Origin: Steroidobacter denitrificans
Lineage (GTDB): Bacteria; Pseudomonadota; Gammaproteobacteria; Steroidobacterales; Steroidobacteraceae
Assembly (NCBI RefSeq): GCF_001579945.1
Contig: NZ_CP011971.1
Coordinates: forward strand, 2,912,030 to 2,976,029
Direction of reading: 5' to 3'
DNA length: 64,000 nt
Within the stretch, counting starts at the first letter, position 1. Each line of letters starts with the position of its first letter. Shown in pieces: positions 1 to 64,000 of the stretch. Made by a program: the position numbers and the translations under genes. Under the pieces are notes generated by a model. That model did not search any database, had not been told where the DNA came from, and was given only the letters and a program-made list of their open reading frames with translations.

Positions 1-115
1 TCAGGCGGTTCATGGGCGTGCTCCGAACTGAAGATGTAGGCGCTCAGTATCGATCATGTGTGAACTCGTAGCTCTGAAGTGATGCGGGCCACAAACCGAT
101 GCCTATCGGGCAGCG

Positions 116-643
116 CTACAGCGTCCTTCCGCCTGCCGATGGAGGCGCTACAAGCAGTCGGCGCGCATCTTTCAGCAGCAGCAGTAGTTGCTGTTCGCGG
201 GCCGGCGATGCCGCAAAACCGAAACGCAGATAGAAGCGCGAGGCATCCTCGTCAATCGGATGAGTTAACAGTGCCCGAACACCGGCCTGTTCGGCGATGA
301 CCAGAGTGCGGCGGATCGCATCCTGCAGGAGCCCAACGCCAATGCCACGACCCTGGTCCTGTCGGGCCACCGCCATCCGGGCCAGGATGACAACGGGGAT
401 GGGATAGGCGCCCATGCCCTTGCGGATACGATCCGGGGCTTCGAGCGTGTCGATCTGCCCCACCGTCAGACTGTAGTACCCCACGATACGGGGACCGTCA
501 CAGACCACGTAGGTCTTGGCGGAACCGCTGGCCTGCGCCTGTCGTGCATGGCGCGCCAGCCAGTCATCCAGGCTGGGTTTGCCGCAGTCGAAGCCATCCA
601 GTACGTGGCTGGCCTCCAGTGCCTGGGGCACCGTCAGCGGCAT
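116..643 (-). CDS. GNAT acetyltransferase toxin, TacT-like
   Basis: A 175-residue GCN5-related N-acetyltransferase. The start (LTVPQALEASHVLDGFDCGK, a 'F-x-C-G-xxxLDxWL' pattern) and the acetyl-CoA loop QDQGRGIGVGLL near residues 94-105 are those of TacT/AtaT-type toxins, which acetylate the amino group of charged aminoacyl-tRNAs and stop translation. It lies 4 bp after a DUF1778 antitoxin on the same strand, the normal order for this type II module. The C-terminal end FGFAASPAREQQLLLL recurs as a relic near 62.4 kb, so a second copy once existed. Family assignment is firm; the target tRNA cannot be read from sequence. Confidence 0.88.
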   Translation of the reverse strand: MPLTVPQALEASHVLDGFDCGKPSLDDWLARHARQAQASGSAKTYVVCDGPRIVGYYSLTVGQIDTLEAPDRIRKGMGAYPIPVVILARMAVARQDQGRGIGVGLLQDAIRRTLVIAEQAGVRALLTHPIDEDASRFYLRFGFAASPAREQQLLLLLKDARRLLVAPPSAGGRTL

Positions 644-647
644 TGGC

Positions 648-920
648 TTAAGCCCAGGGCGCCGTTCGGGAGAACAGGTCCTTCAGGCCAGGGTTGTCCT
701 GTGCCGGCCGATCCAGCAGGTCCAGCAAGGCCCGTGATTGGCTGCCAGACACCAGAAACAGGCGCTGATCGAGCAGCGTCTGTTCGGCGGCCTGGCAGGC
801 GCTATCCAGGATGAAATCGGTCATCGACTTGTGCGCTGCTTCGGCGGCGCGTCGCAGGACGGCTTCCTGCTGGGGTGTGGCGCGCAGACCGAGACGGGCG
901 GAGCGGGCGGTGGTTGCCAT
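648..920 (-). CDS. DUF1778 ribbon-helix-helix antitoxin, TacA-like
   Basis: A 90-residue protein with an N-terminal ribbon-helix-helix (ARSARLGLRATPQQEAVLRRAAE, then SMTDFILDSACQAAEQTL) and a C-terminal tail ending in FSRTAPWA that in this family wraps the GNAT toxin. It should bind the toxin and repress its own promoter. A strong ribosome site (aggaggttccc) precedes the ATG at 920. It is the upstream partner of the GNAT gene, 4 bp away. Confidence 0.88.
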   Translation of the reverse strand: MATTARSARLGLRATPQQEAVLRRAAEAAHKSMTDFILDSACQAAEQTLLDQRLFLVSGSQSRALLDLLDRPAQDNPGLKDLFSRTAPWA

Positions 921-1055
921 GATAGGGAACCTCCTGATCTGAATTGTACGCTACGTTATCACAATAGGCGCACAAATCGGAATCTGATTGCTACCCACGT
1001 CACCCCTGAGGTGAGATCTGCCTAGGTGCGCCGAAATGATTATTAGATGCTAAAT

Positions 1056-2072
1056 TTATAAATTATTAACAGAAATAAAAGACATCAAGTAATCAAGCAC
1101 CTCCAAACGGAGCTTCCCCGAGGGGCTCCGTTCGATCTGGCTGTGCTCCGCCAGTTCGGCGTCTCTCCCCAGCTGGCTGCCCAGTACGTCAGGAGTGGCT
1201 GGCTTCTGCGTCTGGCTCAAGGCGTCTACGCCTTTCCTGCGGATCGCTTCGAGGTTCATGGCGCGCTGCGGGATGATCCAAAGTCCCTGGTCCAGATGGA
1301 ACTGATCCGGCGTCGCCAGTCGCAGTTCGCCGGTGCGCACGCCGGTCAAAAGCAGGAACCGCAGTCCGAGCTGGGTCTGCAACCTGCCGCGATACTTGCG
1401 CAGCCGCTGCAACAGCTTCGGCAGGTCGGGCATACGCAGGAACGGATTGTGGTTCACTGGCGGCAGCGGCACCGCGACCACATCGAGATCGGATGCCGGG
1501 TTGTACTCCAGGTCCGGCACCACAACCAGCGCGTAGCGGAACATCTGGTCGAACCAGGTTCGCACCTTCTCGGCGACGGACAGCGCCTTGCGCCGCTCGA
1601 TCCTGGCGATCACTTCCAGCAGATCGGGGCGCTTGATGTCATAGATCGAGCGCTTGCCCAATGCCGGCAGCACGTCCTTCTCGAAGATGCGCGGGAGTAC
1701 CGATGCGGTGCACTGCCGGCCCTTCTTGAGGCTGAGTTCGCGATGGGTGAACCACTGCTTATACACCAACTCGAAAGTGTGCTCGCCAGCGAAACGGACT
1801 GCGGCGCGCTTCTGCTTGCGATGGGCACGTGGATTGATGCCCTTAGCCAACAGAGCTCGCGCTTCATCACGCAAGCCACGCGCTTCGCGCAGCGTGATCT
1901 CTGGGTACGTACCCAGCGACATACGCTTCTGTTTGTTCGACCAGTAATAACGGAAGTGCCAGGTTCTACCACCGCCCGCCGTTACAGCCAGTGAGAGGCC
2001 ATCCGTGTCAGCAAGGGTGTAGGCCCTGCCTGTTGCCCTAGCTCGTCGAACAGCGAAATCCGAGAGTGCCAT
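1056..2072 (-). pseudogene. IntB13-type tyrosine integrase, C-terminally truncated by a deletion fusion
   Basis: Residues 1 to about 285 are a DUF4102 arm-binding domain (ALSDFAVRRARATGRAY) plus the core-binding and early catalytic domain, up to LTGVRTGELR with the first catalytic Arg. They closely match the complete integrase at 60112-61959. After 'LWIIP' the match stops, and the remaining 50 or so codons read antisense through an AbiEi gene fragment. The HxLR box and the nucleophilic Tyr are therefore missing and the protein should not recombine DNA. The putative attachment site lies 240 bp upstream of the start. Confidence 0.85.
1080..1270 (+). pseudogene. AbiEi antitoxin N-terminal fragment fused to int
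   Basis: Read on the plus strand from 1080 (RHQVIKHLQ, then AVLRQFGVSPQLAAQY, then LLRLAQGVYAFPADRF), this matches residues 5 to about 65 of the AbiEi-family protein at 59283-60041. The start codon is absent and the frame runs at about 1270 into the antisense of integrase sequence. It is the other half of the deletion joint that truncates the left integrase. Confidence 0.8.
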
Positions 2073-2157
2073 GCTCTTGCTCCTGTGCAGGAATCAGGAG
2101 CCGATGCTCGTCTCGTTGACCTCGCCCCTCTATCATCAATCCGGAATCCATCGCACC

Positions 2158-2405
2158 CACAAATATGGACTTATTTATGGACTTAAACGTCCTGGCTGCA
2201 GGCGGATTCCGGTGGACGGCGCTGGAACGTCGAGTCGAGGAAAACCTCCCACATGACAATGACTTGCAGCGCTTCCTGGCCGTCCGCGGAATTCCGCGGA
2301 TTGATGAAGTGGAGCGGGTGATGGGAACAGCACCCGGTCGCTAACTCGTTTATTACGAACGTTTTTTCCGATCCAAGCGTCACGGAATGGACTCGATTGT
2401 GGACT
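2158..2405 (-). repeat. Integrase-upstream attachment region, left copy
   Basis: By eye this is roughly 75-80% alike to 62047-62293. It contains the putative att core at 2310-2327 and two pairs of TGGACT half-sites with exact 12-bp period, at 2166/2178 and 2388/2400, one pair on each side of the core. That layout resembles arm-type integrase sites around a core. No gene is seen between 2073 and 2575; the rest of the gap holds nothing I recognise. Confidence 0.6.
2310..2327 (-). other. Putative att core: tRNA-Gly 3'-end-like 18-mer, left
   Basis: On the minus strand it reads TTCCCATCACCCGCTCCA, which looks like the T-arm/acceptor end of a tRNA-Gly ending in CCA. The same 18-mer, inside a 25-bp identical block, occurs at 62198-62215 at the same place relative to the other integrase. 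ICEclc-type integrases (IntB13) use an 18-bp tRNA-Gly 3' end. No complete tRNA is present here, so this would be the junction without the 5' part. Confidence 0.6.
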
Positions 2406-2575
2406 CAAGTCTTCGGCCTGGTCAACGCAGGCCGTTGCGGGTGATCCAAAGCGAGCCAAGCACATCCATCAACAGCCAGAGCATCGGATTTCATACCGAA
2501 GTCTATCTGTCCACTGGCACATCACGCCACAGGCCGCTACGGACAGGTGAGCTGCGTCCTCAAAGGATTGACTCA

Positions 2576-3472
2576 TCATCGACAGGCGCGGTCCCGCCCG
2601 CCTTTCGCCCGCTCGATGAACCGCTTCATGGGCTCCGAGGGTTCGCCCCGGCGGCGCAGCAGGTAGGTAGAGAGCACCGGTGGGCTGCCGGCCAAGGGAC
2701 GAATGGAGATGTCCGGGCGCTGTAGCGTCTGCACCTGCGAGGCGATGGCGAAGCCGATGCCGTAGCCGGCACCGACCAGGGTCAGCATCACGCCCAGGCT
2801 GGTCACTTCATCGACCAGCTTGAGCGGCGTGCCTGCGTCCTGCAGCAGCGCTTGAATCTGATGGCGGCAGCCCGATCCCGATTCGGGATGGCACAGAACC
2901 AGCGGGAACTTCAGGGCTTCGGCCAGCGGCACCTGCACGTGTGCCAGCAAGGGGTGGCGTGCGGGCACGATCACCGACAGCGGATCGGTCCACACCGGCT
3001 CGGCGACGAGGCCATCATGTACCGCGTTTGACAACGCAAAGCCGATGTCCAGCAGATCGTCGTGCAGCGTCTTGAGCTGCTGCGCGAACGGCAGCTCGAA
3101 GACGCGAATCTCCATCTCGGGCTCCTCCTCGCGGCTGCGTGCCAGCAAGGTGGCGATGCGGGGCTGCGCCAGGCCGTCGCAGATCGCGATGCGCAGATGG
3201 CCCTGGTAGCCCTGTGCCGCCGCCTTGGCACTCTTGACTGCCTGCTCCACGGTGGCCATCACGCGTCGGCATTCGCCTAGGAACACCTGGCCGGCCCAGG
3301 TCAGCCGCGTCAGGCGGGTGCTGCGGTCGAACAACTGCACGCCAAGCTGGCTTTCCAGGTCGCGCATTGCTCGCGATACGGGAGATTGCTCGATCCCGAG
3401 ACGCTCGGCCGCGCGGGCGAGATGCAGCTCTTCCGCGACTGCAACGAAATAGCGTAGCAATCTAGGCTCCAA
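2576..3472 (-). CDS. LysR-family transcriptional regulator
   Basis: A 298-residue LysR protein: winged HTH at residues 1-60 (LEPRLLRYFVAVAEELHLARAAERLG, then QSPVSRAMRDLESQLGVQLFDR), then a periplasmic-binding-protein-like effector domain. I chose the TTG at 3472 because GGAGG sits 5 bp before it and the HTH begins right there; an in-frame ATG at 3541 would add 23 non-homologous residues. Its effector and target are unknown. It lies downstream of a modB fragment rather than divergent from a gene it might control. Confidence 0.85.
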   Translation of the reverse strand: MEPRLLRYFVAVAEELHLARAAERLGIEQSPVSRAMRDLESQLGVQLFDRSTRLTRLTWAGQVFLGECRRVMATVEQAVKSAKAAAQGYQGHLRIAICDGLAQPRIATLLARSREEEPEMEIRVFELPFAQQLKTLHDDLLDIGFALSNAVHDGLVAEPVWTDPLSVIVPARHPLLAHVQVPLAEALKFPLVLCHPESGSGCRHQIQALLQDAGTPLKLVDEVTSLGVMLTLVGAGYGIGFAIASQVQTLQRPDISIRPLAGSPPVLSTYLLRRRGEPSEPMKRFIERAKGGRDRACR

Positions 3473-3614
3473 GGCAGCCTCCCATCGGCCCTTTCCACCA
3501 GGTCTTGGTACGAGCCAGCCACCAAGCGATGGGGATGTCAATCAGGATCAGGGTGACGACGCCTGCTAAACGTGCGGTCAACCGGAGGACTTGCAGATCA
3601 CTATCCGTCAGCAC
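3462..3614 (-). pseudogene. modB: Molybdate ABC permease ModB, N-terminal fragment
   Basis: A 50-codon frame starting at GTG 3614 (gaggg 9 bp upstream) contains LTARLAGVVTLILIDIPIAW followed by WLARTKTWWKGPMG. These match the first transmembrane helix and the WLARTR-x-x-KGP loop at the start of ModB permeases, which are about 225 residues long. The frame stops at 3462 inside the LysR start, so only about one fifth of the gene remains. No modA or modC is seen nearby. Confidence 0.55.
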
Positions 3615-3736
3615 GCAAACACCCTCGTGTCAATGCGCATGCTTCGTGTCCGAGCACCCGAGTGTGTAAAGGATGCTCTTCGGTGAACTGCCCAAGCGAA
3701 TGGTCCAGACTTTCATGCCGCAGGCCCCTCGACTAC

Positions 3737-4483
3737 TCAATACATATGCTGGCCGCCGTTCATCGCCACGTTGCTGCCGGTCATAAAGGCGGCGGCTTCG
3801 CTGGCGATGAAGGCGACAAGTGCCGCAATCTCGTCCGGCTGGCCCAGACGGCCAACCGGAATCGCATCGATGATCTTCTGGCGCATGTCCTCCCGCACCG
3901 CCATCACCATCTCGGTGGCCAGATAACCCGGCGACACGGTGTTGACCGTCACACCCTTGCGCGCGACCTCCTGCGCCAGCGCCTTCGTGAACCCGTGCAC
4001 GCCGGCTTTGGCCGCCGAATAATTGGTCTGCCCGAACTGGCCCTTGCTGCCGTTGATCGACGAGATGTTGACGATGCGACCCCAGCCGCGCTCGACCATC
4101 GGATCAATGAACGGCTTGGTGACGTTGAACATGGAGTCCAGGTTGGTGTGCAGTACGGCATCCCAACCGGCCTTGTCGAGCTTGCGCAGCGTTGCATCGC
4201 GGGTGATGCCGGCGTTGTTCACCAGGATGTCGATCCGATGACCGTCGGCGTGGATGCGCCGCGCCAGTTCCTGCGTTGATTCGTAGTCGGATACATCCAC
4301 CCAGTAGGCAGCAAATGTGTAGCCCTGTGTCGCTTGCGCTTGCTGCCACTGGCCAATCGTGGTGTTGCCGGGGGTATGCGTGACGATCACGCGGTGGCCG
4401 GCATCGTGCAGGGCACGGGCGATCGCAGCGCCCAACCCCCGGTTGCCTCCCGTCACCAGCGCCGTCCGTTGCGTCGTATTCAT
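3737..4483 (-). CDS. phaB: Acetoacetyl-CoA reductase PhaB
   Basis: A 248-residue short-chain dehydrogenase: the Rossmann glycine motif TGGNRGLG is at residues 11-18, NNAG at 89-92, and the catalytic Ser near 141 with Tyr155 and Lys159 (SSINGSKGQFGQTNYSAAKAG). The SKGQFGQTNY segment is characteristic of PhaB, which reduces acetoacetyl-CoA to (R)-3-hydroxybutyryl-CoA with NADPH for PHB synthesis. The ATG at 4483 has GAGGGG upstream; a longer frame to 4654 lacks support. It is the last gene of the phaC-phasin-phaB unit. A phaA thiolase is not in the window. Confidence 0.9.
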   Translation of the reverse strand: MNTTQRTALVTGGNRGLGAAIARALHDAGHRVIVTHTPGNTTIGQWQQAQATQGYTFAAYWVDVSDYESTQELARRIHADGHRIDILVNNAGITRDATLRKLDKAGWDAVLHTNLDSMFNVTKPFIDPMVERGWGRIVNISSINGSKGQFGQTNYSAAKAGVHGFTKALAQEVARKGVTVNTVSPGYLATEMVMAVREDMRQKIIDAIPVGRLGQPDEIAALVAFIASEAAAFMTGSNVAMNGGQHMY

Positions 4484-4493
4484 TGCCGTCCCC

Positions 4494-4937
4494 TCATTTC
4501 TTGGTCTTGCCCTGGGGTACGGCGCTTGGGGCGGTCCAGGGCTGCGTCCAGCGCTGGCAAAGCTGCGTGAAAGAGGCTGCGTCGCCACTCGCGCCGAATG
4601 CCTCGGAGACAGACTCCTGCCAAGTCGTGAGCGCCTGGCGCAGTCCATTGGCAAAGGCCGTCTGGCTCTTGGCTGCTACTTGCCCGACCGCTTGGGCATC
4701 GCCCATGCGGCCTTGGCACAGACGCCAGAACACCTCGGACGGCAGGGTCGCGAGCGCTTGCCAGTCGGCCGCCTGTTGGAGGCCCTGGATGCGCGAGGTG
4801 GTCTCCAGCACGCCGCCAGCGCTGAGCTGTTGCATGACTTCGAGCCAGTGATGGCTGCTCTCCTGCAGCAAGCGCGTGATCTGCAGTTGCAGCTCGGCAT
4901 TGGCTTTGTAGAGATGGATTGGCAGTTCGTTGCTCAT
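4494..4937 (-). CDS. Phasin-like PHA granule protein
   Basis: A 147-residue, Gln/Ala-rich, mainly helical protein (ANAELQLQITRLLQESSHHW, then LETTSRIQGLQQAADWQALA) typical of small phasins that coat polyhydroxyalkanoate granules. There is no signal peptide or transmembrane segment. It lies between phaC and phaB on the same strand, 10 bp before phaB, which supports the role. Phasins diverge strongly, so the name rests on shape and context more than on motifs. Confidence 0.75.
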   Translation of the reverse strand: MSNELPIHLYKANAELQLQITRLLQESSHHWLEVMQQLSAGGVLETTSRIQGLQQAADWQALATLPSEVFWRLCQGRMGDAQAVGQVAAKSQTAFANGLRQALTTWQESVSEAFGASGDAASFTQLCQRWTQPWTAPSAVPQGKTKK

Positions 4938-5045
4938 TGCAGTGCCCTTCGGTCATGGTGGGCCCCCTTCGGGGCGGGTGTAGGCCATCCCTAGCGATGT
5001 CCCTGTTGAAATAGTCTTGTCTTGTCTCGGCTTCGGCGCGTCGTA

Positions 5046-6800
5046 TCAGCGCATTGCCACATAGGTTCCCGGTGCATCACCAAGCGGGACCTGCGTGCCG
5101 CCCATGGCGGGCGGCGATACCCGCTCGGTCGAATGTCGTGCCAGCCACTGCTGCCAGGCTGGCCACCAGGAGCCCTCATTCAGAGGGGTTTCGGTACGCC
5201 ACGTTTGCGGATCGACGTAGCGAGCGCCGACGCTGCGGGTCGCAATCTGGTAGCTGCGCCGGGGGTGCCCCGGCTCGCTGACCACGCCGGCGTTGTGCCC
5301 GCCGCTGGTCAGTACGAAGGTCAGCTCCGCATCACTGAGCAGATGCATCTTGTACACGGATGGCCAGGGGGCAACGTGGTCGCGCACCGTGCCGACGATG
5401 AGCATCGGCACTTCGATGTCGGCGATCGCCACCGGCCGTCCGCCGACCCGGTAGCGTCCCTCGGCCAGATCGTTGTTCAGATACAAACGCCGCAGGTACT
5501 CGCTGTGCATGCGATACGGCATGCGCGTCACGTCGGCATTCCATGCCATCAGGTCATTGAACTCCTGCCGTTCGCCCAGCAGGTACTCGCGCACGCGGCG
5601 CGACCAGATCAGGTCGCGCGAGTTGAGCATCTGGAAAGAGGCGGCCATCTGCTTGCCGTCGAGATAGCCCTTGTCCCACATCCCGGCTTCCAGCCAGGCG
5701 AGTTGACTGTCGTCGATGAAAAGCGCGATTTCGCCCGACTCGCGGAAGTCGGTCTCCGACGCCAGCAGCGTCAAACTGCGCAGCCGTTCGTCGCCATCGC
5801 GCGCCATCGCGGCTGCGGCGATCGTCAGCAAGGTGCCGCCCAGGCAATAGCCAACCGCCTGCACCTTGCGCTCGGGCACGATGGCCGTGACCGCGTCCAG
5901 TGCATCCATGACCCCCAGCCACCGGTAATCCTCGAGGCCGAGGTCGCGATCGGCCGCGGTCGGGTTCTTCCAGGAAAGGATGAACACCGTATGCCCCTGG
6001 TCGACCAGGTACTTCACCATCGAGTTGTGCGGTGACAGGTCGAGGATGTAGTACTTCATGATCCAGGAAGGCACGATCAACACCGGCTCGGCATACACAT
6101 CGGGCGTCGTCGGCGTGTACTGGATCAGTTCGATGAGGTGGTTTCGGAACACCACCTTTCCTGGCGTGACCGCCACGTCCTGGCCGACCTTGAAGCCTTC
6201 GACCCCGGCCGGTTCATCGTCAAGCGCAAGACGCTGTGCATCGTCGAGGAAGTTCATCGCGCCGCGCCACAGGTTGACGCCGCCGCTGGTTTTGATGGCT
6301 TCCAGCACTTCCGGGTTGGTCCAGACGAAATTCGATGGCGACCACATGTCCAACCACTGCCGCCCGGCGAAAGTGACCATGTTCTCGTGATGGCGCGACA
6401 CGCCGCGCACGCCGGTCGTGGCGTTGTGCCACCACTGCTGCTGCAGCAAGAAGCCCTGGTGGATCACGTTGAACGGCCATTGCTGCCAGGCCGGCGCCTC
6501 GAAGCGCCGATCCTGTTCCAACGGCTCAATGCACGTGGGGCAGCCGTGGGCACTTGCAGCGTGCGCGACGTAACGCGCCAAGCGTCGCTGCTTGTGCAAC
6601 CCCTTGTCGATCAGGCTGCGCTGCTTGCCCGGTGAAAGGCTCAGGTGCAGCGCCCAGTCGTACCAAGCCAGCAAACCCGCCGCCGGCGACAACCCGCCAG
6701 TGCCGCGTGCCCGGCACGCGTTCGCAAGCGTATCCAGGACATCGGGGTGACAGACGGACGGTGCCGGCGCGGGCTTGTCAGGTATGGCAAGGGTGTTCAT
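5046..6800 (-). CDS. phaC: Class I polyhydroxyalkanoate synthase PhaC
   Basis: A 584-residue PHA synthase, the usual class I length. The lipase-like box G-x-C-x-G is GYCLGG with nucleophile Cys319; Asp474 (GTVRDHVAPW) and His502 (SGGHNAG) complete the triad. It polymerises 3-hydroxyacyl-CoA at the granule surface. It is first in a unit with phasin and phaB; the divergent tetR lies 335 bp upstream. An operator-like palindrome 20 bp before the start is shared with the tetR promoter, so TetR repression is likely. Confidence 0.94.
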   Translation of the reverse strand: MNTLAIPDKPAPAPSVCHPDVLDTLANACRARGTGGLSPAAGLLAWYDWALHLSLSPGKQRSLIDKGLHKQRRLARYVAHAASAHGCPTCIEPLEQDRRFEAPAWQQWPFNVIHQGFLLQQQWWHNATTGVRGVSRHHENMVTFAGRQWLDMWSPSNFVWTNPEVLEAIKTSGGVNLWRGAMNFLDDAQRLALDDEPAGVEGFKVGQDVAVTPGKVVFRNHLIELIQYTPTTPDVYAEPVLIVPSWIMKYYILDLSPHNSMVKYLVDQGHTVFILSWKNPTAADRDLGLEDYRWLGVMDALDAVTAIVPERKVQAVGYCLGGTLLTIAAAAMARDGDERLRSLTLLASETDFRESGEIALFIDDSQLAWLEAGMWDKGYLDGKQMAASFQMLNSRDLIWSRRVREYLLGERQEFNDLMAWNADVTRMPYRMHSEYLRRLYLNNDLAEGRYRVGGRPVAIADIEVPMLIVGTVRDHVAPWPSVYKMHLLSDAELTFVLTSGGHNAGVVSEPGHPRRSYQIATRSVGARYVDPQTWRTETPLNEGSWWPAWQQWLARHSTERVSPPAMGGTQVPLGDAPGTYVAMR

Positions 6801-6819
6801 CTCTGATCTTCCGATGTTG

Positions 6820-6830
6820 TAAGTAACTTA
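6820..6830 (-). promoter_or_regulatory. Probable TetR operator upstream of phaC
   Basis: TAAGTAACTTA is a perfect 5+1+5 palindrome. On the minus strand it follows TTAGGATAGTAAT; the same block, with one mismatch in the palindrome, precedes the tetR gene at 7094-7117. This block is the only clear similarity between the two divergent promoter regions, which suggests one regulator acts on both. Confidence 0.65.
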
Positions 6831-7106
6831 TTACTATCCTAATGCCTAAGGGAAAAGATGCAAAGCCTTGAAGAACGCCCGGGGGATTTCCGCCTTCGCT
6901 CGAACGAAATCGCTTCTCTTGCTCTGACTGAGGTGGCCGACTTGCCGACCGATTACTCATGATCCGCCTGAGGGGCGTGTTCGCTTCCTGGGTCTCGTCA
7001 GCTCACTTGGCCACGATCCATGGATGGGGCAGGAACCATCCTTTCCCGTGCGATGAACCGTATTCCCGATCTTGCGACGCGGATGTTTTGCATGTTAGGA
7101 TAGTAA

Positions 7107-7117
7107 TAGGTCACTTA
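7107..7117 (+). promoter_or_regulatory. Probable TetR operator upstream of tetR
   Basis: TAGGTCACTTA, an imperfect palindrome preceded by TTAGGATAGTAA (from 7094), parallels the phaC site. It lies 18 bp before the GTG start, where a bound repressor would block transcription of its own gene and the export operon behind it. Confidence 0.6.
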
Positions 7118-7135
7118 CTTTATGGAGTCTGATCG

Positions 7136-7744
7136 GTGAGCGAACGTCCTCAACATCTGTCCGCTGAAGAGCGGCGTGCTGCCACAGTGCAAGCGGTGGT
7201 GGACTTGGCCGCGGAGCAAAACCCGGCCGAAATCACGACCACGGCCATCGCCGATCGAATGGGTTTGACGCAGGGCGCGCTGTTTCGCCACTTCCCCACC
7301 AAGGACGCGATCCTGGAGGCAACGATGACCTGGGTCGGTGAGCGTCTACTGGTGCGCGTGGACAAGGCGGCCGAGGGCGCCGCGTCTCCTGCCGCAGCAC
7401 TCGAAGCCATGTTCATGACGCACATCGACTTCGTGGCCAAGCATCCCGGCGTGCCGCGCATGCTGTTCGGAGAACTGCAACGCTCTGGCGAGACGCTCGC
7501 CAAGCGGATGGTGCAGACCTTGCTCCGTCAATACGAACAGCGCCTGCGCCGCCTGATGGAGGCAGGCAAGGCGCAAGGCGACCTGGATGCGGATCTGGAC
7601 GTGGATGCCGCCGCCGTGTTGTTCATCGGCACGATCCAGGGACTGGTCATGCAGTCGCTGTTGGCCGGCAAGGTCAGTCGCATTCGTCGCGACGCGCCAG
7701 CCGTGTTTGCCATCTATCTCCGTGGCATCACGCACACCCGATGA
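7136..7744 (+). CDS. TetR-family repressor
   Basis: A 202-residue regulator starting at GTG. The HTH spans residues 12-60 (TVQAVVDLAAEQNPAEITTT, then AIADRMGLTQGALFRHFPTKDAILEA), with a helical ligand-binding domain after it, resembling the AcrR/CecR-like regulators that sit before HlyD/ABC exporters. It is the first gene of a long plus-strand run. It probably binds the TAAGTnACTTA sites at its own promoter and at phaC. The ligand is unknown. Confidence 0.88.
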   Translation: MSERPQHLSAEERRAATVQAVVDLAAEQNPAEITTTAIADRMGLTQGALFRHFPTKDAILEATMTWVGERLLVRVDKAAEGAASPAAALEAMFMTHIDFVAKHPGVPRMLFGELQRSGETLAKRMVQTLLRQYEQRLRRLMEAGKAQGDLDADLDVDAAAVLFIGTIQGLVMQSLLAGKVSRIRRDAPAVFAIYLRGITHTR

Positions 7745-7931
7745 AACGCCTTCCATCCTGCCGCCACGCAGTTCCTCGGTCAGCCGAGAGGCACACCACG
7801 GTCATGCGATCGCGTTGCGCCTCCAGCGCAAATCCGCGTCATTCAACACTCAGCCCGACCGCCCGGCGGAATGCACACGCACGCCGCGACGACGACGAAG
7901 GCCTGGGAGTTTCCCCGATCAAGTAAAGGCC

Positions 7932-8357
7932 ATGAAGATGACCACTCATCCACAACGCAGCATCTGGCACTGGCTGATCTCCCTGCTTGCGATCGGCTTC
8001 GGTCTGCTCACTCTTCGGGAGGGCGGCGCCGTTCTGTTTGTCGACGGCGCGGCGCGCCAAGCCGCCGGCCACTATGTGCCCTTCGTGCTCTGGTTCAATT
8101 TTCTGGCTGGGTTCGCCTACATCGTCGCCGGCGTCGGCTTGTGGATGCGCCGGCGCTGGGCCGCGTGGTTAGCGATTGTCATCACGGTGGCGACCGCACT
8201 CGTGTTCCTCGCTTTCGGAGTGCATGTGGCTCTGGGTGGCGCCTGGGAGCGACGCACGGTGGTCGCCATGACGCTGCGCACGTTGGTGTGGGCTGGCATA
8301 GCGGCCATCGCCTGGCGCCGGTCAGCGGCGAATGCGCCGGTCGCACGCGAGCACTGA
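7932..8357 (+). CDS. Small four-helix membrane protein
   Basis: A 141-residue protein with four predicted transmembrane segments (about residues 10-30, 48-68, 73-95 and 110-128), separated by basic loops such as MRRRWAAW. I know no named family. The start at 7932 follows agtaaagg; an ATG two codons later is possible. It lies between tetR and the HlyD adaptor in the same direction and is probably co-transcribed with the exporter. Confidence 0.7.
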   Translation: MKMTTHPQRSIWHWLISLLAIGFGLLTLREGGAVLFVDGAARQAAGHYVPFVLWFNFLAGFAYIVAGVGLWMRRRWAAWLAIVITVATALVFLAFGVHVALGGAWERRTVVAMTLRTLVWAGIAAIAWRRSAANAPVAREH

Positions 8358-8384
8358 GCACCTTTATCCAGCGGAAACCCATCG

Positions 8385-9425
8385 ATGAAAACTCCAAACC
8401 TCCTCTTCAAGAAAACCCGTTGGGTCGTGATCGCCGTCGTCGTGCTCGCTCTTGGCGGCGCACTGGCGTTCTGGTTGTCGCGCGACCATGGACAACAAGA
8501 TGCATTGCGCCTCTACGGCAACGTCGACATCCGCGAGGTGCAACTGGCCTTCCGTCAGCCCGGGCGCGTGATGCAAATGGCTTTCGATGAGGGCGATGCC
8601 GTCAGCGCGGGCGCGCGCCTGGCGGCGCTTGACGCGCAACCCTATCGGGAAGCACTTGCGGCAGCACAGGCCCAGGTGCAGGTGGCGCAGGCGGAACTGG
8701 CCAAGCTGCGCCGCGGTCTGCGACCGCAGGAAATCACCCAGGCGCGCGAAGCCCTCAGGCAGGCCCAGGCGCTCGCCACCGAGACCGAGCGCAATTTCCA
8801 GCGCCAGAGTGGCCTGCTGGCATCGGGCGCCAGCAGCCAGCGCACGGTCGATGCAGCCCGCACGGCGCGCGACCAGGCAGCCGCTGGCGTCGAAGCGGCC
8901 AAGGCGGCCCTGTCGCAAGCATCCGAAGGTTTTCGCAAGGAAGACATCGCCGCGGCAGAAGCTCGCCTTGCGGCCGCACAGGCTGCCGCAGCGCAAGCCA
9001 CGACAGCCTTGGCGGACACCGAGTTGATGGCGCCCAGTAGCGGCACCGTCATCGCACGAGTGCGGGAGCCCGGCAGCATGGTCGCAAGCCAGAGCGCGGT
9101 CTACAGCCTGAGCCTGGACAAGCCGGTTTACGTGCGCGCCTACGTGGGCGAGTCGGACTTGGGGCGCATCGCGCCCGGTACTGTGGTGCGCGTCAAAAGC
9201 GATTCATCAGAGAAGGTCTATCGCGGCCAGATCGGCTTCATCTCGCCGCGCGCCGAGTTCACCCCCAAGACGGTGGAGACGACGGATTTGCGCACGGATC
9301 TGGTCTACCGCCTGCGCATCGTCATCGACGAAGCCGACAGCGACAGTGCCTTGCGCCAGGGCATGCCGGTGACGATCGAGGTCGATGCGAAAGCCGGCAC
9401 CCGTATCCCGGCGGGGGAGCGTTGA
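8385..9425 (+). CDS. HlyD-family periplasmic adaptor (YbhG-like)
   Basis: A 346-residue membrane-fusion protein: one N-terminal anchor helix (residues 10-31), a lipoyl/barrel half (LYGNVDIREVQLAFRQPGRV), a long Ala/Gln-rich coiled coil (about residues 85-200) and a second lipoyl/beta half (LMAPSSGTVIARVREPGSMV). It links inner-membrane ABC permeases to an outer-membrane channel. The ABC ATPase gene starts 1 bp after its stop, so translation is coupled. Confidence 0.92.
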   Translation: MKTPNLLFKKTRWVVIAVVVLALGGALAFWLSRDHGQQDALRLYGNVDIREVQLAFRQPGRVMQMAFDEGDAVSAGARLAALDAQPYREALAAAQAQVQVAQAELAKLRRGLRPQEITQAREALRQAQALATETERNFQRQSGLLASGASSQRTVDAARTARDQAAAGVEAAKAALSQASEGFRKEDIAAAEARLAAAQAAAAQATTALADTELMAPSSGTVIARVREPGSMVASQSAVYSLSLDKPVYVRAYVGESDLGRIAPGTVVRVKSDSSEKVYRGQIGFISPRAEFTPKTVETTDLRTDLVYRLRIVIDEADSDSALRQGMPVTIEVDAKAGTRIPAGER

Positions 9426-9426
9426 A

Positions 9427-11195
<1,769 letters not shown>

Positions 11196-11199
<4 letters not shown>

Positions 11200-12365
11200 A
11201 GGGCGCCACAATGCAAAAAGACGGGAGTGGCCCCCTGCAGACCGACTTGCGCCGTTTTGATCTGCGGCGCTTGATCGCCCTGGTGACCAAGGAAAGCTAC
11301 CAGGCGCTGCGCGACCCCTCAACGCTGCTGATCGCGTTCGTGCTGCCGGTGGTGTTGCTGCTGCTGTTCGCCTATGCGGTGTCGCTGGATGCGAAGGATG
11401 TCCGTGTCGGCGTGGTCCTGGAGTCACCCGGCGCATCGGCACAGTCGCTGGCCGCAGCGTTTTCGGGCACCCGCTTCCTGGATACGCACTTCGCTCATGA
11501 CCGACGCGAAGTGGCCAACCAACTGGTCTCAGGCGACCTGCGCGGCTACGTGGTGATCCCGCAGGATTTCGAGCAACGTCTGGCCCTCCGTGGCAGCGAG
11601 CCGCTGGTGCAGATCGTCACCGATGGCTCCTACCCCAATACCGCCAACTACGTCGAGAACTACGCCCGTGGCGTGGTCCAGTCCTGGCGTGCCGGACTGG
11701 ACGTCGGAGTGCCAGCGCAGTCCATCATGCTGGAGCCGCGCTACTGGTTCAACCCCGAGCTGGAAAGCCGACGCGCACTGATTCCCGGCGCCATCGCCAT
11801 CGTCATGACCATCATCGGCACCATGCTGACTGCACTGGTGGTGGCGCGTGAATGGGAGCGCGGCACCATGGAGGCAGTGCTGTCCACGCCGGCCTCGGTG
11901 GCCGAAATCCTGATCGGCAAGCTGCTGCCGTACTTCGCGCTCGGCATGCTGTCCACGCTGGGCGCAGCGGCGCTGGCGGTGTTCGTGTTCGGCGTCCCGA
12001 TGCGCGGCTCCTTGCTATCCTTGTTGCTCTTGTCGACGGTATTCATGGTGCCGGCGCTGGGTCAGGGTCTGCTGATCTCGTCGCTGGCACGCAACCAGTT
12101 CCTAGCCGCGCAGATCGCGCTGTTCACGGGCTTCCTGCCGGCCTTCATGTTGTCGGGCTTTCTGTACGAGATCGACGCCATGCCGGCACCGATCCGCGCC
12201 ATCACCTTGGTGGTTCCGGCGCGCTACTTCGTCGATTCGCTGAAGACGGTGTTCCTGGCCGGCGACATCTGGGCCGTGTTCCTGCCCAACCTGGCGGCCA
12301 TGGCGGCCATCGGGGTGCTGTTCTTCGTGATCGCCAAGCGCGCCACGCGCAAGAACCTGGAGTGA
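11196..12365 (+). CDS. ABC-2 type permease (YbhS-like)
   Basis: A 389-residue ABC-2 permease: one N-terminal transmembrane helix (LIAFVLPVVLLLLFAYAVSL), a large periplasmic loop (residues 55-175), then five helices, with the family signature REWERGTMEAVLSTPAS before helix 3. It forms the channel with the next permease, energised by the tandem ATPase. The start overlaps the ATPase stop (ATGA); an ATG at 11211 is a possible alternative. Confidence 0.92.
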
Positions 12366-12369
12366 CGCG

Positions 12370-13488
12370 ATGTTGACTTCCACATTCTCGTTCACCCGCC
12401 TGCGCGCCCAGTTCATCAAGGAAGTGCTCAGCGTCCTGCGCGACCCGCGCAGCCGCATGGTGGTGTTCGTGCCGCCGATCCTGCAGTTGCTGGTGTTCGC
12501 CTTTGCCGCGACGCTGGAAGTGCGCAACGTCGATATCGCCGTCTACGATCAGGATGCGGGGCGGTGGTCGCACGAGTTGGTACAGCGCCTGGACAGCGCC
12601 CGCTTCATCACCCACGTCCGGCATGTCGACAGCCAGCAGCAGCTCCACGAGCTGATCGACCGTGGCGAGGTGATCGCCGCGCTCGCCATCCCGGTGGATT
12701 TCTCGCGCTCCATCGCCGCCGGCGAAAGTGGCCGCGCGCAAGTACTGGTCGATGGCCGGCGCAGCAACTCCGGGCAGATCACCGTGGCCTATCTGTCCAC
12801 CATCGCCGCCGATGTCGGCGCCGAGGTCGTGCCCGACGCCCAGGCACCAACGCCCGTGGTCGTGCGCCACTGGTTCAACCCGAATCTGGTCTACCGCTGG
12901 TTCATCGTGCCCGGCCTGACGGGCATCCTGGCGCTGTTCAGCGCGCTGCTCATCACCTCGCTGTCGATCGCGCGCGAACGTGAACTCGGGACCTTCGACC
13001 AGTTGCTGGTGTCGCCCACCTCGACGCCAGAGATCATCATTTCCAAATCACTGCCGGCGCTGGCGATCGGCACGCTGCTGGGTTTGTTCATGATCAGCGC
13101 AGGCGTGTTCCTGTTCGGCATTCCATTTACCGGCTCGTTCGCACTTCTGCTCGCCAGCCTGGTGCTGTTCATCGCCTCGGTGGTCGGCATCGGCCTGATG
13201 ATTTCCGCCGTCAGCATGACGCAGCAGCAGGCCATCCTGGGTGCGTTCGCCATTGGCGTGCCGGCGGTGCTGATGTCCGGCTTTGCGACGCCTGTGGAAA
13301 ACATGCCTGTCGTCCTGCAATGGCTGGCTCAGGCCATCCCACTGACCCATTTCCTCATCATCGTCGAAGGCAGCTTTCTCAAGGCCATGCCGCCCGGTGA
13401 CATTCTCGCCAGCTTGTGGCCACTGGCGGTCATCGCCCTAGCCACGCTGACGATGGCCACCGTATTCGTCCGAGGACGCCTGCAATGA
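12370..13488 (+). CDS. ABC-2 type permease (YbhR-like)
   Basis: A 372-residue paralogue of the preceding permease with the same layout: first helix MVVFVPPILQLLVFAFAA, a periplasmic domain, signature RERELGTFDQLLVSPTSTPE, then five helices. It lies 4 bp after the first permease and overlaps the NodT-like gene by 4 bp, so the two permeases, ATPase, adaptor and outer-membrane channel look like one machine. The substrate is not deducible. Confidence 0.92.
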   Translation: MLTSTFSFTRLRAQFIKEVLSVLRDPRSRMVVFVPPILQLLVFAFAATLEVRNVDIAVYDQDAGRWSHELVQRLDSARFITHVRHVDSQQQLHELIDRGEVIAALAIPVDFSRSIAAGESGRAQVLVDGRRSNSGQITVAYLSTIAADVGAEVVPDAQAPTPVVVRHWFNPNLVYRWFIVPGLTGILALFSALLITSLSIARERELGTFDQLLVSPTSTPEIIISKSLPALAIGTLLGLFMISAGVFLFGIPFTGSFALLLASLVLFIASVVGIGLMISAVSMTQQQAILGAFAIGVPAVLMSGFATPVENMPVVLQWLAQAIPLTHFLIIVEGSFLKAMPPGDILASLWPLAVIALATLTMATVFVRGRLQ

Positions 13489-15023
13489 AATCCAAGCCTC
13501 GCACTCCCTTTCTTCGCGCAACCGTCACTGGCCTGACCCCTGGGCGCGCGCGTCCGCTCGCGCTGGCCCTGTCCTGCGTGCTGCTGACTGCCTGCGCAAG
13601 CGTGGGCCCCGACTACCGCGAGCCGCCGCCGGTCAACGTCGGCAGCGGCTGGAGCTTGCCGTTGGCAAACGAATCCCAGTCCGCGGACTTGAGCCAATGG
13701 TGGTCTGCACTAGACGATCCCATCCTCGATCGCCTGATGGCCACGGCGCTGGCACAGAACCTGGATCTGCGCCAGGCTGCGGCACGCATCGATGAGGCAC
13801 GCGCCCTGCGCGATCGTGTGGCCGGCGAGGCATTGCCCACCGCCGCCGCTGGCGCGAGCGTCAACCGGCGCCGTCAAAGCGAGAACGGACCCCTGCCCGT
13901 AGGCTCCATCCCCGGTCTTGACGCCACGCAGACCATCTACGACGCGGGCTTCGACGCGGCCTGGGAGGTCGACTTGTTCGGGGCCAAGCGGCGCGCGCTG
14001 GAAGGCGCCAGTGCCCGCCTGCAGGCGACTGAAGCCGAGGCACAGGGCGTACGCATGCGCATCGTGGCCGAGGTCGCGCGCACCTGGTTCACCGCCGTCG
14101 GCGCCCGCTATGAGTTGCACGCACAACAGGCCACGCTGGATACGCTGCAGCAGACCTTGGAATTGGTGCGCCTGCGGCATGCGCTGGGCGATGCGTCGGC
14201 CGCCGGCGTGGAGGCGGCGTACGCTCAATGGACAGCAGTCAACGCGCTCATCCCGGATATCCAGGCGCGTCAGCGCGCCGCAGTGCTTAGCCTGGGCGTG
14301 CTGCTGGGCGCACCGCCGGAGAGGGAACTGGCACTGCTTGACGGCCCTTTGACTCCGAGCACGCTGCGGGCGCTGCCGGTGGGCGAGCGCGCCGACATGC
14401 TCCGCCGACGCCCGGACGTGCTGGCTGCGGAACGTCGCCTGGCAGCGAGTTCTGCCGACATCGGCGTGGCCACGGCCGAGTTGTTCCCGAAGCTCTCCAT
14501 CGGTGTTGGCGGCGGGTTCCAAGCGCTCAGCACGGGCGATTGGTTCGATGCCTCCAGCTCGCGTTTCTCCATCCTGCCGCTGATTTCCTGGCGCCTGTTC
14601 GACGGTGGCCGTGTGCGCGCCGAAATTCGGGCGCGCGAGGCCGCCGAGCGGCAGGCCGCGCTGGCCTATGAGCAGGCCGTGCTGACGGCGCTGGGCGACG
14701 CCGAGCGCGCCCTGGGCGACTACCACGGCGGGCTAGACACGCTTGAGCGCCGTGGCATGTCACTGGATGCCGCACGCACCAGCTACGGCCACGCCAAGGC
14801 TCGCTACGCCGCGGGCGACATCGCCCTGGTCGAGCTGCTGGCCGCCCAGCGCAGCCTGCACGAGGCCGAAACCGCAGCCGCGCGGGCCCATACCAACGCG
14901 GCCGTGCAATTGGTGGCGCTATACAAGGCTCTTGGTGGTGGCTGGGACGCATCCACAGCGGCATCGACCGCAACCCATCCGCTTCGGGGCGCTAACGCCC
15001 CCGTCGCGTTTTCAAGCCGCTGA
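13485..15023 (+). CDS. NodT-family outer-membrane efflux lipoprotein
   Basis: A 512-residue TolC-like channel of the NodT/OprM family. A signal peptide ends in a lipobox (CVLLTAC, Cys about residue 34), followed by VGPDYREPP typical of the family, then two OEP repeats with long helices. ATG 13485 overlaps the permease stop. It completes a tripartite ABC export system with the HlyD protein. Confidence 0.92.
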   Translation: MKSKPRTPFLRATVTGLTPGRARPLALALSCVLLTACASVGPDYREPPPVNVGSGWSLPLANESQSADLSQWWSALDDPILDRLMATALAQNLDLRQAAARIDEARALRDRVAGEALPTAAAGASVNRRRQSENGPLPVGSIPGLDATQTIYDAGFDAAWEVDLFGAKRRALEGASARLQATEAEAQGVRMRIVAEVARTWFTAVGARYELHAQQATLDTLQQTLELVRLRHALGDASAAGVEAAYAQWTAVNALIPDIQARQRAAVLSLGVLLGAPPERELALLDGPLTPSTLRALPVGERADMLRRRPDVLAAERRLAASSADIGVATAELFPKLSIGVGGGFQALSTGDWFDASSSRFSILPLISWRLFDGGRVRAEIRAREAAERQAALAYEQAVLTALGDAERALGDYHGGLDTLERRGMSLDAARTSYGHAKARYAAGDIALVELLAAQRSLHEAETAAARAHTNAAVQLVALYKALGGGWDASTAASTATHPLRGANAPVAFSSR

Positions 15024-15043
15024 CGAAACACAAGGAGACCATT

Positions 15044-15253
15044 ATGCAAATCAACGTTGGAAGTGTCGACCGCATTGTCCGCATCGTCCTCGGGCTGATT
15101 CTGCTCAGCCTGCCGTTGTGGCTGGACTCGCCCTGGCGCTGGCTGGGGCTCATCGGAATCATGCCCCTCATCACCGGCCTGGCTGGTCGCTGTCCGGGCT
15201 ACCGTCTGCTTGGCCTGAGCACTTGCCCGATACAAAAGAAAAATCCGGAGTGA
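15044..15253 (+). CDS. DUF2892 membrane protein
   Basis: A 69-residue protein with two transmembrane helices (IVRIVLGLILLSLPLWL and LGLIGIMPLITGLAGRCPGY) and the NVGxxDRIVRIxLGL start and RCPxYxLLGxxTC end that define DUF2892 (the membrane part of YgaP). Free-standing forms have no known function; the two Cys near the end suggest thiol or sulfur chemistry. A good ribosome site (aaggagacc) precedes it, and the MBL gene starts 8 bp after its stop. Confidence 0.88.
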   Translation: MQINVGSVDRIVRIVLGLILLSLPLWLDSPWRWLGLIGIMPLITGLAGRCPGYRLLGLSTCPIQKKNPE

Positions 15254-15260
15254 ACGTCCC

Positions 15261-16670
15261 ATGAAACTGCATTTTCTGGGCGCTGCGCGCGAAGTTACCG
15301 GGTCGTGTTTCCTGGTGGAAGCGCTCAACGTACGCTTCCTGGTGGATTGCGGCATGGTTCAGGGCGGAAGCACGGCGGCAGCACGTAACCATGAGCCATT
15401 CCCGTTCGACCCGGCGTCGATTGATTTTGTGCTCCTGACCCATGCCCACATCGACCACAGCGGGCTATTGCCCAAACTCACGCGCGCAGGATTCAAGGGG
15501 TCTATCTACGCCACGCCAGCCACGGTTGATCTGCTCGGGGTGATGCTGCCCGATAGCGCTCACATCCAGGAAAGCGACGCGAAGCGGGATGCCAAGCGAT
15601 TCAAAGAGAAGACCGTGCTGCCACCCCTGTATACCCTGCAGGATGCACACGAATGCCTGCAGCAGGTACGAGGCATCGAATACGACCGGGAGTTCGCTCC
15701 CCGCGTCGGGGTGCGCGCTCGCTTTCGTGATGCCGGACACATCCTCGGGTCGGCCATCATTGAAGTCTGGGTTACCGAATATGGCTACCCGACAAAACTC
15801 GTATTCAGCGGAGACCTTGGGCAACCGGGACGGCCGATCCTGCGCGACCCGACACCCATCGAGGACGCCGACATCCTCGTCATCGAGTCCACCTACGGCG
15901 ACCGCCGGCACAAGGATTTTTCGGTGACCGAAGCGGACATGATCGGCATCATCGAGAAAACCCTGTTCGAGCGCGGCGGCAACGTCATCGTGCCGGCCTT
16001 CGCGGTTGGCCGAACCCAGGAAGTCCTTTATCACCTGCATCGACTCACCTGCGAGGGGTGGTTGCGACAACCGATGGTATTCGTCGATTCGCCGATGGCC
16101 ACCGAGGCCACACGCATCACGCGTGAACATCTCGAATTGTTCGACGAACAGGCGAAGCGGTTGGCAGGATGGCACGCGCGCGGCCAGAACCTCCCATACC
16201 TGAGTTTCACAGCGAGCGCTGAGGAGTCGATGGCGCTGAACCGGATCCGCTCCGGGGCCATCATCATCTCTGCCAGCGGCATGTGCGATGCGGGACGTAT
16301 CCGGCACCACCTGCGCCACAACTTGCCACGCCGGGAGTGCAGCATCTTGTTTCCCGGCTTCCAGGCGCAGGGGACGCTTGGCCGGCGCCTGATCGAGGGG
16401 GCCGAACGTGTACGCATCTTCGGTGAGGACATCCCGGTACGTGCGGCGATCCACAGCGTGGACGGCCTCTCGGCGCATGCCGACCAGAAGGCGTTGCTGG
16501 ATTGGGCTCGGGGTTTTGTTCACCCACCGGCGCAAACCTTCGTGGTGCATGGGGAACTGTCCGCCGCGCAGGCCTTCGCCGAACTCCTGCAACAGCAACT
16601 CGGCTGGCAGGTCACGGTGCCCGAGCATGGTCATGCACTGCGCTGGCCGGACTTTCTGGCGCACGAGTGA
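15261..16670 (+). CDS. MBL-fold beta-CASP ribonuclease-like protein
   Basis: A 469-residue metallo-beta-lactamase with HAHIDH zinc ligands at 61-66, a later HILGSA and GDLG, a beta-CASP domain, and a C-terminal RMMBL domain (HSVDGLSAHADQ). This is the CPSF73/YsmA-like architecture for RNA cleavage. Bacterial copies of this form are often found with PHA and stress genes, but their substrate is unproven. It overlaps the LOG-like gene by 1 bp (TGATG). Confidence 0.88.
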   Translation: MKLHFLGAAREVTGSCFLVEALNVRFLVDCGMVQGGSTAAARNHEPFPFDPASIDFVLLTHAHIDHSGLLPKLTRAGFKGSIYATPATVDLLGVMLPDSAHIQESDAKRDAKRFKEKTVLPPLYTLQDAHECLQQVRGIEYDREFAPRVGVRARFRDAGHILGSAIIEVWVTEYGYPTKLVFSGDLGQPGRPILRDPTPIEDADILVIESTYGDRRHKDFSVTEADMIGIIEKTLFERGGNVIVPAFAVGRTQEVLYHLHRLTCEGWLRQPMVFVDSPMATEATRITREHLELFDEQAKRLAGWHARGQNLPYLSFTASAEESMALNRIRSGAIIISASGMCDAGRIRHHLRHNLPRRECSILFPGFQAQGTLGRRLIEGAERVRIFGEDIPVRAAIHSVDGLSAHADQKALLDWARGFVHPPAQTFVVHGELSAAQAFAELLQQQLGWQVTVPEHGHALRWPDFLAHE

Positions 16671-17536
16671 TGAAGCCCGCCGAAGATCTCGCTGAACGCC
16701 TGCGCGCCATCCGCGAGTCGCCAACGTACCGTCTTGCGTACGAAGACATCGAGCTGCTTGGCCAGGACGAACTGCGGCCGCTGCGACTACAACTCGAACT
16801 GCTCAAACCTGAGCGCATCCTGCACGAGCAAGGCATCCGCTCGACGGTAGTGGTCTTCGGCAGCGCACGCGTGAGCGATACCGAGACGGCAGAGACCCGC
16901 CTTGGCGCGCTGGAGCGTCAGGCGCTCGTCACTGCGGAGAATGCCGGGCTGAGGCAAGAGCTTGCGCGAGCCCACCGCCGGGTCGAACAGGCACGTCATT
17001 ACGAGCAAGCGAGGCGTTTCTCGGGTCTGATTTCGGCGCGTTTTCAGCAGCAGAACCGCCGTGATTTCATCGTCGTCACCGGGGGTGGGCCAGGCATCAT
17101 GGAGGCCGCCAACCGCGGTGCTTTCGAGGTTGGCGCACGCTCGATTGGCCTCAACATCACGCTGCCGCACGAACAGGCACCCAACCCCTACATGTGCCCG
17201 GACCTGGCGTTCAGGTTCCACTATTTCGCGCTGCGCAAGATGCATTTCTTGTTGCACGCCAAGGGCTTGGTGGCATTCCCCGGTGGCTATGGAACGCTTG
17301 ATGAGCTGTTCGAGGTGCTCACCCTGATCCAGACCGGAAAGATGCAGCGGATTCCGGTGGTACTAGTCGGTCGTGCATTCTGGCGTCGCGTAGTTGATTT
17401 CGATCTTCTGCTCGACGAAGGCTATGTCTCTCCATCCGATCTCGACTTGTTCACTTGCGTCGACGAAGCCGAGGAAATCGTCAGTGCCCTCGAACGCTTC
17501 TACGTCAACAGGGTGGCAGGCGATGGGGCAACATGA
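16670..17536 (+). CDS. LOG-family (TIGR00730) nucleotide-processing protein
   Basis: A 288-residue Rossmann-fold protein with the LOG signatures VTGGGPGIMEAANRGA and FPGGYGTLDELFE. Relatives hydrolyse nucleoside 5'-monophosphates (cytokinin-activating phosphoribohydrolase or PpnN). This is the longer bacterial form with an N-terminal helical region of about 100 residues. The ATG at 16670 shares a base with the MBL stop. Whether it acts on nucleotides from the neighbouring RNase-like protein is inference. Confidence 0.85.
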   Translation: MKPAEDLAERLRAIRESPTYRLAYEDIELLGQDELRPLRLQLELLKPERILHEQGIRSTVVVFGSARVSDTETAETRLGALERQALVTAENAGLRQELARAHRRVEQARHYEQARRFSGLISARFQQQNRRDFIVVTGGGPGIMEAANRGAFEVGARSIGLNITLPHEQAPNPYMCPDLAFRFHYFALRKMHFLLHAKGLVAFPGGYGTLDELFEVLTLIQTGKMQRIPVVLVGRAFWRRVVDFDLLLDEGYVSPSDLDLFTCVDEAEEIVSALERFYVNRVAGDGAT

Positions 17537-18732
17537 TTGGCATCGACGGGTATCTCTGGAGCCTGCGCGGCACCAAGGTGCAGCAGCCGATGCAGTGCGC
17601 CGCCTTGTTGATTGCGGGTGCATTGTTCAGCCCGATTGATGCTTTCGGTTCCGAAGTCTCGCTCTCTGCAAATCCTCCCTCCTGCTCGCCAGAGCAATCC
17701 CTGCGCTGGCGGGGCGGCACCCTGCGTCTGGAGAACGATTTGTTCACCGGCTCCGATCGCAACTATACCAACGGTGTCGCGCTAACAGCAGTCTCACGCG
17801 ATCTGCAAGGCGGGCTCCGTCCGGAGTGCCTGCCCCAGCCGATTGGTTTGTACGCCCGCTTCATCGGCTGGGCTGATCCCGGGTTCTGGCGCGATTCCGG
17901 CGCCCAGACATCGTCGCAAAACCTCGTCGTGCGCTTTGGCCAGTCCATGTACACGCCCGAGAACAAGACACGCACCGATGTGATTCCAGATGACCGACCG
18001 TACGCTGGTTTGCTCTACCTGGGTTTGGCGTGGAATCGCCGCATCCACCCACAAGCCGCCAGCTACGAAATGCTTGACGTGCGTGAGTTGACCCTGGGCG
18101 TGATCGGCCCCTGGTCGCTGGCCGAGCAATCTCAGGATCTGGTGCATCGGGCACGCGGCATTGAGCGCTTTCGCGGCTGGGACAACCAGTTGCGCAACGA
18201 GCCGGCGTTTCAGATGGCCATGGAGCGCAAGTTCAAGGCGTACACGGAGGGTGCTGTCCGTCCTGGATGGGGCAGCGACGTGATCGGCGGCTATGCATTG
18301 CGGGTTGGAAACATCGAAACCGCCGCCAGTACCGGCGTGGAGTTTCGCGCGGGCTGGAACATACCGAACGACTTCGGCAGCTATCCGATCCGCCCTGGCG
18401 CAGAAAACCGCCCGCCCTCTGGTGTTGCCGATCTGCGCACGACAACGCCGCAATCGGTCCTGGCGCCCAAACCTGGGGCACATGTCTTCCTGAACCTGGA
18501 GGGTAAAGCCGTCGCCTGGGACTTCTCACTCGACGGAAACATGTTCCGGCATAGCCATCATGTCAGCCGGTGGCCTTGGGTCGCGCAAGCAGCTCTCGGC
18601 ATCAGTAGCCAATGGATCGTTGCTGGACGTGGCGTACGGCTCGCCGTGATGCGCGTTTGGAGAACCCGCGAGTTCGACCAGCAGGCGGGCCATCACGCAT
18701 TCGGATCGATCGCGCTGAGTCTGGAATTTTGA
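17533..18732 (+). CDS. lpxR: LpxR-family lipid A 3'-O-deacylase
   Basis: A 399-residue outer-membrane protein: a signal sequence (AALLIAGALFSPIDAFG), then the LpxR signature LRLENDLFTGSDRNYTNGVAL and a beta barrel with alternating strands ending in LSLEF. LpxR removes the 3'-acyloxyacyl group of lipid A in a Ca2+-dependent reaction. It overlaps the LOG gene stop by 4 bp, so it is the last gene of the tetR-led run. Family naming is good; activity is untested. Confidence 0.82.
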   Translation: MIGIDGYLWSLRGTKVQQPMQCAALLIAGALFSPIDAFGSEVSLSANPPSCSPEQSLRWRGGTLRLENDLFTGSDRNYTNGVALTAVSRDLQGGLRPECLPQPIGLYARFIGWADPGFWRDSGAQTSSQNLVVRFGQSMYTPENKTRTDVIPDDRPYAGLLYLGLAWNRRIHPQAASYEMLDVRELTLGVIGPWSLAEQSQDLVHRARGIERFRGWDNQLRNEPAFQMAMERKFKAYTEGAVRPGWGSDVIGGYALRVGNIETAASTGVEFRAGWNIPNDFGSYPIRPGAENRPPSGVADLRTTTPQSVLAPKPGAHVFLNLEGKAVAWDFSLDGNMFRHSHHVSRWPWVAQAALGISSQWIVAGRGVRLAVMRVWRTREFDQQAGHHAFGSIALSLEF

Positions 18733-18792
18733 AGACACCTGCAACCATTCGTTAGACCCAAAGCATTCGTCACAACATCAATGGAGAAATTC

Positions 18793-19254
18793 GTGAGCCA
18801 GCCCTTGAAACCCAGATCGTTCTTCATCGTCTCGCTGTCCGTGCTCTTGGCAACCTTCGCCACGGCACTCGGTGCGCAGTCCGTAGAGGCGGCAAAGCCA
18901 ATGGCGCTTCGTACCATAATGGAAAGGCTTGGTCGCGACATGCAAGCCGTCACGGGCGCGATCTCCAAAGAAGACTGGCCACTGGTCGCCGAGCTAGCAC
19001 CACGAATCGCCAAGCATGCCGAGCCGCCCATGTCGGAAAAGATGCGCATCCTTGCCTGGCTTGGAGCAGACGCTGGAAAGTTTCGGGGTCTTGATGGACA
19101 GGTGCATGACGCCGCGACCGCCATGGGCGAGGCCGCGAAGCGGGGTGACGGCCAAGCAGTCATCGCGACTTTCTCCAAGATCCAGCAAAGCTGCCTAGCC
19201 TGCCACCAGAGTTACCGTCGCTCGTTCGTGGAAAAGTTCTATGGAAGCCGCTAG
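18793..19254 (+). CDS. c'-type monohaem cytochrome, copy 1
   Basis: A 153-residue exported protein: signal peptide (FFIVSLSVLLATFATALGA), a four-helix-like body and a C-terminal CLACH at 134-138, as in cytochromes c'. I chose GTG 18793 because ggaga lies 7 bp before it; an ATG at 18781 is in frame but has no ribosome site. It is about 75-80% alike in protein to the gene at 30897, on the same strand. The IS21-like end begins right at its stop codon, so the last residues may be clipped. Confidence 0.85.
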   Translation: MSQPLKPRSFFIVSLSVLLATFATALGAQSVEAAKPMALRTIMERLGRDMQAVTGAISKEDWPLVAELAPRIAKHAEPPMSEKMRILAWLGADAGKFRGLDGQVHDAATAMGEAAKRGDGQAVIATFSKIQQSCLACHQSYRRSFVEKFYGSR

Positions 19255-19303
19255 TGGGTCAGTATCACACCGGCGCTGACAAGTATTACTCTGGCGCTAA
19301 CAG
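19252..19303 (-). repeat. IS21-family element end with repeated motifs
   Basis: The stretch contains GGCGCTGACA and then GGCGCTAACA about 25 bp apart, behind GGGTCAGTATCACACC. This is the usual look of the multiple terminal repeats at one end of IS21-type elements, and it borders an istB relic on its inner side. Confidence 0.5.
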
Positions 19304-19351
19304 CTAGCAAAGGATGACTGAAGAAATCAAGTTCTGCCCCACGGTTGATGA

Positions 19352-19533
19352 TCAGTTGATCGCCGATTCCGTTGGCGCGCTGGTCTGGTGATCCAAGTCA
19401 GTGCTCCGCTTCGTGCGCAGCCGATAGCTGTCGCCACCGGGCGGTTGCCGGTCACCGGCATCGAGCCCCACTCGTAGCGGCGGCTCACGATCTCGAAGAA
19501 CAGTGCGAATGTCCTGCTAAGTGGCGGCTTCAC
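19352..19533 (-). pseudogene. istB C-terminal relic (IS21 family)
   Basis: The minus strand reads ALFFEIVSRRYEWGSMPVT, the IstB segment 'LFxLVSRRYERGSxxLTSN'. After a small deletion and frame change it reads DSYRLRTKRST down to a stop at 19352, the normal IstB C-terminus. The body of the gene is gone. It differs from the intact istB at 54367. Confidence 0.6.
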
Positions 19534-20008
19534 CGTCGAGAACCGGCGGTGCTTCGACTCCGGTGAACGCTCGAAGGCCCGCTTCCTGCGCTTGCACAGG
19601 CACCTGTGCCCGCAGGGCCCGGCCGCGGCCGCAAGGCGCTTGTTGCGCGCGAGGTTCGCATCAAGGCGGGCGAGACCACCGTATCGAAGGCCACATCACG
19701 CTAGACTCGAAGTCGCGGACGGTTCGCGCGACGGTCAATGCCCACCAAGCGCTCATCCAGCGCCGGAAAACTCGCCGCGGGCACGTCGAATACGAGACGG
19801 TCGGCCAGGTCGACGCGGACGAGCGCTTCGCACTGGCGCACCTCAAGCGTCGAAGCGAGCAGGTTGTGTAACTAAGCCTGCTCGATCGCGTCTGCAAGCG
19901 ACTGCGGACATGCGCCGGTCTCCAAGCCAGCAGCGCCAAGTTCATTGCTGGAGTTCCCAGGATTTAGTGGAGAGTGGTATATAGCAAGCGTCTCCTGGGA
20001 GTTACTCC
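19534..20008. other. Degenerate stretch without recognisable gene
   Basis: Both strands carry short open frames (for example minus 19700-19880 with LVRVDLADRLVFDVP) but no start, ribosome site or family I can name. It lies between an istB relic and an IS3-like relic, so it is probably eroded mobile DNA. Confidence 0.4.
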
Positions 20009-20179
20009 ATGCCCACCAAGTTTAGCTCGGGAAGGGTTAGGCAGATCTACCGGTTCATTGAAGCTCATCGAAAGCTGTATAGCATCGAAGCCATATACAG
20101 CCTACTCGAAGTAGCACTTGCCAAGCTGCGAGGCCAAGCAGGCCTCGATGTCCCGCAGGCTTTCCCGAAAGTGATCTGA
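20009..20179 (+). pseudogene. IS3-type orfB N-terminal relic
   Basis: A 56-codon frame begins MPTKFSSGRVRQIYRFIEAH and continues KLYSIEAIYSLLEVA. This resembles the first helix of IS3-family OrfB ('YRFIxxHxxxYSVxxMCRVLxVSxSGYY'), then departs. The catalytic DDE part is missing. Confidence 0.4.
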
Positions 20180-20253
20180 GCGAAGGCCATGGGCAGAAAC
20201 TGATCCAGGCAGCTGAAGGTGCGCACGTTGAAATCACCCCGGTACGTGGCAAT

Positions 20254-22563
20254 TCAGTACCGCCATAGGACCCCTACAGAAGGCACAAGTGGCAGCCAGC
20301 TGTCAACGTCGGATTCATAGTGCACGCTTCCGCTCTCGTTGACGTGGGACTTGTATTGCACGCAGCATGCATTGGCCTTGGACGTCGCATTCGTAACTTC
20401 CGCGAACACATCCAGGACACCGCGGCTCAAGGCGAACACCCGAGTCACCCGAAGATCCAGCGAGTTGTAGGAGCCAAAGTGGTCGCGATTGCGTACCCCG
20501 CTCGATACGCGGGGAACGCCTGAATCGAATTCGATGCGGAGCGGCGTCCTGGGCCAACCGCTGTGATAGCTGTTCGCGAGCGAGACGGTCCACGGCCCCT
20601 TCGACCATACGACACCCAACGTGAGTGCATGCCGCTGATCCCAGCTACGAGGAACGTCCCGGCCGTCGATCCGATCCTCTGCTCTCGACCAAGCGTAGCT
20701 CAGCCATCCGCTCCATGACCCGTGCGGCCGCAACCGCAGGAGAGCCTCGATACCATAGGCACGCGCACTGTCCGGATCGATCATGACCCGGTCGAACTCG
20801 GCTTCGGGAAATAGCACGACAGGATCGAACATGTTTTCGAACCGCGGGCTCAATCTGCGGTATCGCTTACGATAGGCTTCGATCCGCAGATCGAGCCCTG
20901 TTGCAAATGCGTGATCGAACCCGACGATAAAATGGTCCGCGGACTGCACAGGATTGAAGCGATCGATTCCATCCTCGACTTGCAGCTCATTGATGCCTTG
21001 CGGCTGATAGAAGCGTCCCCAGCCGACGCGCAAGTTCGAATGCCGCCCGAGTGCGTACAGTGCGCTCAGACGCGGGCTCCATTGCGCTCCATCTCCGGAA
21101 CCGTCGTACGTTTGCGTGTCGAATCGCAAACCGCCTTGGAAAGTCCAGCGATCGGTGATGTCTGTCCTCACATCCCAATACGCGACGGCCTCATAGCCAT
21201 CGGGCTCGGGGGACAAATCGCGCTGCACTTGCAGTGCCGGCGATCCGGGAAATGGCGTACCTGCCGCGAGGCTCACATCGCTTACGTAGCGGTACTGGCC
21301 CCAGAGCCTGCGCCCCTCGAGGCCGAAACGATGCTGTAGCAGGTCGGTATCCAGCAAGTTTTCCCAGCGAAGGCCGAGCACATGAAAGGTTCGCTCGTCG
21401 TTCAGCATTGCAGTCCGCGCCGCTTCGCTGATGCGGCCATAGCGGTCGTTCGACAGGTCCGTGTACGACAGGATCCCGCGTGAGCTTGCCGCTTCCGACC
21501 ACTCATGTTCCAGCGTCGCCCACGCGTATACGTTGCGATACTCGGCTGTAACTTTCTGCGTTTCGCGCGCTCGAAGCGCCTCTATCGTATCGATTGATAC
21601 GAGCACATTGAACGATGCTCTCGTGCGCTCGGTAAGCGAATAACCGAGGCGTCCGAAAGCGTCTTGGTAATTCGGTTCGCCGAACTCGGCTTCACTGAAC
21701 TTCGCGAGTTCGCCGAGATTGCTGCGTCGATACGACAGCAGTGCGCGCCCCCGATCTTCCGCAAAAGAAACGGACCCGAGCGCCGATGCATGAAATAAAT
21801 CGACGCCGAGTTCGAAGTATCGCGGTTGGCCAGGACGGATGCTGTGTGCCTCGATGACGGCGCTCATTCTGTCACCGTAGATGGCGGGGAAACCGCCCGA
21901 GTAGTACGCGACAGAATCGATCAGTCGCGAGTCGAGCAAACTCACCGGACTCAAAAAATTCTTTAAGTGAAAGGGCTCATACAGGCGCAGCCCGTCGAGA
22001 ATAATCGCAACCTCACCAGGTTCGCCGCCGCGTACTGGACCGATGCCCGAAAAGCCGTTTGTCGCGCTTCCCGGAAGCCGCTGTACCGCTCTCAACGTCT
22101 CTCCTGCCAATTGCGGGAGATCTTTGATCTGATCCTGCGTCAGAAATGTCGCCGTCGTAGCGAGGTCATTGCTCAGGGTGTAGCGGCTCGTCTGTACAAC
22201 GAGTTCCTCAATGGGATATGCGTCCGCTGACGGCGGTCGCGGACCAGCCGTCTTTGCCGCGCGCGCTATCGAATAGATTTTGGGTGCCGCCTCCAGCAGC
22301 ATAAGGCCGTGCGGCGCCAGAATCTCACGTGCGAGTTCGACACCGCCACGTGCGACTGGCTCTACCGTGATACGCAGCCCCGCAGGGACCGTGTGCGTAC
22401 TGTAGATGAATACAAAACCGGCGCCCCGCAACTCGTCGAGCACATCGCTTACGCGACGATTCGCATAAGGTGATGCGTACACCGTACTCGTGCAACTGGC
22501 TATGCACGCAACGAGCGCACGCAGCACATGTCGCAACGTCATTCGATTGGAACGATTCAACAT
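20254..22563 (-). CDS. TonB-dependent receptor with N-terminal STN domain
   Basis: A roughly 769-residue outer-membrane receptor: signal peptide (ALVACIASCTSTVYA), an STN signalling domain (about residues 35-95, RVSDVLDELRGAGFVFIYST), a plug (IKDLPQLAGETLRAVQRLPG) and a 22-strand-type barrel ending in VGVLWRY. STN receptors pass a surface signal to a FecR-like anti-sigma factor, and such a pair lies upstream in the same transcription direction. I chose ATG 22563, 8 bp after the eamA stop; ATG 22542 is possible. The ligand is unknown. Confidence 0.85.
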   Translation of the reverse strand: MLNRSNRMTLRHVLRALVACIASCTSTVYASPYANRRVSDVLDELRGAGFVFIYSTHTVPAGLRITVEPVARGGVELAREILAPHGLMLLEAAPKIYSIARAAKTAGPRPPSADAYPIEELVVQTSRYTLSNDLATTATFLTQDQIKDLPQLAGETLRAVQRLPGSATNGFSGIGPVRGGEPGEVAIILDGLRLYEPFHLKNFLSPVSLLDSRLIDSVAYYSGGFPAIYGDRMSAVIEAHSIRPGQPRYFELGVDLFHASALGSVSFAEDRGRALLSYRRSNLGELAKFSEAEFGEPNYQDAFGRLGYSLTERTRASFNVLVSIDTIEALRARETQKVTAEYRNVYAWATLEHEWSEAASSRGILSYTDLSNDRYGRISEAARTAMLNDERTFHVLGLRWENLLDTDLLQHRFGLEGRRLWGQYRYVSDVSLAAGTPFPGSPALQVQRDLSPEPDGYEAVAYWDVRTDITDRWTFQGGLRFDTQTYDGSGDGAQWSPRLSALYALGRHSNLRVGWGRFYQPQGINELQVEDGIDRFNPVQSADHFIVGFDHAFATGLDLRIEAYRKRYRRLSPRFENMFDPVVLFPEAEFDRVMIDPDSARAYGIEALLRLRPHGSWSGWLSYAWSRAEDRIDGRDVPRSWDQRHALTLGVVWSKGPWTVSLANSYHSGWPRTPLRIEFDSGVPRVSSGVRNRDHFGSYNSLDLRVTRVFALSRGVLDVFAEVTNATSKANACCVQYKSHVNESGSVHYESDVDSWLPLVPSVGVLWRY

Positions 22564-22573
22564 CGGCGCTACG

Positions 22574-22996
22574 TCAGCCGCGCGCGACGACGACCAAGCC
22601 CAGGACCATGAGCGAACCACCTACGAGCTTCGCCGCGGTAATGGGCTCTTTCAGAATGAGAAACGCAAGAACGACTGCGACGACCACACTTCCCTTGTCG
22701 ATCAGAGCTACCGTTGCCACCTCGCCGGCGTGGATCGCCTTGTAATAGAAGATCCAGGAGATCGCGGCGAGCGCTCCCGACAGGGCGAGCCAGCCGAGGT
22801 TAACCGCTGTCAGCGATTGTAGCTCCGAGCGCGGCACGATCACTGCTGCAGTTGCAAGCACGATCAGGAAAACAACACTGGTACGCACCGCTAGACCGAG
22901 TTCCGCCGAGATTCCCGTGAGTCCCAGCTTCGCGACGACTCCCGTCGCACCTGCGAACACCATCGAGACGATCGCGTACCAGATCCAACGATCCAT
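22574..22996 (-). CDS. EamA/DMT-type small membrane protein
   Basis: A 140-residue protein with four to five helices forming one EamA repeat (WIWYAIVSMVFAGATGVVAK, then LALSGALAAISWIFYYKAIH, then DKGSVVVAVVLAFLILKEPI). Single-repeat EamA proteins pair up, as in ArnE/ArnF flippases, though substrates vary. It lies behind the PAP2 gene, whose frame runs through its first 197 bp. An undecaprenyl-lipid or sugar role is inference from context. Confidence 0.8.
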   Translation of the reverse strand: MDRWIWYAIVSMVFAGATGVVAKLGLTGISAELGLAVRTSVVFLIVLATAAVIVPRSELQSLTAVNLGWLALSGALAAISWIFYYKAIHAGEVATVALIDKGSVVVAVVLAFLILKEPITAAKLVGGSLMVLGLVVVARG

Positions 22997-23711
22997 CGAC
23001 TGCTCCCGGAGGATTCGATTCGTAGAGCCGCATTGAAAAGCAAAATACGTACACCGATGCGGCGACCACCCATACGATGAACGCGCTCCACATGTCGTGC
23101 GATAAGAAGTGCGCCCCGCGCGCCTGTTGTGCAAAGCCGAAGGTAACGCCACAGGCTATACTAACCCATAACCCTGCACGCGCGAATGCGTATCCGCGCT
23201 CGCGAAACACGAAGTATAACGTTACGAGCGCATAGCCCGAGCTTGCGTGCGCAGCAGGAAAGCAGTGGCCGGCGCGTAACGCATCAGGACGATCCGCAAA
23301 CAAGGGAACGAGCGGAAAACGTCCGCCGAACGGCACGAGATCCCAAGGACAGTCTACGTTCGTGACGGACTTCAACAAGCCGACGACACCGATACCGAGC
23401 ACGGTCGCGATCACGAAGTAGGCCGCGGGCCGCCGCAGTGCGCGCCACCGCGAGTGGACCGACGCTGCTATCCAAATCGCGAGCCCGGCCGCCACGATGA
23501 CTCGTATCGCCCAGCGACCACCCGTGTGCAGGAACGCTTCGATCCACCAGTTGTGAGCGCCGAGCCAGCGCTCGTGCGTCGCATCGAAGAAAAATCTCCG
23601 TGCAATCGCAATATCCGCGTCCGTCAGCGCGAACAACACGGCCAAAGGGATGAATACCAGCAATGGCCAGCGCACCTCGCGCCACCATGCCTGCCGAAGG
23701 GAGTAGGTCAT
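22800..23711 (-). CDS. PAP2-family membrane phosphatase
   Basis: Residues 1-235 form a membrane PAP2 enzyme: helices, then KSVTNVDCPWDLVPFGG, CFPAAHASSGYA and ARGAHFLSHDMW, the three phosphatase motifs (with His for catalysis) in the 'CPWD' subfamily. Relatives dephosphorylate lipid pyrophosphates or lipid A and are often found beside phosphoethanolamine transferases. From about residue 238 the frame reads through the start of eamA with unprotein-like sequence, so the true C-terminus may have been lost by a frameshift. The start overlaps the barrel gene's stop by 1 bp. Confidence 0.82.
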   Translation of the reverse strand: MTYSLRQAWWREVRWPLLVFIPLAVLFALTDADIAIARRFFFDATHERWLGAHNWWIEAFLHTGGRWAIRVIVAAGLAIWIAASVHSRWRALRRPAAYFVIATVLGIGVVGLLKSVTNVDCPWDLVPFGGRFPLVPLFADRPDALRAGHCFPAAHASSGYALVTLYFVFRERGYAFARAGLWVSIACGVTFGFAQQARGAHFLSHDMWSAFIVWVVAASVYVFCFSMRLYESNPPGAVDGSLDLVRDRLDGVRRCDGSRREAGTHGNLGGTRSSGAYQCCFPDRACNCSSDRAALGATIADSG

Positions 23712-25168
23712 TAGAACGATTTTTTTGTTTCAATCGTGAGTTGCATTGCGTCGATATCGTCGGTTCGATCGAGAGGAATTGCAATGTCGATATGCAGAAT
23801 GTTACCGAGGCCGGAGCGCGCGCTCCCAAGGCGCAGACCGACACCGACATCGGTTAGCCAACCCTTCGGTACGGCAGCGAATCGATCGCGTCCCCACATA
23901 CGACCTGCATCGGCGAAAACGGCCGCGCCGACATTGACCAGCTTCAGCGGCTGCCAATTGGTGTAGAACCGTTGCTCCAAGGCCAATACAGCGCTTGACG
24001 TACCGGCCTGATAGCGCAACGGATAACCTCTTAATCCATTGTCACCCCCCAGGAGAAGTTGTGTATCCTCATCGAGATACGATGCCCATGTCGCGGCGAG
24101 TCTCGCAAAAAACACACGATGCTTCGACTGCCGCTTGTAGTACTGCCCATCCGCTTCGAGCTGTGCGTTGCGCAGATCGCCTGCCTCGACTCGCGACTTC
24201 AACTCGAAGCTTCCGATCAGGTACTGCTCATTGCCAAGGTCGAATCCTGCTTCGCCATCCGTCCTGAGCATGAATGCGTTACTCGTCGAGCCCAGCGCCG
24301 AGGAAGCCCATCCGGCAGTCATCGTGAGAGAGCGCCCGAGGTGCACGTCCTCGGTTCGCCCAATCTGATTGAGATTCCTGGTCGTGATATATGCGTCTTC
24401 GATCCACTGCACGCCGACGTACGGATAGACATAGTTACGATCACTGGGAATGAGGGCTGTCGGATCACTCGGATCGGTGCTGAAACTGCGTTTGTCGTAG
24501 CGTAAGCCGAATAGGTAGCGGATCGCCCGTCCATCTACGAGCCCGCGCGAGATGCCGCCGTCGAATCCTATCGCGCGAACGCGCGCGCCGAAGCGCTCGG
24601 TCTCCTTGCCCAGCGAATAGCGAGGCAGCGTTGCGTCGGTATCGATCGCGTTGAGTTCTGCGCACCAGCGACTGTCGAGAGAGTAGAAGGGTCGCCCGAA
24701 CGAAAGCTGATCGTCCGAGCCGTCGCTAAGCGTTGAGTGCGCCGCCGACAACCGCCACCAACTGCCGAGCACATGCGGGTCCACGTACCCTAACCGCCAG
24801 GCGCTGCGGTCGACATTCTGGGATCGACCCACCGAAATGGTCTTGCCAAGACCCAGAAAATTCGTATCCTCGAATGCGAATTTTGTGCTGTTCTCCCCGC
24901 CCTTACGCCCGAAGGAAATACCGGGACTCATCGTCCATACGTCGCGCACACGCACTAACACATCAACCGTATTGTCGTCATTATAGTGCAGCGTGCGGAT
25001 CGACGCTTCGCCAAGATATCGCTGTTCACGCAAAAGACGTTCGGTCTCATCGAGCACGCGCCGACTAAAGAGATCGCCTTCCTTGAACAAGAGATGCTGG
25101 CGGATCGTCGTTACGTGCGTGTCGACATGCAGTGCGTTCACAACCCTATACGGCGCAGCAAGCGACAA
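23711..25168 (-). CDS. Omp85-type beta-barrel protein, 5' end lost to IS1380
   Basis: A single POTRA-like domain (VNALHVDTHVTTIRQHLLFK, then SRRVLDETERLLREQRYLG) followed by a 16-strand-type barrel (FEDTNFLGLGKTISVGRSQN; LLLGGDNGLRGYPLRYQAGT). The same frame stays open upstream to 25285 with related sequence (FERRGARIGRVQVVV), but the only start left is TTG 25168 and the signal peptide is missing. An IS1380-type transposase lies immediately beyond. I read it as a broken gene whose first codons were displaced. Confidence 0.75.
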   Translation of the reverse strand: MSLAAPYRVVNALHVDTHVTTIRQHLLFKEGDLFSRRVLDETERLLREQRYLGEASIRTLHYNDDNTVDVLVRVRDVWTMSPGISFGRKGGENSTKFAFEDTNFLGLGKTISVGRSQNVDRSAWRLGYVDPHVLGSWWRLSAAHSTLSDGSDDQLSFGRPFYSLDSRWCAELNAIDTDATLPRYSLGKETERFGARVRAIGFDGGISRGLVDGRAIRYLFGLRYDKRSFSTDPSDPTALIPSDRNYVYPYVGVQWIEDAYITTRNLNQIGRTEDVHLGRSLTMTAGWASSALGSTSNAFMLRTDGEAGFDLGNEQYLIGSFELKSRVEAGDLRNAQLEADGQYYKRQSKHRVFFARLAATWASYLDEDTQLLLGGDNGLRGYPLRYQAGTSSAVLALEQRFYTNWQPLKLVNVGAAVFADAGRMWGRDRFAAVPKGWLTDVGVGLRLGSARSGLGNILHIDIAIPLDRTDDIDAMQLTIETKKSF

Positions 25169-25279
25169 GGTCTGCTCGAAAACATCGTCTACAACGACCT
25201 GAACCCTGCCGATTCGCGCGCCACGGCGCTCGAATTCCCGATCCGACGGGAGATCGATGAACGCTCGACCACTAGCCCG

Positions 25280-26842
25280 GATATCTCACCGCTAGGGGGT
25301 GCATCGAGGCTGTGATTGGGTAAAACTTGTTTTACGACGACGAGTTAAGACCCAACCACAGGAGTCCCCGATGCCGACACAGTGTAACGCTGAACAACTG
25401 CAATTTTCATGTGTAGAACGCCGCCGGGTGGTGGCGGCATTTGACGGCGGCACGGTCAGCTCGGATGCCGGCGCATTGCTGCTGGGCAAGTGCGATGAAG
25501 CGATCGGATTGATCGATCGGCTGGCGGGGTGTTTTGTCGATTCGCGCGATCCGAACCTAATCGAGCATACGGTGAGGACGCTGATCGGGCAGCGCGTGTT
25601 CGCGATGGCGCTAGGGTATGAGGACCTGAACGACCATGACAGTCTGCGCCATGACCCAGTGTTCGGCGCCTTGTTGGGCAAGCTTGAGCCGAAGCGTCGC
25701 GGCGATTGTGCGGCGCTGGCGGGCAAGAGCACGCTGAACCGTCTGGAGTTGCACGCAGCGCAAGGCATCAGCCGCTATCACAAGATCCGCCCCGATACAC
25801 AGGCCATCGAGGGGCTGTGGGTGGATCTGTATCTGGATGCCCACCACGAGGCGCCCAGCGAGATTGTCCTGGACCTGGATGCCACCGATGATCCGCTGCA
25901 CGGTCATCAGGAAGGCCGATTCTTCCATGGCTATTACGACGGCTATTGTTATCTGCCGCTGTACATCTTTGCGGGCGAGCATCTGCTGTGTGCGAAGCTG
26001 CGTCGCTCGAACATCGATGGGGCCGCCGGGGCGCGCGAGGAAGTCGAGCGCATCGTGGCGCAGATCCGCCAGCGCTGGGGCGCGGTGAAGATTATTCTGC
26101 GCGCCGACTCGGGCTTTTGCCGCGAGGAGCTGATGAGCTGGTGCGAGCAAAACGCGGTGGATTATGTGTTTGGGCTCGCCAGGAACGCCCGCCTGGTGCG
26201 CTCGATCGGCGCCGAGTTGCAGGCCGCGGCGGCCGAATCACGCGAGACGCAGCAGTCTGCGCGGCGCTTCAAGGAACTGGTGTATCGAACGCGCAAGAGC
26301 TGGTGTCGTGCGCGACGCGTGGTGGCCAAAGCGGAACAAACCGGGGATAAAGCCAACCCGCGCTTCATCGTGACCAGTGTGTCGATGCGGCAGTGGCCAA
26401 CGCGCGCGCTGTATGAAGAGTTTTACTGCGCCCGTGGGGAATGTGAGAACCGCATCAAGGAAGCGCAGCTGGATCTGTTCGCCGATCGACTCTCAACCGC
26501 CACGTTCCGGGCCAATCAGTTGCGCCTCTGGCTGTCCTCGGCTGCCTACGTGTTGATGCACGCGCTACGTCGTATCGGACTGGCTGGCACTGCGCTCGCA
26601 CGTGCCTGTGCGAACACCATTCGACTGCGATTACTGAAAATCGGCGCTGTCGTCACCGTGAGCGTGCGGCGCGTGAAACTTGCCATGAGTGAGGCCTGTG
26701 CAACCCAGCGCGAGTTCATCGCAGCCTTCCACGCCTTGAGCGCTGCGGCGCGATAAACCGCACCCCCACGAACCAGACTGCCTCAACGTTGCACCATCGC
26801 CTCGATTACCGCTCGCTCGCAGCGGCGGTATTCTATATCCAA
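25280..26842 (+). mobile_element. IS1380-family insertion, ends approximate
   Basis: The transposase with its short flanks. A weak inverted pair (GGATAT...ACCGC at about 25280 and its complement near 26840) may mark the ends, but I see no clear 4-bp target duplication, so the boundaries are estimates. The left end coincides with the loss of the Omp85-type gene's start. Confidence 0.45.
25371..26756 (+). CDS. IS1380-family transposase
   Basis: A 461-residue DDE transposase with the IS1380 signatures VAAFDGGTVSSDAGALLL, LDLDATDDPLHGHQEG and FFHGYYDGYCYLPLYIF, and the late CENRIKEAQLDLFADRLS. ATG 25371 has caggag upstream. It appears intact and is on the strand opposite to the genes it interrupts. 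It sits between fecR and the Omp85-type gene. Confidence 0.92.
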   Translation: MPTQCNAEQLQFSCVERRRVVAAFDGGTVSSDAGALLLGKCDEAIGLIDRLAGCFVDSRDPNLIEHTVRTLIGQRVFAMALGYEDLNDHDSLRHDPVFGALLGKLEPKRRGDCAALAGKSTLNRLELHAAQGISRYHKIRPDTQAIEGLWVDLYLDAHHEAPSEIVLDLDATDDPLHGHQEGRFFHGYYDGYCYLPLYIFAGEHLLCAKLRRSNIDGAAGAREEVERIVAQIRQRWGAVKIILRADSGFCREELMSWCEQNAVDYVFGLARNARLVRSIGAELQAAAAESRETQQSARRFKELVYRTRKSWCRARRVVAKAEQTGDKANPRFIVTSVSMRQWPTRALYEEFYCARGECENRIKEAQLDLFADRLSTATFRANQLRLWLSSAAYVLMHALRRIGLAGTALARACANTIRLRLLKIGAVVTVSVRRVKLAMSEACATQREFIAAFHALSAAAR

Positions 26843-26922
26843 AAATCCACCTCCTCATCGGCGCGCCGCGCCGCGCTCGTGCCTGCGCGATCGCGATAAC
26901 TCTGACATGTGTTTATATACAG

Positions 26923-27075
26923 TTATGTCGGTCGGTGTGAGAAATGCGGGCTAGGCGGAGCGAGCATTGCAAAGCTGTCAGCTCGTGAGTCGATCTTGGC
27001 TTCTTCTGCAGCGCCCGCCAGCGAGGCGATCGAAAGCAAGGCGCAATGCGCGACAGAGCGAACTAAGAACCTCAT
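26923..27075 (-). CDS. Short exported peptide or displaced signal peptide
   Basis: A 50-codon frame starting 51 bp after fecR: MRFLVRSVAHCALLSIASLA then GAAEEAKIDSRAD. This is a convincing signal peptide with an AxA-like cut site, followed by about 27 residues and a stop. Its place just before the IS1380 insertion suggests it is the original front end of the Omp85-type gene, cut off by the insertion. A free small secreted peptide is possible. Confidence 0.4.
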   Translation of the reverse strand: MRFLVRSVAHCALLSIASLAGAAEEAKIDSRADSFAMLAPPSPHFSHRPT

Positions 27076-27125
27076 GGAACTCTCCACACAACACCGCGCC
27101 GTTCGCGCGGCGTTGGAGCCGGCGC

Positions 27126-28148
27126 TCAGGGAGTAAGACGCGTGTCGGCTGCCGAATCAATCGGCGAGGCGAAGCCGACCTCGATCACGTCGGCTTTTGT
27201 CTCAACACGCCGCAGCGGCGTCGTCGCGAGAACCGCAGAGAGGGCGATCTCCGGCGCAAGCCCATCGACGGAACCACGAAGAATTACGCTTGTGGCCGTT
27301 GCTTGTACGCGCGGTGATTCGTACACGAGAGACCGGCCGGTTTCCCGCGCCGCCCATTCTAGAAATGCAGCCAGCGATACGCTGTCGAGCGAAAACGGCG
27401 GCGCGACCTCGCTCGCCCATCGCCAAGCCTCGTCACTCGGTGGAATCAGTTCCCTTTGCACTGATCCTTGCGTAGAGATATCCAGCCGCTCCCCCGCCGT
27501 TGCGACGACACTGGCGATCTCGCCTTCGACAATCACACGGCCTTCACGGACGCTGACTTCGATTCCATCGACCCGCATACGCACTTGATACTGCGTTCCA
27601 AGATGCCGAATGATCCCTGCGTGCGTAGCCACGATAAAGTCCTTCGCGGGCTCGCCCGGCTTCGCATCGACATAGACGGCGCCTGCATTCAACGCGAAAC
27701 GATCACGCGCGGCGATGCTGAACGACGTGTTGCGATCAATACGGACAGAAAGACCGTTATCGAACTGCAGCGCCGCACGCCCGTCACTGCGCACGATGTC
27801 GCCAATCCCGATGCGCTGCCCTTCGCCGATGCGCAACCAGCCTTCGCCGTTCGACGCCCGGAACATTCCGCCTTCGACGCGCTGTATGGTTGCCACCGGC
27901 CGGCCTCGCTCCTCCGTCACCTTGAAACTGATCGTGGCGCCCAATATAACGGCGCAGACCGATGCTGCTGCCGCCCACATGAAAGTACGCCGTCGCTGGC
28001 GCGTCTTCACGACGGCCTGCCATTCCGCATGCACGGCCGCTTGAACTTCTCGCACCATGCCCTCCGGAGGCTCGGCGCGCATTCCGGTCTCGCGAAGAAT
28101 CGCGGCGATCTCCGCGTCGTCCGAATTCAAATCGTCACGATTGCTCAT
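27126..28148 (-). CDS. FecR-like anti-sigma/sensor protein with C-terminal STN-like domain
   Basis: A 340-residue inner-membrane protein: a cytoplasmic N-terminus, one helix (FMWAAAASVCAVILGATI, about residues 56-73), a FecR periplasmic domain (GDIVRSDGRAALQFDNGLSV, then HAGIIRHLGTQYQVRM) and a C-terminal stretch (SLAAFLEWAARETGRSLVYE) that resembles an STN/secretin-N fold. It lies 3 bp after the sigma factor gene and should relay a signal from the STN receptor encoded farther down. Confidence 0.85.
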   Translation of the reverse strand: MSNRDDLNSDDAEIAAILRETGMRAEPPEGMVREVQAAVHAEWQAVVKTRQRRRTFMWAAAASVCAVILGATISFKVTEERGRPVATIQRVEGGMFRASNGEGWLRIGEGQRIGIGDIVRSDGRAALQFDNGLSVRIDRNTSFSIAARDRFALNAGAVYVDAKPGEPAKDFIVATHAGIIRHLGTQYQVRMRVDGIEVSVREGRVIVEGEIASVVATAGERLDISTQGSVQRELIPPSDEAWRWASEVAPPFSLDSVSLAAFLEWAARETGRSLVYESPRVQATATSVILRGSVDGLAPEIALSAVLATTPLRRVETKADVIEVGFASPIDSAADTRLTP

Positions 28149-28151
28149 AAA

Positions 28152-28796
28152 TCAATGTCCACGCATACCGGAGAGTACGTCGTTCGCCGCCATCCCGAAG
28201 ACGGTTTCCAGTACCGACCTAAACGCTACACGCGCTCGCGCCAACATCGACTGAACGGCAATCTGACCGACGCCCAAAAGCGCTGCGATCTCCTCTACAC
28301 TTCGGCCTTCGATATACTTCCACTCCAGCACGTCGCCGTAACGATTCGGCAATTTGTCAAGCACTGACTGCACAATTCGTCGCGTTTCATCGGCGCTATA
28401 GCCGTGCAATGGCTCATCATCGCAAGGCGCAGCAATCGCTTCGAGCACTCGTTGCATTTCATCGCTGTCTTCCACCAGCGCGAGGCGGCTCAGGTGGCGA
28501 CGGTGCGTGCGCACATGGTCAATGATCTGTCGGCGGCAGATCTGGCATAACCAGCTGAATACGGCAGCTTCGCCACGATAGTTTTCAAGGTTGCGCATTG
28601 CCTTGATCAACGTCGCCTGTACCACTTCTTTGGCCGCATCCGAATCGCCGCCCAGGCGAGGCGCGGCAAAACGATAAAGTCTCGGGAAGTATGTCTCGAA
28701 GAAGCGCCGGAAGGCGATCTCGTCGCCTTTCAGCATCAGGGCGATTAGCTCGGCGTCTGCTTCGGTAATCTTCTTCACTGGTGGGTCCTGCTCCAT
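28152..28796 (-). CDS. ECF-type RNA polymerase sigma factor
   Basis: A 214-residue sigma-70 family protein. Region 2 is FFETYFPRLYRFAAPRLGGD through VFSWLCQICRRQIIDHVRTH; region 4 is VLDKLPNRYGDVLEWKYIEG, then SVEEIAALLGVGQIAVQSML. ATG 28796 (EQDPPVKKITEADAEL) fits family starts better than the ATG at 28832. With fecR (3 bp downstream) and an STN-type TonB receptor it forms a cell-surface signalling set; the eptA-like gene ends 59 bp upstream. Confidence 0.9.
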   Translation of the reverse strand: MEQDPPVKKITEADAELIALMLKGDEIAFRRFFETYFPRLYRFAAPRLGGDSDAAKEVVQATLIKAMRNLENYRGEAAVFSWLCQICRRQIIDHVRTHRRHLSRLALVEDSDEMQRVLEAIAAPCDDEPLHGYSADETRRIVQSVLDKLPNRYGDVLEWKYIEGRSVEEIAALLGVGQIAVQSMLARARVAFRSVLETVFGMAANDVLSGMRGH

Positions 28797-28854
28797 TGTT
28801 AGACGATTGCAGTCGCCTGCATCAATCGCCAACTTCCCGGTTCACCAGGCTCAC

Positions 28855-30576
28855 TCAGGCACCATCGCTCGGCTCCTGCGCTCCTCGACAGGGAGCCAGA
28901 ATATCCAGCGTTGAATCGTAGCTGATATTGCGCACTTCGAGCGCACCAAGCATCGTGTGGTAGATGTTATCGTGACTGAAAGATTTCGCAGCCTGTGATT
29001 TGACGCAATCCAATACTGTCCCGCTCCGCACCATGTAGGATGATGACAGCCACATCAACATCGGCACCTTCTTTTGGGTATCCGGTGCGAATGCGTATGG
29101 CAGGCCGTGTAAATACAACCCCTGCTCACCGAGCGACTCACCATGATCGGAGACATAAAGCAACATGCTGTCGACGCGATCCGACGCGCGGCGCAGTATC
29201 TCGATCGTACGAGCAAGCACGTGATCGGTATAGACAATCGTATTGTCGTATGCGTTCACGATTCCCGCCGCCGTACAGCGTTGCAGCTGATTCGAATGAC
29301 ACGCTGGCTTGAATTGCTCGAACTCCGGCGGATAACGCTCCGCGTATGCTGGCCCATGACTGCCGATCTGATGCAGTACGATCACCGTATCTCGGGTCAG
29401 CATGTCGATGCGCGCAGGAAGATCCTCCAGCATCTTCTCGTCGTAACAGTACGAATCGCGACACAACTGGCTGTCCTTGTGTCCGACGTAGTCGATTTGG
29501 GTAATACGGACACATACACCTTTGCAGCCGGCGTTATTGTCGCGCCACTCGACATCCAACCCTGCTTCATGCAGCGCATCCAGCACGTTCGTATAGCGCC
29601 ACGCCTCATCGACATCGAAGGCACGGCGCGACAGATGCGAGAACATGCAGGGCACGGAGATTGCCGTTGCCGTGCCGCACGACGTCGTATCAGGAAAGTA
29701 GATCAGCCCGGGCTGCGCAGATAGCTCGGGATTCGTCGGACGTGAATACCCGGCTAGCTGGAAGTTGGCAGCACGCGCCGTTTCCCCAACGACCATGACG
29801 AGTACGATCGGCCTTGCGTGTACGGGCGTGGTGCGCCGTGCTTGTCCGCTCACGTTGACCACGGAGCCTCCGCTACCTTTCGCGTGATCGAACCACACGC
29901 CGATCGCGCTGATAAGGGGCGCGGCAGGCATCAAAGTAAAGCGAATTGGTTTGTATTCGCGAAAAAATACTGCATAGCTGGCGGAGGCGGCAAACAGCGC
30001 GAGGGCGCACACGAGAAGGATTCCGGCGACGGCCACAGCCCGCATACGCAAACGCCTCGACCATTCGATTGATGGCAGCCGAACCGTCCACACGAGCAAC
30101 GCCGGAACGACACCGAGCACAGCGACCCGGGCCATCAGACCCGAAGATATGAGCCCTCTGGATTCGACAGAATTCGTTTCGAAGACGTTGCGCAGCATAT
30201 CTTTGTCCATGACGATTCCATACTTCATCGAAAAGTAGGAACTCAGGGCAGCGAGGATGAAAAGCGCGCTTGCGACGCCGACCATCAATCGGCGCGATGG
30301 AAGTAGCAGCAGCAACATGGCCTGTAGACACAAGACCAGCACGAGCAGGCTAACGAGGAAGCCTCCCGATGCGATATCTCCATGCCACATGGCATGCACG
30401 GTATCGATCCAGAAGCTGGTATTGTAGAACACGAGCCACAGCGCCGAGACGCAGAACGCGAATCGGACATCGGATCGACACGAGAACGTGACGGAGTATC
30501 GCGCCTTTAACGAAGTAGGCGTCCAGCTATCGAATCTGGAGTGGGACGAGTGCTTCTCAGAGCGGCTGATGTGCAT
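28855..30576 (-). CDS. eptA: Lipid A phosphoethanolamine transferase, EptA/MCR-type
   Basis: A 573-residue protein with five N-terminal helices (about residues 38-205) and a periplasmic sulfatase-like domain. The phosphoacceptor Thr is in VVGET (T266), the metal/catalytic residues lie in YVSDHGESLGE (D477, H478), and paired cysteines occur (TSCGTATAISVPC; NNAGCKGVC; CRDSYC) as in EptA. It transfers phosphoethanolamine to lipid A, a known route to reduced polymyxin binding. ATG 30576 starts closer to the first helix than ATG 30630. It heads a minus-strand unit with a sigma factor and a PAP2 phosphatase. It is a family member, not a recognised mcr allele. Confidence 0.88.
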   Translation of the reverse strand: MHISRSEKHSSHSRFDSWTPTSLKARYSVTFSCRSDVRFAFCVSALWLVFYNTSFWIDTVHAMWHGDIASGGFLVSLLVLVLCLQAMLLLLLPSRRLMVGVASALFILAALSSYFSMKYGIVMDKDMLRNVFETNSVESRGLISSGLMARVAVLGVVPALLVWTVRLPSIEWSRRLRMRAVAVAGILLVCALALFAASASYAVFFREYKPIRFTLMPAAPLISAIGVWFDHAKGSGGSVVNVSGQARRTTPVHARPIVLVMVVGETARAANFQLAGYSRPTNPELSAQPGLIYFPDTTSCGTATAISVPCMFSHLSRRAFDVDEAWRYTNVLDALHEAGLDVEWRDNNAGCKGVCVRITQIDYVGHKDSQLCRDSYCYDEKMLEDLPARIDMLTRDTVIVLHQIGSHGPAYAERYPPEFEQFKPACHSNQLQRCTAAGIVNAYDNTIVYTDHVLARTIEILRRASDRVDSMLLYVSDHGESLGEQGLYLHGLPYAFAPDTQKKVPMLMWLSSSYMVRSGTVLDCVKSQAAKSFSHDNIYHTMLGALEVRNISYDSTLDILAPCRGAQEPSDGA

Positions 30577-30896
30577 GCCGCGTTTGACGATGATGCGCTG
30601 CAGATCAATCGCGGAGCCACGTACTTTCACCCCGATTCAGGGTTTGACTTACGGACTCCGGTGGTCTCTAGTGCATCTGGTGCTTGGCCGCACGGGGCAA
30701 GATTCAGCTTCCCGAAACCGCAGCCATGCGCGCGCGCACCAGCGCAACCATACGATTGGTGACGCGTTACAAGGCGCTCGATGGCGGCTGGAATGTGCCT
30801 GCAAAGATATCACGAACAGTGAGTCCGGCCCAAGACCACGTTGCCATCGCACTCGCCACACGCTCGACGCCTTGATTCCACAAAAAGAAGATCGCC
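30577..30896. other. Divergent intergenic region
   Basis: About 320 bp between the eptA-like gene (minus) and cytochrome copy 2 (plus). It must hold promoters for both directions. I see no clear gene, hairpin terminator or repeat in it. Confidence 0.4.
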
Positions 30897-31364
30897 ATGC
30901 ACCCTCGCGGATTCTTCATCATCGCCTTGTCCGTAGCCTTGACGGCCTCCGCCGCGGGACTAGGTGCACAGTCCGTAGAAGCCGCAAAGCCAACGGCTCT
31001 TCGCATCGTGATGGAAAAGCTTGGCCGTGACATGCAAGCTGTCGCTGGCGCGATTTCCAAGGAGGACTGGGCACTGGTCGCCGAGTTGGCACCCGAGATC
31101 GCCAACCACGCGGAGCCGCTCATGTCGGAAAAGGTTCGCATTCTCGCCTGGCTTGGAGCCGATGCCGGAACGTTCCGAGCTTTCGATGGACAGGCGCATG
31201 ACGCTGCGACCTCGATGGGCGAGGCTGTAAAACGAAGCGATGGCCAAGCAGTCATCGCCGACTTCGCCAGAGTGCAGCAAAGCTGCCTGGCCTGCCATCA
31301 AGGCTTCCGCAAATCGTTCCAGGAGCACTTCTATATAAGGAGCACTGCTCGGCCCTCGAGCTGA
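30897..31364 (+). CDS. c'-type monohaem cytochrome, copy 2
   Basis: A 155-residue exported cytochrome with signal peptide FFIIALSVALTASAAGLGA and a C-terminal CLACH near 138-142. It is a close paralogue of the gene ending at 19254: long blocks such as GAQSVEAAKP and ISKEDW are identical and nucleotide identity is roughly 80% by eye. The P-type ATPase starts 9 bp after its stop, so they are likely co-transcribed. Cytochromes c' bind NO or CO or act in stress responses; the role here is unknown. Confidence 0.87.
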   Translation: MHPRGFFIIALSVALTASAAGLGAQSVEAAKPTALRIVMEKLGRDMQAVAGAISKEDWALVAELAPEIANHAEPLMSEKVRILAWLGADAGTFRAFDGQAHDAATSMGEAVKRSDGQAVIADFARVQQSCLACHQGFRKSFQEHFYIRSTARPSS

Positions 31365-31372
31365 TTCAGTCC

Positions 31373-33853
31373 ATGCAGCACCATATATCCTCGGAGCGGA
31401 TAGCCGGCCTCGACCCGGACGGACTGACAATCGCACAAGTCGTCGAACGACGGTCCCGCTATGGCACGAACGATATCGTCACGGCCGCCCCGAGCGGATG
31501 GCGCGAGGTGATGCGGGAGACGGTCCGCGACCCGATGATCTGGTTCCTGATCGGTACGGCGCTGATCTTTCTGTGGCTCGGCGATCTGCTGGAAGCAACG
31601 ATCCTTGCCGTTGCGTTGCTGCCGATCATCATCATGGACGGTTATCTGCACCGGCGCACGCAGGTGGCCACTGAAGGTCTATCGGACAGGCTGGCGCCGA
31701 CAGCTCGCGTACTGAGGGATGGCGCTTGGATGAAGCTCCCGGCAAGGGAGATTGTCGTCGGTGATACCGTTCTGGTCGAGGAGTCACAGCCGTTTCCGGC
31801 CGACGGAATCGTGCTCGCGGGCGAGAACCTGCAAGCAGAGGAGTCGGCGCTGACCGGTGAGGCGCTCCCGGTGCGCAAGCGTCCGCTGCCACAAGATACG
31901 CTCGCGGGGCTGGAAAGCGGCGCCGACGAAATCGCTGTCGATCACGAGGCATGGGGCGCAGCCGGCACCCGCCTGCTCACCGGAGAGGCGCACCTGCGGG
32001 TGGTGTTCACCGGTGCGGAAACCTTGTATGGAGCAATCGCCCATTCGGCGCATGCAGGATCACACGAACGGACCCCGCTGCAGCAGGCTCTCGGCTCGCT
32101 GGTCGCCACGCTGGTCGTCGCGGCGGTCGTCATATGTCTGGCGCTTGCCGCGACACGCTACTACCAAGGACACGGCGTGGTCGATGCGCTGGTAAGCGCG
32201 GTGACATTGGCCGTGGCGGCGCTCCCCGAGGAATTTCCGGTGGTCTATGCATTCTTTCTGGGTGTGGGCGTTCACCGGCTCGCTCGACATCAGGCACTGG
32301 TACGTCGTGCTGTCGTGGTAGAGAACATCGGCCGTGTGAGCTGCATCTGCTCCGACAAGACCGGCACGCTCACAGAGGGCCGGCTGCGCTTGGAACATCT
32401 TCTACCGTCCAGTTCATTCACCAAGCATGAACTGCTGCTCGCTGCAGCCCGTGCTTCCCGACCGGCCAGTGTCGATCCCATGGACCGGGAAGTGCTCGCC
32501 CGTCTCGCGGACGTGAGCCTGGGCGCAGAACGCATAGCGACCTTCCCGTTCACTGAAGATCGCCGCCGAGAGGTCGGCATCGTGCGAGACGCGACCGGTG
32601 ATCTACACGCTTTCATCAAAGGCGCTCCGGAAACCATTCTCGTGATGACGGATCTCTCGACCGGAGAACGCGAGGAATGGCAACGAACGACCCTCGAGTT
32701 CGCCTCGACCGGTCATAAAGTGATCGCGGTAGCGAGTCGCCCGCTGCCGCACTGGGCCGGCGGTGAACCGGACCGCGGGTACACTTTTCTCGGATTGCTC
32801 GTTTTCGAGGACCCCCTTCGACCGAGTGCTGCAGAAGCGGTACGCAAAGCAGTGGCGGCCGGAATCCGCGTCATCATGGTCACCGGAGACCATCCCGCCA
32901 CCGCGCAGGCGATTGCCGCGAAAGCAGGTATCGGCGCTGCGCCACCGCGTGTAATCGAGGGAACGGACCTCGTCGAGCGCCTGCGCCGAAAGGATCCGGA
33001 TTGCTTGCAGGATGTGGACGTCGTCGCTCGTAGCGCCCCCAGTCAGAAACTCGATCTCGTGCGCGCTCTGCAAGCATCCGGCGAGATCGTCGCCGTGACG
33101 GGCGACGGCGTGAACGACGTGCCCGCCCTGCAGGGCGCCGATATTGGCATCGCCATGGGCGAACGCGGCACACGCAGCGCACGCGAAGTCGCCTCCATCG
33201 TGCTGCTCGACGACAACTTTCGCACCATCATTCGCGCCATTGCCGAAGGGCGGCAATTGTTCGAAAATTTGAAATTCAGCTTCGCCTACCTGCTGATGGT
33301 GCACATCCCCTTGGTGCTCACCGCAGCATTCATCCCGTTTGCCGGATTCGCACTGGTGTATCTCCCGGTACACATCGTCTGGCTGGAGTTGATCATTCAC
33401 CCCACCGCGCTGCTGGTTTTTCAGCAGTTGCCCTCATCGGACGAGCTGCACAACGTACACAACACTAAACGTCCGCGATTCTTCGACACCACCGAATGGG
33501 TGCTCATCGGCCTGGCAGGTTTGGTCGTCACTCTCGCGGTCACTTTAGGGTACGTCCGCAGCCTCGGAGCGATGCAGGACGTGGAGCACGCCCGTGGCAT
33601 GGCCATGGTGACACTGGTCGTGGCCAGCGCAGCCATCACCGCAGGTTTGAGTGGACTGCGCACGCGCACGGCCACCATCAGCGTCGTGGCAGCCATCGCA
33701 TCCGCCGCTGTACTGGTGCAGCATCCGGTACTCGCCGAGCTGGTGCACCTGAGTCCGCTGCATGCGGACGACTGGATGCTCGCGACCGTGGCCGGGCTGC
33801 TCCCAGGCGCGATCGCGGCGCTGCTGCCCCTGCGCCGCCGCTTGCGGAAATGA
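31373..33853 (+). CDS. P2-type cation-transporting ATPase
   Basis: An 826-residue HAD P-type ATPase: actuator loop TGE at 161-163, phosphorylation motif DKTGT at 328-332, nucleotide-domain KGAPE, hinge TGDGVND and about ten helices. The M4 ion motif is PEEFP (285-289) instead of the PEGLP of Ca2+ pumps. Overall it groups with PMR1/SERCA-like pumps, but the changed ion site leaves the cation (Ca2+, Mn2+, H+ or other) open. It follows a cytochrome gene closely. Confidence 0.9.
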   Translation: MQHHISSERIAGLDPDGLTIAQVVERRSRYGTNDIVTAAPSGWREVMRETVRDPMIWFLIGTALIFLWLGDLLEATILAVALLPIIIMDGYLHRRTQVATEGLSDRLAPTARVLRDGAWMKLPAREIVVGDTVLVEESQPFPADGIVLAGENLQAEESALTGEALPVRKRPLPQDTLAGLESGADEIAVDHEAWGAAGTRLLTGEAHLRVVFTGAETLYGAIAHSAHAGSHERTPLQQALGSLVATLVVAAVVICLALAATRYYQGHGVVDALVSAVTLAVAALPEEFPVVYAFFLGVGVHRLARHQALVRRAVVVENIGRVSCICSDKTGTLTEGRLRLEHLLPSSSFTKHELLLAAARASRPASVDPMDREVLARLADVSLGAERIATFPFTEDRRREVGIVRDATGDLHAFIKGAPETILVMTDLSTGEREEWQRTTLEFASTGHKVIAVASRPLPHWAGGEPDRGYTFLGLLVFEDPLRPSAAEAVRKAVAAGIRVIMVTGDHPATAQAIAAKAGIGAAPPRVIEGTDLVERLRRKDPDCLQDVDVVARSAPSQKLDLVRALQASGEIVAVTGDGVNDVPALQGADIGIAMGERGTRSAREVASIVLLDDNFRTIIRAIAEGRQLFENLKFSFAYLLMVHIPLVLTAAFIPFAGFALVYLPVHIVWLELIIHPTALLVFQQLPSSDELHNVHNTKRPRFFDTTEWVLIGLAGLVVTLAVTLGYVRSLGAMQDVEHARGMAMVTLVVASAAITAGLSGLRTRTATISVVAAIASAAVLVQHPVLAELVHLSPLHADDWMLATVAGLLPGAIAALLPLRRRLRK

Positions 33854-34236
33854 TCAGGTGCTCGGATTGCCTGCCCGCAGGATCACGCCGCGCTCCTTTG
33901 CCCGTTTCTGCATGGCGCCGGCGACGGGTACGCCGCGATCGGGACGAATGGTGCGCGCTTCGCTGCCGTTCTCGCATTGGGCCGCTCACAGTCCAACACG
34001 CGGTAGGCTTCCCGCACTGAGTCAGCGCGCCTCTGAAATCGTAGCTGGAAGCATTCTCATTACTTCCGGATTTATGATTACGGCACATCGAGATCTGGAA
34101 CGAAGAGCGCGGGAGACTCTGGTATTCCCTCTTCGATCATTCTAAACTTTTGGATGCGGCCCAAGCTTTTAACGGCGACCATCGCCGCCATCTACAAGAA
34201 TCCCAGCAAAATCGTTCCGCACCTCAAAGAGCCCCA
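33854..34236. other. Intergenic region without a clear gene
   Basis: 383 bp. The minus strand from about 33985 to 33854 reads SEARTIRPDRGVPVAGAMQK then RAKERGVILRAGNPST and stop, which looks protein-like and may be the tail of a lost gene, but it has no start and I cannot name it. The promoter for the cytochrome-porin gene should lie near the right end. Confidence 0.35.
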
Positions 34237-35520
34237 ATGAGAAGCATTCACACCTCGTGGATCTGTGCTCTCGCCTTCACAAGCTGGATCGTGCCCACGA
34301 TATCGCAGGCGATGCCGGCACTCGCGCGGCAATACAACGTAAGCTGCGTTGCCTGCCACGATGCGTTTCCACGGTTGAATGCGTTCGGGGAGTCGTTTGT
34401 AGCGAATAATTTTCGAATGCCGAATTGGCGACAGACCATGATGGATCTGGGCGACGAGCGGCTGGCGCTGCCCAAGTCCTTGCCGCTTGCCATTCGTGCG
34501 CAGGCCTTCGCGCAAGGCCGTGAGGGAAAAGATATCGATCCGGCGACCGGTCCGACCGGTAACGCCTCGAGCTTCGACTTTCAGGCTCCCTACCTCATCA
34601 AGCTGCTGTCGAGCGCGCCGCTCTCCGAACACATCACGTTCTACTTCTACGCAATCTTCGCGGAGAAGGGCGGTAACGGCGAAACGCTCATCGAAGATGC
34701 GTGGTTTCGCCACGACGACGTGCTCGGCTCAGGTGTGGGCGCACAGCTCGGACAGTTCCAAATATCGGACTTGATGTTTCCGCGCGAGGTTCGCCTCACC
34801 TTCCAGGACTTCTATGCCTATCGGGCTGCGGGCATCACCTACGACCGCGGCCTGATCCTCGATCGAGGCTTGGGTCCGCTCGAGATAGCCATCGGGGCCG
34901 TGAACGGCAATGGCATCACCCAGAACTTTGCCATCGATAGTCCAGGCTATCGCCGGCCCGACCAGATGTTCGACAACGACTCGCGCAAGAGCCTGTTTGG
35001 GCGTGTCGGTTTCACTGCGGGCGGAGTGAATGTCGGAATTTTCGGCCTCGCCGGACAACAGAAGAGTGCGGCGGGCTTCGCAGGTACCGTGACCGGCAAC
35101 CGCGACACGGACAAGCGCATCCTCGGGCTCGATCTCTCCGGCAGTCTCACACCGAGAACTCACTGGTTCGCGCAAGGTATATGGAACGAGTGGCGCGACT
35201 TCCTCGATGCCGAGCCACAACGCGATTTCGACTGGTTCGGCGGCTTCGTCGGCGTGGACCATGTCCACAGCGACCGTTGGACCTTCTCTCTGCTCTACAA
35301 CTATGCCGAGGCGGATGATTTCCGCGGCACCGGCACGGTATTCGAGGGTATCAAGATCAACTCGCTCTCGTTAGCCTCCTCGTATTACTTCATGCGCAAT
35401 CTCAAGGGTGTCATCGAAGTGAACGCCGACCTGCTCAGCAAGGATCCCGCGGGCCCGCCGTACGTGGGTCACCAGACCCGGGAGCACTACCTGTTGATCG
35501 GATTCGATGCGGCCTATTGA
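34237..35520 (+). CDS. Cyc2-like fused monohaem cytochrome-porin
   Basis: A 427-residue outer-membrane protein. After a signal peptide ending near residue 25 comes PALARQYNVSCVACHDAFPR then LNAFGESF, with the haem site CVACH at 37-41. This is the N-terminal pattern of Cyc2-type proteins ('FARQTGxxCxACHxxxxPxLNxFG'). The remaining 370 residues alternate like a porin barrel and end in LIGFDAAY. In iron oxidisers Cyc2 moves electrons across the outer membrane; similar fusions exist in bacteria not known to oxidise iron. ATG 34237 is the last start before the signal peptide. Confidence 0.72.
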   Translation: MRSIHTSWICALAFTSWIVPTISQAMPALARQYNVSCVACHDAFPRLNAFGESFVANNFRMPNWRQTMMDLGDERLALPKSLPLAIRAQAFAQGREGKDIDPATGPTGNASSFDFQAPYLIKLLSSAPLSEHITFYFYAIFAEKGGNGETLIEDAWFRHDDVLGSGVGAQLGQFQISDLMFPREVRLTFQDFYAYRAAGITYDRGLILDRGLGPLEIAIGAVNGNGITQNFAIDSPGYRRPDQMFDNDSRKSLFGRVGFTAGGVNVGIFGLAGQQKSAAGFAGTVTGNRDTDKRILGLDLSGSLTPRTHWFAQGIWNEWRDFLDAEPQRDFDWFGGFVGVDHVHSDRWTFSLLYNYAEADDFRGTGTVFEGIKINSLSLASSYYFMRNLKGVIEVNADLLSKDPAGPPYVGHQTREHYLLIGFDAAY

Positions 35521-35648
35521 GCGGACGGCGCGAAGGAACGGTACTTCCGTCCGTCCGGTATTCAAGCGCAAGAATCCTTGCTCCGAAGCGATTGATCTTT
35601 GCGGCATCACCCGTCTAACGCCAGTACCTGGATCTATGACGGTCGAGA

Positions 35649-36149
35649 ATGCCCAATACTGTTGAAGTCGGCCACGCCCGAAGTGGGAAGGCTCTGATCC
35701 ACAAGCTCCTGCTGACCATCATGCTGGCTGCCGCCTGCGCCGGACTGGCTCGCGCCGAAGACGCCAAGGACCCTCCTCCATGGCTCGATGCGGATCGCGG
35801 CAAAGTGGTCCTGCTGGACTTCTGGGCGTCCTGGTGCACCCCCTGTCGCCAGTCCTTCCCGTGGATGGCGGAGCTGCAGCATCGCTATGGCCCCGAAGGC
35901 CTGCTGATCGTTGCCGTCAATCTCGACCGCGAGCGCCCGCAAGCCGAGCGGTTCCTGGCGCAAACGCCGGCGGGCTTTCGCGTCGAGTACGACCCCGAAG
36001 GCGAGCTCGCCACCCAATTCGACGTCACCGGCATGCCCATGAGCTTTCTTATCGACCGCCACGGCAGAGTACGCGCGCGCCACACCGGCTTTCGCGAAGC
36101 GCAGCGTGCCGAGCGCGAGGCACAAATCCGAACGCTCCTCCAGGAGTAA
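35649..36149 (+). CDS. TlpA-like periplasmic thioredoxin
   Basis: A 166-residue protein: signal/anchor (LLTIMLAAACAGLARA), a thioredoxin fold with active site WCTPC (Cys63, Cys66), cis-Pro in VTGMPMSFLID, and a PWLDADRGKVVLLDFWASW entry. It reduces disulfides in the periplasm. It is 3 bp upstream of a Cys-tailed DUF4266 lipoprotein and starts a four-gene set with DUF3570 and ApbE, so it may keep those cysteines reduced. Confidence 0.88.
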   Translation: MPNTVEVGHARSGKALIHKLLLTIMLAAACAGLARAEDAKDPPPWLDADRGKVVLLDFWASWCTPCRQSFPWMAELQHRYGPEGLLIVAVNLDRERPQAERFLAQTPAGFRVEYDPEGELATQFDVTGMPMSFLIDRHGRVRARHTGFREAQRAEREAQIRTLLQE

Positions 36150-36152
36150 TCA

Positions 36153-36377
36153 ATGCAAACGCCACTGAGCAGGCTCCCGCAGCTCGTTACATGCACGTTG
36201 CTCGTAGCCGCGCTCGCCGGCTGCACACTCGTCAAGCCCTGGGAACGAGACCTGCACGCCCGCCCGGACATGCAGCCGGACAGTCTAGACATCGCCATCG
36301 ACGAGCACATCTATTTCAGCAAGGAAGCCTCGAGCGGCGGCCGCGGCTTCGGCGGCGGAGGTTGCGGATGCAACTGA
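36153..36377 (+). CDS. DUF4266 lipoprotein with Gly/Cys tail
   Basis: A 74-residue lipoprotein: signal peptide with lipobox LAGC (Cys24), VKPWERDLHARPDM, a conserved HIYFSKEA segment and the end GGGGCGCN. These define DUF4266, nearly always found with DUF3570 and often ApbE and a thioredoxin. The function is unknown; two terminal Cys could bind metal or form a disulfide. It overlaps the DUF3570 gene by 10 bp. Confidence 0.87.
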   Translation: MQTPLSRLPQLVTCTLLVAALAGCTLVKPWERDLHARPDMQPDSLDIAIDEHIYFSKEASSGGRGFGGGGCGCN

Positions 36378-37666
36378 AGAACAATGTACGATCGATCGGC
36401 AACGCCCTCGCCTCGGCCACGTGCGGACTTCTGGGCGCCCTGCCCGCCGGTAGAGTGCTCGCCGAGGAAGCTCCGAAGTGGCAGGTCGATTCGGCTCTGC
36501 TCTACTACTCGGAAGACGATGATCGGGTGCGCGACATCAGCTTGAAGGCAGCGATTCGGCGCGCGTTCGACGAAGACCGCTCGCTCGACATTGGCCTGTC
36601 CGTGGACACGCTCACCGGCGCTTCGCCATCCGGTGCGGTACCGACGGATGCCGTACAGACCTTCACGCGACCCTCCGGTAACGGCAGCTATCAGATCGCG
36701 CCCGGAGAACTGCCGCTCGACGATACTTTCAAGGACACGCGCGTCGCGCTGTCGGCGACCTGGTCGCAGCCCTTGGGTGAACGCTCCCGCATCGCGCTCG
36801 GCGTGAACGGCTCAAACGAGTACGACTACCTGCACCTCGGCGCGGACGTGCGCTTGGAACGCGACTTCAATCAGCGCAACACGACGCTGTTCATCGGCGC
36901 GGCCTACGGCAACGAGAGCATCGATCCGGTCGGCGGTACGCCCGTACCGTTCGCTCCCATGCGCGGCACCGACGACCCGGCGAGTAAGCGCGGCACGGAT
37001 TCAAAGACCGTCGTAGACGGTTTGATCGGCCTTACACAGATTCTGAGCCGCCGCGCATTGCTTTCGTTGAGCTACTCGTACAGCCTGTCCGACGGTTATC
37101 TCACCGATCCGTACAAGGTGCTGTCCGTTCTCGACCCCGGCACCGGGCGCACAATCGCAGGTCCGTCAGGCAGCGACCTAGGCCTGTACCTGTACGAGAG
37201 ACGGCCGGACTCGCGCACCAAGCAGAGCCTGTATACGGAGTGGCGTTACGCTCTGGATCGCGACTCGGCACGCGTAGGCTATCGCCTCATGGACGACGAC
37301 TGGGGTGTGACTTCCAGTACGCTCGAAGCCGCCTACCGCTGGAACCGGTCGCCTTATGACTACCTCGAACCACGGGTTCGCTACTACACGCAATCCGCGG
37401 CGGATTTCTACCGGACATATCTGCTTGACAGCCAGCCCCTGCCACAATACGCATCCGCGGACTACCGCTTGGCGGATCTTGACGCGCTCACCGTCGGACT
37501 CAAGTACGGGCGCAGGGCGGCCTTCGGCGAGTACTCGTTACGGCTCGAGTACTATCGCCAGACTGCGGACGCGCACGAGCCAGGCTTCGGCGTCCTTACC
37601 GGCTACGAACTGGTGCCACCGCTGACCGCTATCATGGTGCAGTTCGGCTACAAGTTCGGTTTCTGA
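36368..37666 (+). CDS. DUF3570 outer-membrane protein
   Basis: A 432-residue barrel protein: signal peptide to about residue 32 (ALPAGRVLAEEAPKW), then DSALLYYSEDDDRVRDIS and alternating strands, ending in QFGYKFGF. A conserved segment SVDTLTGASPSGAVP (D80-S86) resembles the D-x-x-[ST]-G-A-[ST] site that ApbE flavinylates in NqrB/NqrC-type proteins. The apbE gene is 20 bp downstream. No function is established for DUF3570; a covalent-flavin role is my inference. Confidence 0.85.
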   Translation: MQLKNNVRSIGNALASATCGLLGALPAGRVLAEEAPKWQVDSALLYYSEDDDRVRDISLKAAIRRAFDEDRSLDIGLSVDTLTGASPSGAVPTDAVQTFTRPSGNGSYQIAPGELPLDDTFKDTRVALSATWSQPLGERSRIALGVNGSNEYDYLHLGADVRLERDFNQRNTTLFIGAAYGNESIDPVGGTPVPFAPMRGTDDPASKRGTDSKTVVDGLIGLTQILSRRALLSLSYSYSLSDGYLTDPYKVLSVLDPGTGRTIAGPSGSDLGLYLYERRPDSRTKQSLYTEWRYALDRDSARVGYRLMDDDWGVTSSTLEAAYRWNRSPYDYLEPRVRYYTQSAADFYRTYLLDSQPLPQYASADYRLADLDALTVGLKYGRRAAFGEYSLRLEYYRQTADAHEPGFGVLTGYELVPPLTAIMVQFGYKFGF

Positions 37667-37686
37667 CGACTCGACGCCGCGAAATC

Positions 37687-38592
37687 ATGACGTCCGTGCC
37701 CGCTTCACCACAGCTCGAGTTGCAGCGCGAGCGTGGCTTCTGGCGTGCTTCGTTCTACGCCATGGCAAACCCCTGCGAGGTTCTGTGCGAGACCGCCGAC
37801 GAAGCGATTGTGCGCCGCATTGGTGCACTCGTCATGCAGGAAGCTGCGCGCATCGAGCGCAAGTTCAGCCGCTATCGTTCCGATAGCGTCGTTCATACGA
37901 TCAACACGGGGAGTGGCCGACCGCTGGTGGTCGATGACGAAACCGCAGATCTCATCGATTTCGGCGCCGCATTGTGGCAGCTGAGCGAGGGCGCGTTCGA
38001 TCTCACCTCGGGCGTGCTGCGGCGCGCCTGGCGGTTCGATTCCGGCGAAGCGCTGCCGTCCGCGAGCAGTGTTGCAGCGTTACGCAAGTACATCGGATGG
38101 CAGCACGTAAGCTGGCTGCGGCCGGAATTGATCCTGCCGAAAGGCATGGAGATCGACGTCGGCGGCATCGGGAAAGAATACGCCGTCGATCGCGCCGTAG
38201 CTCTCACCCAGACCGCCACCGACGATCCGGTGCTGGTTAACTTCGGCGGCGACCTGCGTGCCGCTGGTGCGCAGCCCCACGAAGGCGCTTGGCAAGTCGG
38301 CATAGAGTCTGCCGCAGCGCCCGAGCGTGCCGGTCAAGTGATCCGGCTGGGCGCAGGCGCCCTGGCCACGAGCGGCGCCACGCGTCATTTCATCGAGGTG
38401 AATGGAAAACGGTACGGCCACATCATCGATGCTCGCACCGGATGGCCGACGACCGATGCGCCGCGTTCGGTCACAGTCGCCGCGGACACCTGCAGCCAAG
38501 CAGGCGTTTTCACCACGCTCGCCATGCTGCGGGGCGCGAATGCCGAGGAATTCCTGAAAATGGAAGGCGTGCAGTTCTGGTGTCTTCGATAG
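37687..38592 (+). CDS. apbE: ApbE, FAD:protein FMN transferase
   Basis: A 301-residue ApbE with FYAMANPCEV at the front, IDVGGIGKEYAVDRAV (the usual DxGGIAKGYxVD), VNFGGDLRAAG and HIIDARTGWP, the FAD- and metal-binding set. It attaches FMN to Thr/Ser of exported proteins. No signal peptide or lipobox is evident, unlike most periplasmic ApbE proteins; other starts do not supply one. The last gene of the TlpA-DUF4266-DUF3570-ApbE set, it supplies the likely modifying enzyme. Confidence 0.9.
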   Translation: MTSVPASPQLELQRERGFWRASFYAMANPCEVLCETADEAIVRRIGALVMQEAARIERKFSRYRSDSVVHTINTGSGRPLVVDDETADLIDFGAALWQLSEGAFDLTSGVLRRAWRFDSGEALPSASSVAALRKYIGWQHVSWLRPELILPKGMEIDVGGIGKEYAVDRAVALTQTATDDPVLVNFGGDLRAAGAQPHEGAWQVGIESAAAPERAGQVIRLGAGALATSGATRHFIEVNGKRYGHIIDARTGWPTTDAPRSVTVAADTCSQAGVFTTLAMLRGANAEEFLKMEGVQFWCLR

Positions 38593-38617
38593 GCTCGGGT
38601 CGGGGTTGCGCATATAC

Positions 38618-39172
38618 TCAATCCTTCACGCGCTTGCGTCCGGTAACCATTGCGCGCACCAGATTTTCACGATGACGCAAGCTGCTGAATATGACGCCGA
38701 CGATATGGAGACCGACCAGGAAAAGCGTGCCGTTGGCAAATCCTTCATGCACCTCTTCCAGCGCTTCGCTGCCCCAAAAGGCATCGCTGGTAAGCAACCA
38801 GCCGGTCGTGCCCGTGCCGATCAACATCAGCAGCAGCGCCACGATCATCACGGCACCTGCCGGGTTGTGACCGAGGTGGCGCGCCTCACGACGCGCCACC
38901 AGGTCTTTCAGGTAACTGATCATCTTGCGCGGCGTCGGCACGAAACTGGAAAATCGCGCGTACTGCGTACCCACCAGTCCCCATGCCAGACGAAATGCAA
39001 CCAGCCCGAGCGCGGTGTAGCCAAGAGCTTGATGCCACCAGTCGCCATCGTCGCCGAGAGCATAGGCACCGAAGAAAACCAGCACCAGTGACCAGTGAAA
39101 GATCCGCACCAGCGGGTCCCACACCCGTACCGTTTCGGCACTGCTCGCGCTTACGGTCGAGACGGGCTTCAT
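38618..39172 (-). CDS. Cytochrome b561-type membrane protein
   Basis: A 184-residue four-helix di-haem cytochrome b (VWDPLVRIFHWSLVLVFFGA; WWHQALGYTALGLVAFRLAW; VGLHIVGVIFSSLRHRENLV), with the His ligands HW, H, H and H placed as in YceJ/Ni-hydrogenase b subunits. It passes electrons between quinol and periplasmic partners. The start overlaps the PepSY gene stop by 4 bp, so the two form an operon divergent from the response regulator. Confidence 0.9.
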   Translation of the reverse strand: MKPVSTVSASSAETVRVWDPLVRIFHWSLVLVFFGAYALGDDGDWWHQALGYTALGLVAFRLAWGLVGTQYARFSSFVPTPRKMISYLKDLVARREARHLGHNPAGAVMIVALLLMLIGTGTTGWLLTSDAFWGSEALEEVHEGFANGTLFLVGLHIVGVIFSSLRHRENLVRAMVTGRKRVKD

Positions 39173-39456
39173 TTCTTGCCTGCCCGGCCAACGACGCTGG
39201 CATCAACCGGATTGACGAAGAGTTCGACTTTCTTGCCATTCTTGTCCTTGGCGTACACCTCATAACAGCTTCCGCCCGTCTTGACCTTTCCCACGCTATA
39301 CCCTTGGGTTTCAAACTTGGCCTTGACGTCGGCGGGGCTCATCCACTTGGATTGCGGTTGGTTGGTGCATTCACCGTCATAGGTGGAAGCAAAAGCGCCG
39401 AACGACAAGGCAAGAAGTGTCAGCGCAGTCGTGAGCTTGGCGGATCGTATATTCAT
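39169..39456 (-). CDS. PepSY-domain periplasmic protein
   Basis: A 95-residue exported protein: signal peptide (ALTLLALSFGAFA), TYDGECTNQPQSKWMSPADV, then a PepSY fold (KFETQGYSVGKVKTGGSCYE, ending VNPVDASVVGRAGKK). Small PepSY proteins commonly accompany cytochrome b561 and a PmrAB/QseBC-like system. ATG 39456 has aaagga upstream. Divergent from the response regulator 191 bp away. Confidence 0.88.
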   Translation of the reverse strand: MNIRSAKLTTALTLLALSFGAFASTYDGECTNQPQSKWMSPADVKAKFETQGYSVGKVKTGGSCYEVYAKDKNGKKVELFVNPVDASVVGRAGKK

Positions 39457-39647
39457 GATATTTCCTTTCAGCAAGGTGAGGTTGACTTGGCGGGATGCCG
39501 GTATGCCGCTTGGCATGAGTGCAAATTGCGGTTAGGCGCTGAAGCGAACCTTAAGAAGGAGAAGCCAATTTTGCCGCCGCTTTCAGATCGCCTTAAGGTT
39601 GAATGCCGATACGGAGGATTCGCGCGAGACAGGCGGTTGGAGAGACG

Positions 39648-40313
39648 ATGCGCTTATTGCTGGTAGAGGATGACCCGATCCTCGGAAACGGCATTGAAGC
39701 CGGTTTGAAGCAGGCTGGCTTTACCGTGGACTGGGCTCGGGATGGCCGCAGCGCTCAACTTGCACTGGGAACGACCGCCTATGAACTGGTGGTGCTGGAT
39801 CTGGGCCTTCCACGTGTGACCGGTCTGGATCTGCTGCGACAATTGCGTGCGCGTGGCAATGATTTGCCCGTGCTGGTACTCACTGCCCGTGATACCGTAC
39901 GCGACCGCGTCACCGGCTTGGAAGCGGGCGCTGACGATTACCTGATCAAACCGTTTGATCTGACCGAGCTGGTGGCGCGCATCCGAGCGCTGCTCCGGCG
40001 CGCTCACGGCCGAAGCATAGATGCCATTCACTATCGAGATCTGGTATTGGTGCCCGACAGCCTGACAGTGACACGTGGTGAGAGAACCATCTCGCTCTCA
40101 AAGCGAGAGTGCGCGATTCTGGTCGACCTGCTGGAACATCGCGGCACGGCACTATCGCGCGCACGACTGGAAGAAAGTCTGTACGGCTGGAACGAAGAAG
40201 TCGAGAGCAACGCAGTCGAAGTGCATATCCACAACCTGCGTAAAAAGCTCGGAAGCGATCTGATCAAGACTATCCGCGGCGTCGGCTACCTGATCTCCAG
40301 GGAAGCGCCATGA
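39648..40313 (+). CDS. OmpR-family response regulator (QseB/PmrA-like)
   Basis: A 221-residue regulator: receiver domain (LLLVEDDPILGNGIEAGLKQ; phospho-Asp in VVLDLGLPR; K in LIKPFD) and winged-helix output (KRECAILVDLLEHRGTALSR; AVEVHIHNLRKKLG). Its stop overlaps the kinase start by 4 bp. It probably controls the divergent PepSY/cytochrome b genes and the ferric-reductase-like gene behind the kinase. Confidence 0.92.
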   Translation: MRLLLVEDDPILGNGIEAGLKQAGFTVDWARDGRSAQLALGTTAYELVVLDLGLPRVTGLDLLRQLRARGNDLPVLVLTARDTVRDRVTGLEAGADDYLIKPFDLTELVARIRALLRRAHGRSIDAIHYRDLVLVPDSLTVTRGERTISLSKRECAILVDLLEHRGTALSRARLEESLYGWNEEVESNAVEVHIHNLRKKLGSDLIKTIRGVGYLISREAP

Positions 40314-41665
40314 AGCGCTACTCCATCCGTCGTCGCCTGCTCTGGCTGCTACTCGGCAGCCTCGTTGTGGTCTGGAGCGCGATGCTAGGCGTCGGCTACC
40401 ACAAGGCGCACAAAGAAATTCATGAGCTTGCCGACGTCCGCCTGCAACAGGGAGCACACACGCTATTGACGCTCGATCTCAAGCGTTTGGCGCGGCTCGC
40501 AAAGACAAGTGAAGCGAACAAAGCGGAACACGGCGAAGACGATGAACACGGGGACGAAGCGCCGCCGCTGGCATTTCAGGTTTGGAGCGACGACGGCAAA
40601 CTGCTCCTGGCCAGCGCTGGAGCCCCCGATGCGCCCTATCGGCCGGGAAAGGGTTATGCCACCCGAATCATCGACCGTCGAGATTGGCGCAGTTACAGCG
40701 TGCATGATCGCAAACGTGACTATCAGGTGACGGTGCTGGAGCCGCTCTTCATACGCGAGCATCCTATTGCCGAGCTGGCCGGTCGCATGGGCCAGATGCT
40801 GGCTCTGGCTCTGCCATTGCTGGCGCTGCTGACCTGGCTCAGCATCCGCCATGGTCTGCGGCCACTGATGCGGCTGTCGGATGCGATCGGCGCGCGTGAT
40901 GCCATCAACCTGGAGGCGATTCAATTGCAACAGGTACCGGATGAAGTACGCCCGCTGATCACCGCGCTGAACGGACTGCTGCAACGGCTGGCGCACTCGC
41001 TCGACAAGGAACGCGCGTTCACGGCCGATGCCGCGCACGAATTGCGCACGCCTTTGGCGGCCATCAAGGTGCAGGCGGAAGTAGCGTTGGCGGCACAGGA
41101 TGAGGCGATCCGCCGACGAGCCATCGAACAAGTGATTGCCGGCGTCAACCGCACCACGCACCTGGCACAACAACTTTTGCTGCTGGCACGACTCGAGCAC
41201 GTCGAGCACGATACACGCCAAGCAGTCGATCTTGGCCAAGTGGCTGCCGACTGCATGGCGCAATGCGCAGACGAGGCTGGCCGGAAGGAAATCGAGTGCG
41301 AACTAGAGGCCGAGACGGACTGTGTCCTGCAAGGCGATCCGGCGATGCTTGCAGTACTGATCGACAACCTGCTCGACAACGCCATCAAGTACGGCCGCAG
41401 GGGCGGCCGCATCGTCGTCAGCGTGAGACGTGGTGCCGGTGCGCTACTGCTGGCCGTGGAAGATGATGGTAATGGCGTTTCAGAGACCGACCGCGCTCGC
41501 CTGCGGGACCGATTTTTTCGTATCGAAGGACAGGCCGTCCCGGGAAGCGGCTTGGGATTGTCCATCGTGGAGAAAATCGCCGCTGCGCATGGCGGCACCG
41601 TTGACATCGGTGTCGGCCTCGGCGGGCGCGGACTGGGTGTGAGCGTGAACTTTCCCAATCGATGA
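40310..41665 (+). CDS. QseC/PmrB-like sensor histidine kinase
   Basis: A 451-residue kinase: helix 1 (LLWLLLGSLVVVWSAMLGVG), a periplasmic sensor with a His/Asp/Glu-rich loop (NKAEHGEDDEHGDEAPP) that could bind a metal, helix 2 (ALALPLLALLTWLSI), HAMP-like linker, H-box AHELRTPLAAI and ATPase domain (NLLDNAIKYG; GSGLGLSIVEKI). Paired with the regulator just upstream. Confidence 0.92.
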   Translation: MKRYSIRRRLLWLLLGSLVVVWSAMLGVGYHKAHKEIHELADVRLQQGAHTLLTLDLKRLARLAKTSEANKAEHGEDDEHGDEAPPLAFQVWSDDGKLLLASAGAPDAPYRPGKGYATRIIDRRDWRSYSVHDRKRDYQVTVLEPLFIREHPIAELAGRMGQMLALALPLLALLTWLSIRHGLRPLMRLSDAIGARDAINLEAIQLQQVPDEVRPLITALNGLLQRLAHSLDKERAFTADAAHELRTPLAAIKVQAEVALAAQDEAIRRRAIEQVIAGVNRTTHLAQQLLLLARLEHVEHDTRQAVDLGQVAADCMAQCADEAGRKEIECELEAETDCVLQGDPAMLAVLIDNLLDNAIKYGRRGGRIVVSVRRGAGALLLAVEDDGNGVSETDRARLRDRFFRIEGQAVPGSGLGLSIVEKIAAAHGGTVDIGVGLGGRGLGVSVNFPNR

Positions 41666-41684
41666 ATCATTTCAAGGATGCCCT

Positions 41685-43034
41685 ATGCGAAACGTAAAGC
41701 GTGCCTTTTGGGGGGCGTTTCTTCTCCTGGTCGTCTTGTGGCTCATGGCCGAGCCCACGGTCTTTCGATCTTCCACCTTCTTCGGTTTGCGCGCAACCAT
41801 GGTGCAATTGACCGGCGTTGTCGCCATGGGCTGCATGGGTTTGGCGATGATACTGGCGCTGCGGCCACTGTGGCCCCAAGTCTGGATGGGCGGCCTCGAC
41901 AAGATGTACCGGTTACACAAATGGCTCGGCATCTCAGTCCTGGTCGTGGCCACCATTCACTGGATGTGGGCGAAATGGCCGAAATGGGCGGTAGGCTGGG
42001 GCTGGCTCGAACGTCCGGCACGCGGTGCCAAAGCTCAGATCGACAATCCGGTCGCGGCCTGGCTGTCGAACCAACGCGGCTTGGCAGAAGGCGTGGGTGA
42101 ATGGGCCTTCTACGCCGCCGCAGCACTGATTGCCTTGGCGCTGATTCATAAATTCCCGTACCGGCTGTTCTACAAGACGCATCGTCTCCTGGCCGTTGCT
42201 TATCTGGTGCTGGTCTTCCACGCCATCGTACTGATGAATTTCAGCTACTGGGCGTCACCTGTGGGCTGGCTGACAGCGGTACTGCTCGCCGCCGGAACCT
42301 GGGCAGCGCTCGTAGTACTGGCTCGCCGGATTGGCGCGAGCCGGAAAGTCCCGGGAACAATCACGTCCATGCGCTATTTCGCCGACGTGAGGGCTGTTGA
42401 AATCGAGACCGACGTGCAGGGTTGGCCGGGTCACAAACCTGGCCAGTTCGCCTTTGTCACATCACACGCCTCGGAAGGTGCACACCCCTACACCATCGCT
42501 TCCAGTTGGCACCCGCAGAACCCCAGGATCACCTTCATAGTCAAGGAACTGGGAGACTACACCCGCTGCCTGCGGGAAAATCTACATGCTGGGCATACGG
42601 TGAGAATCGAGGGGCCATATGGCTGCTTCACCTTCGACGACGGCCGGGCGCACCAGATTTGGATCGGCGGCGGCATCGGTATCACGCCCTTCATCGCACG
42701 TATGAAGCACATGGCGCTCGAACAGAAGGAGCGGGACTGGCCGGAAAACCAACGGATCGATCTCTTCCACAGCACCGCGGAAGTCGATCAGGAGGCGCTC
42801 GACAAGTTGACGGCTGATGCCGAGTCGGCGAACGTAACACTGCATATTCTGATTGACACGCGTGATGGCTTCCTGACGGGTGAACGCCTCCGGACTGCCG
42901 TGCCTGAATGGCGCAAAACGAGCATCTGGTTCTGCGGGCCAGCCGCCTTTGGCGAGGCGCTGAAGCGCGACCTGGCCGCTCACGGATATCCTGTAGAACA
43001 GCATTTCCATCAGGAGCTTTTCGCAATGCGGTAG
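41685..43034 (+). CDS. Ferric-reductase-like transmembrane flavoprotein
   Basis: A 449-residue protein: about six N-terminal helices with haem-ligand His residues (YRLHKWLGISVLVVATIHWM; YKTHRLLAVAYLVLVFHAIV), then a FAD-binding domain (KPGQFAFVTSHASEGAHPYT) and an NAD-binding domain (IWIGGGIGITPFIARMKHMA; WFCGPAAFGEALKRDL). This is the FRE/NOX-like 'predicted ferric reductase' family; the substrate (Fe3+, O2 or another acceptor) is not fixed. It is 20 bp after the kinase gene. Confidence 0.9.
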   Translation: MRNVKRAFWGAFLLLVVLWLMAEPTVFRSSTFFGLRATMVQLTGVVAMGCMGLAMILALRPLWPQVWMGGLDKMYRLHKWLGISVLVVATIHWMWAKWPKWAVGWGWLERPARGAKAQIDNPVAAWLSNQRGLAEGVGEWAFYAAAALIALALIHKFPYRLFYKTHRLLAVAYLVLVFHAIVLMNFSYWASPVGWLTAVLLAAGTWAALVVLARRIGASRKVPGTITSMRYFADVRAVEIETDVQGWPGHKPGQFAFVTSHASEGAHPYTIASSWHPQNPRITFIVKELGDYTRCLRENLHAGHTVRIEGPYGCFTFDDGRAHQIWIGGGIGITPFIARMKHMALEQKERDWPENQRIDLFHSTAEVDQEALDKLTADAESANVTLHILIDTRDGFLTGERLRTAVPEWRKTSIWFCGPAAFGEALKRDLAAHGYPVEQHFHQELFAMR

Positions 43035-43083
43035 GCGGACAAACCCCCGAGTTGGGGCACGGGACTTTCACTGAGGCGAAGCA

Positions 43084-43734
43084 ATGAACCACGGCAGCGA
43101 CGATCGGGTTTGGCGAGAGATCCTCGAGTTCTGGTTTCCGGAAGGGCGCTCGCTCCAGATCGATACCGCCGTCCACAAAAACCATTGGTACTGGCGGATG
43201 CGCGGCGGTGCGGACAGCGAAATTACAACCCGCTTCTCCAAACTCACTGCAGAAGCAGCCGCGGGCCATCTCGATCATTGGGCGTCCGATCCGGACGGTA
43301 GACTCGCACTCATCATCGTGCTCGACCAGTTCTCACGATCGGTCTGGCGAAACAGCGCCCGTGCCTTCGCGCAGGATCCCGCTGCGCTGGCTCTGGCACT
43401 GGAAGGGCTATCGAATGGTCACTATCTTGCGCTGCCCACGCCCTGGTTCAGGATCGTCCATGGTCTGCCGCTCGGCCACTGCGAGGGAGCAGATCACCTC
43501 GACCGTCTTGATCTGCTTATCGAGCTTCGCAAGGAAATAGCAGTGCAAGCACCGGGACACCTGCAGCCGATATATCAATCCCTGGTGAAACAGGCTCATG
43601 ATGTACGAACGGTCATAGCCGCCTTTGGACGACATCCTCACCGCAATCAGCTGCTCGGTCGCCCATCGACTGCCGCAGAAGAAACCTACGTGGCGCAAAG
43701 GCAATTTCCTCACCTGCGAGTATTCGAAGGGTAA
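43084..43734 (+). CDS. DUF924 (TPR-like) protein
   Basis: A 216-residue soluble helical protein with the DUF924 landmarks ILEFWFPEGRS, IIVLDQFSRSVWRNSARAFA and FGRHPHRNQLLGRPSTAAE. The family has a TPR-like fold and no proven role. It starts 50 bp after the ferric-reductase-like gene, probably in the same transcript. Confidence 0.9.
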   Translation: MNHGSDDRVWREILEFWFPEGRSLQIDTAVHKNHWYWRMRGGADSEITTRFSKLTAEAAAGHLDHWASDPDGRLALIIVLDQFSRSVWRNSARAFAQDPAALALALEGLSNGHYLALPTPWFRIVHGLPLGHCEGADHLDRLDLLIELRKEIAVQAPGHLQPIYQSLVKQAHDVRTVIAAFGRHPHRNQLLGRPSTAAEETYVAQRQFPHLRVFEG

Positions 43735-43771
43735 TCGCCTGCAGGGCAACATTGGACCACCGAGGTAGGAC

Positions 43772-44479
43772 ATGGCTCGTAATGCCCGGCATCAGGCGCC
43801 GATCCGCGTCCTGGTCGTGGACGATCACCCCGGACTGGTGAGCAACCTGTTCGCCTATCTGGAGCGCAGAAACTTCATTCTCGACGCGGCCAGAGATGGT
43901 GAGTCGGCCGCGGAACTCGGCGCCCACGGACACTACGACGTGCTCGTGCTCGACTGGATGCTGCCGAGGCTCGATGGATTGCAGGTGCTGCAGCGCTTGC
44001 GTGCCGCCGATGTGGATACGCCCATACTCATGCTCACTGCCAAGAGCGACCTTCCCGACAAGCTTTCCGGGTTTGCCGCCGGCGCTGACGACTACCTGAC
44101 CAAGCCGTTTTCGCTCGCGGAGCTCGAAGCCAGAATCCTGGCCTTGCATGCGAGACGGGTGGGACGTGAGAAAGTCCTGCAAGTGGGCGCGCTGCGCTAC
44201 GATCTGGCATCTCAACAGGTCACTCGCGATGGCCGGCTCATTCAGCTTCATAGCGGGCCGCGGAAGCTGCTTCAATTGCTGATGAAAGAGAGTCCGAGTC
44301 TCGTCACCAAGGACCGCTTGGAAAGCGTGCTTTGGGGCGACGACCGGCCCGACAAGGATCTGTTGCGAACACACATCTACGAACTACGCAGGCGCTTGGA
44401 TGCCGACCATCAGGCAAAGTTCTTGCAGACCATCCCGAGGATCGGCTATCGGATTGTCGATCCGGAATTCAATTCATGA
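43772..44479 (+). CDS. OmpR-family response regulator, system A
   Basis: A 235-residue regulator: receiver VLVVDDHPGLVSNLFAYLER with phospho-Asp in LDWMLPRLDG, DDYLTKPFSLAELEARI, then a winged helix (LESVLWGDDRPDKDLLRTHI, YELRRRLD). It is paralogous to the regulator at 48883 (same NLF-x-Y, LDWMLPR, LWGDD-P and RTHIYELRRR blocks). The stop overlaps its kinase gene by 4 bp. Confidence 0.92.
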   Translation: MARNARHQAPIRVLVVDDHPGLVSNLFAYLERRNFILDAARDGESAAELGAHGHYDVLVLDWMLPRLDGLQVLQRLRAADVDTPILMLTAKSDLPDKLSGFAAGADDYLTKPFSLAELEARILALHARRVGREKVLQVGALRYDLASQQVTRDGRLIQLHSGPRKLLQLLMKESPSLVTKDRLESVLWGDDRPDKDLLRTHIYELRRRLDADHQAKFLQTIPRIGYRIVDPEFNS

Positions 44480-45738
44480 AGCCTCGCCCACGCTTGAGAA
44501 AACTGATCGTCGTCAGCCTGGCCTGCTACACGATCGTACTGTCGTTGGCCGTATCTTTACACGGCCACCTGGTCAACGAGTACGTAGAGAGCCTGATATG
44601 GAAGTCGATGCTGGAAAACGAGATGGCCTATATCAAGCGGAAGATTGCCCAAGACCCGGAATACGGCTGGGCGGATCTCGATGCCCTTCACTGGTACGGC
44701 GAGCGCGGCAACCGGCCTATACCGTCGCAGTTCCAGGCACTGCCGGATGGCATGCACGATGAAGTGGTCGCGGATGGAAAGCTGTTCGCCATTCTCGTAG
44801 AGACCGGTGCTGAGGGGCGTAGAATTCTGGCACTCGATATCACGGATATGGAGCACAGGGAACTTGCAGTCGCAGCCGTGATTGCCGCCTCGATCATCCT
44901 GGTGATCGTCGTTCTGACCGTACTATCCTTCTACAGCGTGGACAGACTGCTGCGCCCGCTGACACGGATGGCTGACGAAATATCGAAACTTCCTCCCGAC
45001 GGTGGCCAGAGGATCGCGACCGCTGACAAGGACGCTCATGAGACCTATACGATTGCCGCCGCCGTCAATGGGTTCACCGATCGAATCCGCGACTATATCG
45101 AGCGCGAACGCAAGTTCATCAACGTGGCCAGTCACGAATTACGCACGCCCATCGCAGTGATGTCGGGCGTGACCGAAGTCGTGCTGGATCATCCCGATGC
45201 CACACCGGCCATCAAGCAGCACCTGCTGCGTTCCAAGCATATCATTGGCCAGATGGAAGATCTGGTGGCGGTGCTTCTGACCCTTGCACGTGCTCCGGAT
45301 ACGCTGGCTGCCCATTCCGATAACGTGGACGTTCGGGACGAACTACCCGCCATCGTGGCCGACCATGAGCACCTTTGCCAAGGGAAAGACTTGTCGATCA
45401 CCGTGGAACTGGAGTGGCCCATGCCGGTGGTCGCACCGCTTCACATCGTTCGCGTTGCGATCAGTAATCTCGTGCGTAATGCGATCGAGAATTGCGATCG
45501 CGGTGTCATTCGAATCTATTCCGATCGCCCTGGTGCGATCGTCATCGACGATCCTGGACACGGAATGACGCCCATGGAAATCAGCAGAATCTATACTCGC
45601 ATGGCCAAATCCGGCCAGAGCACATCAGGAGGGATTGGTATCGACCTGATCATGCGTATCTGTAGCCACTTCGGATGGAAACTCGATTTCGAATCGGCCG
45701 TCGGGCGGGGGACCAAGGCCACTCTCATCTTCCATTGA
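44476..45738 (+). CDS. Sensor histidine kinase, system A
   Basis: A 420-residue kinase: helix 1 (LACYTIVLSLAVSLHGHLVN), a periplasmic sensor of about 125 residues (ENEMAYIKRKIAQDPEYGWA; YGERGNRPIPSQFQALPDGM), helix 2 (VIAASIILVIVVLTVLSFYS), H-box SHELRTPIAVMSG and ATPase domain (LVRNAIENCDRG; DDPGHGM). It ends 3 bp from the convergent LAB_N gene. Closely paralogous to the kinase at 49571. Confidence 0.92.
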   Translation: MKPRPRLRKLIVVSLACYTIVLSLAVSLHGHLVNEYVESLIWKSMLENEMAYIKRKIAQDPEYGWADLDALHWYGERGNRPIPSQFQALPDGMHDEVVADGKLFAILVETGAEGRRILALDITDMEHRELAVAAVIAASIILVIVVLTVLSFYSVDRLLRPLTRMADEISKLPPDGGQRIATADKDAHETYTIAAAVNGFTDRIRDYIERERKFINVASHELRTPIAVMSGVTEVVLDHPDATPAIKQHLLRSKHIIGQMEDLVAVLLTLARAPDTLAAHSDNVDVRDELPAIVADHEHLCQGKDLSITVELEWPMPVVAPLHIVRVAISNLVRNAIENCDRGVIRIYSDRPGAIVIDDPGHGMTPMEISRIYTRMAKSGQSTSGGIGIDLIMRICSHFGWKLDFESAVGRGTKATLIFH

Positions 45739-45740
45739 AT

Positions 45741-46184
45741 CTATGATGGAGCCACATAAGACCGCACTCGTTTTCCTCCTGCCATGACCCTGCCTTTCAG
45801 CATTCCATTTGCCGGTGCAGCCGTCGAGTTTTCCGCATCAAGAGGCCGCGACGATTCCTCGGCTGCACGTTGTCGGCGACCGTGGCAAATGTCCAGGTAC
45901 AAGCTATACGCAGCCGTAAACGCCGGCAGCAGATTTTGCAACGCACCCACGGCATCCTGCTTGGATGAGAACAGAAAATAACTCAGCGCCATCAGGCTGC
46001 CGCCCAAACTCATATACCAGAACAGACGTGGAATCATTGGCTGTTGCGCTCGACGCGAAGCGACGAACTGAATCAGCCAACGCCCACCGAACAGCATCGC
46101 ACCGGTCAGTCCGATCAGCTTCCACGGCGTCATGTGCAAGCCGGTCCAACCCAGCCACATGATCTCCTGGTCCAGCGCGCTCAT
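45741..46184 (-). CDS. LAB_N (lipid A biosynthesis N-terminal) domain membrane protein
   Basis: A 147-residue protein with three to four helices (LIGLTGAMLFGGRWLIQFVA; FWYMSLGGSLMALSYFLFSS; LPAFTAAYSLYLDICH) matching the LAB_N domain found before LpxB or alone beside GT2/ArnT-like genes. It may help move or present lipid-linked sugar, but no biochemical role is established. It overlaps the GT2 gene by 4 bp. Confidence 0.82.
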   Translation of the reverse strand: MSALDQEIMWLGWTGLHMTPWKLIGLTGAMLFGGRWLIQFVASRRAQQPMIPRLFWYMSLGGSLMALSYFLFSSKQDAVGALQNLLPAFTAAYSLYLDICHGRRQRAAEESSRPLDAENSTAAPANGMLKGRVMAGGKRVRSYVAPS

Positions 46185-46915
46185 AGCTTACGCCCCGAGC
46201 CGATTTCGCTCACAATGGGCACATGGCTGCGCTGGATCAGCCAGGATACGCCCAGCAGATCGCGGACGCCGACCAATGCACGACCCAGATTGGTGTACTT
46301 GGATTGCCCTGTACGGCGCGGTCGGTGGGACACCGGTACGCTCATCGTCTTCCAGCCGGCGCGCTGCATCAGCGCAGGCAGGTAGCGGTGCATATGATCG
46401 AAGTACGGCAAATCCAGGAAGGCGGCGCGATTGAACAGCTTGATACCGCAGCCGGTGTCCGGCGTGTCGTCATGAAGCAGGCGCCGGCGAATGTGATTAG
46501 CCCAGTGTGAAGCCCAGCGCTTGCCGGCAGCGTCCTGACGATCGACTCGCCAGCCCGTGACCAGACGGACCAATGGATCGGCATTCGCGCGCGCCCGAAT
46601 CAAATCGTGAATGTCAGCCGGATCGTTCTGGCCGTCGCCGTCGAGCGTGACGACCCATGGGGACAGCGCATACTTCACTCCGGTACGAATAGCGGCACTT
46701 TGCCCGCAGCGGCACTGATGCACGAGCATGCGCAACTCGGGCACCTCGGCTGCCAGCGCGATCAGCACGTCGCGAGTATCATCCTCGGATCGATCATCCA
46801 CGCAGATAATGTCGAAAGCGACTTGTCCGCGCAGATGCTGGATAATTTCGCGAACTAAGGGTGCGATGTTGCCGCTTTCATTGAAAACCGGAATGACGAT
46901 GGATAGGGAGGTCAT
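46181..46915 (-). CDS. GT2 polyprenyl-phosphate glycosyltransferase (DPM1/ArnC-like)
   Basis: A 244-residue soluble GT2 enzyme: LSIVIPVFNESGNIAPLVRE, CVDDRSEDDT, VVTLDGDGQNDPADI (DxD) and a DTGCGIKLF segment. There is no C-terminal membrane helix pair, as in short DPM1-like forms. It should load a sugar onto undecaprenyl phosphate. ATG 46915 starts at the GT2 fold; 34 codons upstream do not fit. Operon: ArnT-like gene, GT2, LAB_N. Confidence 0.88.
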   Translation of the reverse strand: MTSLSIVIPVFNESGNIAPLVREIIQHLRGQVAFDIICVDDRSEDDTRDVLIALAAEVPELRMLVHQCRCGQSAAIRTGVKYALSPWVVTLDGDGQNDPADIHDLIRARANADPLVRLVTGWRVDRQDAAGKRWASHWANHIRRRLLHDDTPDTGCGIKLFNRAAFLDLPYFDHMHRYLPALMQRAGWKTMSVPVSHRPRRTGQSKYTNLGRALVGVRDLLGVSWLIQRSHVPIVSEIGSGRKL

Positions 46916-47027
46916 GGCACATCTCACGACGTAGCCCAGTATGCGACACCGCAGGTCGGAGAAATGTCGTGGCCTGGCCGGCTGGCGCACGGCGCATTTG
47001 GCCAACGCGCGGCCCATCGCATGGTCT

Positions 47028-48746
47028 TCAGTCTTCGCTGCTATTCACAGGCTCGTCGGCGGACACTTCGCAGCCTGGGATCCAGGCATCGCCTCGCGCA
47101 AGCGCCCACGCCCGCCGGTTGGACCGGCCTATGTCGATCACCTGCCGGGGATCCAGACACGGTCCGATGGCCTCTTTTCGCAAGAATAGCCAGCGACGAG
47201 TTGGATCTTCGAGCACCCATTCGTGCGCGCGCTGCCACTGAGCCGCACGTGGCTGCGTGAAGCCGAAATCCATCGCGCGCCGATCGGCTTGGAGCAGGTG
47301 CTGCTCGCGCCACCCCAACATAGCCAGGCCGGCATCGGGGCCGATGCGTTCACCGACACGCCGCATCAACGCTTGAGCGGAGCTGTCTGGGCTCAGGAGC
47401 GGCATGACACCCACGCCGTAAGTGGCCCACAACGCCGCAGTGACGATCACCAGCGCTATTTCCGGCTGTCGCTGCCTTCCCCACCCTGTCGCTATGATCG
47501 CTACAGAGGCGGCTCCTCCAAAGGCCAGCAACCACCACGACAGCGGCATCAACGTGGCGAGGTCCATGCCGCGGTCTTCGACCATCCACCGCAAACGCTC
47601 CGGCGACGCCAGCAGCAACCAGAGGCCCGCGCCGATGGTCACGATTACCAGTATGCCTAGGTATCCCCAGAGCAAGGCACGCACGGCGGTACGCCGCAGC
47701 AGTGCCGGCACCAGCGGCGCCGCTGCAACGCATAACGCCGGTAGCATGGGAAAGATGTACACATCGCGCTTTCCAGGGCTGACGGTGAAGAATGCCAGGA
47801 CCAATAATGCCCATGTCAGCAACAGTACGTAGCGTGCATCCTTGCGGCGGATACGACGCCACCATGCCGGTAGTAGCCAGGGCGCCAACAACGTGCCGGG
47901 CAGCCACAACGTCAGCATCGCTTGAAGGTAGTACCACGCCGGCTTTACATGATGCCAGGCGTCTGCGTAGCGCGTGCCGGTTTGCCTGAACAGTATTTCA
48001 CGTGCGTAGGCGTACGTTGCCGGATCGGTAGAGGACAGCGCGGCGGACAGCATCGGCACCAGCCAGACACTTGCGCCCAACAGGAAAGCAGTTGCACCGG
48101 CTAGTGCATGCCAACGCTGCGGTTGCACGGTCTGCCGAAACGCCGCGCGAACCCACAGCCACGGGAAAAAAACCAGCAGCGGCAGGAAGCCGACTCCCTT
48201 GGTCACCGTACCCAGGCCTGCAGAAAATGTACCCAGCGCCAGCAGCCACGGATTCGGCTTCTCGAGCAAATAGCGAAGCAGCGCCCACAATGACAGCGTG
48301 GTCATGCCCACCAGCACCATGTCGATCTGGGCACGCTTGGCTTGCAGCCCGAATTGCAGGCAGACGAATAGCCCGAACATAGCGTAAGGAGTGGCCCGGT
48401 ATCCCCATAGCCGGCGGGCCAGATCGCCCGTCAACCACAGCGTAAGCAGCGCCGCCAGGAGCGACGGCAGCAAGAAGGCCACTTGCCAGTCACGTACCAG
48501 CAAATAGCTGGCCGCTTGCATCCACATGAACATCGGCGGCTTCTCGGCATACAGTTCGGTGCCGCGGTGCGGAAATAACCACTGACCCGACTCCACCATC
48601 GCTTGCGCGGCGAGCACGAAGCGTGGCTCGTCAGCTGGCATGGGTTCACGCATTCCCAGGCCTGCCAACAGCGCAAGTGCTATCAAGACCCGCAGTAGCG
48701 GCACGGGGCGAAGAACGCGCGGGAGGCGGGAGTGTATTGAACTCAT
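47028..48746 (-). CDS. ArnT-like GT39/GT83 lipid A sugar transferase
   Basis: A 572-residue multi-helix transferase with the periplasmic-loop motif MPADEPRFVLAAQAMVESGQ and EKPPMFMWMQA that carries the catalytic acid in ArnT/PMT enzymes, followed by about 12 helices and a soluble C-terminus. ArnT moves 4-amino-arabinose (or galactosamine in relatives) from undecaprenyl phosphate to lipid A. No arnB/A/D synthesis genes are present, so the sugar is unknown. ATG 48746 is preferred to 48788. Confidence 0.85.
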   Translation of the reverse strand: MSSIHSRLPRVLRPVPLLRVLIALALLAGLGMREPMPADEPRFVLAAQAMVESGQWLFPHRGTELYAEKPPMFMWMQAASYLLVRDWQVAFLLPSLLAALLTLWLTGDLARRLWGYRATPYAMFGLFVCLQFGLQAKRAQIDMVLVGMTTLSLWALLRYLLEKPNPWLLALGTFSAGLGTVTKGVGFLPLLVFFPWLWVRAAFRQTVQPQRWHALAGATAFLLGASVWLVPMLSAALSSTDPATYAYAREILFRQTGTRYADAWHHVKPAWYYLQAMLTLWLPGTLLAPWLLPAWWRRIRRKDARYVLLLTWALLVLAFFTVSPGKRDVYIFPMLPALCVAAAPLVPALLRRTAVRALLWGYLGILVIVTIGAGLWLLLASPERLRWMVEDRGMDLATLMPLSWWLLAFGGAASVAIIATGWGRQRQPEIALVIVTAALWATYGVGVMPLLSPDSSAQALMRRVGERIGPDAGLAMLGWREQHLLQADRRAMDFGFTQPRAAQWQRAHEWVLEDPTRRWLFLRKEAIGPCLDPRQVIDIGRSNRRAWALARGDAWIPGCEVSADEPVNSSED

Positions 48747-48882
48747 CAGATTACGGGCAGGACGACGCCATGCAGGAGGGTGGGCCATCGCATGTATGAA
48801 AACCGTCGCAGTCCGACAATTTTCTGACGTAAGACCTGCAATGCTTCAAGCCTGCGTCATTACTGTCCAGAGAACCTCGTCG

Positions 48883-49587
48883 ATGCGGCTGCTGGTCATC
48901 GAAGATAACCGGAGTCTGGTGGCCAATCTCTTTGAGTACTTCGAGATGCGTGGTCACATCCTCGATGCCGCGCCTGACGGCGCCACCGGCCTGCATCTGG
49001 CGACCACCCAAATCTACGATGCGATCGTCCTGGACTGGATGTTGCCGAGGATGGCCGGTCCCGATGTGCTACGCCGCTTGCGCGAGGATCACGCCTCGGT
49101 CGTGCCGGTCATCATGCTGACCGCACGCGATGAATTGCCGGACAAAATTGCCGGCTTCCGTGCCGGTGCCGACGACTACCTGACCAAGCCCTTCGCGCTA
49201 CCCGAGTTGGAAGTACGGCTGAGCGCGCTGATGGCGCGCGCTCAGGGGCGCCAGCGCCGCAGCGTGCTGGAAGTCCATGATCTGCGTCTGGATTTAGCCA
49301 CGCTGGAAATCACTCGAGCCGGACAGGTGCTGCATTTGTACCCGGCGTGCCGGAAATTGCTGGAGACGCTGATGCAGGCCAGTCCTGCGGTCGTCATGCG
49401 CCAGCAGTTGGAACACGCATTGTGGGGCGACGACCCGCCGGACGGGGACCTTCTCCGCTCTCATATCTACGAACTACGCCGCCGCGTGGACGGCCCATTC
49501 CCGGTCAAGCTCATTCAAACCTTACCGCGTACCGGCTACCGTTTGGCCGCACCTTACGAATCCCCCGCTCGTGACGACGCGTCGTAG
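48883..49587 (+). CDS. OmpR-family response regulator, system B
   Basis: A 234-residue regulator: RLLVIEDNRSLVANLFEYFE, phospho-Asp in LDWMLPRMAG, DDYLTKPFALPELEVRL, winged helix with LEHALWGDDPPDGDLLRSHI. Paralogue of the regulator at 43772. It starts 136 bp from the divergent ArnT-like gene, so it may control that operon. It overlaps its kinase gene by 17 bp. Confidence 0.92.
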   Translation: MRLLVIEDNRSLVANLFEYFEMRGHILDAAPDGATGLHLATTQIYDAIVLDWMLPRMAGPDVLRRLREDHASVVPVIMLTARDELPDKIAGFRAGADDYLTKPFALPELEVRLSALMARAQGRQRRSVLEVHDLRLDLATLEITRAGQVLHLYPACRKLLETLMQASPAVVMRQQLEHALWGDDPPDGDLLRSHIYELRRRVDGPFPVKLIQTLPRTGYRLAAPYESPARDDAS

Positions 49588-50866
49588 CCTGCACGCACAG
49601 GTCATGTCGTGGCTATTCGGCTATGCCGTAGCGCTCACCGGGGCAGTGACGCTGCATGGCTTCCTCGTCAACGAGTTCGCCGAGAATTTGGTGTGGGAAT
49701 CGCTGTTGCAGCGCGAGTTGGAAAACCACTTGCAGCGTACGGCGGAAGACCCAAGCTATCAATGGCGCCACACCGACAGCCTGCAGCTCTACGGCACACC
49801 AGGGCACGTGACGCCACCCGCCCTGTCCGCACTGCCCGAGGGTGTGCATGACGATTTCTGGTTGGACGGCCGCGAAACGGTGGTGCTGGTTCAGCGTGTG
49901 GACGGCGTAAACTACGCCATCGTCCTGGACATCGCCGATCTGGAAGCACAGGAGGCCACACTGACCTTGTTTGTGGCTGGCTTGGCATTGACCCTGGTGG
50001 TGGTGATGGGGCTGATGGTCGCATGGGGACTGCGGCGATCATTGCGGCCCCTGCTGAGCCTGGCGGATGATATTGGCGCCCTGGCGCCAGATCGCGCGGG
50101 CCAGCACGTTACGGTGGACCGGAAGGCCAGTTCCGAGCTGCATATCATCGCCAACTCGTTGAACGATTACCTGCACCGGCAGGACGAGTTTGTCGAACGC
50201 GAGCGCGCTTTCAATAACACCGCCAGCCACGAGTTGCGCACACCCATAGCGGTGATCGGGGGTGCCGCCGAACTGGCCCTGGACCAGCCCGGCCTGCTAC
50301 CAGCCGTGCGCCACCAGATACAGCGAATCCGTCGCACCGCGCGCGACGTGGAGCACTTGATCACATTGTTGCTGACGCTGGCCAAGGATCCCGCGCGTTT
50401 GATGCGCACCGACGATGTCGTGCTGTTACATGAGCTTCTACCGGAAATCATCGACGACCATCGTCATCTGTTGCGGGGCAAGGCGCTGTCGATCGTGGTA
50501 GACGAACTGGCACCGTCCAGCGTGTCGGCTCCGCCGCATCTGGTGCAGGCCGCCATCGGCAACCTGCTGCGTAATGCCATCGAGAACAGCGACCAGGGAG
50601 AAATTCACATTCGCCTGGAAACGGACGCTACGGTCGTCATCCAGGATCCTGGACACGGCATGACGCCCGAGGAGATCAGCCGCATCTATACGCAAATAGC
50701 GCGCGGCGGCGGCCGGGAGGGGGGCGGCATCGGCCTGGAGCTGTTGGGCCGGCTGTGCGAACACCTGGGTTGGACGCTATCCATCATGTCCACACCAGGA
50801 CGCGGCACGCTGAGTCAGCTGCGGTTGTTGGATCGGAGAAACGCGGCCAGTTCAAATAGGGCATGA
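49571..50866 (+). CDS. Sensor histidine kinase, system B
   Basis: A 431-residue kinase starting at GTG 49571 (an ATG at 49604 is possible). Helix 1 (GYAVALTGAVTLHGFLVNEF), a sensor domain (RTAEDPSYQWRHTDSLQLYG), helix 2 (TLVVVMGLMVAWGL), H-box SHELRTPIAVIGGAAE and ATPase box DPGHGM. The whole layout matches the kinase at 44476, including 'HGxLVNE' and 'YG-x-x-G', so both may sense a similar envelope cue. Confidence 0.92.
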   Translation: MTTRRSLHAQVMSWLFGYAVALTGAVTLHGFLVNEFAENLVWESLLQRELENHLQRTAEDPSYQWRHTDSLQLYGTPGHVTPPALSALPEGVHDDFWLDGRETVVLVQRVDGVNYAIVLDIADLEAQEATLTLFVAGLALTLVVVMGLMVAWGLRRSLRPLLSLADDIGALAPDRAGQHVTVDRKASSELHIIANSLNDYLHRQDEFVERERAFNNTASHELRTPIAVIGGAAELALDQPGLLPAVRHQIQRIRRTARDVEHLITLLLTLAKDPARLMRTDDVVLLHELLPEIIDDHRHLLRGKALSIVVDELAPSSVSAPPHLVQAAIGNLLRNAIENSDQGEIHIRLETDATVVIQDPGHGMTPEEISRIYTQIARGGGREGGGIGLELLGRLCEHLGWTLSIMSTPGRGTLSQLRLLDRRNAASSNRA

Positions 50867-51594
50867 AAACATCCCCGCACCGATGCTATCAGCCACGTTC
50901 TTAGCGGTAGGCGTGCCAACGCCGTGTGTGTCTCCGCGCGTATGTCCAGCGGTCCCACCGCCAACCACACCGCCTCGATCCGGATCATCTCAACAACTCG
51001 TGCAGCCAGACGCTACACGCCGCGGCACCTTTAGCCGGCCAACTCATCTTGATCGCAAGCTACCGCGCTGCACCTTGATCCGGATCTCACCGCGAGCACT
51101 TCAACCTCAGCCACGGACTTCGAGCCTTCCGCCTCGACCACCCCCTTGCGCAGCATGTTCGCACCAGACTGTTGGCCAGGGCGATCACTGCAATCGACAC
51201 CCCTGCCCCCGGCAAGCCTCGATCACCGAGGTCTTGAATGCTGGAGTGTATCGTCTGCGCCGCTGTCGCTACGCTCGAAGCGTCCATGTGTCCGCCTTAA
51301 TCTACGCGGACACGAGTATCCTTCCGGCTACCCCTTCAGGAAAGATAACTTCCCCGGACGGTTACGATCCAGGAGCAAGCAGTAGAAGTTCAGAGTCTCA
51401 TACTCAGACGGTAGCGGCGATCGATTCGCCAGATCGCCCGGCAGAACGGGCTATCACGCAACACCGTTCGGCGGTATCTGCGCGAGCAGCCCGAGGTCAG
51501 GTACGGATAGCGCCAGTCACGGCGCTGCACATCCGGCTAGGTGCACCCAATATCAGGTTGCCCAGCGTCTGCAGGCAGCCCCGGCGCTCACCGC
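50867..51594. other. Eroded region with IS remnants
   Basis: 728 bp without an intact gene. The minus strand around 51087-51290 has SIAVIALANSLVRT, which faintly recalls the C-terminus of IS110-type transposases. The plus strand at 51421-51510 carries an IS21-like HTH. The rest has no family I recognise. It lies where qatA would be expected upstream of qatB. Confidence 0.4.
51421..51510 (+). pseudogene. IstA-type N-terminal HTH relic
   Basis: 29 codons read SIRQIARQNGLSRNTVRRYL then REQPEVRYG and stop. This is the helix-turn-helix of IS21-family IstA ('SIRxIARxLGLSRNTVRxYLR'). Nothing of the catalytic domain follows. It differs from the IstA at 55122. Confidence 0.5.
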
Positions 51595-51966
51595 TCAAAT
51601 AAGATCTACACACGCAAACGCAATCAGTTCAAGTTCCTCCGCAGAGGCATCCAGAAGATTACAGACAGCCTCGAACGCCGGGATCATGTATTCGAGATCG
51701 TCGACCTCCCATTTCGTGACTATTGCGTACCGGCAGCACTGGACTATGGAAACCGCTTTGAAGATCCGCTCGCGTTCAGCCTCCACTCGCTCGGCAAGCG
51801 GTGGAGCGGCATCGAGTCCGGTAATTGGTGGTGCGCTCTTGCGCGTCTTGGCATTCCCTTTCGATCCTGGCGCGGGGGTACGGGATTCTCTCGGCAGGCG
51901 TGTGCGCTTGATTGCGCCCTTGGTGGAAGGGCCGGACTTCTTCGAGGTAGACTTCTCTGAAACCAT
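51595..51966 (-). CDS. Hypothetical protein with basic N-terminus
   Basis: A 123-residue protein: a Lys/Ser/Pro-rich basic half (SEKSTSKKSGPSTKGAIKRT) and an acidic, helical second half (WEVDDLEYMIPAFEAVCNLL, then DASAEELELIAF). ATG 51966 follows ggagg at about -9. I do not recognise the family. No neighbour is on the same strand; it fills the place upstream of the broken qat genes. Confidence 0.55.
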   Translation of the reverse strand: MVSEKSTSKKSGPSTKGAIKRTRLPRESRTPAPGSKGNAKTRKSAPPITGLDAAPPLAERVEAERERIFKAVSIVQCCRYAIVTKWEVDDLEYMIPAFEAVCNLLDASAEELELIAFACVDLI

Positions 51967-52171
51967 GACTTCCTCCGGGATGGTATGTGTCCTCAGGTAA
52001 GGCAGCACCGCACCAGAAACTAGCGAGGATTTGATGAACGAGCGCCCGTTCTTCGATTTCTCACGAAGCTGCCGAGAGCCACATCAATGGCGAAATAGCC
52101 GGAGATAGGAGCGACGACGAGGAAGATGCCCAACGTCCGCCCGCTTCCATCGTCCGGTTCTGATGTAATGA

Positions 52172-52951
52172 GCGAATGCCCTGCAGGCGAGTTGCCGGCT
52201 TCGGCAGACCGTTGCGTATAGGCAGTCGTCACAAGGTGGAGAGGATGACGAGGGCCAAGCGGCATCACCACCTGCAGGCCCAGCAACAGCCCCGCCTGGA
52301 CGATATCAACAAGCTCGTGGAGCATTGACGGGGTTTGTTCGGTCCGGCAGCAGCTCCGATCTTCGTCGAGGTATTTCAAGCTTCGTGAAGAAAGGCATGG
52401 GAGGGTCGTCGAGGGCCGGGAGCCGCATGCGGACGAGCGCAATTGCGGCCTCGTCATTGGGTGGATTCCTGGCTACAGCCCGTGATGGCAACGATCCCGC
52501 CATTAACGCATGGGTCGACTCGATAAGGCAGCGTGGACTTTCGGCGAAGGATACCGCGCTCGAAGTTGTGCAGAGATTAGTTCCAGTTGGGGGCAGCGTC
52601 GATGAGGAGTCTGCCAGGAATGCCATGGATCACGCCATTGCCCATCTCTACGAAATGGAGCCAAACGCAGACATCTTCAATTTAACGGACGACCAGATAG
52701 CCAGCTTGATGGCGTATACCGTGGCATTTGATGTTTACAACCGCGTCCAGCTTGAACTTGGTCGAGTCTTCGAGAAACTTCAATACGCACCACAGGTTGT
52801 TCAGAGTCGCTTGGGACAGGTGCTCGACTACATCATGGTTGTAGTCAATCGATCGATGGAGAAGGCCCGCGCTGGTGGCGTGGAGCGAGCCATGCGAGAA
52901 ATCGCGAATGCAGCGCTGCAAGATGCGCTAACGGTATTTGCCGAATCATGA
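52172..52951 (+). CDS. qatB: QatB-like protein, N-terminus missing
   Basis: The QatB core is clear: GALTGFVRSGSSSDLRRGIS, SSFVKKGMGGSSRAGSRM, NLTDDQIASLMAYTVAFDVY and a C-terminal helix to VFAES. The frame stays open back to 52172 with a Pro/Ala-rich linker (GQAASPPAGPATAPPGRYQQ), but the only start seen is TTG 52325 and the usual front of QatB is absent; a stop or frame break lies upstream. QatB is an essential partner of unknown mechanism in the QatABCD anti-phage system. It overlaps qatC by 4 bp. Confidence 0.75.
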   Translation, partial: ANALQASCRLRQTVAYRQSSQGGEDDEGQAASPPAGPATAPPGRYQQARGALTGFVRSGSSSDLRRGISSFVKKGMGGSSRAGSRMRTSAIAASSLGGFLATARDGNDPAINAWVDSIRQRGLSAKDTALEVVQRLVPVGGSVDEESARNAMDHAIAHLYEMEPNADIFNLTDDQIASLMAYTVAFDVYNRVQLELGRVFEKLQYAPQVVQSRLGQVLDYIMVVVNRSMEKARAGGVERAMREIANAALQDALTVFAES

Positions 52952-54204
52952 ACATTATCTGTTCGAGCGTCGATGCACTACCGGCTTCCCTGCCTTCGGG
53001 AGCGCGCGCATTCACCTTCTTGGAGTCATCATCACGACCAACGGTGGGCCGCATAGCCCACGGCTGGCGCCGAGAACTGGAGAAGGCTGGCTATGCGCCT
53101 TCAACCCCAGTGTGGGACTTTGTGCTCTTTTGCTTCGCCGTTTGTGCAGCCGACATAGCTGTCCTTCGCAAGAAAAGTGCGGACGGATGGACTCGCCAGA
53201 TTGAGCTTGATATTACGCTCAGCGATCCAGCCCCATGGGAAAAGAATAAACGCATTGCGGAGAATATGCTGCGGGTGCTAACTGGTGATTTCTGGACACT
53301 TCGATTCAGTGAAGGCGGCCCTACTCCACCGAAAGGTCAGCGTCGACTCTGTGACCGCGACTGTGTTGCATTGCTTTCCGGGGGGCTCGATAGCCTGATA
53401 GGAGGCATTGATGCTGTCGCTCAAGGGCGTAAGCCAATCTTCGTTTCGCACCTTGCTTTTGAGGACTCGGCCAGACAAGTTGCCTACGCCAAAACATTGG
53501 GTGGTACAGATTGGCATCAACAGTGGAGTCACCGCATTGTTTTCGAGGGTGAAAAAGAAACCTCTACAAGGGCTCGCTCAATGGCCTTCTATGGCCTAGC
53601 CGTGCTCGCAACATCACTGCTATCACAGAAGAAACCAGAGATTCTAGTCGCAGAGAATGGTTTCATTAGCCTTAATCCGCCACTACTGCCAGGCAGGATG
53701 GCTAGCCTTAGCACCAGAACTACGCATCCGTTATTCATGCGCCTGCTGCAAGAGATGCTCGAAGGCATAGGCATCGAAGCAAGTTTGCTCATGCCATACC
53801 GGTTCAAGACTAAAGGAGAGATGCTGCGGGAATGTGCGAATCAAACGATCCTCGAAACGCATGCGTGTGACACCACAAGCTGTGGACGTTTTCGCACTTA
53901 CAACCGGATGCACTGCGGACGTTGTGTGCCATGCATGGTTCGCAAGGCTGCCATTCACCATTGGGGACATCCCGATACGACAAATTACAAGTTTTCATCC
54001 CTTTCTTCATCAGGCAAAGCGAGTGCGGATGACCCCATGGCGGTAGCATGCGCGGTTCTTTCTGCTGAGCAACGTGGCCTTGATTCCTTCCTTGGTGCAA
54101 CGCTGTCTTTTGCTCCTCAGGCTGATCGCCAAAATTATCGGCGTGTTATTGAACAAGGATTGAGCGAGCTGGCGGTTTTGCTTCGAGCAGATGGCGTAAT
54201 CTGA
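52948..54204 (+). CDS. qatC: QatC, QueC-like ATPase of Qat defence
   Basis: A 418-residue protein with an N-terminal extension, a PP-loop SGGLDS at 144-149 and a Cys cluster (CDTTSCGRFRTY; HCGRCVPC) as in QueC, the 7-cyano-7-deazaguanine synthase. The length and the qatB/qatD neighbours identify QatC rather than a queuosine gene. It appears intact; the start overlaps qatB and the stop overlaps qatD. Confidence 0.88.
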   Translation: MNIICSSVDALPASLPSGARAFTFLESSSRPTVGRIAHGWRRELEKAGYAPSTPVWDFVLFCFAVCAADIAVLRKKSADGWTRQIELDITLSDPAPWEKNKRIAENMLRVLTGDFWTLRFSEGGPTPPKGQRRLCDRDCVALLSGGLDSLIGGIDAVAQGRKPIFVSHLAFEDSARQVAYAKTLGGTDWHQQWSHRIVFEGEKETSTRARSMAFYGLAVLATSLLSQKKPEILVAENGFISLNPPLLPGRMASLSTRTTHPLFMRLLQEMLEGIGIEASLLMPYRFKTKGEMLRECANQTILETHACDTTSCGRFRTYNRMHCGRCVPCMVRKAAIHHWGHPDTTNYKFSSLSSSGKASADDPMAVACAVLSAEQRGLDSFLGATLSFAPQADRQNYRRVIEQGLSELAVLLRADGVI

Positions 54205-54278
54205 TGGATTTCCATTGTCACCTGGACCTCTATCCCAATGCGAAGCAAGTCTATGCTGATGCACTGAGAAAGGTGGAG
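54204..54278 (+). pseudogene. qatD: qatD, 5' part (TatD-like nuclease)
   Basis: 25 codons, MDFHCHLDLYPNAKQVYADA then LRKVE, with the HxH metal motif of TatD nucleases. An IS21-family element begins right after codon 25. The target duplication GTGGAG is at 54273-54278. Joining to 57055 restores one open frame. Confidence 0.85.
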
Positions 54279-54366
54279 TGCAGGATTTCGCGCAATGGAC
54301 CCGCCCGATTTCCTCTGATTGGACCCACCTTGCGTGGGTTACCGGCGGAGCCGCTGGCGAGGAGTT

Positions 54367-55125
54367 TTACGCGTCCTTTTTGCGCGAAGCAAGTTTCTTG
54401 GCCTTGACACCGCGGTAGCTCTCGCCGGTGACCTCGATGGTCAGCGCCGAGTGCTGCAGCCGATCGAAGATGGCGTCTGCGATGACGGTGTCCGCGATCA
54501 CCTCGCTCCAGTGAGCGAGGGGCAACTGGGAGGTGAACACCACGGATTTGCTGCTCGATCGCTCTTCCAGGATCTCGCATAGATCCTGAGCCTCGGTGGC
54601 GGTCAGTTTGCGGCTGCCCATCTCATCAAAGATGATCAGATCTAACTTGGCGAGCTTGTCCCGATAGCGCAGATACGTGCCGCTGGAGCGTGCCAGATTG
54701 AGATTCTCGAGCCACTTGGTGATGCTGGTGAACATGACGGATTTCCCGGTAGCACACGCGTGAAGTCCCGCGGCCTGCGCCACGAAGGTCTTGCCGACGC
54801 CAGTGGGTCCGAGGAGCATCAGTGGCCGTGCATCTGCGAGCCAGTCGAGGCTTTGGATCTCTTTGATCTGTGCTCGAGTGAGCGAACGCTTCGCGGTGAA
54901 GTCGAAGTCTTCGAAGGCCGGACGATCGCGGAACCGGGCGGCTTTGATGCGATTAGCGGTTTTACGCTGTTGCCGGTAATCGACTTCGGCTTGCACCAAC
55001 TGATTGAGCAACTCGCTGCTACTGAGCTGATCGCGGGTGGCCTCGGCGAGTGCGTTGTCCAGCACGCCGAGCATACCGAGCAGCTTCATCTCGGCCAACT
55101 GATTTTTTACCATGGCAATACTCAT
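54367..55125 (-). CDS. istB: IstB, IS21-family ATPase helper
   Basis: A 252-residue AAA+ protein with Walker A LLGPTGVGKTFVA, Walker B LIIFDEMGSR and the late VVFTSQLPLAHWSEVIADTV. It prepares target DNA for IstA. The start overlaps the istA stop by 4 bp. It appears intact. Confidence 0.92.
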   Translation of the reverse strand: MSIAMVKNQLAEMKLLGMLGVLDNALAEATRDQLSSSELLNQLVQAEVDYRQQRKTANRIKAARFRDRPAFEDFDFTAKRSLTRAQIKEIQSLDWLADARPLMLLGPTGVGKTFVAQAAGLHACATGKSVMFTSITKWLENLNLARSSGTYLRYRDKLAKLDLIIFDEMGSRKLTATEAQDLCEILEERSSSKSVVFTSQLPLAHWSEVIADTVIADAIFDRLQHSALTIEVTGESYRGVKAKKLASRKKDA

Positions 55126-56681
55126 AGCGGTAGATTCTCCTGGGCTGCAGTAGATGAGAGAGAAGGTTTGTCAGCGGCCTGCAGCGCTGCGCCGCCAACG
55201 TACCGGAGCATGGGATTGCCGGGCTTGCGCACGATGTCGCGCTCGGGCTGGGAGTTCATCGATTGTTTACGCGCCTGAGCGAGCAATTCCTTGAAGTACG
55301 GGACACGGATCCGGTTGTAGCGGCGCATGGCGGCAATGGCTGCGGCGATACGTACGCTGGCAAGTTCGTGTCCAACAAGATTGATCTCTTTGGTGCATGC
55401 CGAGACCAGCCCCATGGCGCGACGGATATGTGCAAAAACGTCGTCGTTGAACAACTCGATGAAGAGCGCGTGAAGATCGGCGTGGATAAAACGCGACTGT
55501 GACAACAGCCGCTGCGGTGTCGACTCGTAATAGGCATCGGAGTTCGGCGGGAAGTGTTCCTTGATCTTGATCCGCTGGCCGGATTTCATGCGGCAGCGTG
55601 GATGGACCGCCAGGCGTTCCAGGTTCAGGAAGATCTCGACCTGGTTATCGGTGAGCTTGATTCGTAGCGTTTTATGACGATGGATGTGCGGCGCGCTGTA
55701 GTAATCGCCTTCCACGGCGAGGAAGCAATCGGGATGCAGTTTCGCCTCCTTCCACTCCCCGCCATCGTACTCGGCTGTGGGCAACGCCTTGAGCGCGGCC
55801 CTTTCGATTGTCTCGAAGCGTTCGCGGCGCGAGACGCCAAAGCGTCGGTGCCGCTGGTCATTGATCCGCTCAACGCATACCATGAGCGCTCGATTGATCT
55901 CGGCGATGCAGGTAAATCGTGAGTGACGAAAGCGGAAGCGAAAGTAGCGACCGAGGATTTTTACCAGTCCCTCGACGATCGCCTTGTCCTTCGGCCTTCT
56001 GACGCGCGCCGGAACGATTGCCGTGGAAAAATGCGCGGCCATGTGTGCATAGTTTTCGTTCAGATCGGGGTCGTACAAGTGACATTTGACGACCCCTTGC
56101 CGCAAACAATCAGGTACGGTGACGTGAGGCACGCCGTTGTAATAGGCGTACATGCGTCGATGGCTGGCGATCCAGTTGCGGCTCTTCATATCCTCCGCCG
56201 CCCAGGCAAACAGCAATTGGCTGAAGCCCAGGCCGGACACGAACACATAAGCTTTGTGGATTTCGCCGGTCTTGATGTCGTACCACTCGATCGGATCGCC
56301 GGCGTAATCGACTTCGACGCGCTCCCCGGGCTCGAACGTTCGGGCGGTAACGCTGGCGTTGCGACACTGCGGGAACTTGCGATAAAACTGCTTCCAGAAG
56401 TTGGAGTACGTCGTCAGCGTCTGCGCCTTTTCTTCCCAAATGAACTTCAGCGGATGACCCAGCCCCAGATCGTGAATGATCACCGGCCAATCCAGCTGCG
56501 ACATCCACAGTGGATCCGGACTCGCGGCGATCGCGTGTGTCACGCGCACGCCGTCGCGGATCTCGCGCACCAGGCGGCGTGAGCAACTCAACGCGCTCGC
56601 GATCTCACGTACGCTGCGGCCCTCGGCGAGCCGTCGTTTGATTTCTTCATATCTCTGCACCGTCAATTCCCTCCGCGCCAT
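55122..56681 (-). CDS. istA: IstA, IS21-family transposase
   Basis: About 519 residues from ATG 56681 (ARRELTVQRYEEIKRRLAEG): N-terminal HTH (SVREIASALSCSRRLVREI), a DDE core (VEVDYAGDPIEWYDIKTGEI; GLGFSQLLFAWA; KDKAIVEGLVKILGRYFRFR) and a C-terminal domain. The frame is open to ATG 56876, but those 65 residues are not IstA-like. It appears intact. Confidence 0.9.
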   Translation of the reverse strand: MARRELTVQRYEEIKRRLAEGRSVREIASALSCSRRLVREIRDGVRVTHAIAASPDPLWMSQLDWPVIIHDLGLGHPLKFIWEEKAQTLTTYSNFWKQFYRKFPQCRNASVTARTFEPGERVEVDYAGDPIEWYDIKTGEIHKAYVFVSGLGFSQLLFAWAAEDMKSRNWIASHRRMYAYYNGVPHVTVPDCLRQGVVKCHLYDPDLNENYAHMAAHFSTAIVPARVRRPKDKAIVEGLVKILGRYFRFRFRHSRFTCIAEINRALMVCVERINDQRHRRFGVSRRERFETIERAALKALPTAEYDGGEWKEAKLHPDCFLAVEGDYYSAPHIHRHKTLRIKLTDNQVEIFLNLERLAVHPRCRMKSGQRIKIKEHFPPNSDAYYESTPQRLLSQSRFIHADLHALFIELFNDDVFAHIRRAMGLVSACTKEINLVGHELASVRIAAAIAAMRRYNRIRVPYFKELLAQARKQSMNSQPERDIVRKPGNPMLRYVGGAALQAADKPSLSSTAAQENLPL

Positions 56682-57048
56682 CCAGTTCTCCCCGTGCGAG
56701 CAAATTGCACGACGATAAGCGGATTGGCTGTGTGAGCGGGCCGGCGCCCGCGACTGGGTGGTGATTGCGGAAACGACGGTGCTCGCCGTAGAAGGCGCTG
56801 CGCCACGATCGAGCGCCCGGGGGGCGGGGCTCGCTCCGGGGCTTACCCCCGAATAGGACATCGCCTGGGTTGACATCGCCGTTTCGCTCCTGAGGCCGCG
56901 GCGGCGCGCAACAGCGCGCGCCGCCGGGCTCGAAAAGCAGCTCCGGCGGGTGGTCCCATTGCGAGGAAATTGGGTGGGTCCATTCCCAGGAAATCGAGTG
57001 GTCCCATTCCTAGGAAATTAGGCGGGTCCAATCACAGGAAATCCTGCA

Positions 57049-57741
57049 GTGGAGTTTGTTTGGCTAGTGACTACCAGCCCGAGAGCCTTTTCTGCCACAT
57101 CAAAAATCCTTCCTGAAACAGAAAGCATCTTTATATCTCCTGGCCTTCACCCAGAAGTTGCTGACAAGAAATTTAGCGAACTGGACACCTTGCTTGCTCA
57201 GATAGAGAACTGTTCAGGCGTTGGAGAAATTGGCCTGGATGGTTCGGCCCGTTATAGGCAACACAAGGAGCTTCAACGGCACATATTTCAATCCGTGCTA
57301 CAGAAGTGCGTTACGCTTGGGGGGCGTGTCCTAAGCATTCATTCACGAGCGGCCGCTCGGGAGACTCTGGATTTTCTTGAGGCCTATTCTGGCTTCGGTA
57401 TCGCAGTTCTCCACTGGTTCACAGACTCTTCTTCGCAACTATTACGCGCCAAAGAGTTAGGGTGCTGGTTCAGCGTCGGGCCTGCGATGTTGCATTCTGC
57501 TAATGGGCGGAAACTTGCTGAATTGATGCCACGAGACCGAGTGGTATCAGAGAGCGATGGCCCCTTTGCCAAGGTACGCGGAGTATCTGTGATGCCTTGG
57601 GATGCAGCAACAGTCTCAATTCAACTTGCTGAGATTTGGGATATACCGCCAGAACAAGCAGCTCAAGCTCTGAGGTTGAATGGCTTGCGGTTAGCAAGCC
57701 TTCTTACTGGAGATACGAGGATGAGCAAAGCTGGCCGATGA
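57049..57741 (+). pseudogene. qatD: qatD, 3' part (TatD-like nuclease)
   Basis: The remaining 229 codons of the nuclease after the duplicated GTGGAG: SPGLHPE, GVGEIGLDGSARYRQHKELQ (metal Glu), LSIHSRAAARETL, VLHWFTDSS and VVSESDGPFA. With the 5' part it makes a 253-codon TatD-family protein, a normal length. QatD is the nuclease of the Qat system; here it has no start or HxH motif of its own. Confidence 0.88.
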
Positions 57742-57757
57742 GTTGTTGTTAAGACAG

Positions 57758-58117
57758 CTACGGATCGTCGGGGTCGCCCATGTCGATTCGCCAGTCATCC
57801 TTGTCGTACAAACCGACGCCTGAATGGCCGTCCCTGAGTTCCGGCTGCTTCTCGTCATCCAATTCGGAGTTCCGTACAAGCCAAGCAGCAGCTACTGCGA
57901 ACGCGAGCAACAAGGCCAGCCAGAACGCGACGTACAGCAGCACGGCGAAGACGGCGAGCTTCACGATCCAGAGCAGGAGCCGCGCTACGCCGGCCGGCAG
58001 CCCCTTACCGGCGAGCCACTGGACTGCACGGGCCTCTTGCCGAACGAATCCCCGCCATGCGCGGCCGAACCATCTGCCGGCGCGTTCTGCGTTCGTGGTA
58101 CGGGATGTCGTTTTCAT
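57758..58117 (-). CDS. DUF3742 ICE-associated membrane protein
   Basis: A 119-residue protein: basic front (KTTSRTTNAERAGRWFGRAW), one or two helices (LLWIVKLAVFAVLLYVAFWL, then ALLLAFAVAAAWL) and the end HSGVGLYDKDDWRIDMGDPD. This is the DUF3742 pattern found almost only in ICEclc/PFGI-type conjugative islands. ATG 58117 matches family starts. It is the single conjugation-associated gene in the window. Confidence 0.85.
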   Translation of the reverse strand: MKTTSRTTNAERAGRWFGRAWRGFVRQEARAVQWLAGKGLPAGVARLLLWIVKLAVFAVLLYVAFWLALLLAFAVAAAWLVRNSELDDEKQPELRDGHSGVGLYDKDDWRIDMGDPDDP

Positions 58118-58140
58118 CGCTCTTACCTCGTATGGAGGGT

Positions 58141-58605
58141 TTATCGCGTCTCCTGTGTAGACCAGTCGGACCGGCTCGCGGCCACCAGGCTTGCCCAATC
58201 GTCCGGCGGGTTTCCTCGTTCGAGCATCTTCTCGAACACCGCGTAGGGATCGGACTTGCTACCCGCCGAGCGCAACGTCTGCTCATCGTTGACCCAGGCG
58301 AACACGATGGTCTTCGCTCTGGAGTCGTAGCGGAAGAACAGGCGGAACCGCCGTCCGATCTTCGCGCGCCGCCAATGGCGATGCTCCGGTCCCAGGGTGT
58401 TGCCCTGGCGGTACTCGTCCCGCGCCGGATCGCTCGGCACGGTATCCAGAATCAGTTGGCTCAGCGCTCGGAACAGCTTGACGTTGGCGTTGTGCTCGAA
58501 ACCTTCCGGATCGTTGCGCCGTGCACGTTCGTCCGCCGCGTGCAGCTTCTGCAGTTGTTCCACGATGCACTCATGGAACAGCAGCACCCACCCATGACGC
58601 TGCAT
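58141..58605 (-). CDS. yhaV: YhaV-type ribonuclease toxin
   Basis: A 154-residue toxin: GWVLLFHECIVEQLQKLHAA, RRAKIGRRFRLFFRYDSRAK, FAWVNDEQTLRSAGSKSDPY. These are the YhaV signatures, a RelE-like mRNase. It overlaps its PrlF antitoxin gene by one base. It appears intact. Confidence 0.93.
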   Translation of the reverse strand: MQRHGWVLLFHECIVEQLQKLHAADERARRNDPEGFEHNANVKLFRALSQLILDTVPSDPARDEYRQGNTLGPEHRHWRRAKIGRRFRLFFRYDSRAKTIVFAWVNDEQTLRSAGSKSDPYAVFEKMLERGNPPDDWASLVAASRSDWSTQETR

Positions 58606-58922
58606 CAGAGCGCGACCTCACCCTCGATGGGCTCATCGAGGTCGTTGGCGTGGCCGACGTTGGCGAGCATGGCCTGGGCGAGATCTTCCGGCAACGCCCG
58701 GACGTTCCTGCCGTCGCGGATGTCCACTTCCAGCAGTCCCAGGAAGGCGCCGATCGCCGGGTCTTCGTGCTCGGCCTCGGCTCGGGTGACGACGACCTCG
58801 CCGCCGCGCAGCTCGAACGCCACCTTGCCGCCGGTGGTCACGCCTAACGCTTGCCGGATGGACTTGGGCAACGTGATCTGTCCCTTGGATGTGAGTGTGG
58901 CAAGTTCGTGGATGCCAGGCAT
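58605..58922 (-). CDS. prlF: PrlF/SohA-type AbrB-fold antitoxin
   Basis: A 105-residue antitoxin: swapped-hairpin AbrB DNA-binding domain (ATLTSKGQITLPKSIRQALG) and a toxin-binding tail (EDPAIGAFLGLLEVDIRDGR). ATG 58922 has aggag at -9; an in-frame ATG at 58949 is weaker. It neutralises YhaV and should repress the palindrome just upstream. Confidence 0.92.
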   Translation of the reverse strand: MPGIHELATLTSKGQITLPKSIRQALGVTTGGKVAFELRGGEVVVTRAEAEHEDPAIGAFLGLLEVDIRDGRNVRALPEDLAQAMLANVGHANDLDEPIEGEVAL

Positions 58923-58958
58923 GGTCGGACTCCTGTCTTTGATCTTCATGCCTGCATG

Positions 58959-58976
58959 GTAAGGAATTTTCCTTAC
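58959..58976 (-). promoter_or_regulatory. Palindromic operator before prlF-yhaV
   Basis: GTAAGGAATTTTCCTTAC: two perfect 8-bp arms around TT, centred 45 bp upstream of the prlF start. Its position and symmetry fit autoregulation by the AbrB-fold antitoxin. Confidence 0.65.
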
Positions 58977-59282
58977 ATTGTCAAGCCATACCCCCTCGGG
59001 TACGCCATGTCGCTGTATACCCATGATGTCCAGCCTGCTGTGAGAAAGGGACCATCGTAAACAGGGCACAAACTGCCTTCCGCCCTCAATGCGGTACGGG
59101 ACGGCACCCCTTTGTCTGTGGCCGGGTAGCCACGAGTTGCCCTATACAAGGCCTGGAAAGGGTAGACAGTAGCTCGCTGCCTCGATTAGATGTTGTATGG
59201 AAAATAAAATATGATGGTATTTTCAATGCGATCACCGCATAGGGCACTTCCGGTTGATTGGATTTTGTGTTATTTTTCCTAC

Positions 59283-60041
59283 ATGGATAGAAGTCCCAGA
59301 CATCAGGTAATCAAGCGCCTGCAGGCGGAGCTACCGCGTGGGGCGCCGTTCGACCTTGCTACCCTGAACCAGTTCGGGGTATCGCCCCAGCTCGCCGCCC
59401 ACTATGCGGAGGGAGGGTGGCTCGTGCGCCTGGCCCAGGGCGTCTATGCCTTCCCGAACGACGACTTCGGCGTCTACGGTGCGTTGAAGCTCCTGCAACA
59501 GCGTGTGCCCGGCCTGCATGTCGGCGGCAAGAGTGCCCTGGCCCTGCAAGGCGTGCGGCACAACCTGGGCAGCCGGGACACGCTGGTACTGTGGGGCGAC
59601 AGCCGCTTCGCGTTGCCAGCATGGTTCACCTCACGCTTTCCGGCACGCTACGTCCACGCTCGCCTGTTCGATTGGCCGGACACCACTCTGGCCAACAAGA
59701 CCCTGACCACGCCGCCGGGCCTGCCCGAGCACCTGCAGGTCGCTGTTTCCGAGCGCGCCGTCCTGGAGCTGCTGTACGAGGCCGGCGTCAAGCAAAGCCT
59801 CGAAGAAGCACGCAATCTCTTCGATGGGCTGCGCTCACCCCGCAAGGAGTTGTTCGGGCAACTGCTGTCCTGTTGCACCAGCGTGAAGGCCGTGCGCCTG
59901 TTCCTCACCTGGTCGCGCGAGACGAACCTTGTGGATGTCGATGCCCTGCTGGAACAGTACCCGGTTCGCACTGGCAGCGCCGCGCGCTGGATGAGCCGGC
60001 TTGATGACGGCAGCCTGTTGAGCCTGAACCCCCATGGATAA
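59283..60041 (+). CDS. AbiEi-family type IV antitoxin, orphan
   Basis: A 252-residue protein: N-terminal winged helix (QFGVSPQLAAHYAEGGWLVR, LAQGVYAFPN) and the AbiEi C-terminal domain (LHVGGKSALALQGVRHNLGS; SERAVLELLYEAGVKQSLEE). AbiEi represses and counteracts the nucleotidyltransferase toxin AbiEii, whose gene should follow; only about its first nine codons remain here. Confidence 0.88.
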   Translation: MDRSPRHQVIKRLQAELPRGAPFDLATLNQFGVSPQLAAHYAEGGWLVRLAQGVYAFPNDDFGVYGALKLLQQRVPGLHVGGKSALALQGVRHNLGSRDTLVLWGDSRFALPAWFTSRFPARYVHARLFDWPDTTLANKTLTTPPGLPEHLQVAVSERAVLELLYEAGVKQSLEEARNLFDGLRSPRKELFGQLLSCCTSVKAVRLFLTWSRETNLVDVDALLEQYPVRTGSAARWMSRLDDGSLLSLNPHG

Positions 60042-60060
60042 GGCCTACGCGGACACCGTT
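60034..60060 (+). pseudogene. AbiEii toxin stub
   Basis: Overlapping the AbiEi stop by 8 bp, an ATG begins MDKAYADTV, the usual first residues of AbiEii nucleotidyltransferase toxins. From about 60061 the sequence is the antisense 3' region of the integrase. The toxin body is gone. Confidence 0.55.
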
Positions 60061-60111
60061 CACGGGGCTTCACCAGCGGCACCGATCGCCAATCTGGCGT
60101 GGTGCTTGTCG

Positions 60112-61959
60112 CTACGCCACCTGCAGCGGAAACCATTCGCCTTCCCTCACGTCTGTGGACACGACCATGATGGCCTTGTCGAGATTGTCTGCCGTGACGG
60201 CCTCGATGGCGGACCGACGGCCCAGCGCCCCACGCGGTTTCAGCAGCGCGTGGTAAATCTTCCAAGGGTCTGCGTCCCTGTTCAGCTTCAGGACGGCTTG
60301 GATCAGGGCATGCTTGTGCGGGTCGAGATGCCAGTCCGGCACACGCTGGCCCCGGTTGCCGACGTTCAATGCCAGCAGGTTTCCGGCCCTGACCTCGTAG
60401 CTGATCCAGCGGCGGGACTTCCCCGCCAGCTTCGCGTATGCGGCGACCGGTAGGTTGTGCGGTGACTCAAAGACATCGATCAGCTCCATCCGCTCGCGCT
60501 GGACATCGGAAAGCGGCTGCGCTGTTGGCTGTGGCAAGGTCACAGCGGAGAGTCGATGAGCGGCAGTGGTAACCAGCGGCACCGCATCCCCAGGCTTCGT
60601 GACCAGCAGGATCGGGGAGGTCGCGGTCGTCTTGGGAGGCTCGGCGTCGTTTGCCTGTTCGTTCGTGACCGCGGATACACCTTCCACGTGAATGGTCAGG
60701 GGCATGCTGGCCGCCTCCACCATGTTCTGCTCGAAGAGATCGAGCCGGTCGGCCCAATCCTGCATCATGCGTCGGCGCTGCTCGACGTACTCGGCATGGT
60801 TGTAGGTGGCGCTGGTCTTGTTGGGATCGACGTGCGAGAGCTGCGCATCGACCCACTTGAGGGGATAACCGATCTCGTTGAGCGCGGTGGACATGACAGC
60901 CCGAAGGCCGTGCCCGGTCTGCAGGTCGCGATAGCCCATGCGCTTGAGCGCGGTGTTGAGCGTGTTCTCGCTCATGCGCTTCTTCAAGTCGTAGTCGTGC
61001 CGGAATAGATAACGTTGCGCCGGCTTGAATTGGTCCAGCAGATGCCGAACGATCTCGATGGCCTGCGCTGACAGGGGCACGATGTACGGCGGGATGTCCT
61101 GCGGCTTCTGACGCTTCCTGCGCATGTCCGTCTGCAACTGCTTCACGATCTCTGGCGGGATGATCCATAGCCCCTGGTCCAGATGGAACTGATCCGGCGT
61201 CGCCAGCCGCAGTTCGCCTGTGCGCACGCCGGTCAGGAGCAAGAACCGCAGTCCAAGCTGGGTCTGCAACCTGCCGCGATACTTGCGCAGCCGCTGCAAC
61301 AGCTTCGGCAGGTCGGGCATACGTAGGAACGGGTTGTGGTTCACAGGCGGCAAGGGCACCGCGACCACATCGAGATCGGACGCCGGGTTGTACTCCAGGT
61401 CCGGCACGACGACCAGCGCGTAACGGAACATCTGGTTGAACCAGGTTCGCACCTTTTCGGCGACGGACAGCGCCTTGCGCCGCTCGATCCTGGCGATCAC
61501 TTCCAGCAGATCGGGGCGCTTGATCTCGTAGATCGAGCGCTTGCCCAACAAGGGCAGAACGTCCTTGTCGAAGATGCGCGGGAGCGTCGAGGACGTGCAC
61601 TGCCGACCCTTCTTGAGACTGAGTTCGCGGTGGGTGAACCACTGCTTGTACACAGCCTCGAAGGTGTGCTCGCCAGCGAGCTTGGCAGCGGCGCGCTTCT
61701 GCTTGCGGTGGACACGCGGGTTGATGCCTTTGGCCACCAAAGCCCGAGCTGCGTCCCGCAGCGCGCGGGCTTCGAGCAGCGACACCTCTGGATAGGTGCC
61801 GAACGACATCCGCTTGCGCTTGTTCAGCCAGTAGTAGCGGAAATGCCAGCTCTTGCCACCGTTGGCGGTGACGGCCAGATACAAGCCCAGCGTGTCGTAG
61901 AGGTCGTAGGCCTTGCCGGTGGCTTTCGCGCGCCGGACAGCCATGTCTGAGAGCACCAT
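60112..61959 (-). CDS. IntB13/ICEclc-type tyrosine integrase with C-terminal extension
   Basis: A 615-residue site-specific recombinase: DUF4102 arm-binding domain (LSDMAVRRAKATGKAYDLYD), SAM-like core-binding domain, and catalytic domain with LTGVRTGELR (Arg), GHGLRAVMSTALNE (HxLR) and LSHVDPNKTSATYNHAEYVE (His and Tyr). About 190 residues follow the Tyr, ending in a helical segment (IYHALLKPRGALGRRSAIEA) not needed for recombination. ATG 61959 aligns with the left copy's start. Long forms of this kind insert at tRNA-Gly 3' ends, which fits the att core 239 bp upstream. Confidence 0.9.
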   Translation of the reverse strand: MVLSDMAVRRAKATGKAYDLYDTLGLYLAVTANGGKSWHFRYYWLNKRKRMSFGTYPEVSLLEARALRDAARALVAKGINPRVHRKQKRAAAKLAGEHTFEAVYKQWFTHRELSLKKGRQCTSSTLPRIFDKDVLPLLGKRSIYEIKRPDLLEVIARIERRKALSVAEKVRTWFNQMFRYALVVVPDLEYNPASDLDVVAVPLPPVNHNPFLRMPDLPKLLQRLRKYRGRLQTQLGLRFLLLTGVRTGELRLATPDQFHLDQGLWIIPPEIVKQLQTDMRRKRQKPQDIPPYIVPLSAQAIEIVRHLLDQFKPAQRYLFRHDYDLKKRMSENTLNTALKRMGYRDLQTGHGLRAVMSTALNEIGYPLKWVDAQLSHVDPNKTSATYNHAEYVEQRRRMMQDWADRLDLFEQNMVEAASMPLTIHVEGVSAVTNEQANDAEPPKTTATSPILLVTKPGDAVPLVTTAAHRLSAVTLPQPTAQPLSDVQRERMELIDVFESPHNLPVAAYAKLAGKSRRWISYEVRAGNLLALNVGNRGQRVPDWHLDPHKHALIQAVLKLNRDADPWKIYHALLKPRGALGRRSAIEAVTADNLDKAIMVVSTDVREGEWFPLQVA

Positions 61960-62046
61960 GCTCTGGCTCCTGAACAAGCTTCAGGAACCGGATAGTTATC
62001 TCGTCAGCCGTGCTCCTCCAGCAACAATCCGGAAGCCGCCGTACCC

Positions 62047-62293
62047 GTGAAAATGGGCCCAAAAATGGGCCCAAAAGTCCCGGATTCAGGCGGATTTCGG
62101 TAGACGGCTCTGGAACGTCGAGTCACGAAAAACTTCGGTCGTGACAACGACTTGCAGCGCTTCCTGGCCGTCCACGGATTTCCGCGGAATGTTGCAGTGG
62201 AGCGGGTGATGGGAACAGCACCGGCTATCCAACTCATTGATGGGTAACGCTTCTTCCACAATGAATCTAGTGATATGGACTCGATTGTGGACT
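62047..62293 (-). repeat. Integrase-upstream attachment region, right copy
   Basis: Matches 2158-2405. It holds the 25-bp block at 62198-62222 and two 12-bp-period half-site pairs: TGGGCC at 62054/62066 and TGGACT at 62276/62288. The 19-mer at 62275-62293 is identical to that at 2387-2405, while the inner pair differs (TGGGCC against TGGACT). Confidence 0.6.
62198..62215 (-). other. Putative att core: tRNA-Gly 3'-end-like 18-mer, right
   Basis: Identical to 2310-2327 (minus strand TTCCCATCACCCGCTCCA). With the left copy it would delimit a 59.9-kb island whose integrase lies just inside this end. Confidence 0.6.
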
Positions 62294-62376
62294 TGATTCT
62301 GGCACACCAGCGAGGCAGCAGCACAAGAAGTTCCATTGCGGTCCAGTGAGGTTTGCAAATTGCCACGAGCCAGCAT

Positions 62377-62510
62377 CTATCGCTCAGCACCGGTTTCTTT
62401 TCGCCTGCAGATGACGGTGGCACAAGCAGCTGGCGCATCTTTTGGCAGCAGCAGTAATTGCTGTTCGCGGGCAGGCGATGCCTCGAAGCCGAAACACAGA
62501 TACGTACCGG
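62377..62510 (-). pseudogene. GNAT toxin C-terminal relic
   Basis: The minus strand reads LCFGFEASPAREQQLLLLPK then DAPAA, matching LRFGFAASPAREQQLLLLLK at the end of the GNAT toxin at 116-643, then diverges to a stop at 62377. The acetyltransferase body and the DUF1778 partner are absent. Confidence 0.75.
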
Positions 62511-62582
62511 CAACGATAGGCGCTGGATCAGGCGGCTCGATCAGGCTACCCGCCGAAGGCTGGATGTCAGTCCGTCCTGGGA

Positions 62583-62894
62583 CTACCGCAGCCTGTTCTT
62601 GAGACGGACCATGAGATCCATCCGCTCGTGCAGGATGGCGAGAATGAGTGCCGGGCGGTCAGGCTGTGGCAGGCAGAAAATGTAGTGGTGCCCGGCCAGC
62701 TTCATCCGCAGGCCAGGATGCACGTCGTCCAGGTTCTTGAACGGGCCTTCACCCTTGGCCAGGGCGCAGGCGGTTTCCTCAATCTGAGCAACGTAGGTAC
62801 GGCATTGCTCTTTGCCCCATTGCTCGACGGTGTAGCGCACGATACCGCGCAGATCGGCCACGGCGCCTTGCGTAAGGCGGTAGGGAAGCGTCAT
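62583..62894 (-). CDS. ParE/RelE-type toxin
   Basis: A 103-residue toxin: PYRLTQGAVADLRGIVRYTV, QIEETACALAKGE and HHYIFCLPQPDRPALILAIL then HERMDLMVRLKNRL, the ParE fold. It overlaps its antitoxin gene by 4 bp. The target (gyrase or ribosome) cannot be told from sequence. Confidence 0.9.
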   Translation of the reverse strand: MTLPYRLTQGAVADLRGIVRYTVEQWGKEQCRTYVAQIEETACALAKGEGPFKNLDDVHPGLRMKLAGHHYIFCLPQPDRPALILAILHERMDLMVRLKNRLR

Positions 62895-63145
62895 GTCCTG
62901 CTTGTGTGGCGCAGCTCATCATCCGCGACGTCGGTGATGCTGCCCTCAACCAGTTCGCCGCGCTGGGCTTGCGCGATACGTTCGGCCAGCAGGGCTTTCA
63001 GCTCCTGCAGGGCCTGCTCCTCCGGGGAGGCGGAGGGGAACAGGCGTTCGAGCGCGTACTGCTTGATGGACTTGCCTTCCAGCGCGGCCAAAGCCTTGAG
63101 GGCTTGGTGCTGCTGGTCGGTGACGTCGATGGTCAGACGGCTCAT
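62891..63145 (-). CDS. ParD-like antitoxin
   Basis: An 84-residue protein: SRLTIDVTDQQHQALKALAA (ribbon-helix-helix), KSIKQYALERLFPSASPEEQ and an acidic tail ending TDVADDELRH. It is the upstream partner of the ParE-type toxin gene. Confidence 0.88.
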   Translation of the reverse strand: MSRLTIDVTDQQHQALKALAALEGKSIKQYALERLFPSASPEEQALQELKALLAERIAQAQRGELVEGSITDVADDELRHTSRT

Positions 63146-63411
63146 GGGCGCGCTCCAAGGACGGGAAATTGAGATGGTTCAGTATCCATCAATTGTGGGT
63201 TTGTGGCAATGTGGGTAGTGACAATCCACACCAAGCCTGAAACGAGATGGGCGAGGGTGCTTTCCGGCGCGCCATATCCGTTCGGTCGTTCTCGCGAAGA
63301 CAACGCTGTACACGCCGCCCAGCCTACCCGAGGGAGTGCGGGTCTTCGCATTCGTTGGCCTATTATGCCAATCGTTCTACACTCAGGCCATCGTCTCGGG
63401 AGCCAACGACC

Positions 63412-63702
63412 ATGCCGACGCGCAACGTGGTACTCAGCAAGCATCAACACGATCTCGTCGAAGCTTTGGTGCAATCCGGGCGCTACCAGAACGCCAGCGA
63501 AGTGCTGCGCGAAGGCCTGCGCCTGATCGAGCAGCGTGAGCGGCTCGAAGCAGCCAAGCTCAAGGCGCTGAAGGAGGCGGCTGACCAGGGTTGGGCCGCA
63601 ATCGCTGCCGGCGATTACACGGATGTTGCCGAAGACCAGATCGAAGACTTCATCGACCAGTTGAGTGAGCAGGCGGTCAAACTCGCACACACGGCAGACT
63701 GA
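63412..63702 (+). CDS. parD: ParD-type antitoxin
   Basis: A 96-residue ParD: NVVLSKHQHDLVEALVQSGR, YQNASEVLREGLRLIEQRE, then an acidic toxin-binding tail (DVAEDQIEDFIDQLSEQAV). The stop shares a base with the toxin ATG. Confidence 0.92.
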   Translation: MPTRNVVLSKHQHDLVEALVQSGRYQNASEVLREGLRLIEQRERLEAAKLKALKEAADQGWAAIAAGDYTDVAEDQIEDFIDQLSEQAVKLAHTAD

Positions 63703-64000
63703 TGGCTGGCTACCGGCTGTCGGGCCCAGCCAAAGCCGATATTGTGAAATTACTCGCGTGGACTGAACGGCAATTTGGAGAGGCCGCCCGCACACGCTAC
63801 GCAGCCCTGATCACGGCTGCACTGCACGACATCTCCAGCCAACCTGACAGGGTTGGCAATATCCTCCGCCCGGAACTCGGCGAAGGCGTCCGATCCTGGC
63901 ACCTGAGACTCAGTCGGGAGCGCGCACGTACTGTGACCGGCATCGTACGCCGGCCGAGGCATTTCCTGATCTACCGGATTGAGGATGGCCTAGTTGTCAT
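63702..64000 (+). CDS. parE: ParE-type toxin, cut by window end
   Basis: 99 codons are visible: AGYRLSGPAKADIVKLLAWT, RQFGEAARTRYAALITAALH, RSWHLRLSRERA and RRPRHFLIYRIEDGLV, the ParE fold with its late 'R-HFLIYR' strand. The start overlaps parD (TGATG). The 3' end lies beyond the window, probably within a few codons. Confidence 0.9.
   Translation, partial: MAGYRLSGPAKADIVKLLAWTERQFGEAARTRYAALITAALHDISSQPDRVGNILRPELGEGVRSWHLRLSRERARTVTGIVRRPRHFLIYRIEDGLVV

Follow-up and report, generated by a model that had tools for sequence, protein, structure and literature searches.

The DUF3570 protein encoded in the window (the whole stretch of 64,000 nucleotides analyzed here) is a predicted outer-membrane β-barrel with a conserved flavinylation motif, and it is best explained as a surface-facing redox barrel whose FMN is loaded in the cytosol before export. 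We give this explanation as a whole a probability of about 0.52. The 16-strand barrel would carry a single FMN; its attachment residue, Ser86, would lie where strand 3 ends on the extracellular side and point into the mouth of the barrel. A dedicated leaderless ApbE would attach the FMN, most likely in the cytosol, to the unfolded precursor before Sec export and insertion. Electrons would pass between the periplasm and the barrel flavin by way of TlpA and the conserved CxC tail of DUF4266, and the barrel would act as an outward-facing redox station, perhaps with metal ions as its target. The core idea of ApbE flavinylation of DUF3570, together with the gene set, is already published; what the preliminary description of this DNA adds to that picture is the outer-membrane barrel. 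The finding is raised by features that come together here: a probable outer-face site, a leaderless ApbE subclass in which the changes at the metal site are coupled, and, in relatives, a putative heme motif within the same loop.

The DUF3570 locus and its flavinylation motif

Pfam DUF3570 spans residues 12–430 of the barrel protein as a full-length domain (E 9e-125). The gene order is TlpA-like, DUF4266, DUF3570, and ApbE, which places all four cluster families together (Table 1). The four-gene set of the preliminary description is thus present: Pfam identifies DUF4266 with its Cys tail (C-G-C-N) and the TlpA-like protein upstream of DUF3570, and apbE is the next gene. The DUF4266 and DUF3570 genes share ten bases in the window, and the same type of overlap (ATG CAA YT spanning the DUF4266 stop) recurs in 54 of the 147 homologues that end in CGCN. 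Searches with the DUF3570 and DUF4266 proteins gave no match in NCBIfam, and the viral contigs searched gave no match. The source genome encodes one DUF3570, three ApbEs, one DsbD, and two FMN_bind proteins. One of the ApbEs has a lipobox (L002), one is leaderless with a G/D residue pair, and one has the E/G pair described below. The operon contains no DsbD; the single copy in the genome is at C1:2677136, about 270 kb off and outside the window.

Table 1. Features of the DUF3570 locus, in window coordinates
Feature	Position	Strand	Basis
TlpA/ResA-like exported thioredoxin (WCTPC), 166 aa	35649..36149	+	Redoxin/thioredoxin Pfam matches
DUF4266 small lipoprotein (lipobox LAGC, C-terminal CGCN), 74 aa	36153..36377	+	Pfam DUF4266, 2.9e-19
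Codons of the DUF4266 C-x-C tail (C71, C73)	36363..36371	+	DUF3570 start (36368) falls within
DUF3570 predicted outer-membrane β-barrel, 432 aa, N-terminal signal	36368..37666	+	Pfam DUF3570, AlphaFold2, Foldseek
Predicted flavinylation motif D80-T-L-T-G-A-S86 of DUF3570	36605..36625	+	Translation, alignment; homologous sites proven in the text of PMC8238504
Long second loop of DUF3570, predicted extracellular, residues 85–122, begins within the motif	36620..36733	+	Model strand boundaries; side assigned by the order of strands and the length of loops
ApbE (FAD:protein FMN transferase) of the leaderless E164/G273 subclass, 301 aa	37687..38592	+	Pfam ApbE, 8.5e-63
Codon for ApbE E164, a position occupied by Gly in ordinary ApbE	38176..38178	+	Alignment
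Codon for ApbE G273, position of the metal-ligand Asp of ordinary ApbE	38503..38505	+	Alignment to 1vrm; ligand table of PMC4767422
Response regulator and histidine kinase	39603..41665	+	Pfam

A 456-residue open frame upstream (34150–35520, plus strand) has no Pfam match; it contains one CxxCH (CVACH) near its N terminus followed by barrel-like-looking sequence, and it is possibly a monoheme cytochrome-porin beside the flavin barrel. The region after the operon (38618–43034) contains cytochrome b561 and PepSY_2 genes on the minus strand and, beyond them, a two-component pair and a ferric-reductase-like FAD/NAD protein identified by Pfam on the plus strand.

Translation confirms DTLTGAS as residues 80–86 of DUF3570, and the proposed fit to the ApbE site D-x-x-[ST]-G-A-[ST] is borne out by alignment. 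One genome scan found 252 relatives, and the best 80 were retained as the set of named loci. D..[ST]GA[ST] is intact in 77 of these best 80 of 252, and the other three read D.LTG[SP]S. The pattern arises in 135 of 20,000 shuffles of the protein's own residues, and the motif is judged to exceed chance because it is conserved across relatives. The window DUF3570 has a single [ST]GA[ST]; the second site of the C. luteolum type is absent, and other branches do have members with two (e.g., L145, L149, and L217). A DUF4266 homologue is present in 79, TlpA in 75, and ApbE in 73 of the best 80 of the 252 loci, and 72 of those 73 ApbEs adjoin DUF3570 on the same strand. Surveys found DUF3570 in 20 of 299 genomes of the host's phylum and 95 of 369 of its class, in 19 of 247 genomes of the phylum of L111 (Acidobacteriota; Acidobacteria in the record) and 15 of 162 of one order within it, and in 22 of 148 genomes of the phylum of L110 (Nitrospirota in the record); three of these surveys each include one or two matches under the Pfam cut-off.

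Meheust et al. (2021) co-expressed the C. luteolum DUF3570 with its ApbE and obtained a UV-fluorescent protein, and the text of that paper (PMC8238504) reports that the fluorescence was abolished only by Ser-to-Ala replacement at both [ST]GA[ST] sites. The same text describes clusters of ApbE, DUF3570, a thioredoxin-like protein, and DUF4266 with its CxC tail, some of them with DsbD, and counts 316 clusters without DsbD. Its first survey step removed genes without a predicted signal. The window operon contains the same four families and the same [ST]GA[ST] site type; it differs in having one site where the C. luteolum protein has two and no adjoining DsbD like that of the DsbD-type cluster, and the C. 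luteolum ApbE is outside the E/G versus G/D comparison made below. PMC8238504 was the sole paper found in literature searches for DUF3570 and for DUF4266. The main text of a 2024 follow-up (PMC11334425) does not contain DUF3570 and touches on the outer membrane in no more than a general remark. Conservation, the barrel model, and the published DUF3570 flavinylation together support the proposed reading of the motif as a genuine ApbE flavinylation site, conserved on an outer-membrane barrel protein. The window DUF3570 itself very probably carries FMN, and by analogy S86 is the residue expected to hold it.

The relationship between the motif and apbE was analyzed with degenerate sites defined as D..[ST][SN]A[ST] and with apbE counted when it was on the same strand within 1 kb. 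An apbE gene lies near 90 of 112 distinct loci with intact barrels (19 of the 112 have none and 3 more have no contig room), compared to 3 of 26 distinct loci with degenerate barrels after two duplicates were dropped. The suggested correlation of the motif with apbE is thus seen for adjacency, which favors intact sites. ApbE was present in 32 of 32 genomes in a whole-genome search and in 13 of 14 larger regions that were mapped, located upstream, downstream, or on the opposite strand. The idea that a degenerate motif means a lost apbE was rejected on these results. Loss is not the rule, and a split between ApbE types took the place of that reading.

Barrel model, position of the site, and electron path

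The AlphaFold2 model of DUF3570, based on 54 aligned sequences, has 16 long strands with a pLDDT of 86.7 and a pTM of 0.83. The signal-like N terminus, the even strand count, and the C-terminal Phe are those of an outer-membrane barrel. The 50 Foldseek matches listed are all outer-membrane proteins by title; they are generic barrels with no specific structural relative among them, and a PDB sequence search for barrel relatives gave one chance-level match only. All seven turns on one side of the barrel are short (2–5 residues), and five of the eight connections on the opposite side are long (17–38 residues). Long barrel loops normally face outward. By this rule, with the loop sides assigned from strand order alone, the motif would lie at the outer end of strand 3 where the 38-residue loop begins. 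Strand alternation suggests that the D80 and S86 side chains face the barrel lumen. The 40 most conserved positions include 30 in outer loops or the top thirds of strands, compared to 230 of 399 positions overall (p = 0.027), and this clustering gives modest backing to an outer-face site. We consider the outer-face position of the flavin site likely from the model.

The idea that this is an ordinary example of the described DUF3570/ApbE system, with a periplasmic rather than an outer-face flavin, agrees with the electron path proposed in the text of PMC8238504, which leads from DsbD to the thioredoxin-like protein and the flavin. We consider it improbable: the high-confidence barrel puts the motif at the long-loop end, and the conserved residues concentrate, modestly, at the same end. 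The words barrel, porin, and leaderless are absent from the main text of PMC8238504. With the site at the outer face, ApbE could not reach it after insertion from either the cytosol or the periplasm, so attachment should come earlier. The C. luteolum barrel protein was mostly in the insoluble pellet during the flavinylation test described in the text of PMC8238504; thus, an inserted barrel seems not to be needed.

Electron transfer from thiols to the flavin is a tentative part of the model. The DUF4266 tail reads CGCN in 147 of 158 homologues, and C71, G72, and C73 are invariant in 38 aligned sequences that were chosen for the CGCN ending. The tail has a pLDDT below 50 when DUF4266 is folded alone; a segment that is modeled with low confidence yet conserved is as expected of a docking part. 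A histidine kinase homologue is found in 43, a regulator in 37, and DsbD in 15 of 128 neighborhoods, where the kinase and regulator counts include the window and may be inflated by paralogues. A cupredoxin-like gene, identified by Pfam, occurs in 13 loci, a count taken from a separate neighbor clustering that contained antisense artifacts and was set aside for the operon's own neighbors. The two-component, DsbD, and cupredoxin-like neighbors are a hint, short of proof, of redox chemistry with metals at the surface. A flavin at the outer barrel mouth with a thiol relay would constitute an outer-membrane electron path without multiheme cytochromes.

The signals of DUF3570 homologues are less hydrophobic in the intact-site set than in the degenerate set (medians of 2.0 and 2.7 for 127 and 32 sequences), and A-T-C often occurs in the signal core among the rows listed. 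DUF3570 is fused to a C-terminal extension in L009/L142, L162, and L163, giving open frames of 904–920 residues. The L009 extension is Met/His-rich and has no match to a barrel-family Pfam.

The leaderless ApbE and the timing of FMN attachment

The window ApbE scores 212.8 bits in Pfam against a cut-off of 25.6. It has no signal peptide or lipobox from any possible start, and there is no in-frame upstream ATG, GTG, or TTG. ApbE flavinylation of exported proteins is thought to occur outside the cytosol. According to the review PMC12052999, a periplasmic location was essential for ordinary ApbE, and a leaderless ApbE is known for the cytosolic fumarate reductase of Klebsiella. The window ApbE likewise has no signal peptide, but the Klebsiella target stays in the cytosol, whereas the adjacent, proven-type substrate in the window is exported.

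The ApbEs of the fetched loci were compared as a set of 188 deduplicated sequences. The E164/G273 pair is present in 112 and the G164/D273 pair in 66; ten were excluded, four with other pairs (L218, L081, L228, and L306) and six with gaps. A leader is found in 0 of the 112 E/G proteins and in 60 of the 65 scorable G/D proteins (5 have none and 1 more is missing its N terminus), groups that are clustered by phylogeny and so not independent. Positions 164 and 273 are coupled, with 178 of the 182 ApbEs that have both letters being E/G or G/D and 4 discordant. The mean number of cysteines is 5.1 in E/G and 0.9 in G/D proteins. A leader was scored as ten consecutive residues, none of them D, E, K, R, H, N, or Q, with a mean hydropathy of ≥1.7 after a possible start codon, a rule that is not a trained predictor. 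A looser earlier rule flagged 9 of 105 lineage ApbEs; on reading, L193 alone among them seemed genuine, and its residue pair is the ordinary G/D. Among the five G/D proteins scored as having none, L246 seems to have a leader that escaped the rule. On a FastTree phylogeny of 146 barrels, built with the motif and loop columns removed and used without branch support, ApbE type changes twice over 81 labeled rows. The 56 E/G rows of this tree comprise 45 with [ST]GA[ST], 9 with a near form, and 2 others (L147 and L216). The lineage's ApbE looks like a distinct subclass that stays inside the cell, as judged from these alignments.

ApbE position 273 aligns with the Asp of the D-x-x-x-T site in 1vrm, and the window protein has Gly in place of this metal-site 1 Asp. 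The ligand table of PMC4767422 lists D280 and T284 among the site-1 ligands of E. coli Ftp, and G273 would correspond to D280 through the D-x-x-x-T pattern. Gly occupies position 273 in 98% of the lineage sequences with a letter there. Compared to the exported lipoprotein ApbE/Ftp of the NqrC/RnfG type, the window ApbE shares the domain and most active-site residues but is leaderless, has more cysteines, and has Asp-to-Gly at metal site 1 and Gly-to-Glu beside K163. Without the canonical metal-ligand Asp, the E/G ApbEs may be inactive or use another reaction.

The neighboring ApbE could be catalytically dead or modify a cytosolic protein, with the motif kept for loop folding. This idea draws on the missing Asp, which binds metal site 1 in E. 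coli Ftp (Table 3 of PMC4767422), and on the cytosolic fumarate reductase precedent in PMC12052999. We hold it to be quite improbable, since H245 (99%), D157 (99%), and K163 (100%) are kept in the lineage's ApbEs, whose consistent partner is DUF3570, a family with one substrate proven in the text of PMC8238504. Furthermore, an E/G ApbE is absent from the fetched regions of all 42 barrels scored as degenerate on the tree; those regions contain a G/D ApbE in 11 cases, a gapped one in 1, and no ApbE in 30.

Cytosolic attachment of FMN is slightly favored. The leaderless E/G ApbE stands beside DUF3570 in records of four named phyla (Proteobacteria, Acidobacteria, Nitrospirota, and Krumholzibacteriia). 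Six E/G rows occur among 40 comparison ApbE rows, which count one protein of the source genome twice and include two that lack a letter at position 164, 273, or both, and all six adjoin a DUF3570 by coordinates. This distribution argues against loading of Ser86 in the periplasm before insertion by an exported ApbE encoded elsewhere, with the leaderless neighbor doing other work such as cytosolic flavin handling. That route has a candidate enzyme in the lipobox ApbE of the genome (L002), and a sister lineage pairs DUF3570 with exported ApbEs. We nevertheless rate it unlikely, as E/G proteins among the sampled control ApbEs are found only beside DUF3570, and the other ApbEs of the genome may have its two FMN_bind proteins as their clients. 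Intact sites are also paired with exported ordinary ApbEs in L378 of the Nitrospirota set, where they are in tandem, and in L360 of the Acidobacteriota set, which has TGAS. Gly in the motif was rejected as a marker of the leaderless ApbE on the basis of these two loci.

A literature search for precursors exported by Sec with FMN already attached found no earlier case. The exported barrel and the leaderless ApbE occur together across the whole lineage, which makes the timing question directly testable, and cytosolic loading, if true, would be a further example of cofactor attachment ahead of Sec export.

Relatives with heme-type or degenerate sites

A CxxCH directly follows the motif copy in 12 of 29 distinct Acidobacteriota DUF3570 loci (DA[IV][ST][AG][AS]SDSC.RCH; L371 repeats L315 and was left out), a count inflated by the choice of one order for searching once its first members were known. 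It is a putative heme-c motif at the flavin site. The flavin motif is mostly degraded in these 12 barrels, and L360 retains an intact TGAS. We did not detect CxxCH at the site in any of the 19 Nitrospirota regions. Among 178 barrels scanned, it occurs at the site only in L315, L318, and L319, and 161 of the 178 have no cysteine past about residue 75 of the trimmed sequence. The putative heme motif was gained once on the FastTree of 146 barrels.

Eleven Acidobacteriota loci (L303–L313) have [ST]GA[ST] (TGSS in L305) and, in ten of the eleven, the leaderless E/G ApbE; the L306 ApbE is split over two frames. The other 18 distinct Acidobacteriota places have degenerate or heme-type sites, with the intact TGAS of L360 and an intact second copy in L316 among them. 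Their readable ApbE pairs are G/D, mostly with a signal-like N terminus; the regions of L315 and L366 contain no ApbE, and the L317 and L370 ApbEs are gapped. Nine ApbEs near heme-type barrels are readable at the metal-site Thr, and eight have Lys or Arg there; Lys is also found at this position in 2 of the comparison rows, so this sign alone is weak and not special to the heme branch. The ApbEs of L365 and L369 lack the conserved His by alignment. It is as if flavin transfer were eroding near the heme-motif barrels.

Cyc2-type porin-cytochrome fusions have one covalent redox cofactor on an outer-membrane barrel, in an N-terminal heme domain. To our knowledge, they contain no DUF3570 or DUF4266. 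The Acidobacteriota CxxCH barrels would resemble Cyc2 even more closely than the window barrel does. A branch that put c-type heme at the flavin site would make the site a general redox socket of the family. The joint reading combines FMN loading of the unfolded barrel by a dedicated cytosolic ApbE subclass whose metal ligand has moved, export of the cofactor by Sec, a surface flavin fed by thiols, and a redox socket in the family; it is doubtful as a conjunction. The heme-motif branch, with its change in the same loop, offers a natural test of which component carries the electrons. No heme variant is reported in the running text of PMC8238504, as distinct from its figures, and our literature searches did not find the outer-end motif on a 16-strand barrel, the leaderless E/G ApbE subclass, or the Acidobacteriota CxxCH variant.

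Many barrels of the degenerate lineage (L184, L189, L175, and similar) carry D..[ST]xA[ST] twice in tandem, with Ser or Thr at the Gly position. The copies retain the Asp, Ala, and Ser, and they are possibly a relaxed flavinylation motif. Loci L222–L235 of the degenerate-site lineage (e.g., L224) have a larger conserved cluster of an HZS_alpha-like heme protein, an SH3 protein, an OMP_b-brl protein, TlpA, DUF4266, and DUF3570, with ApbE nearby.
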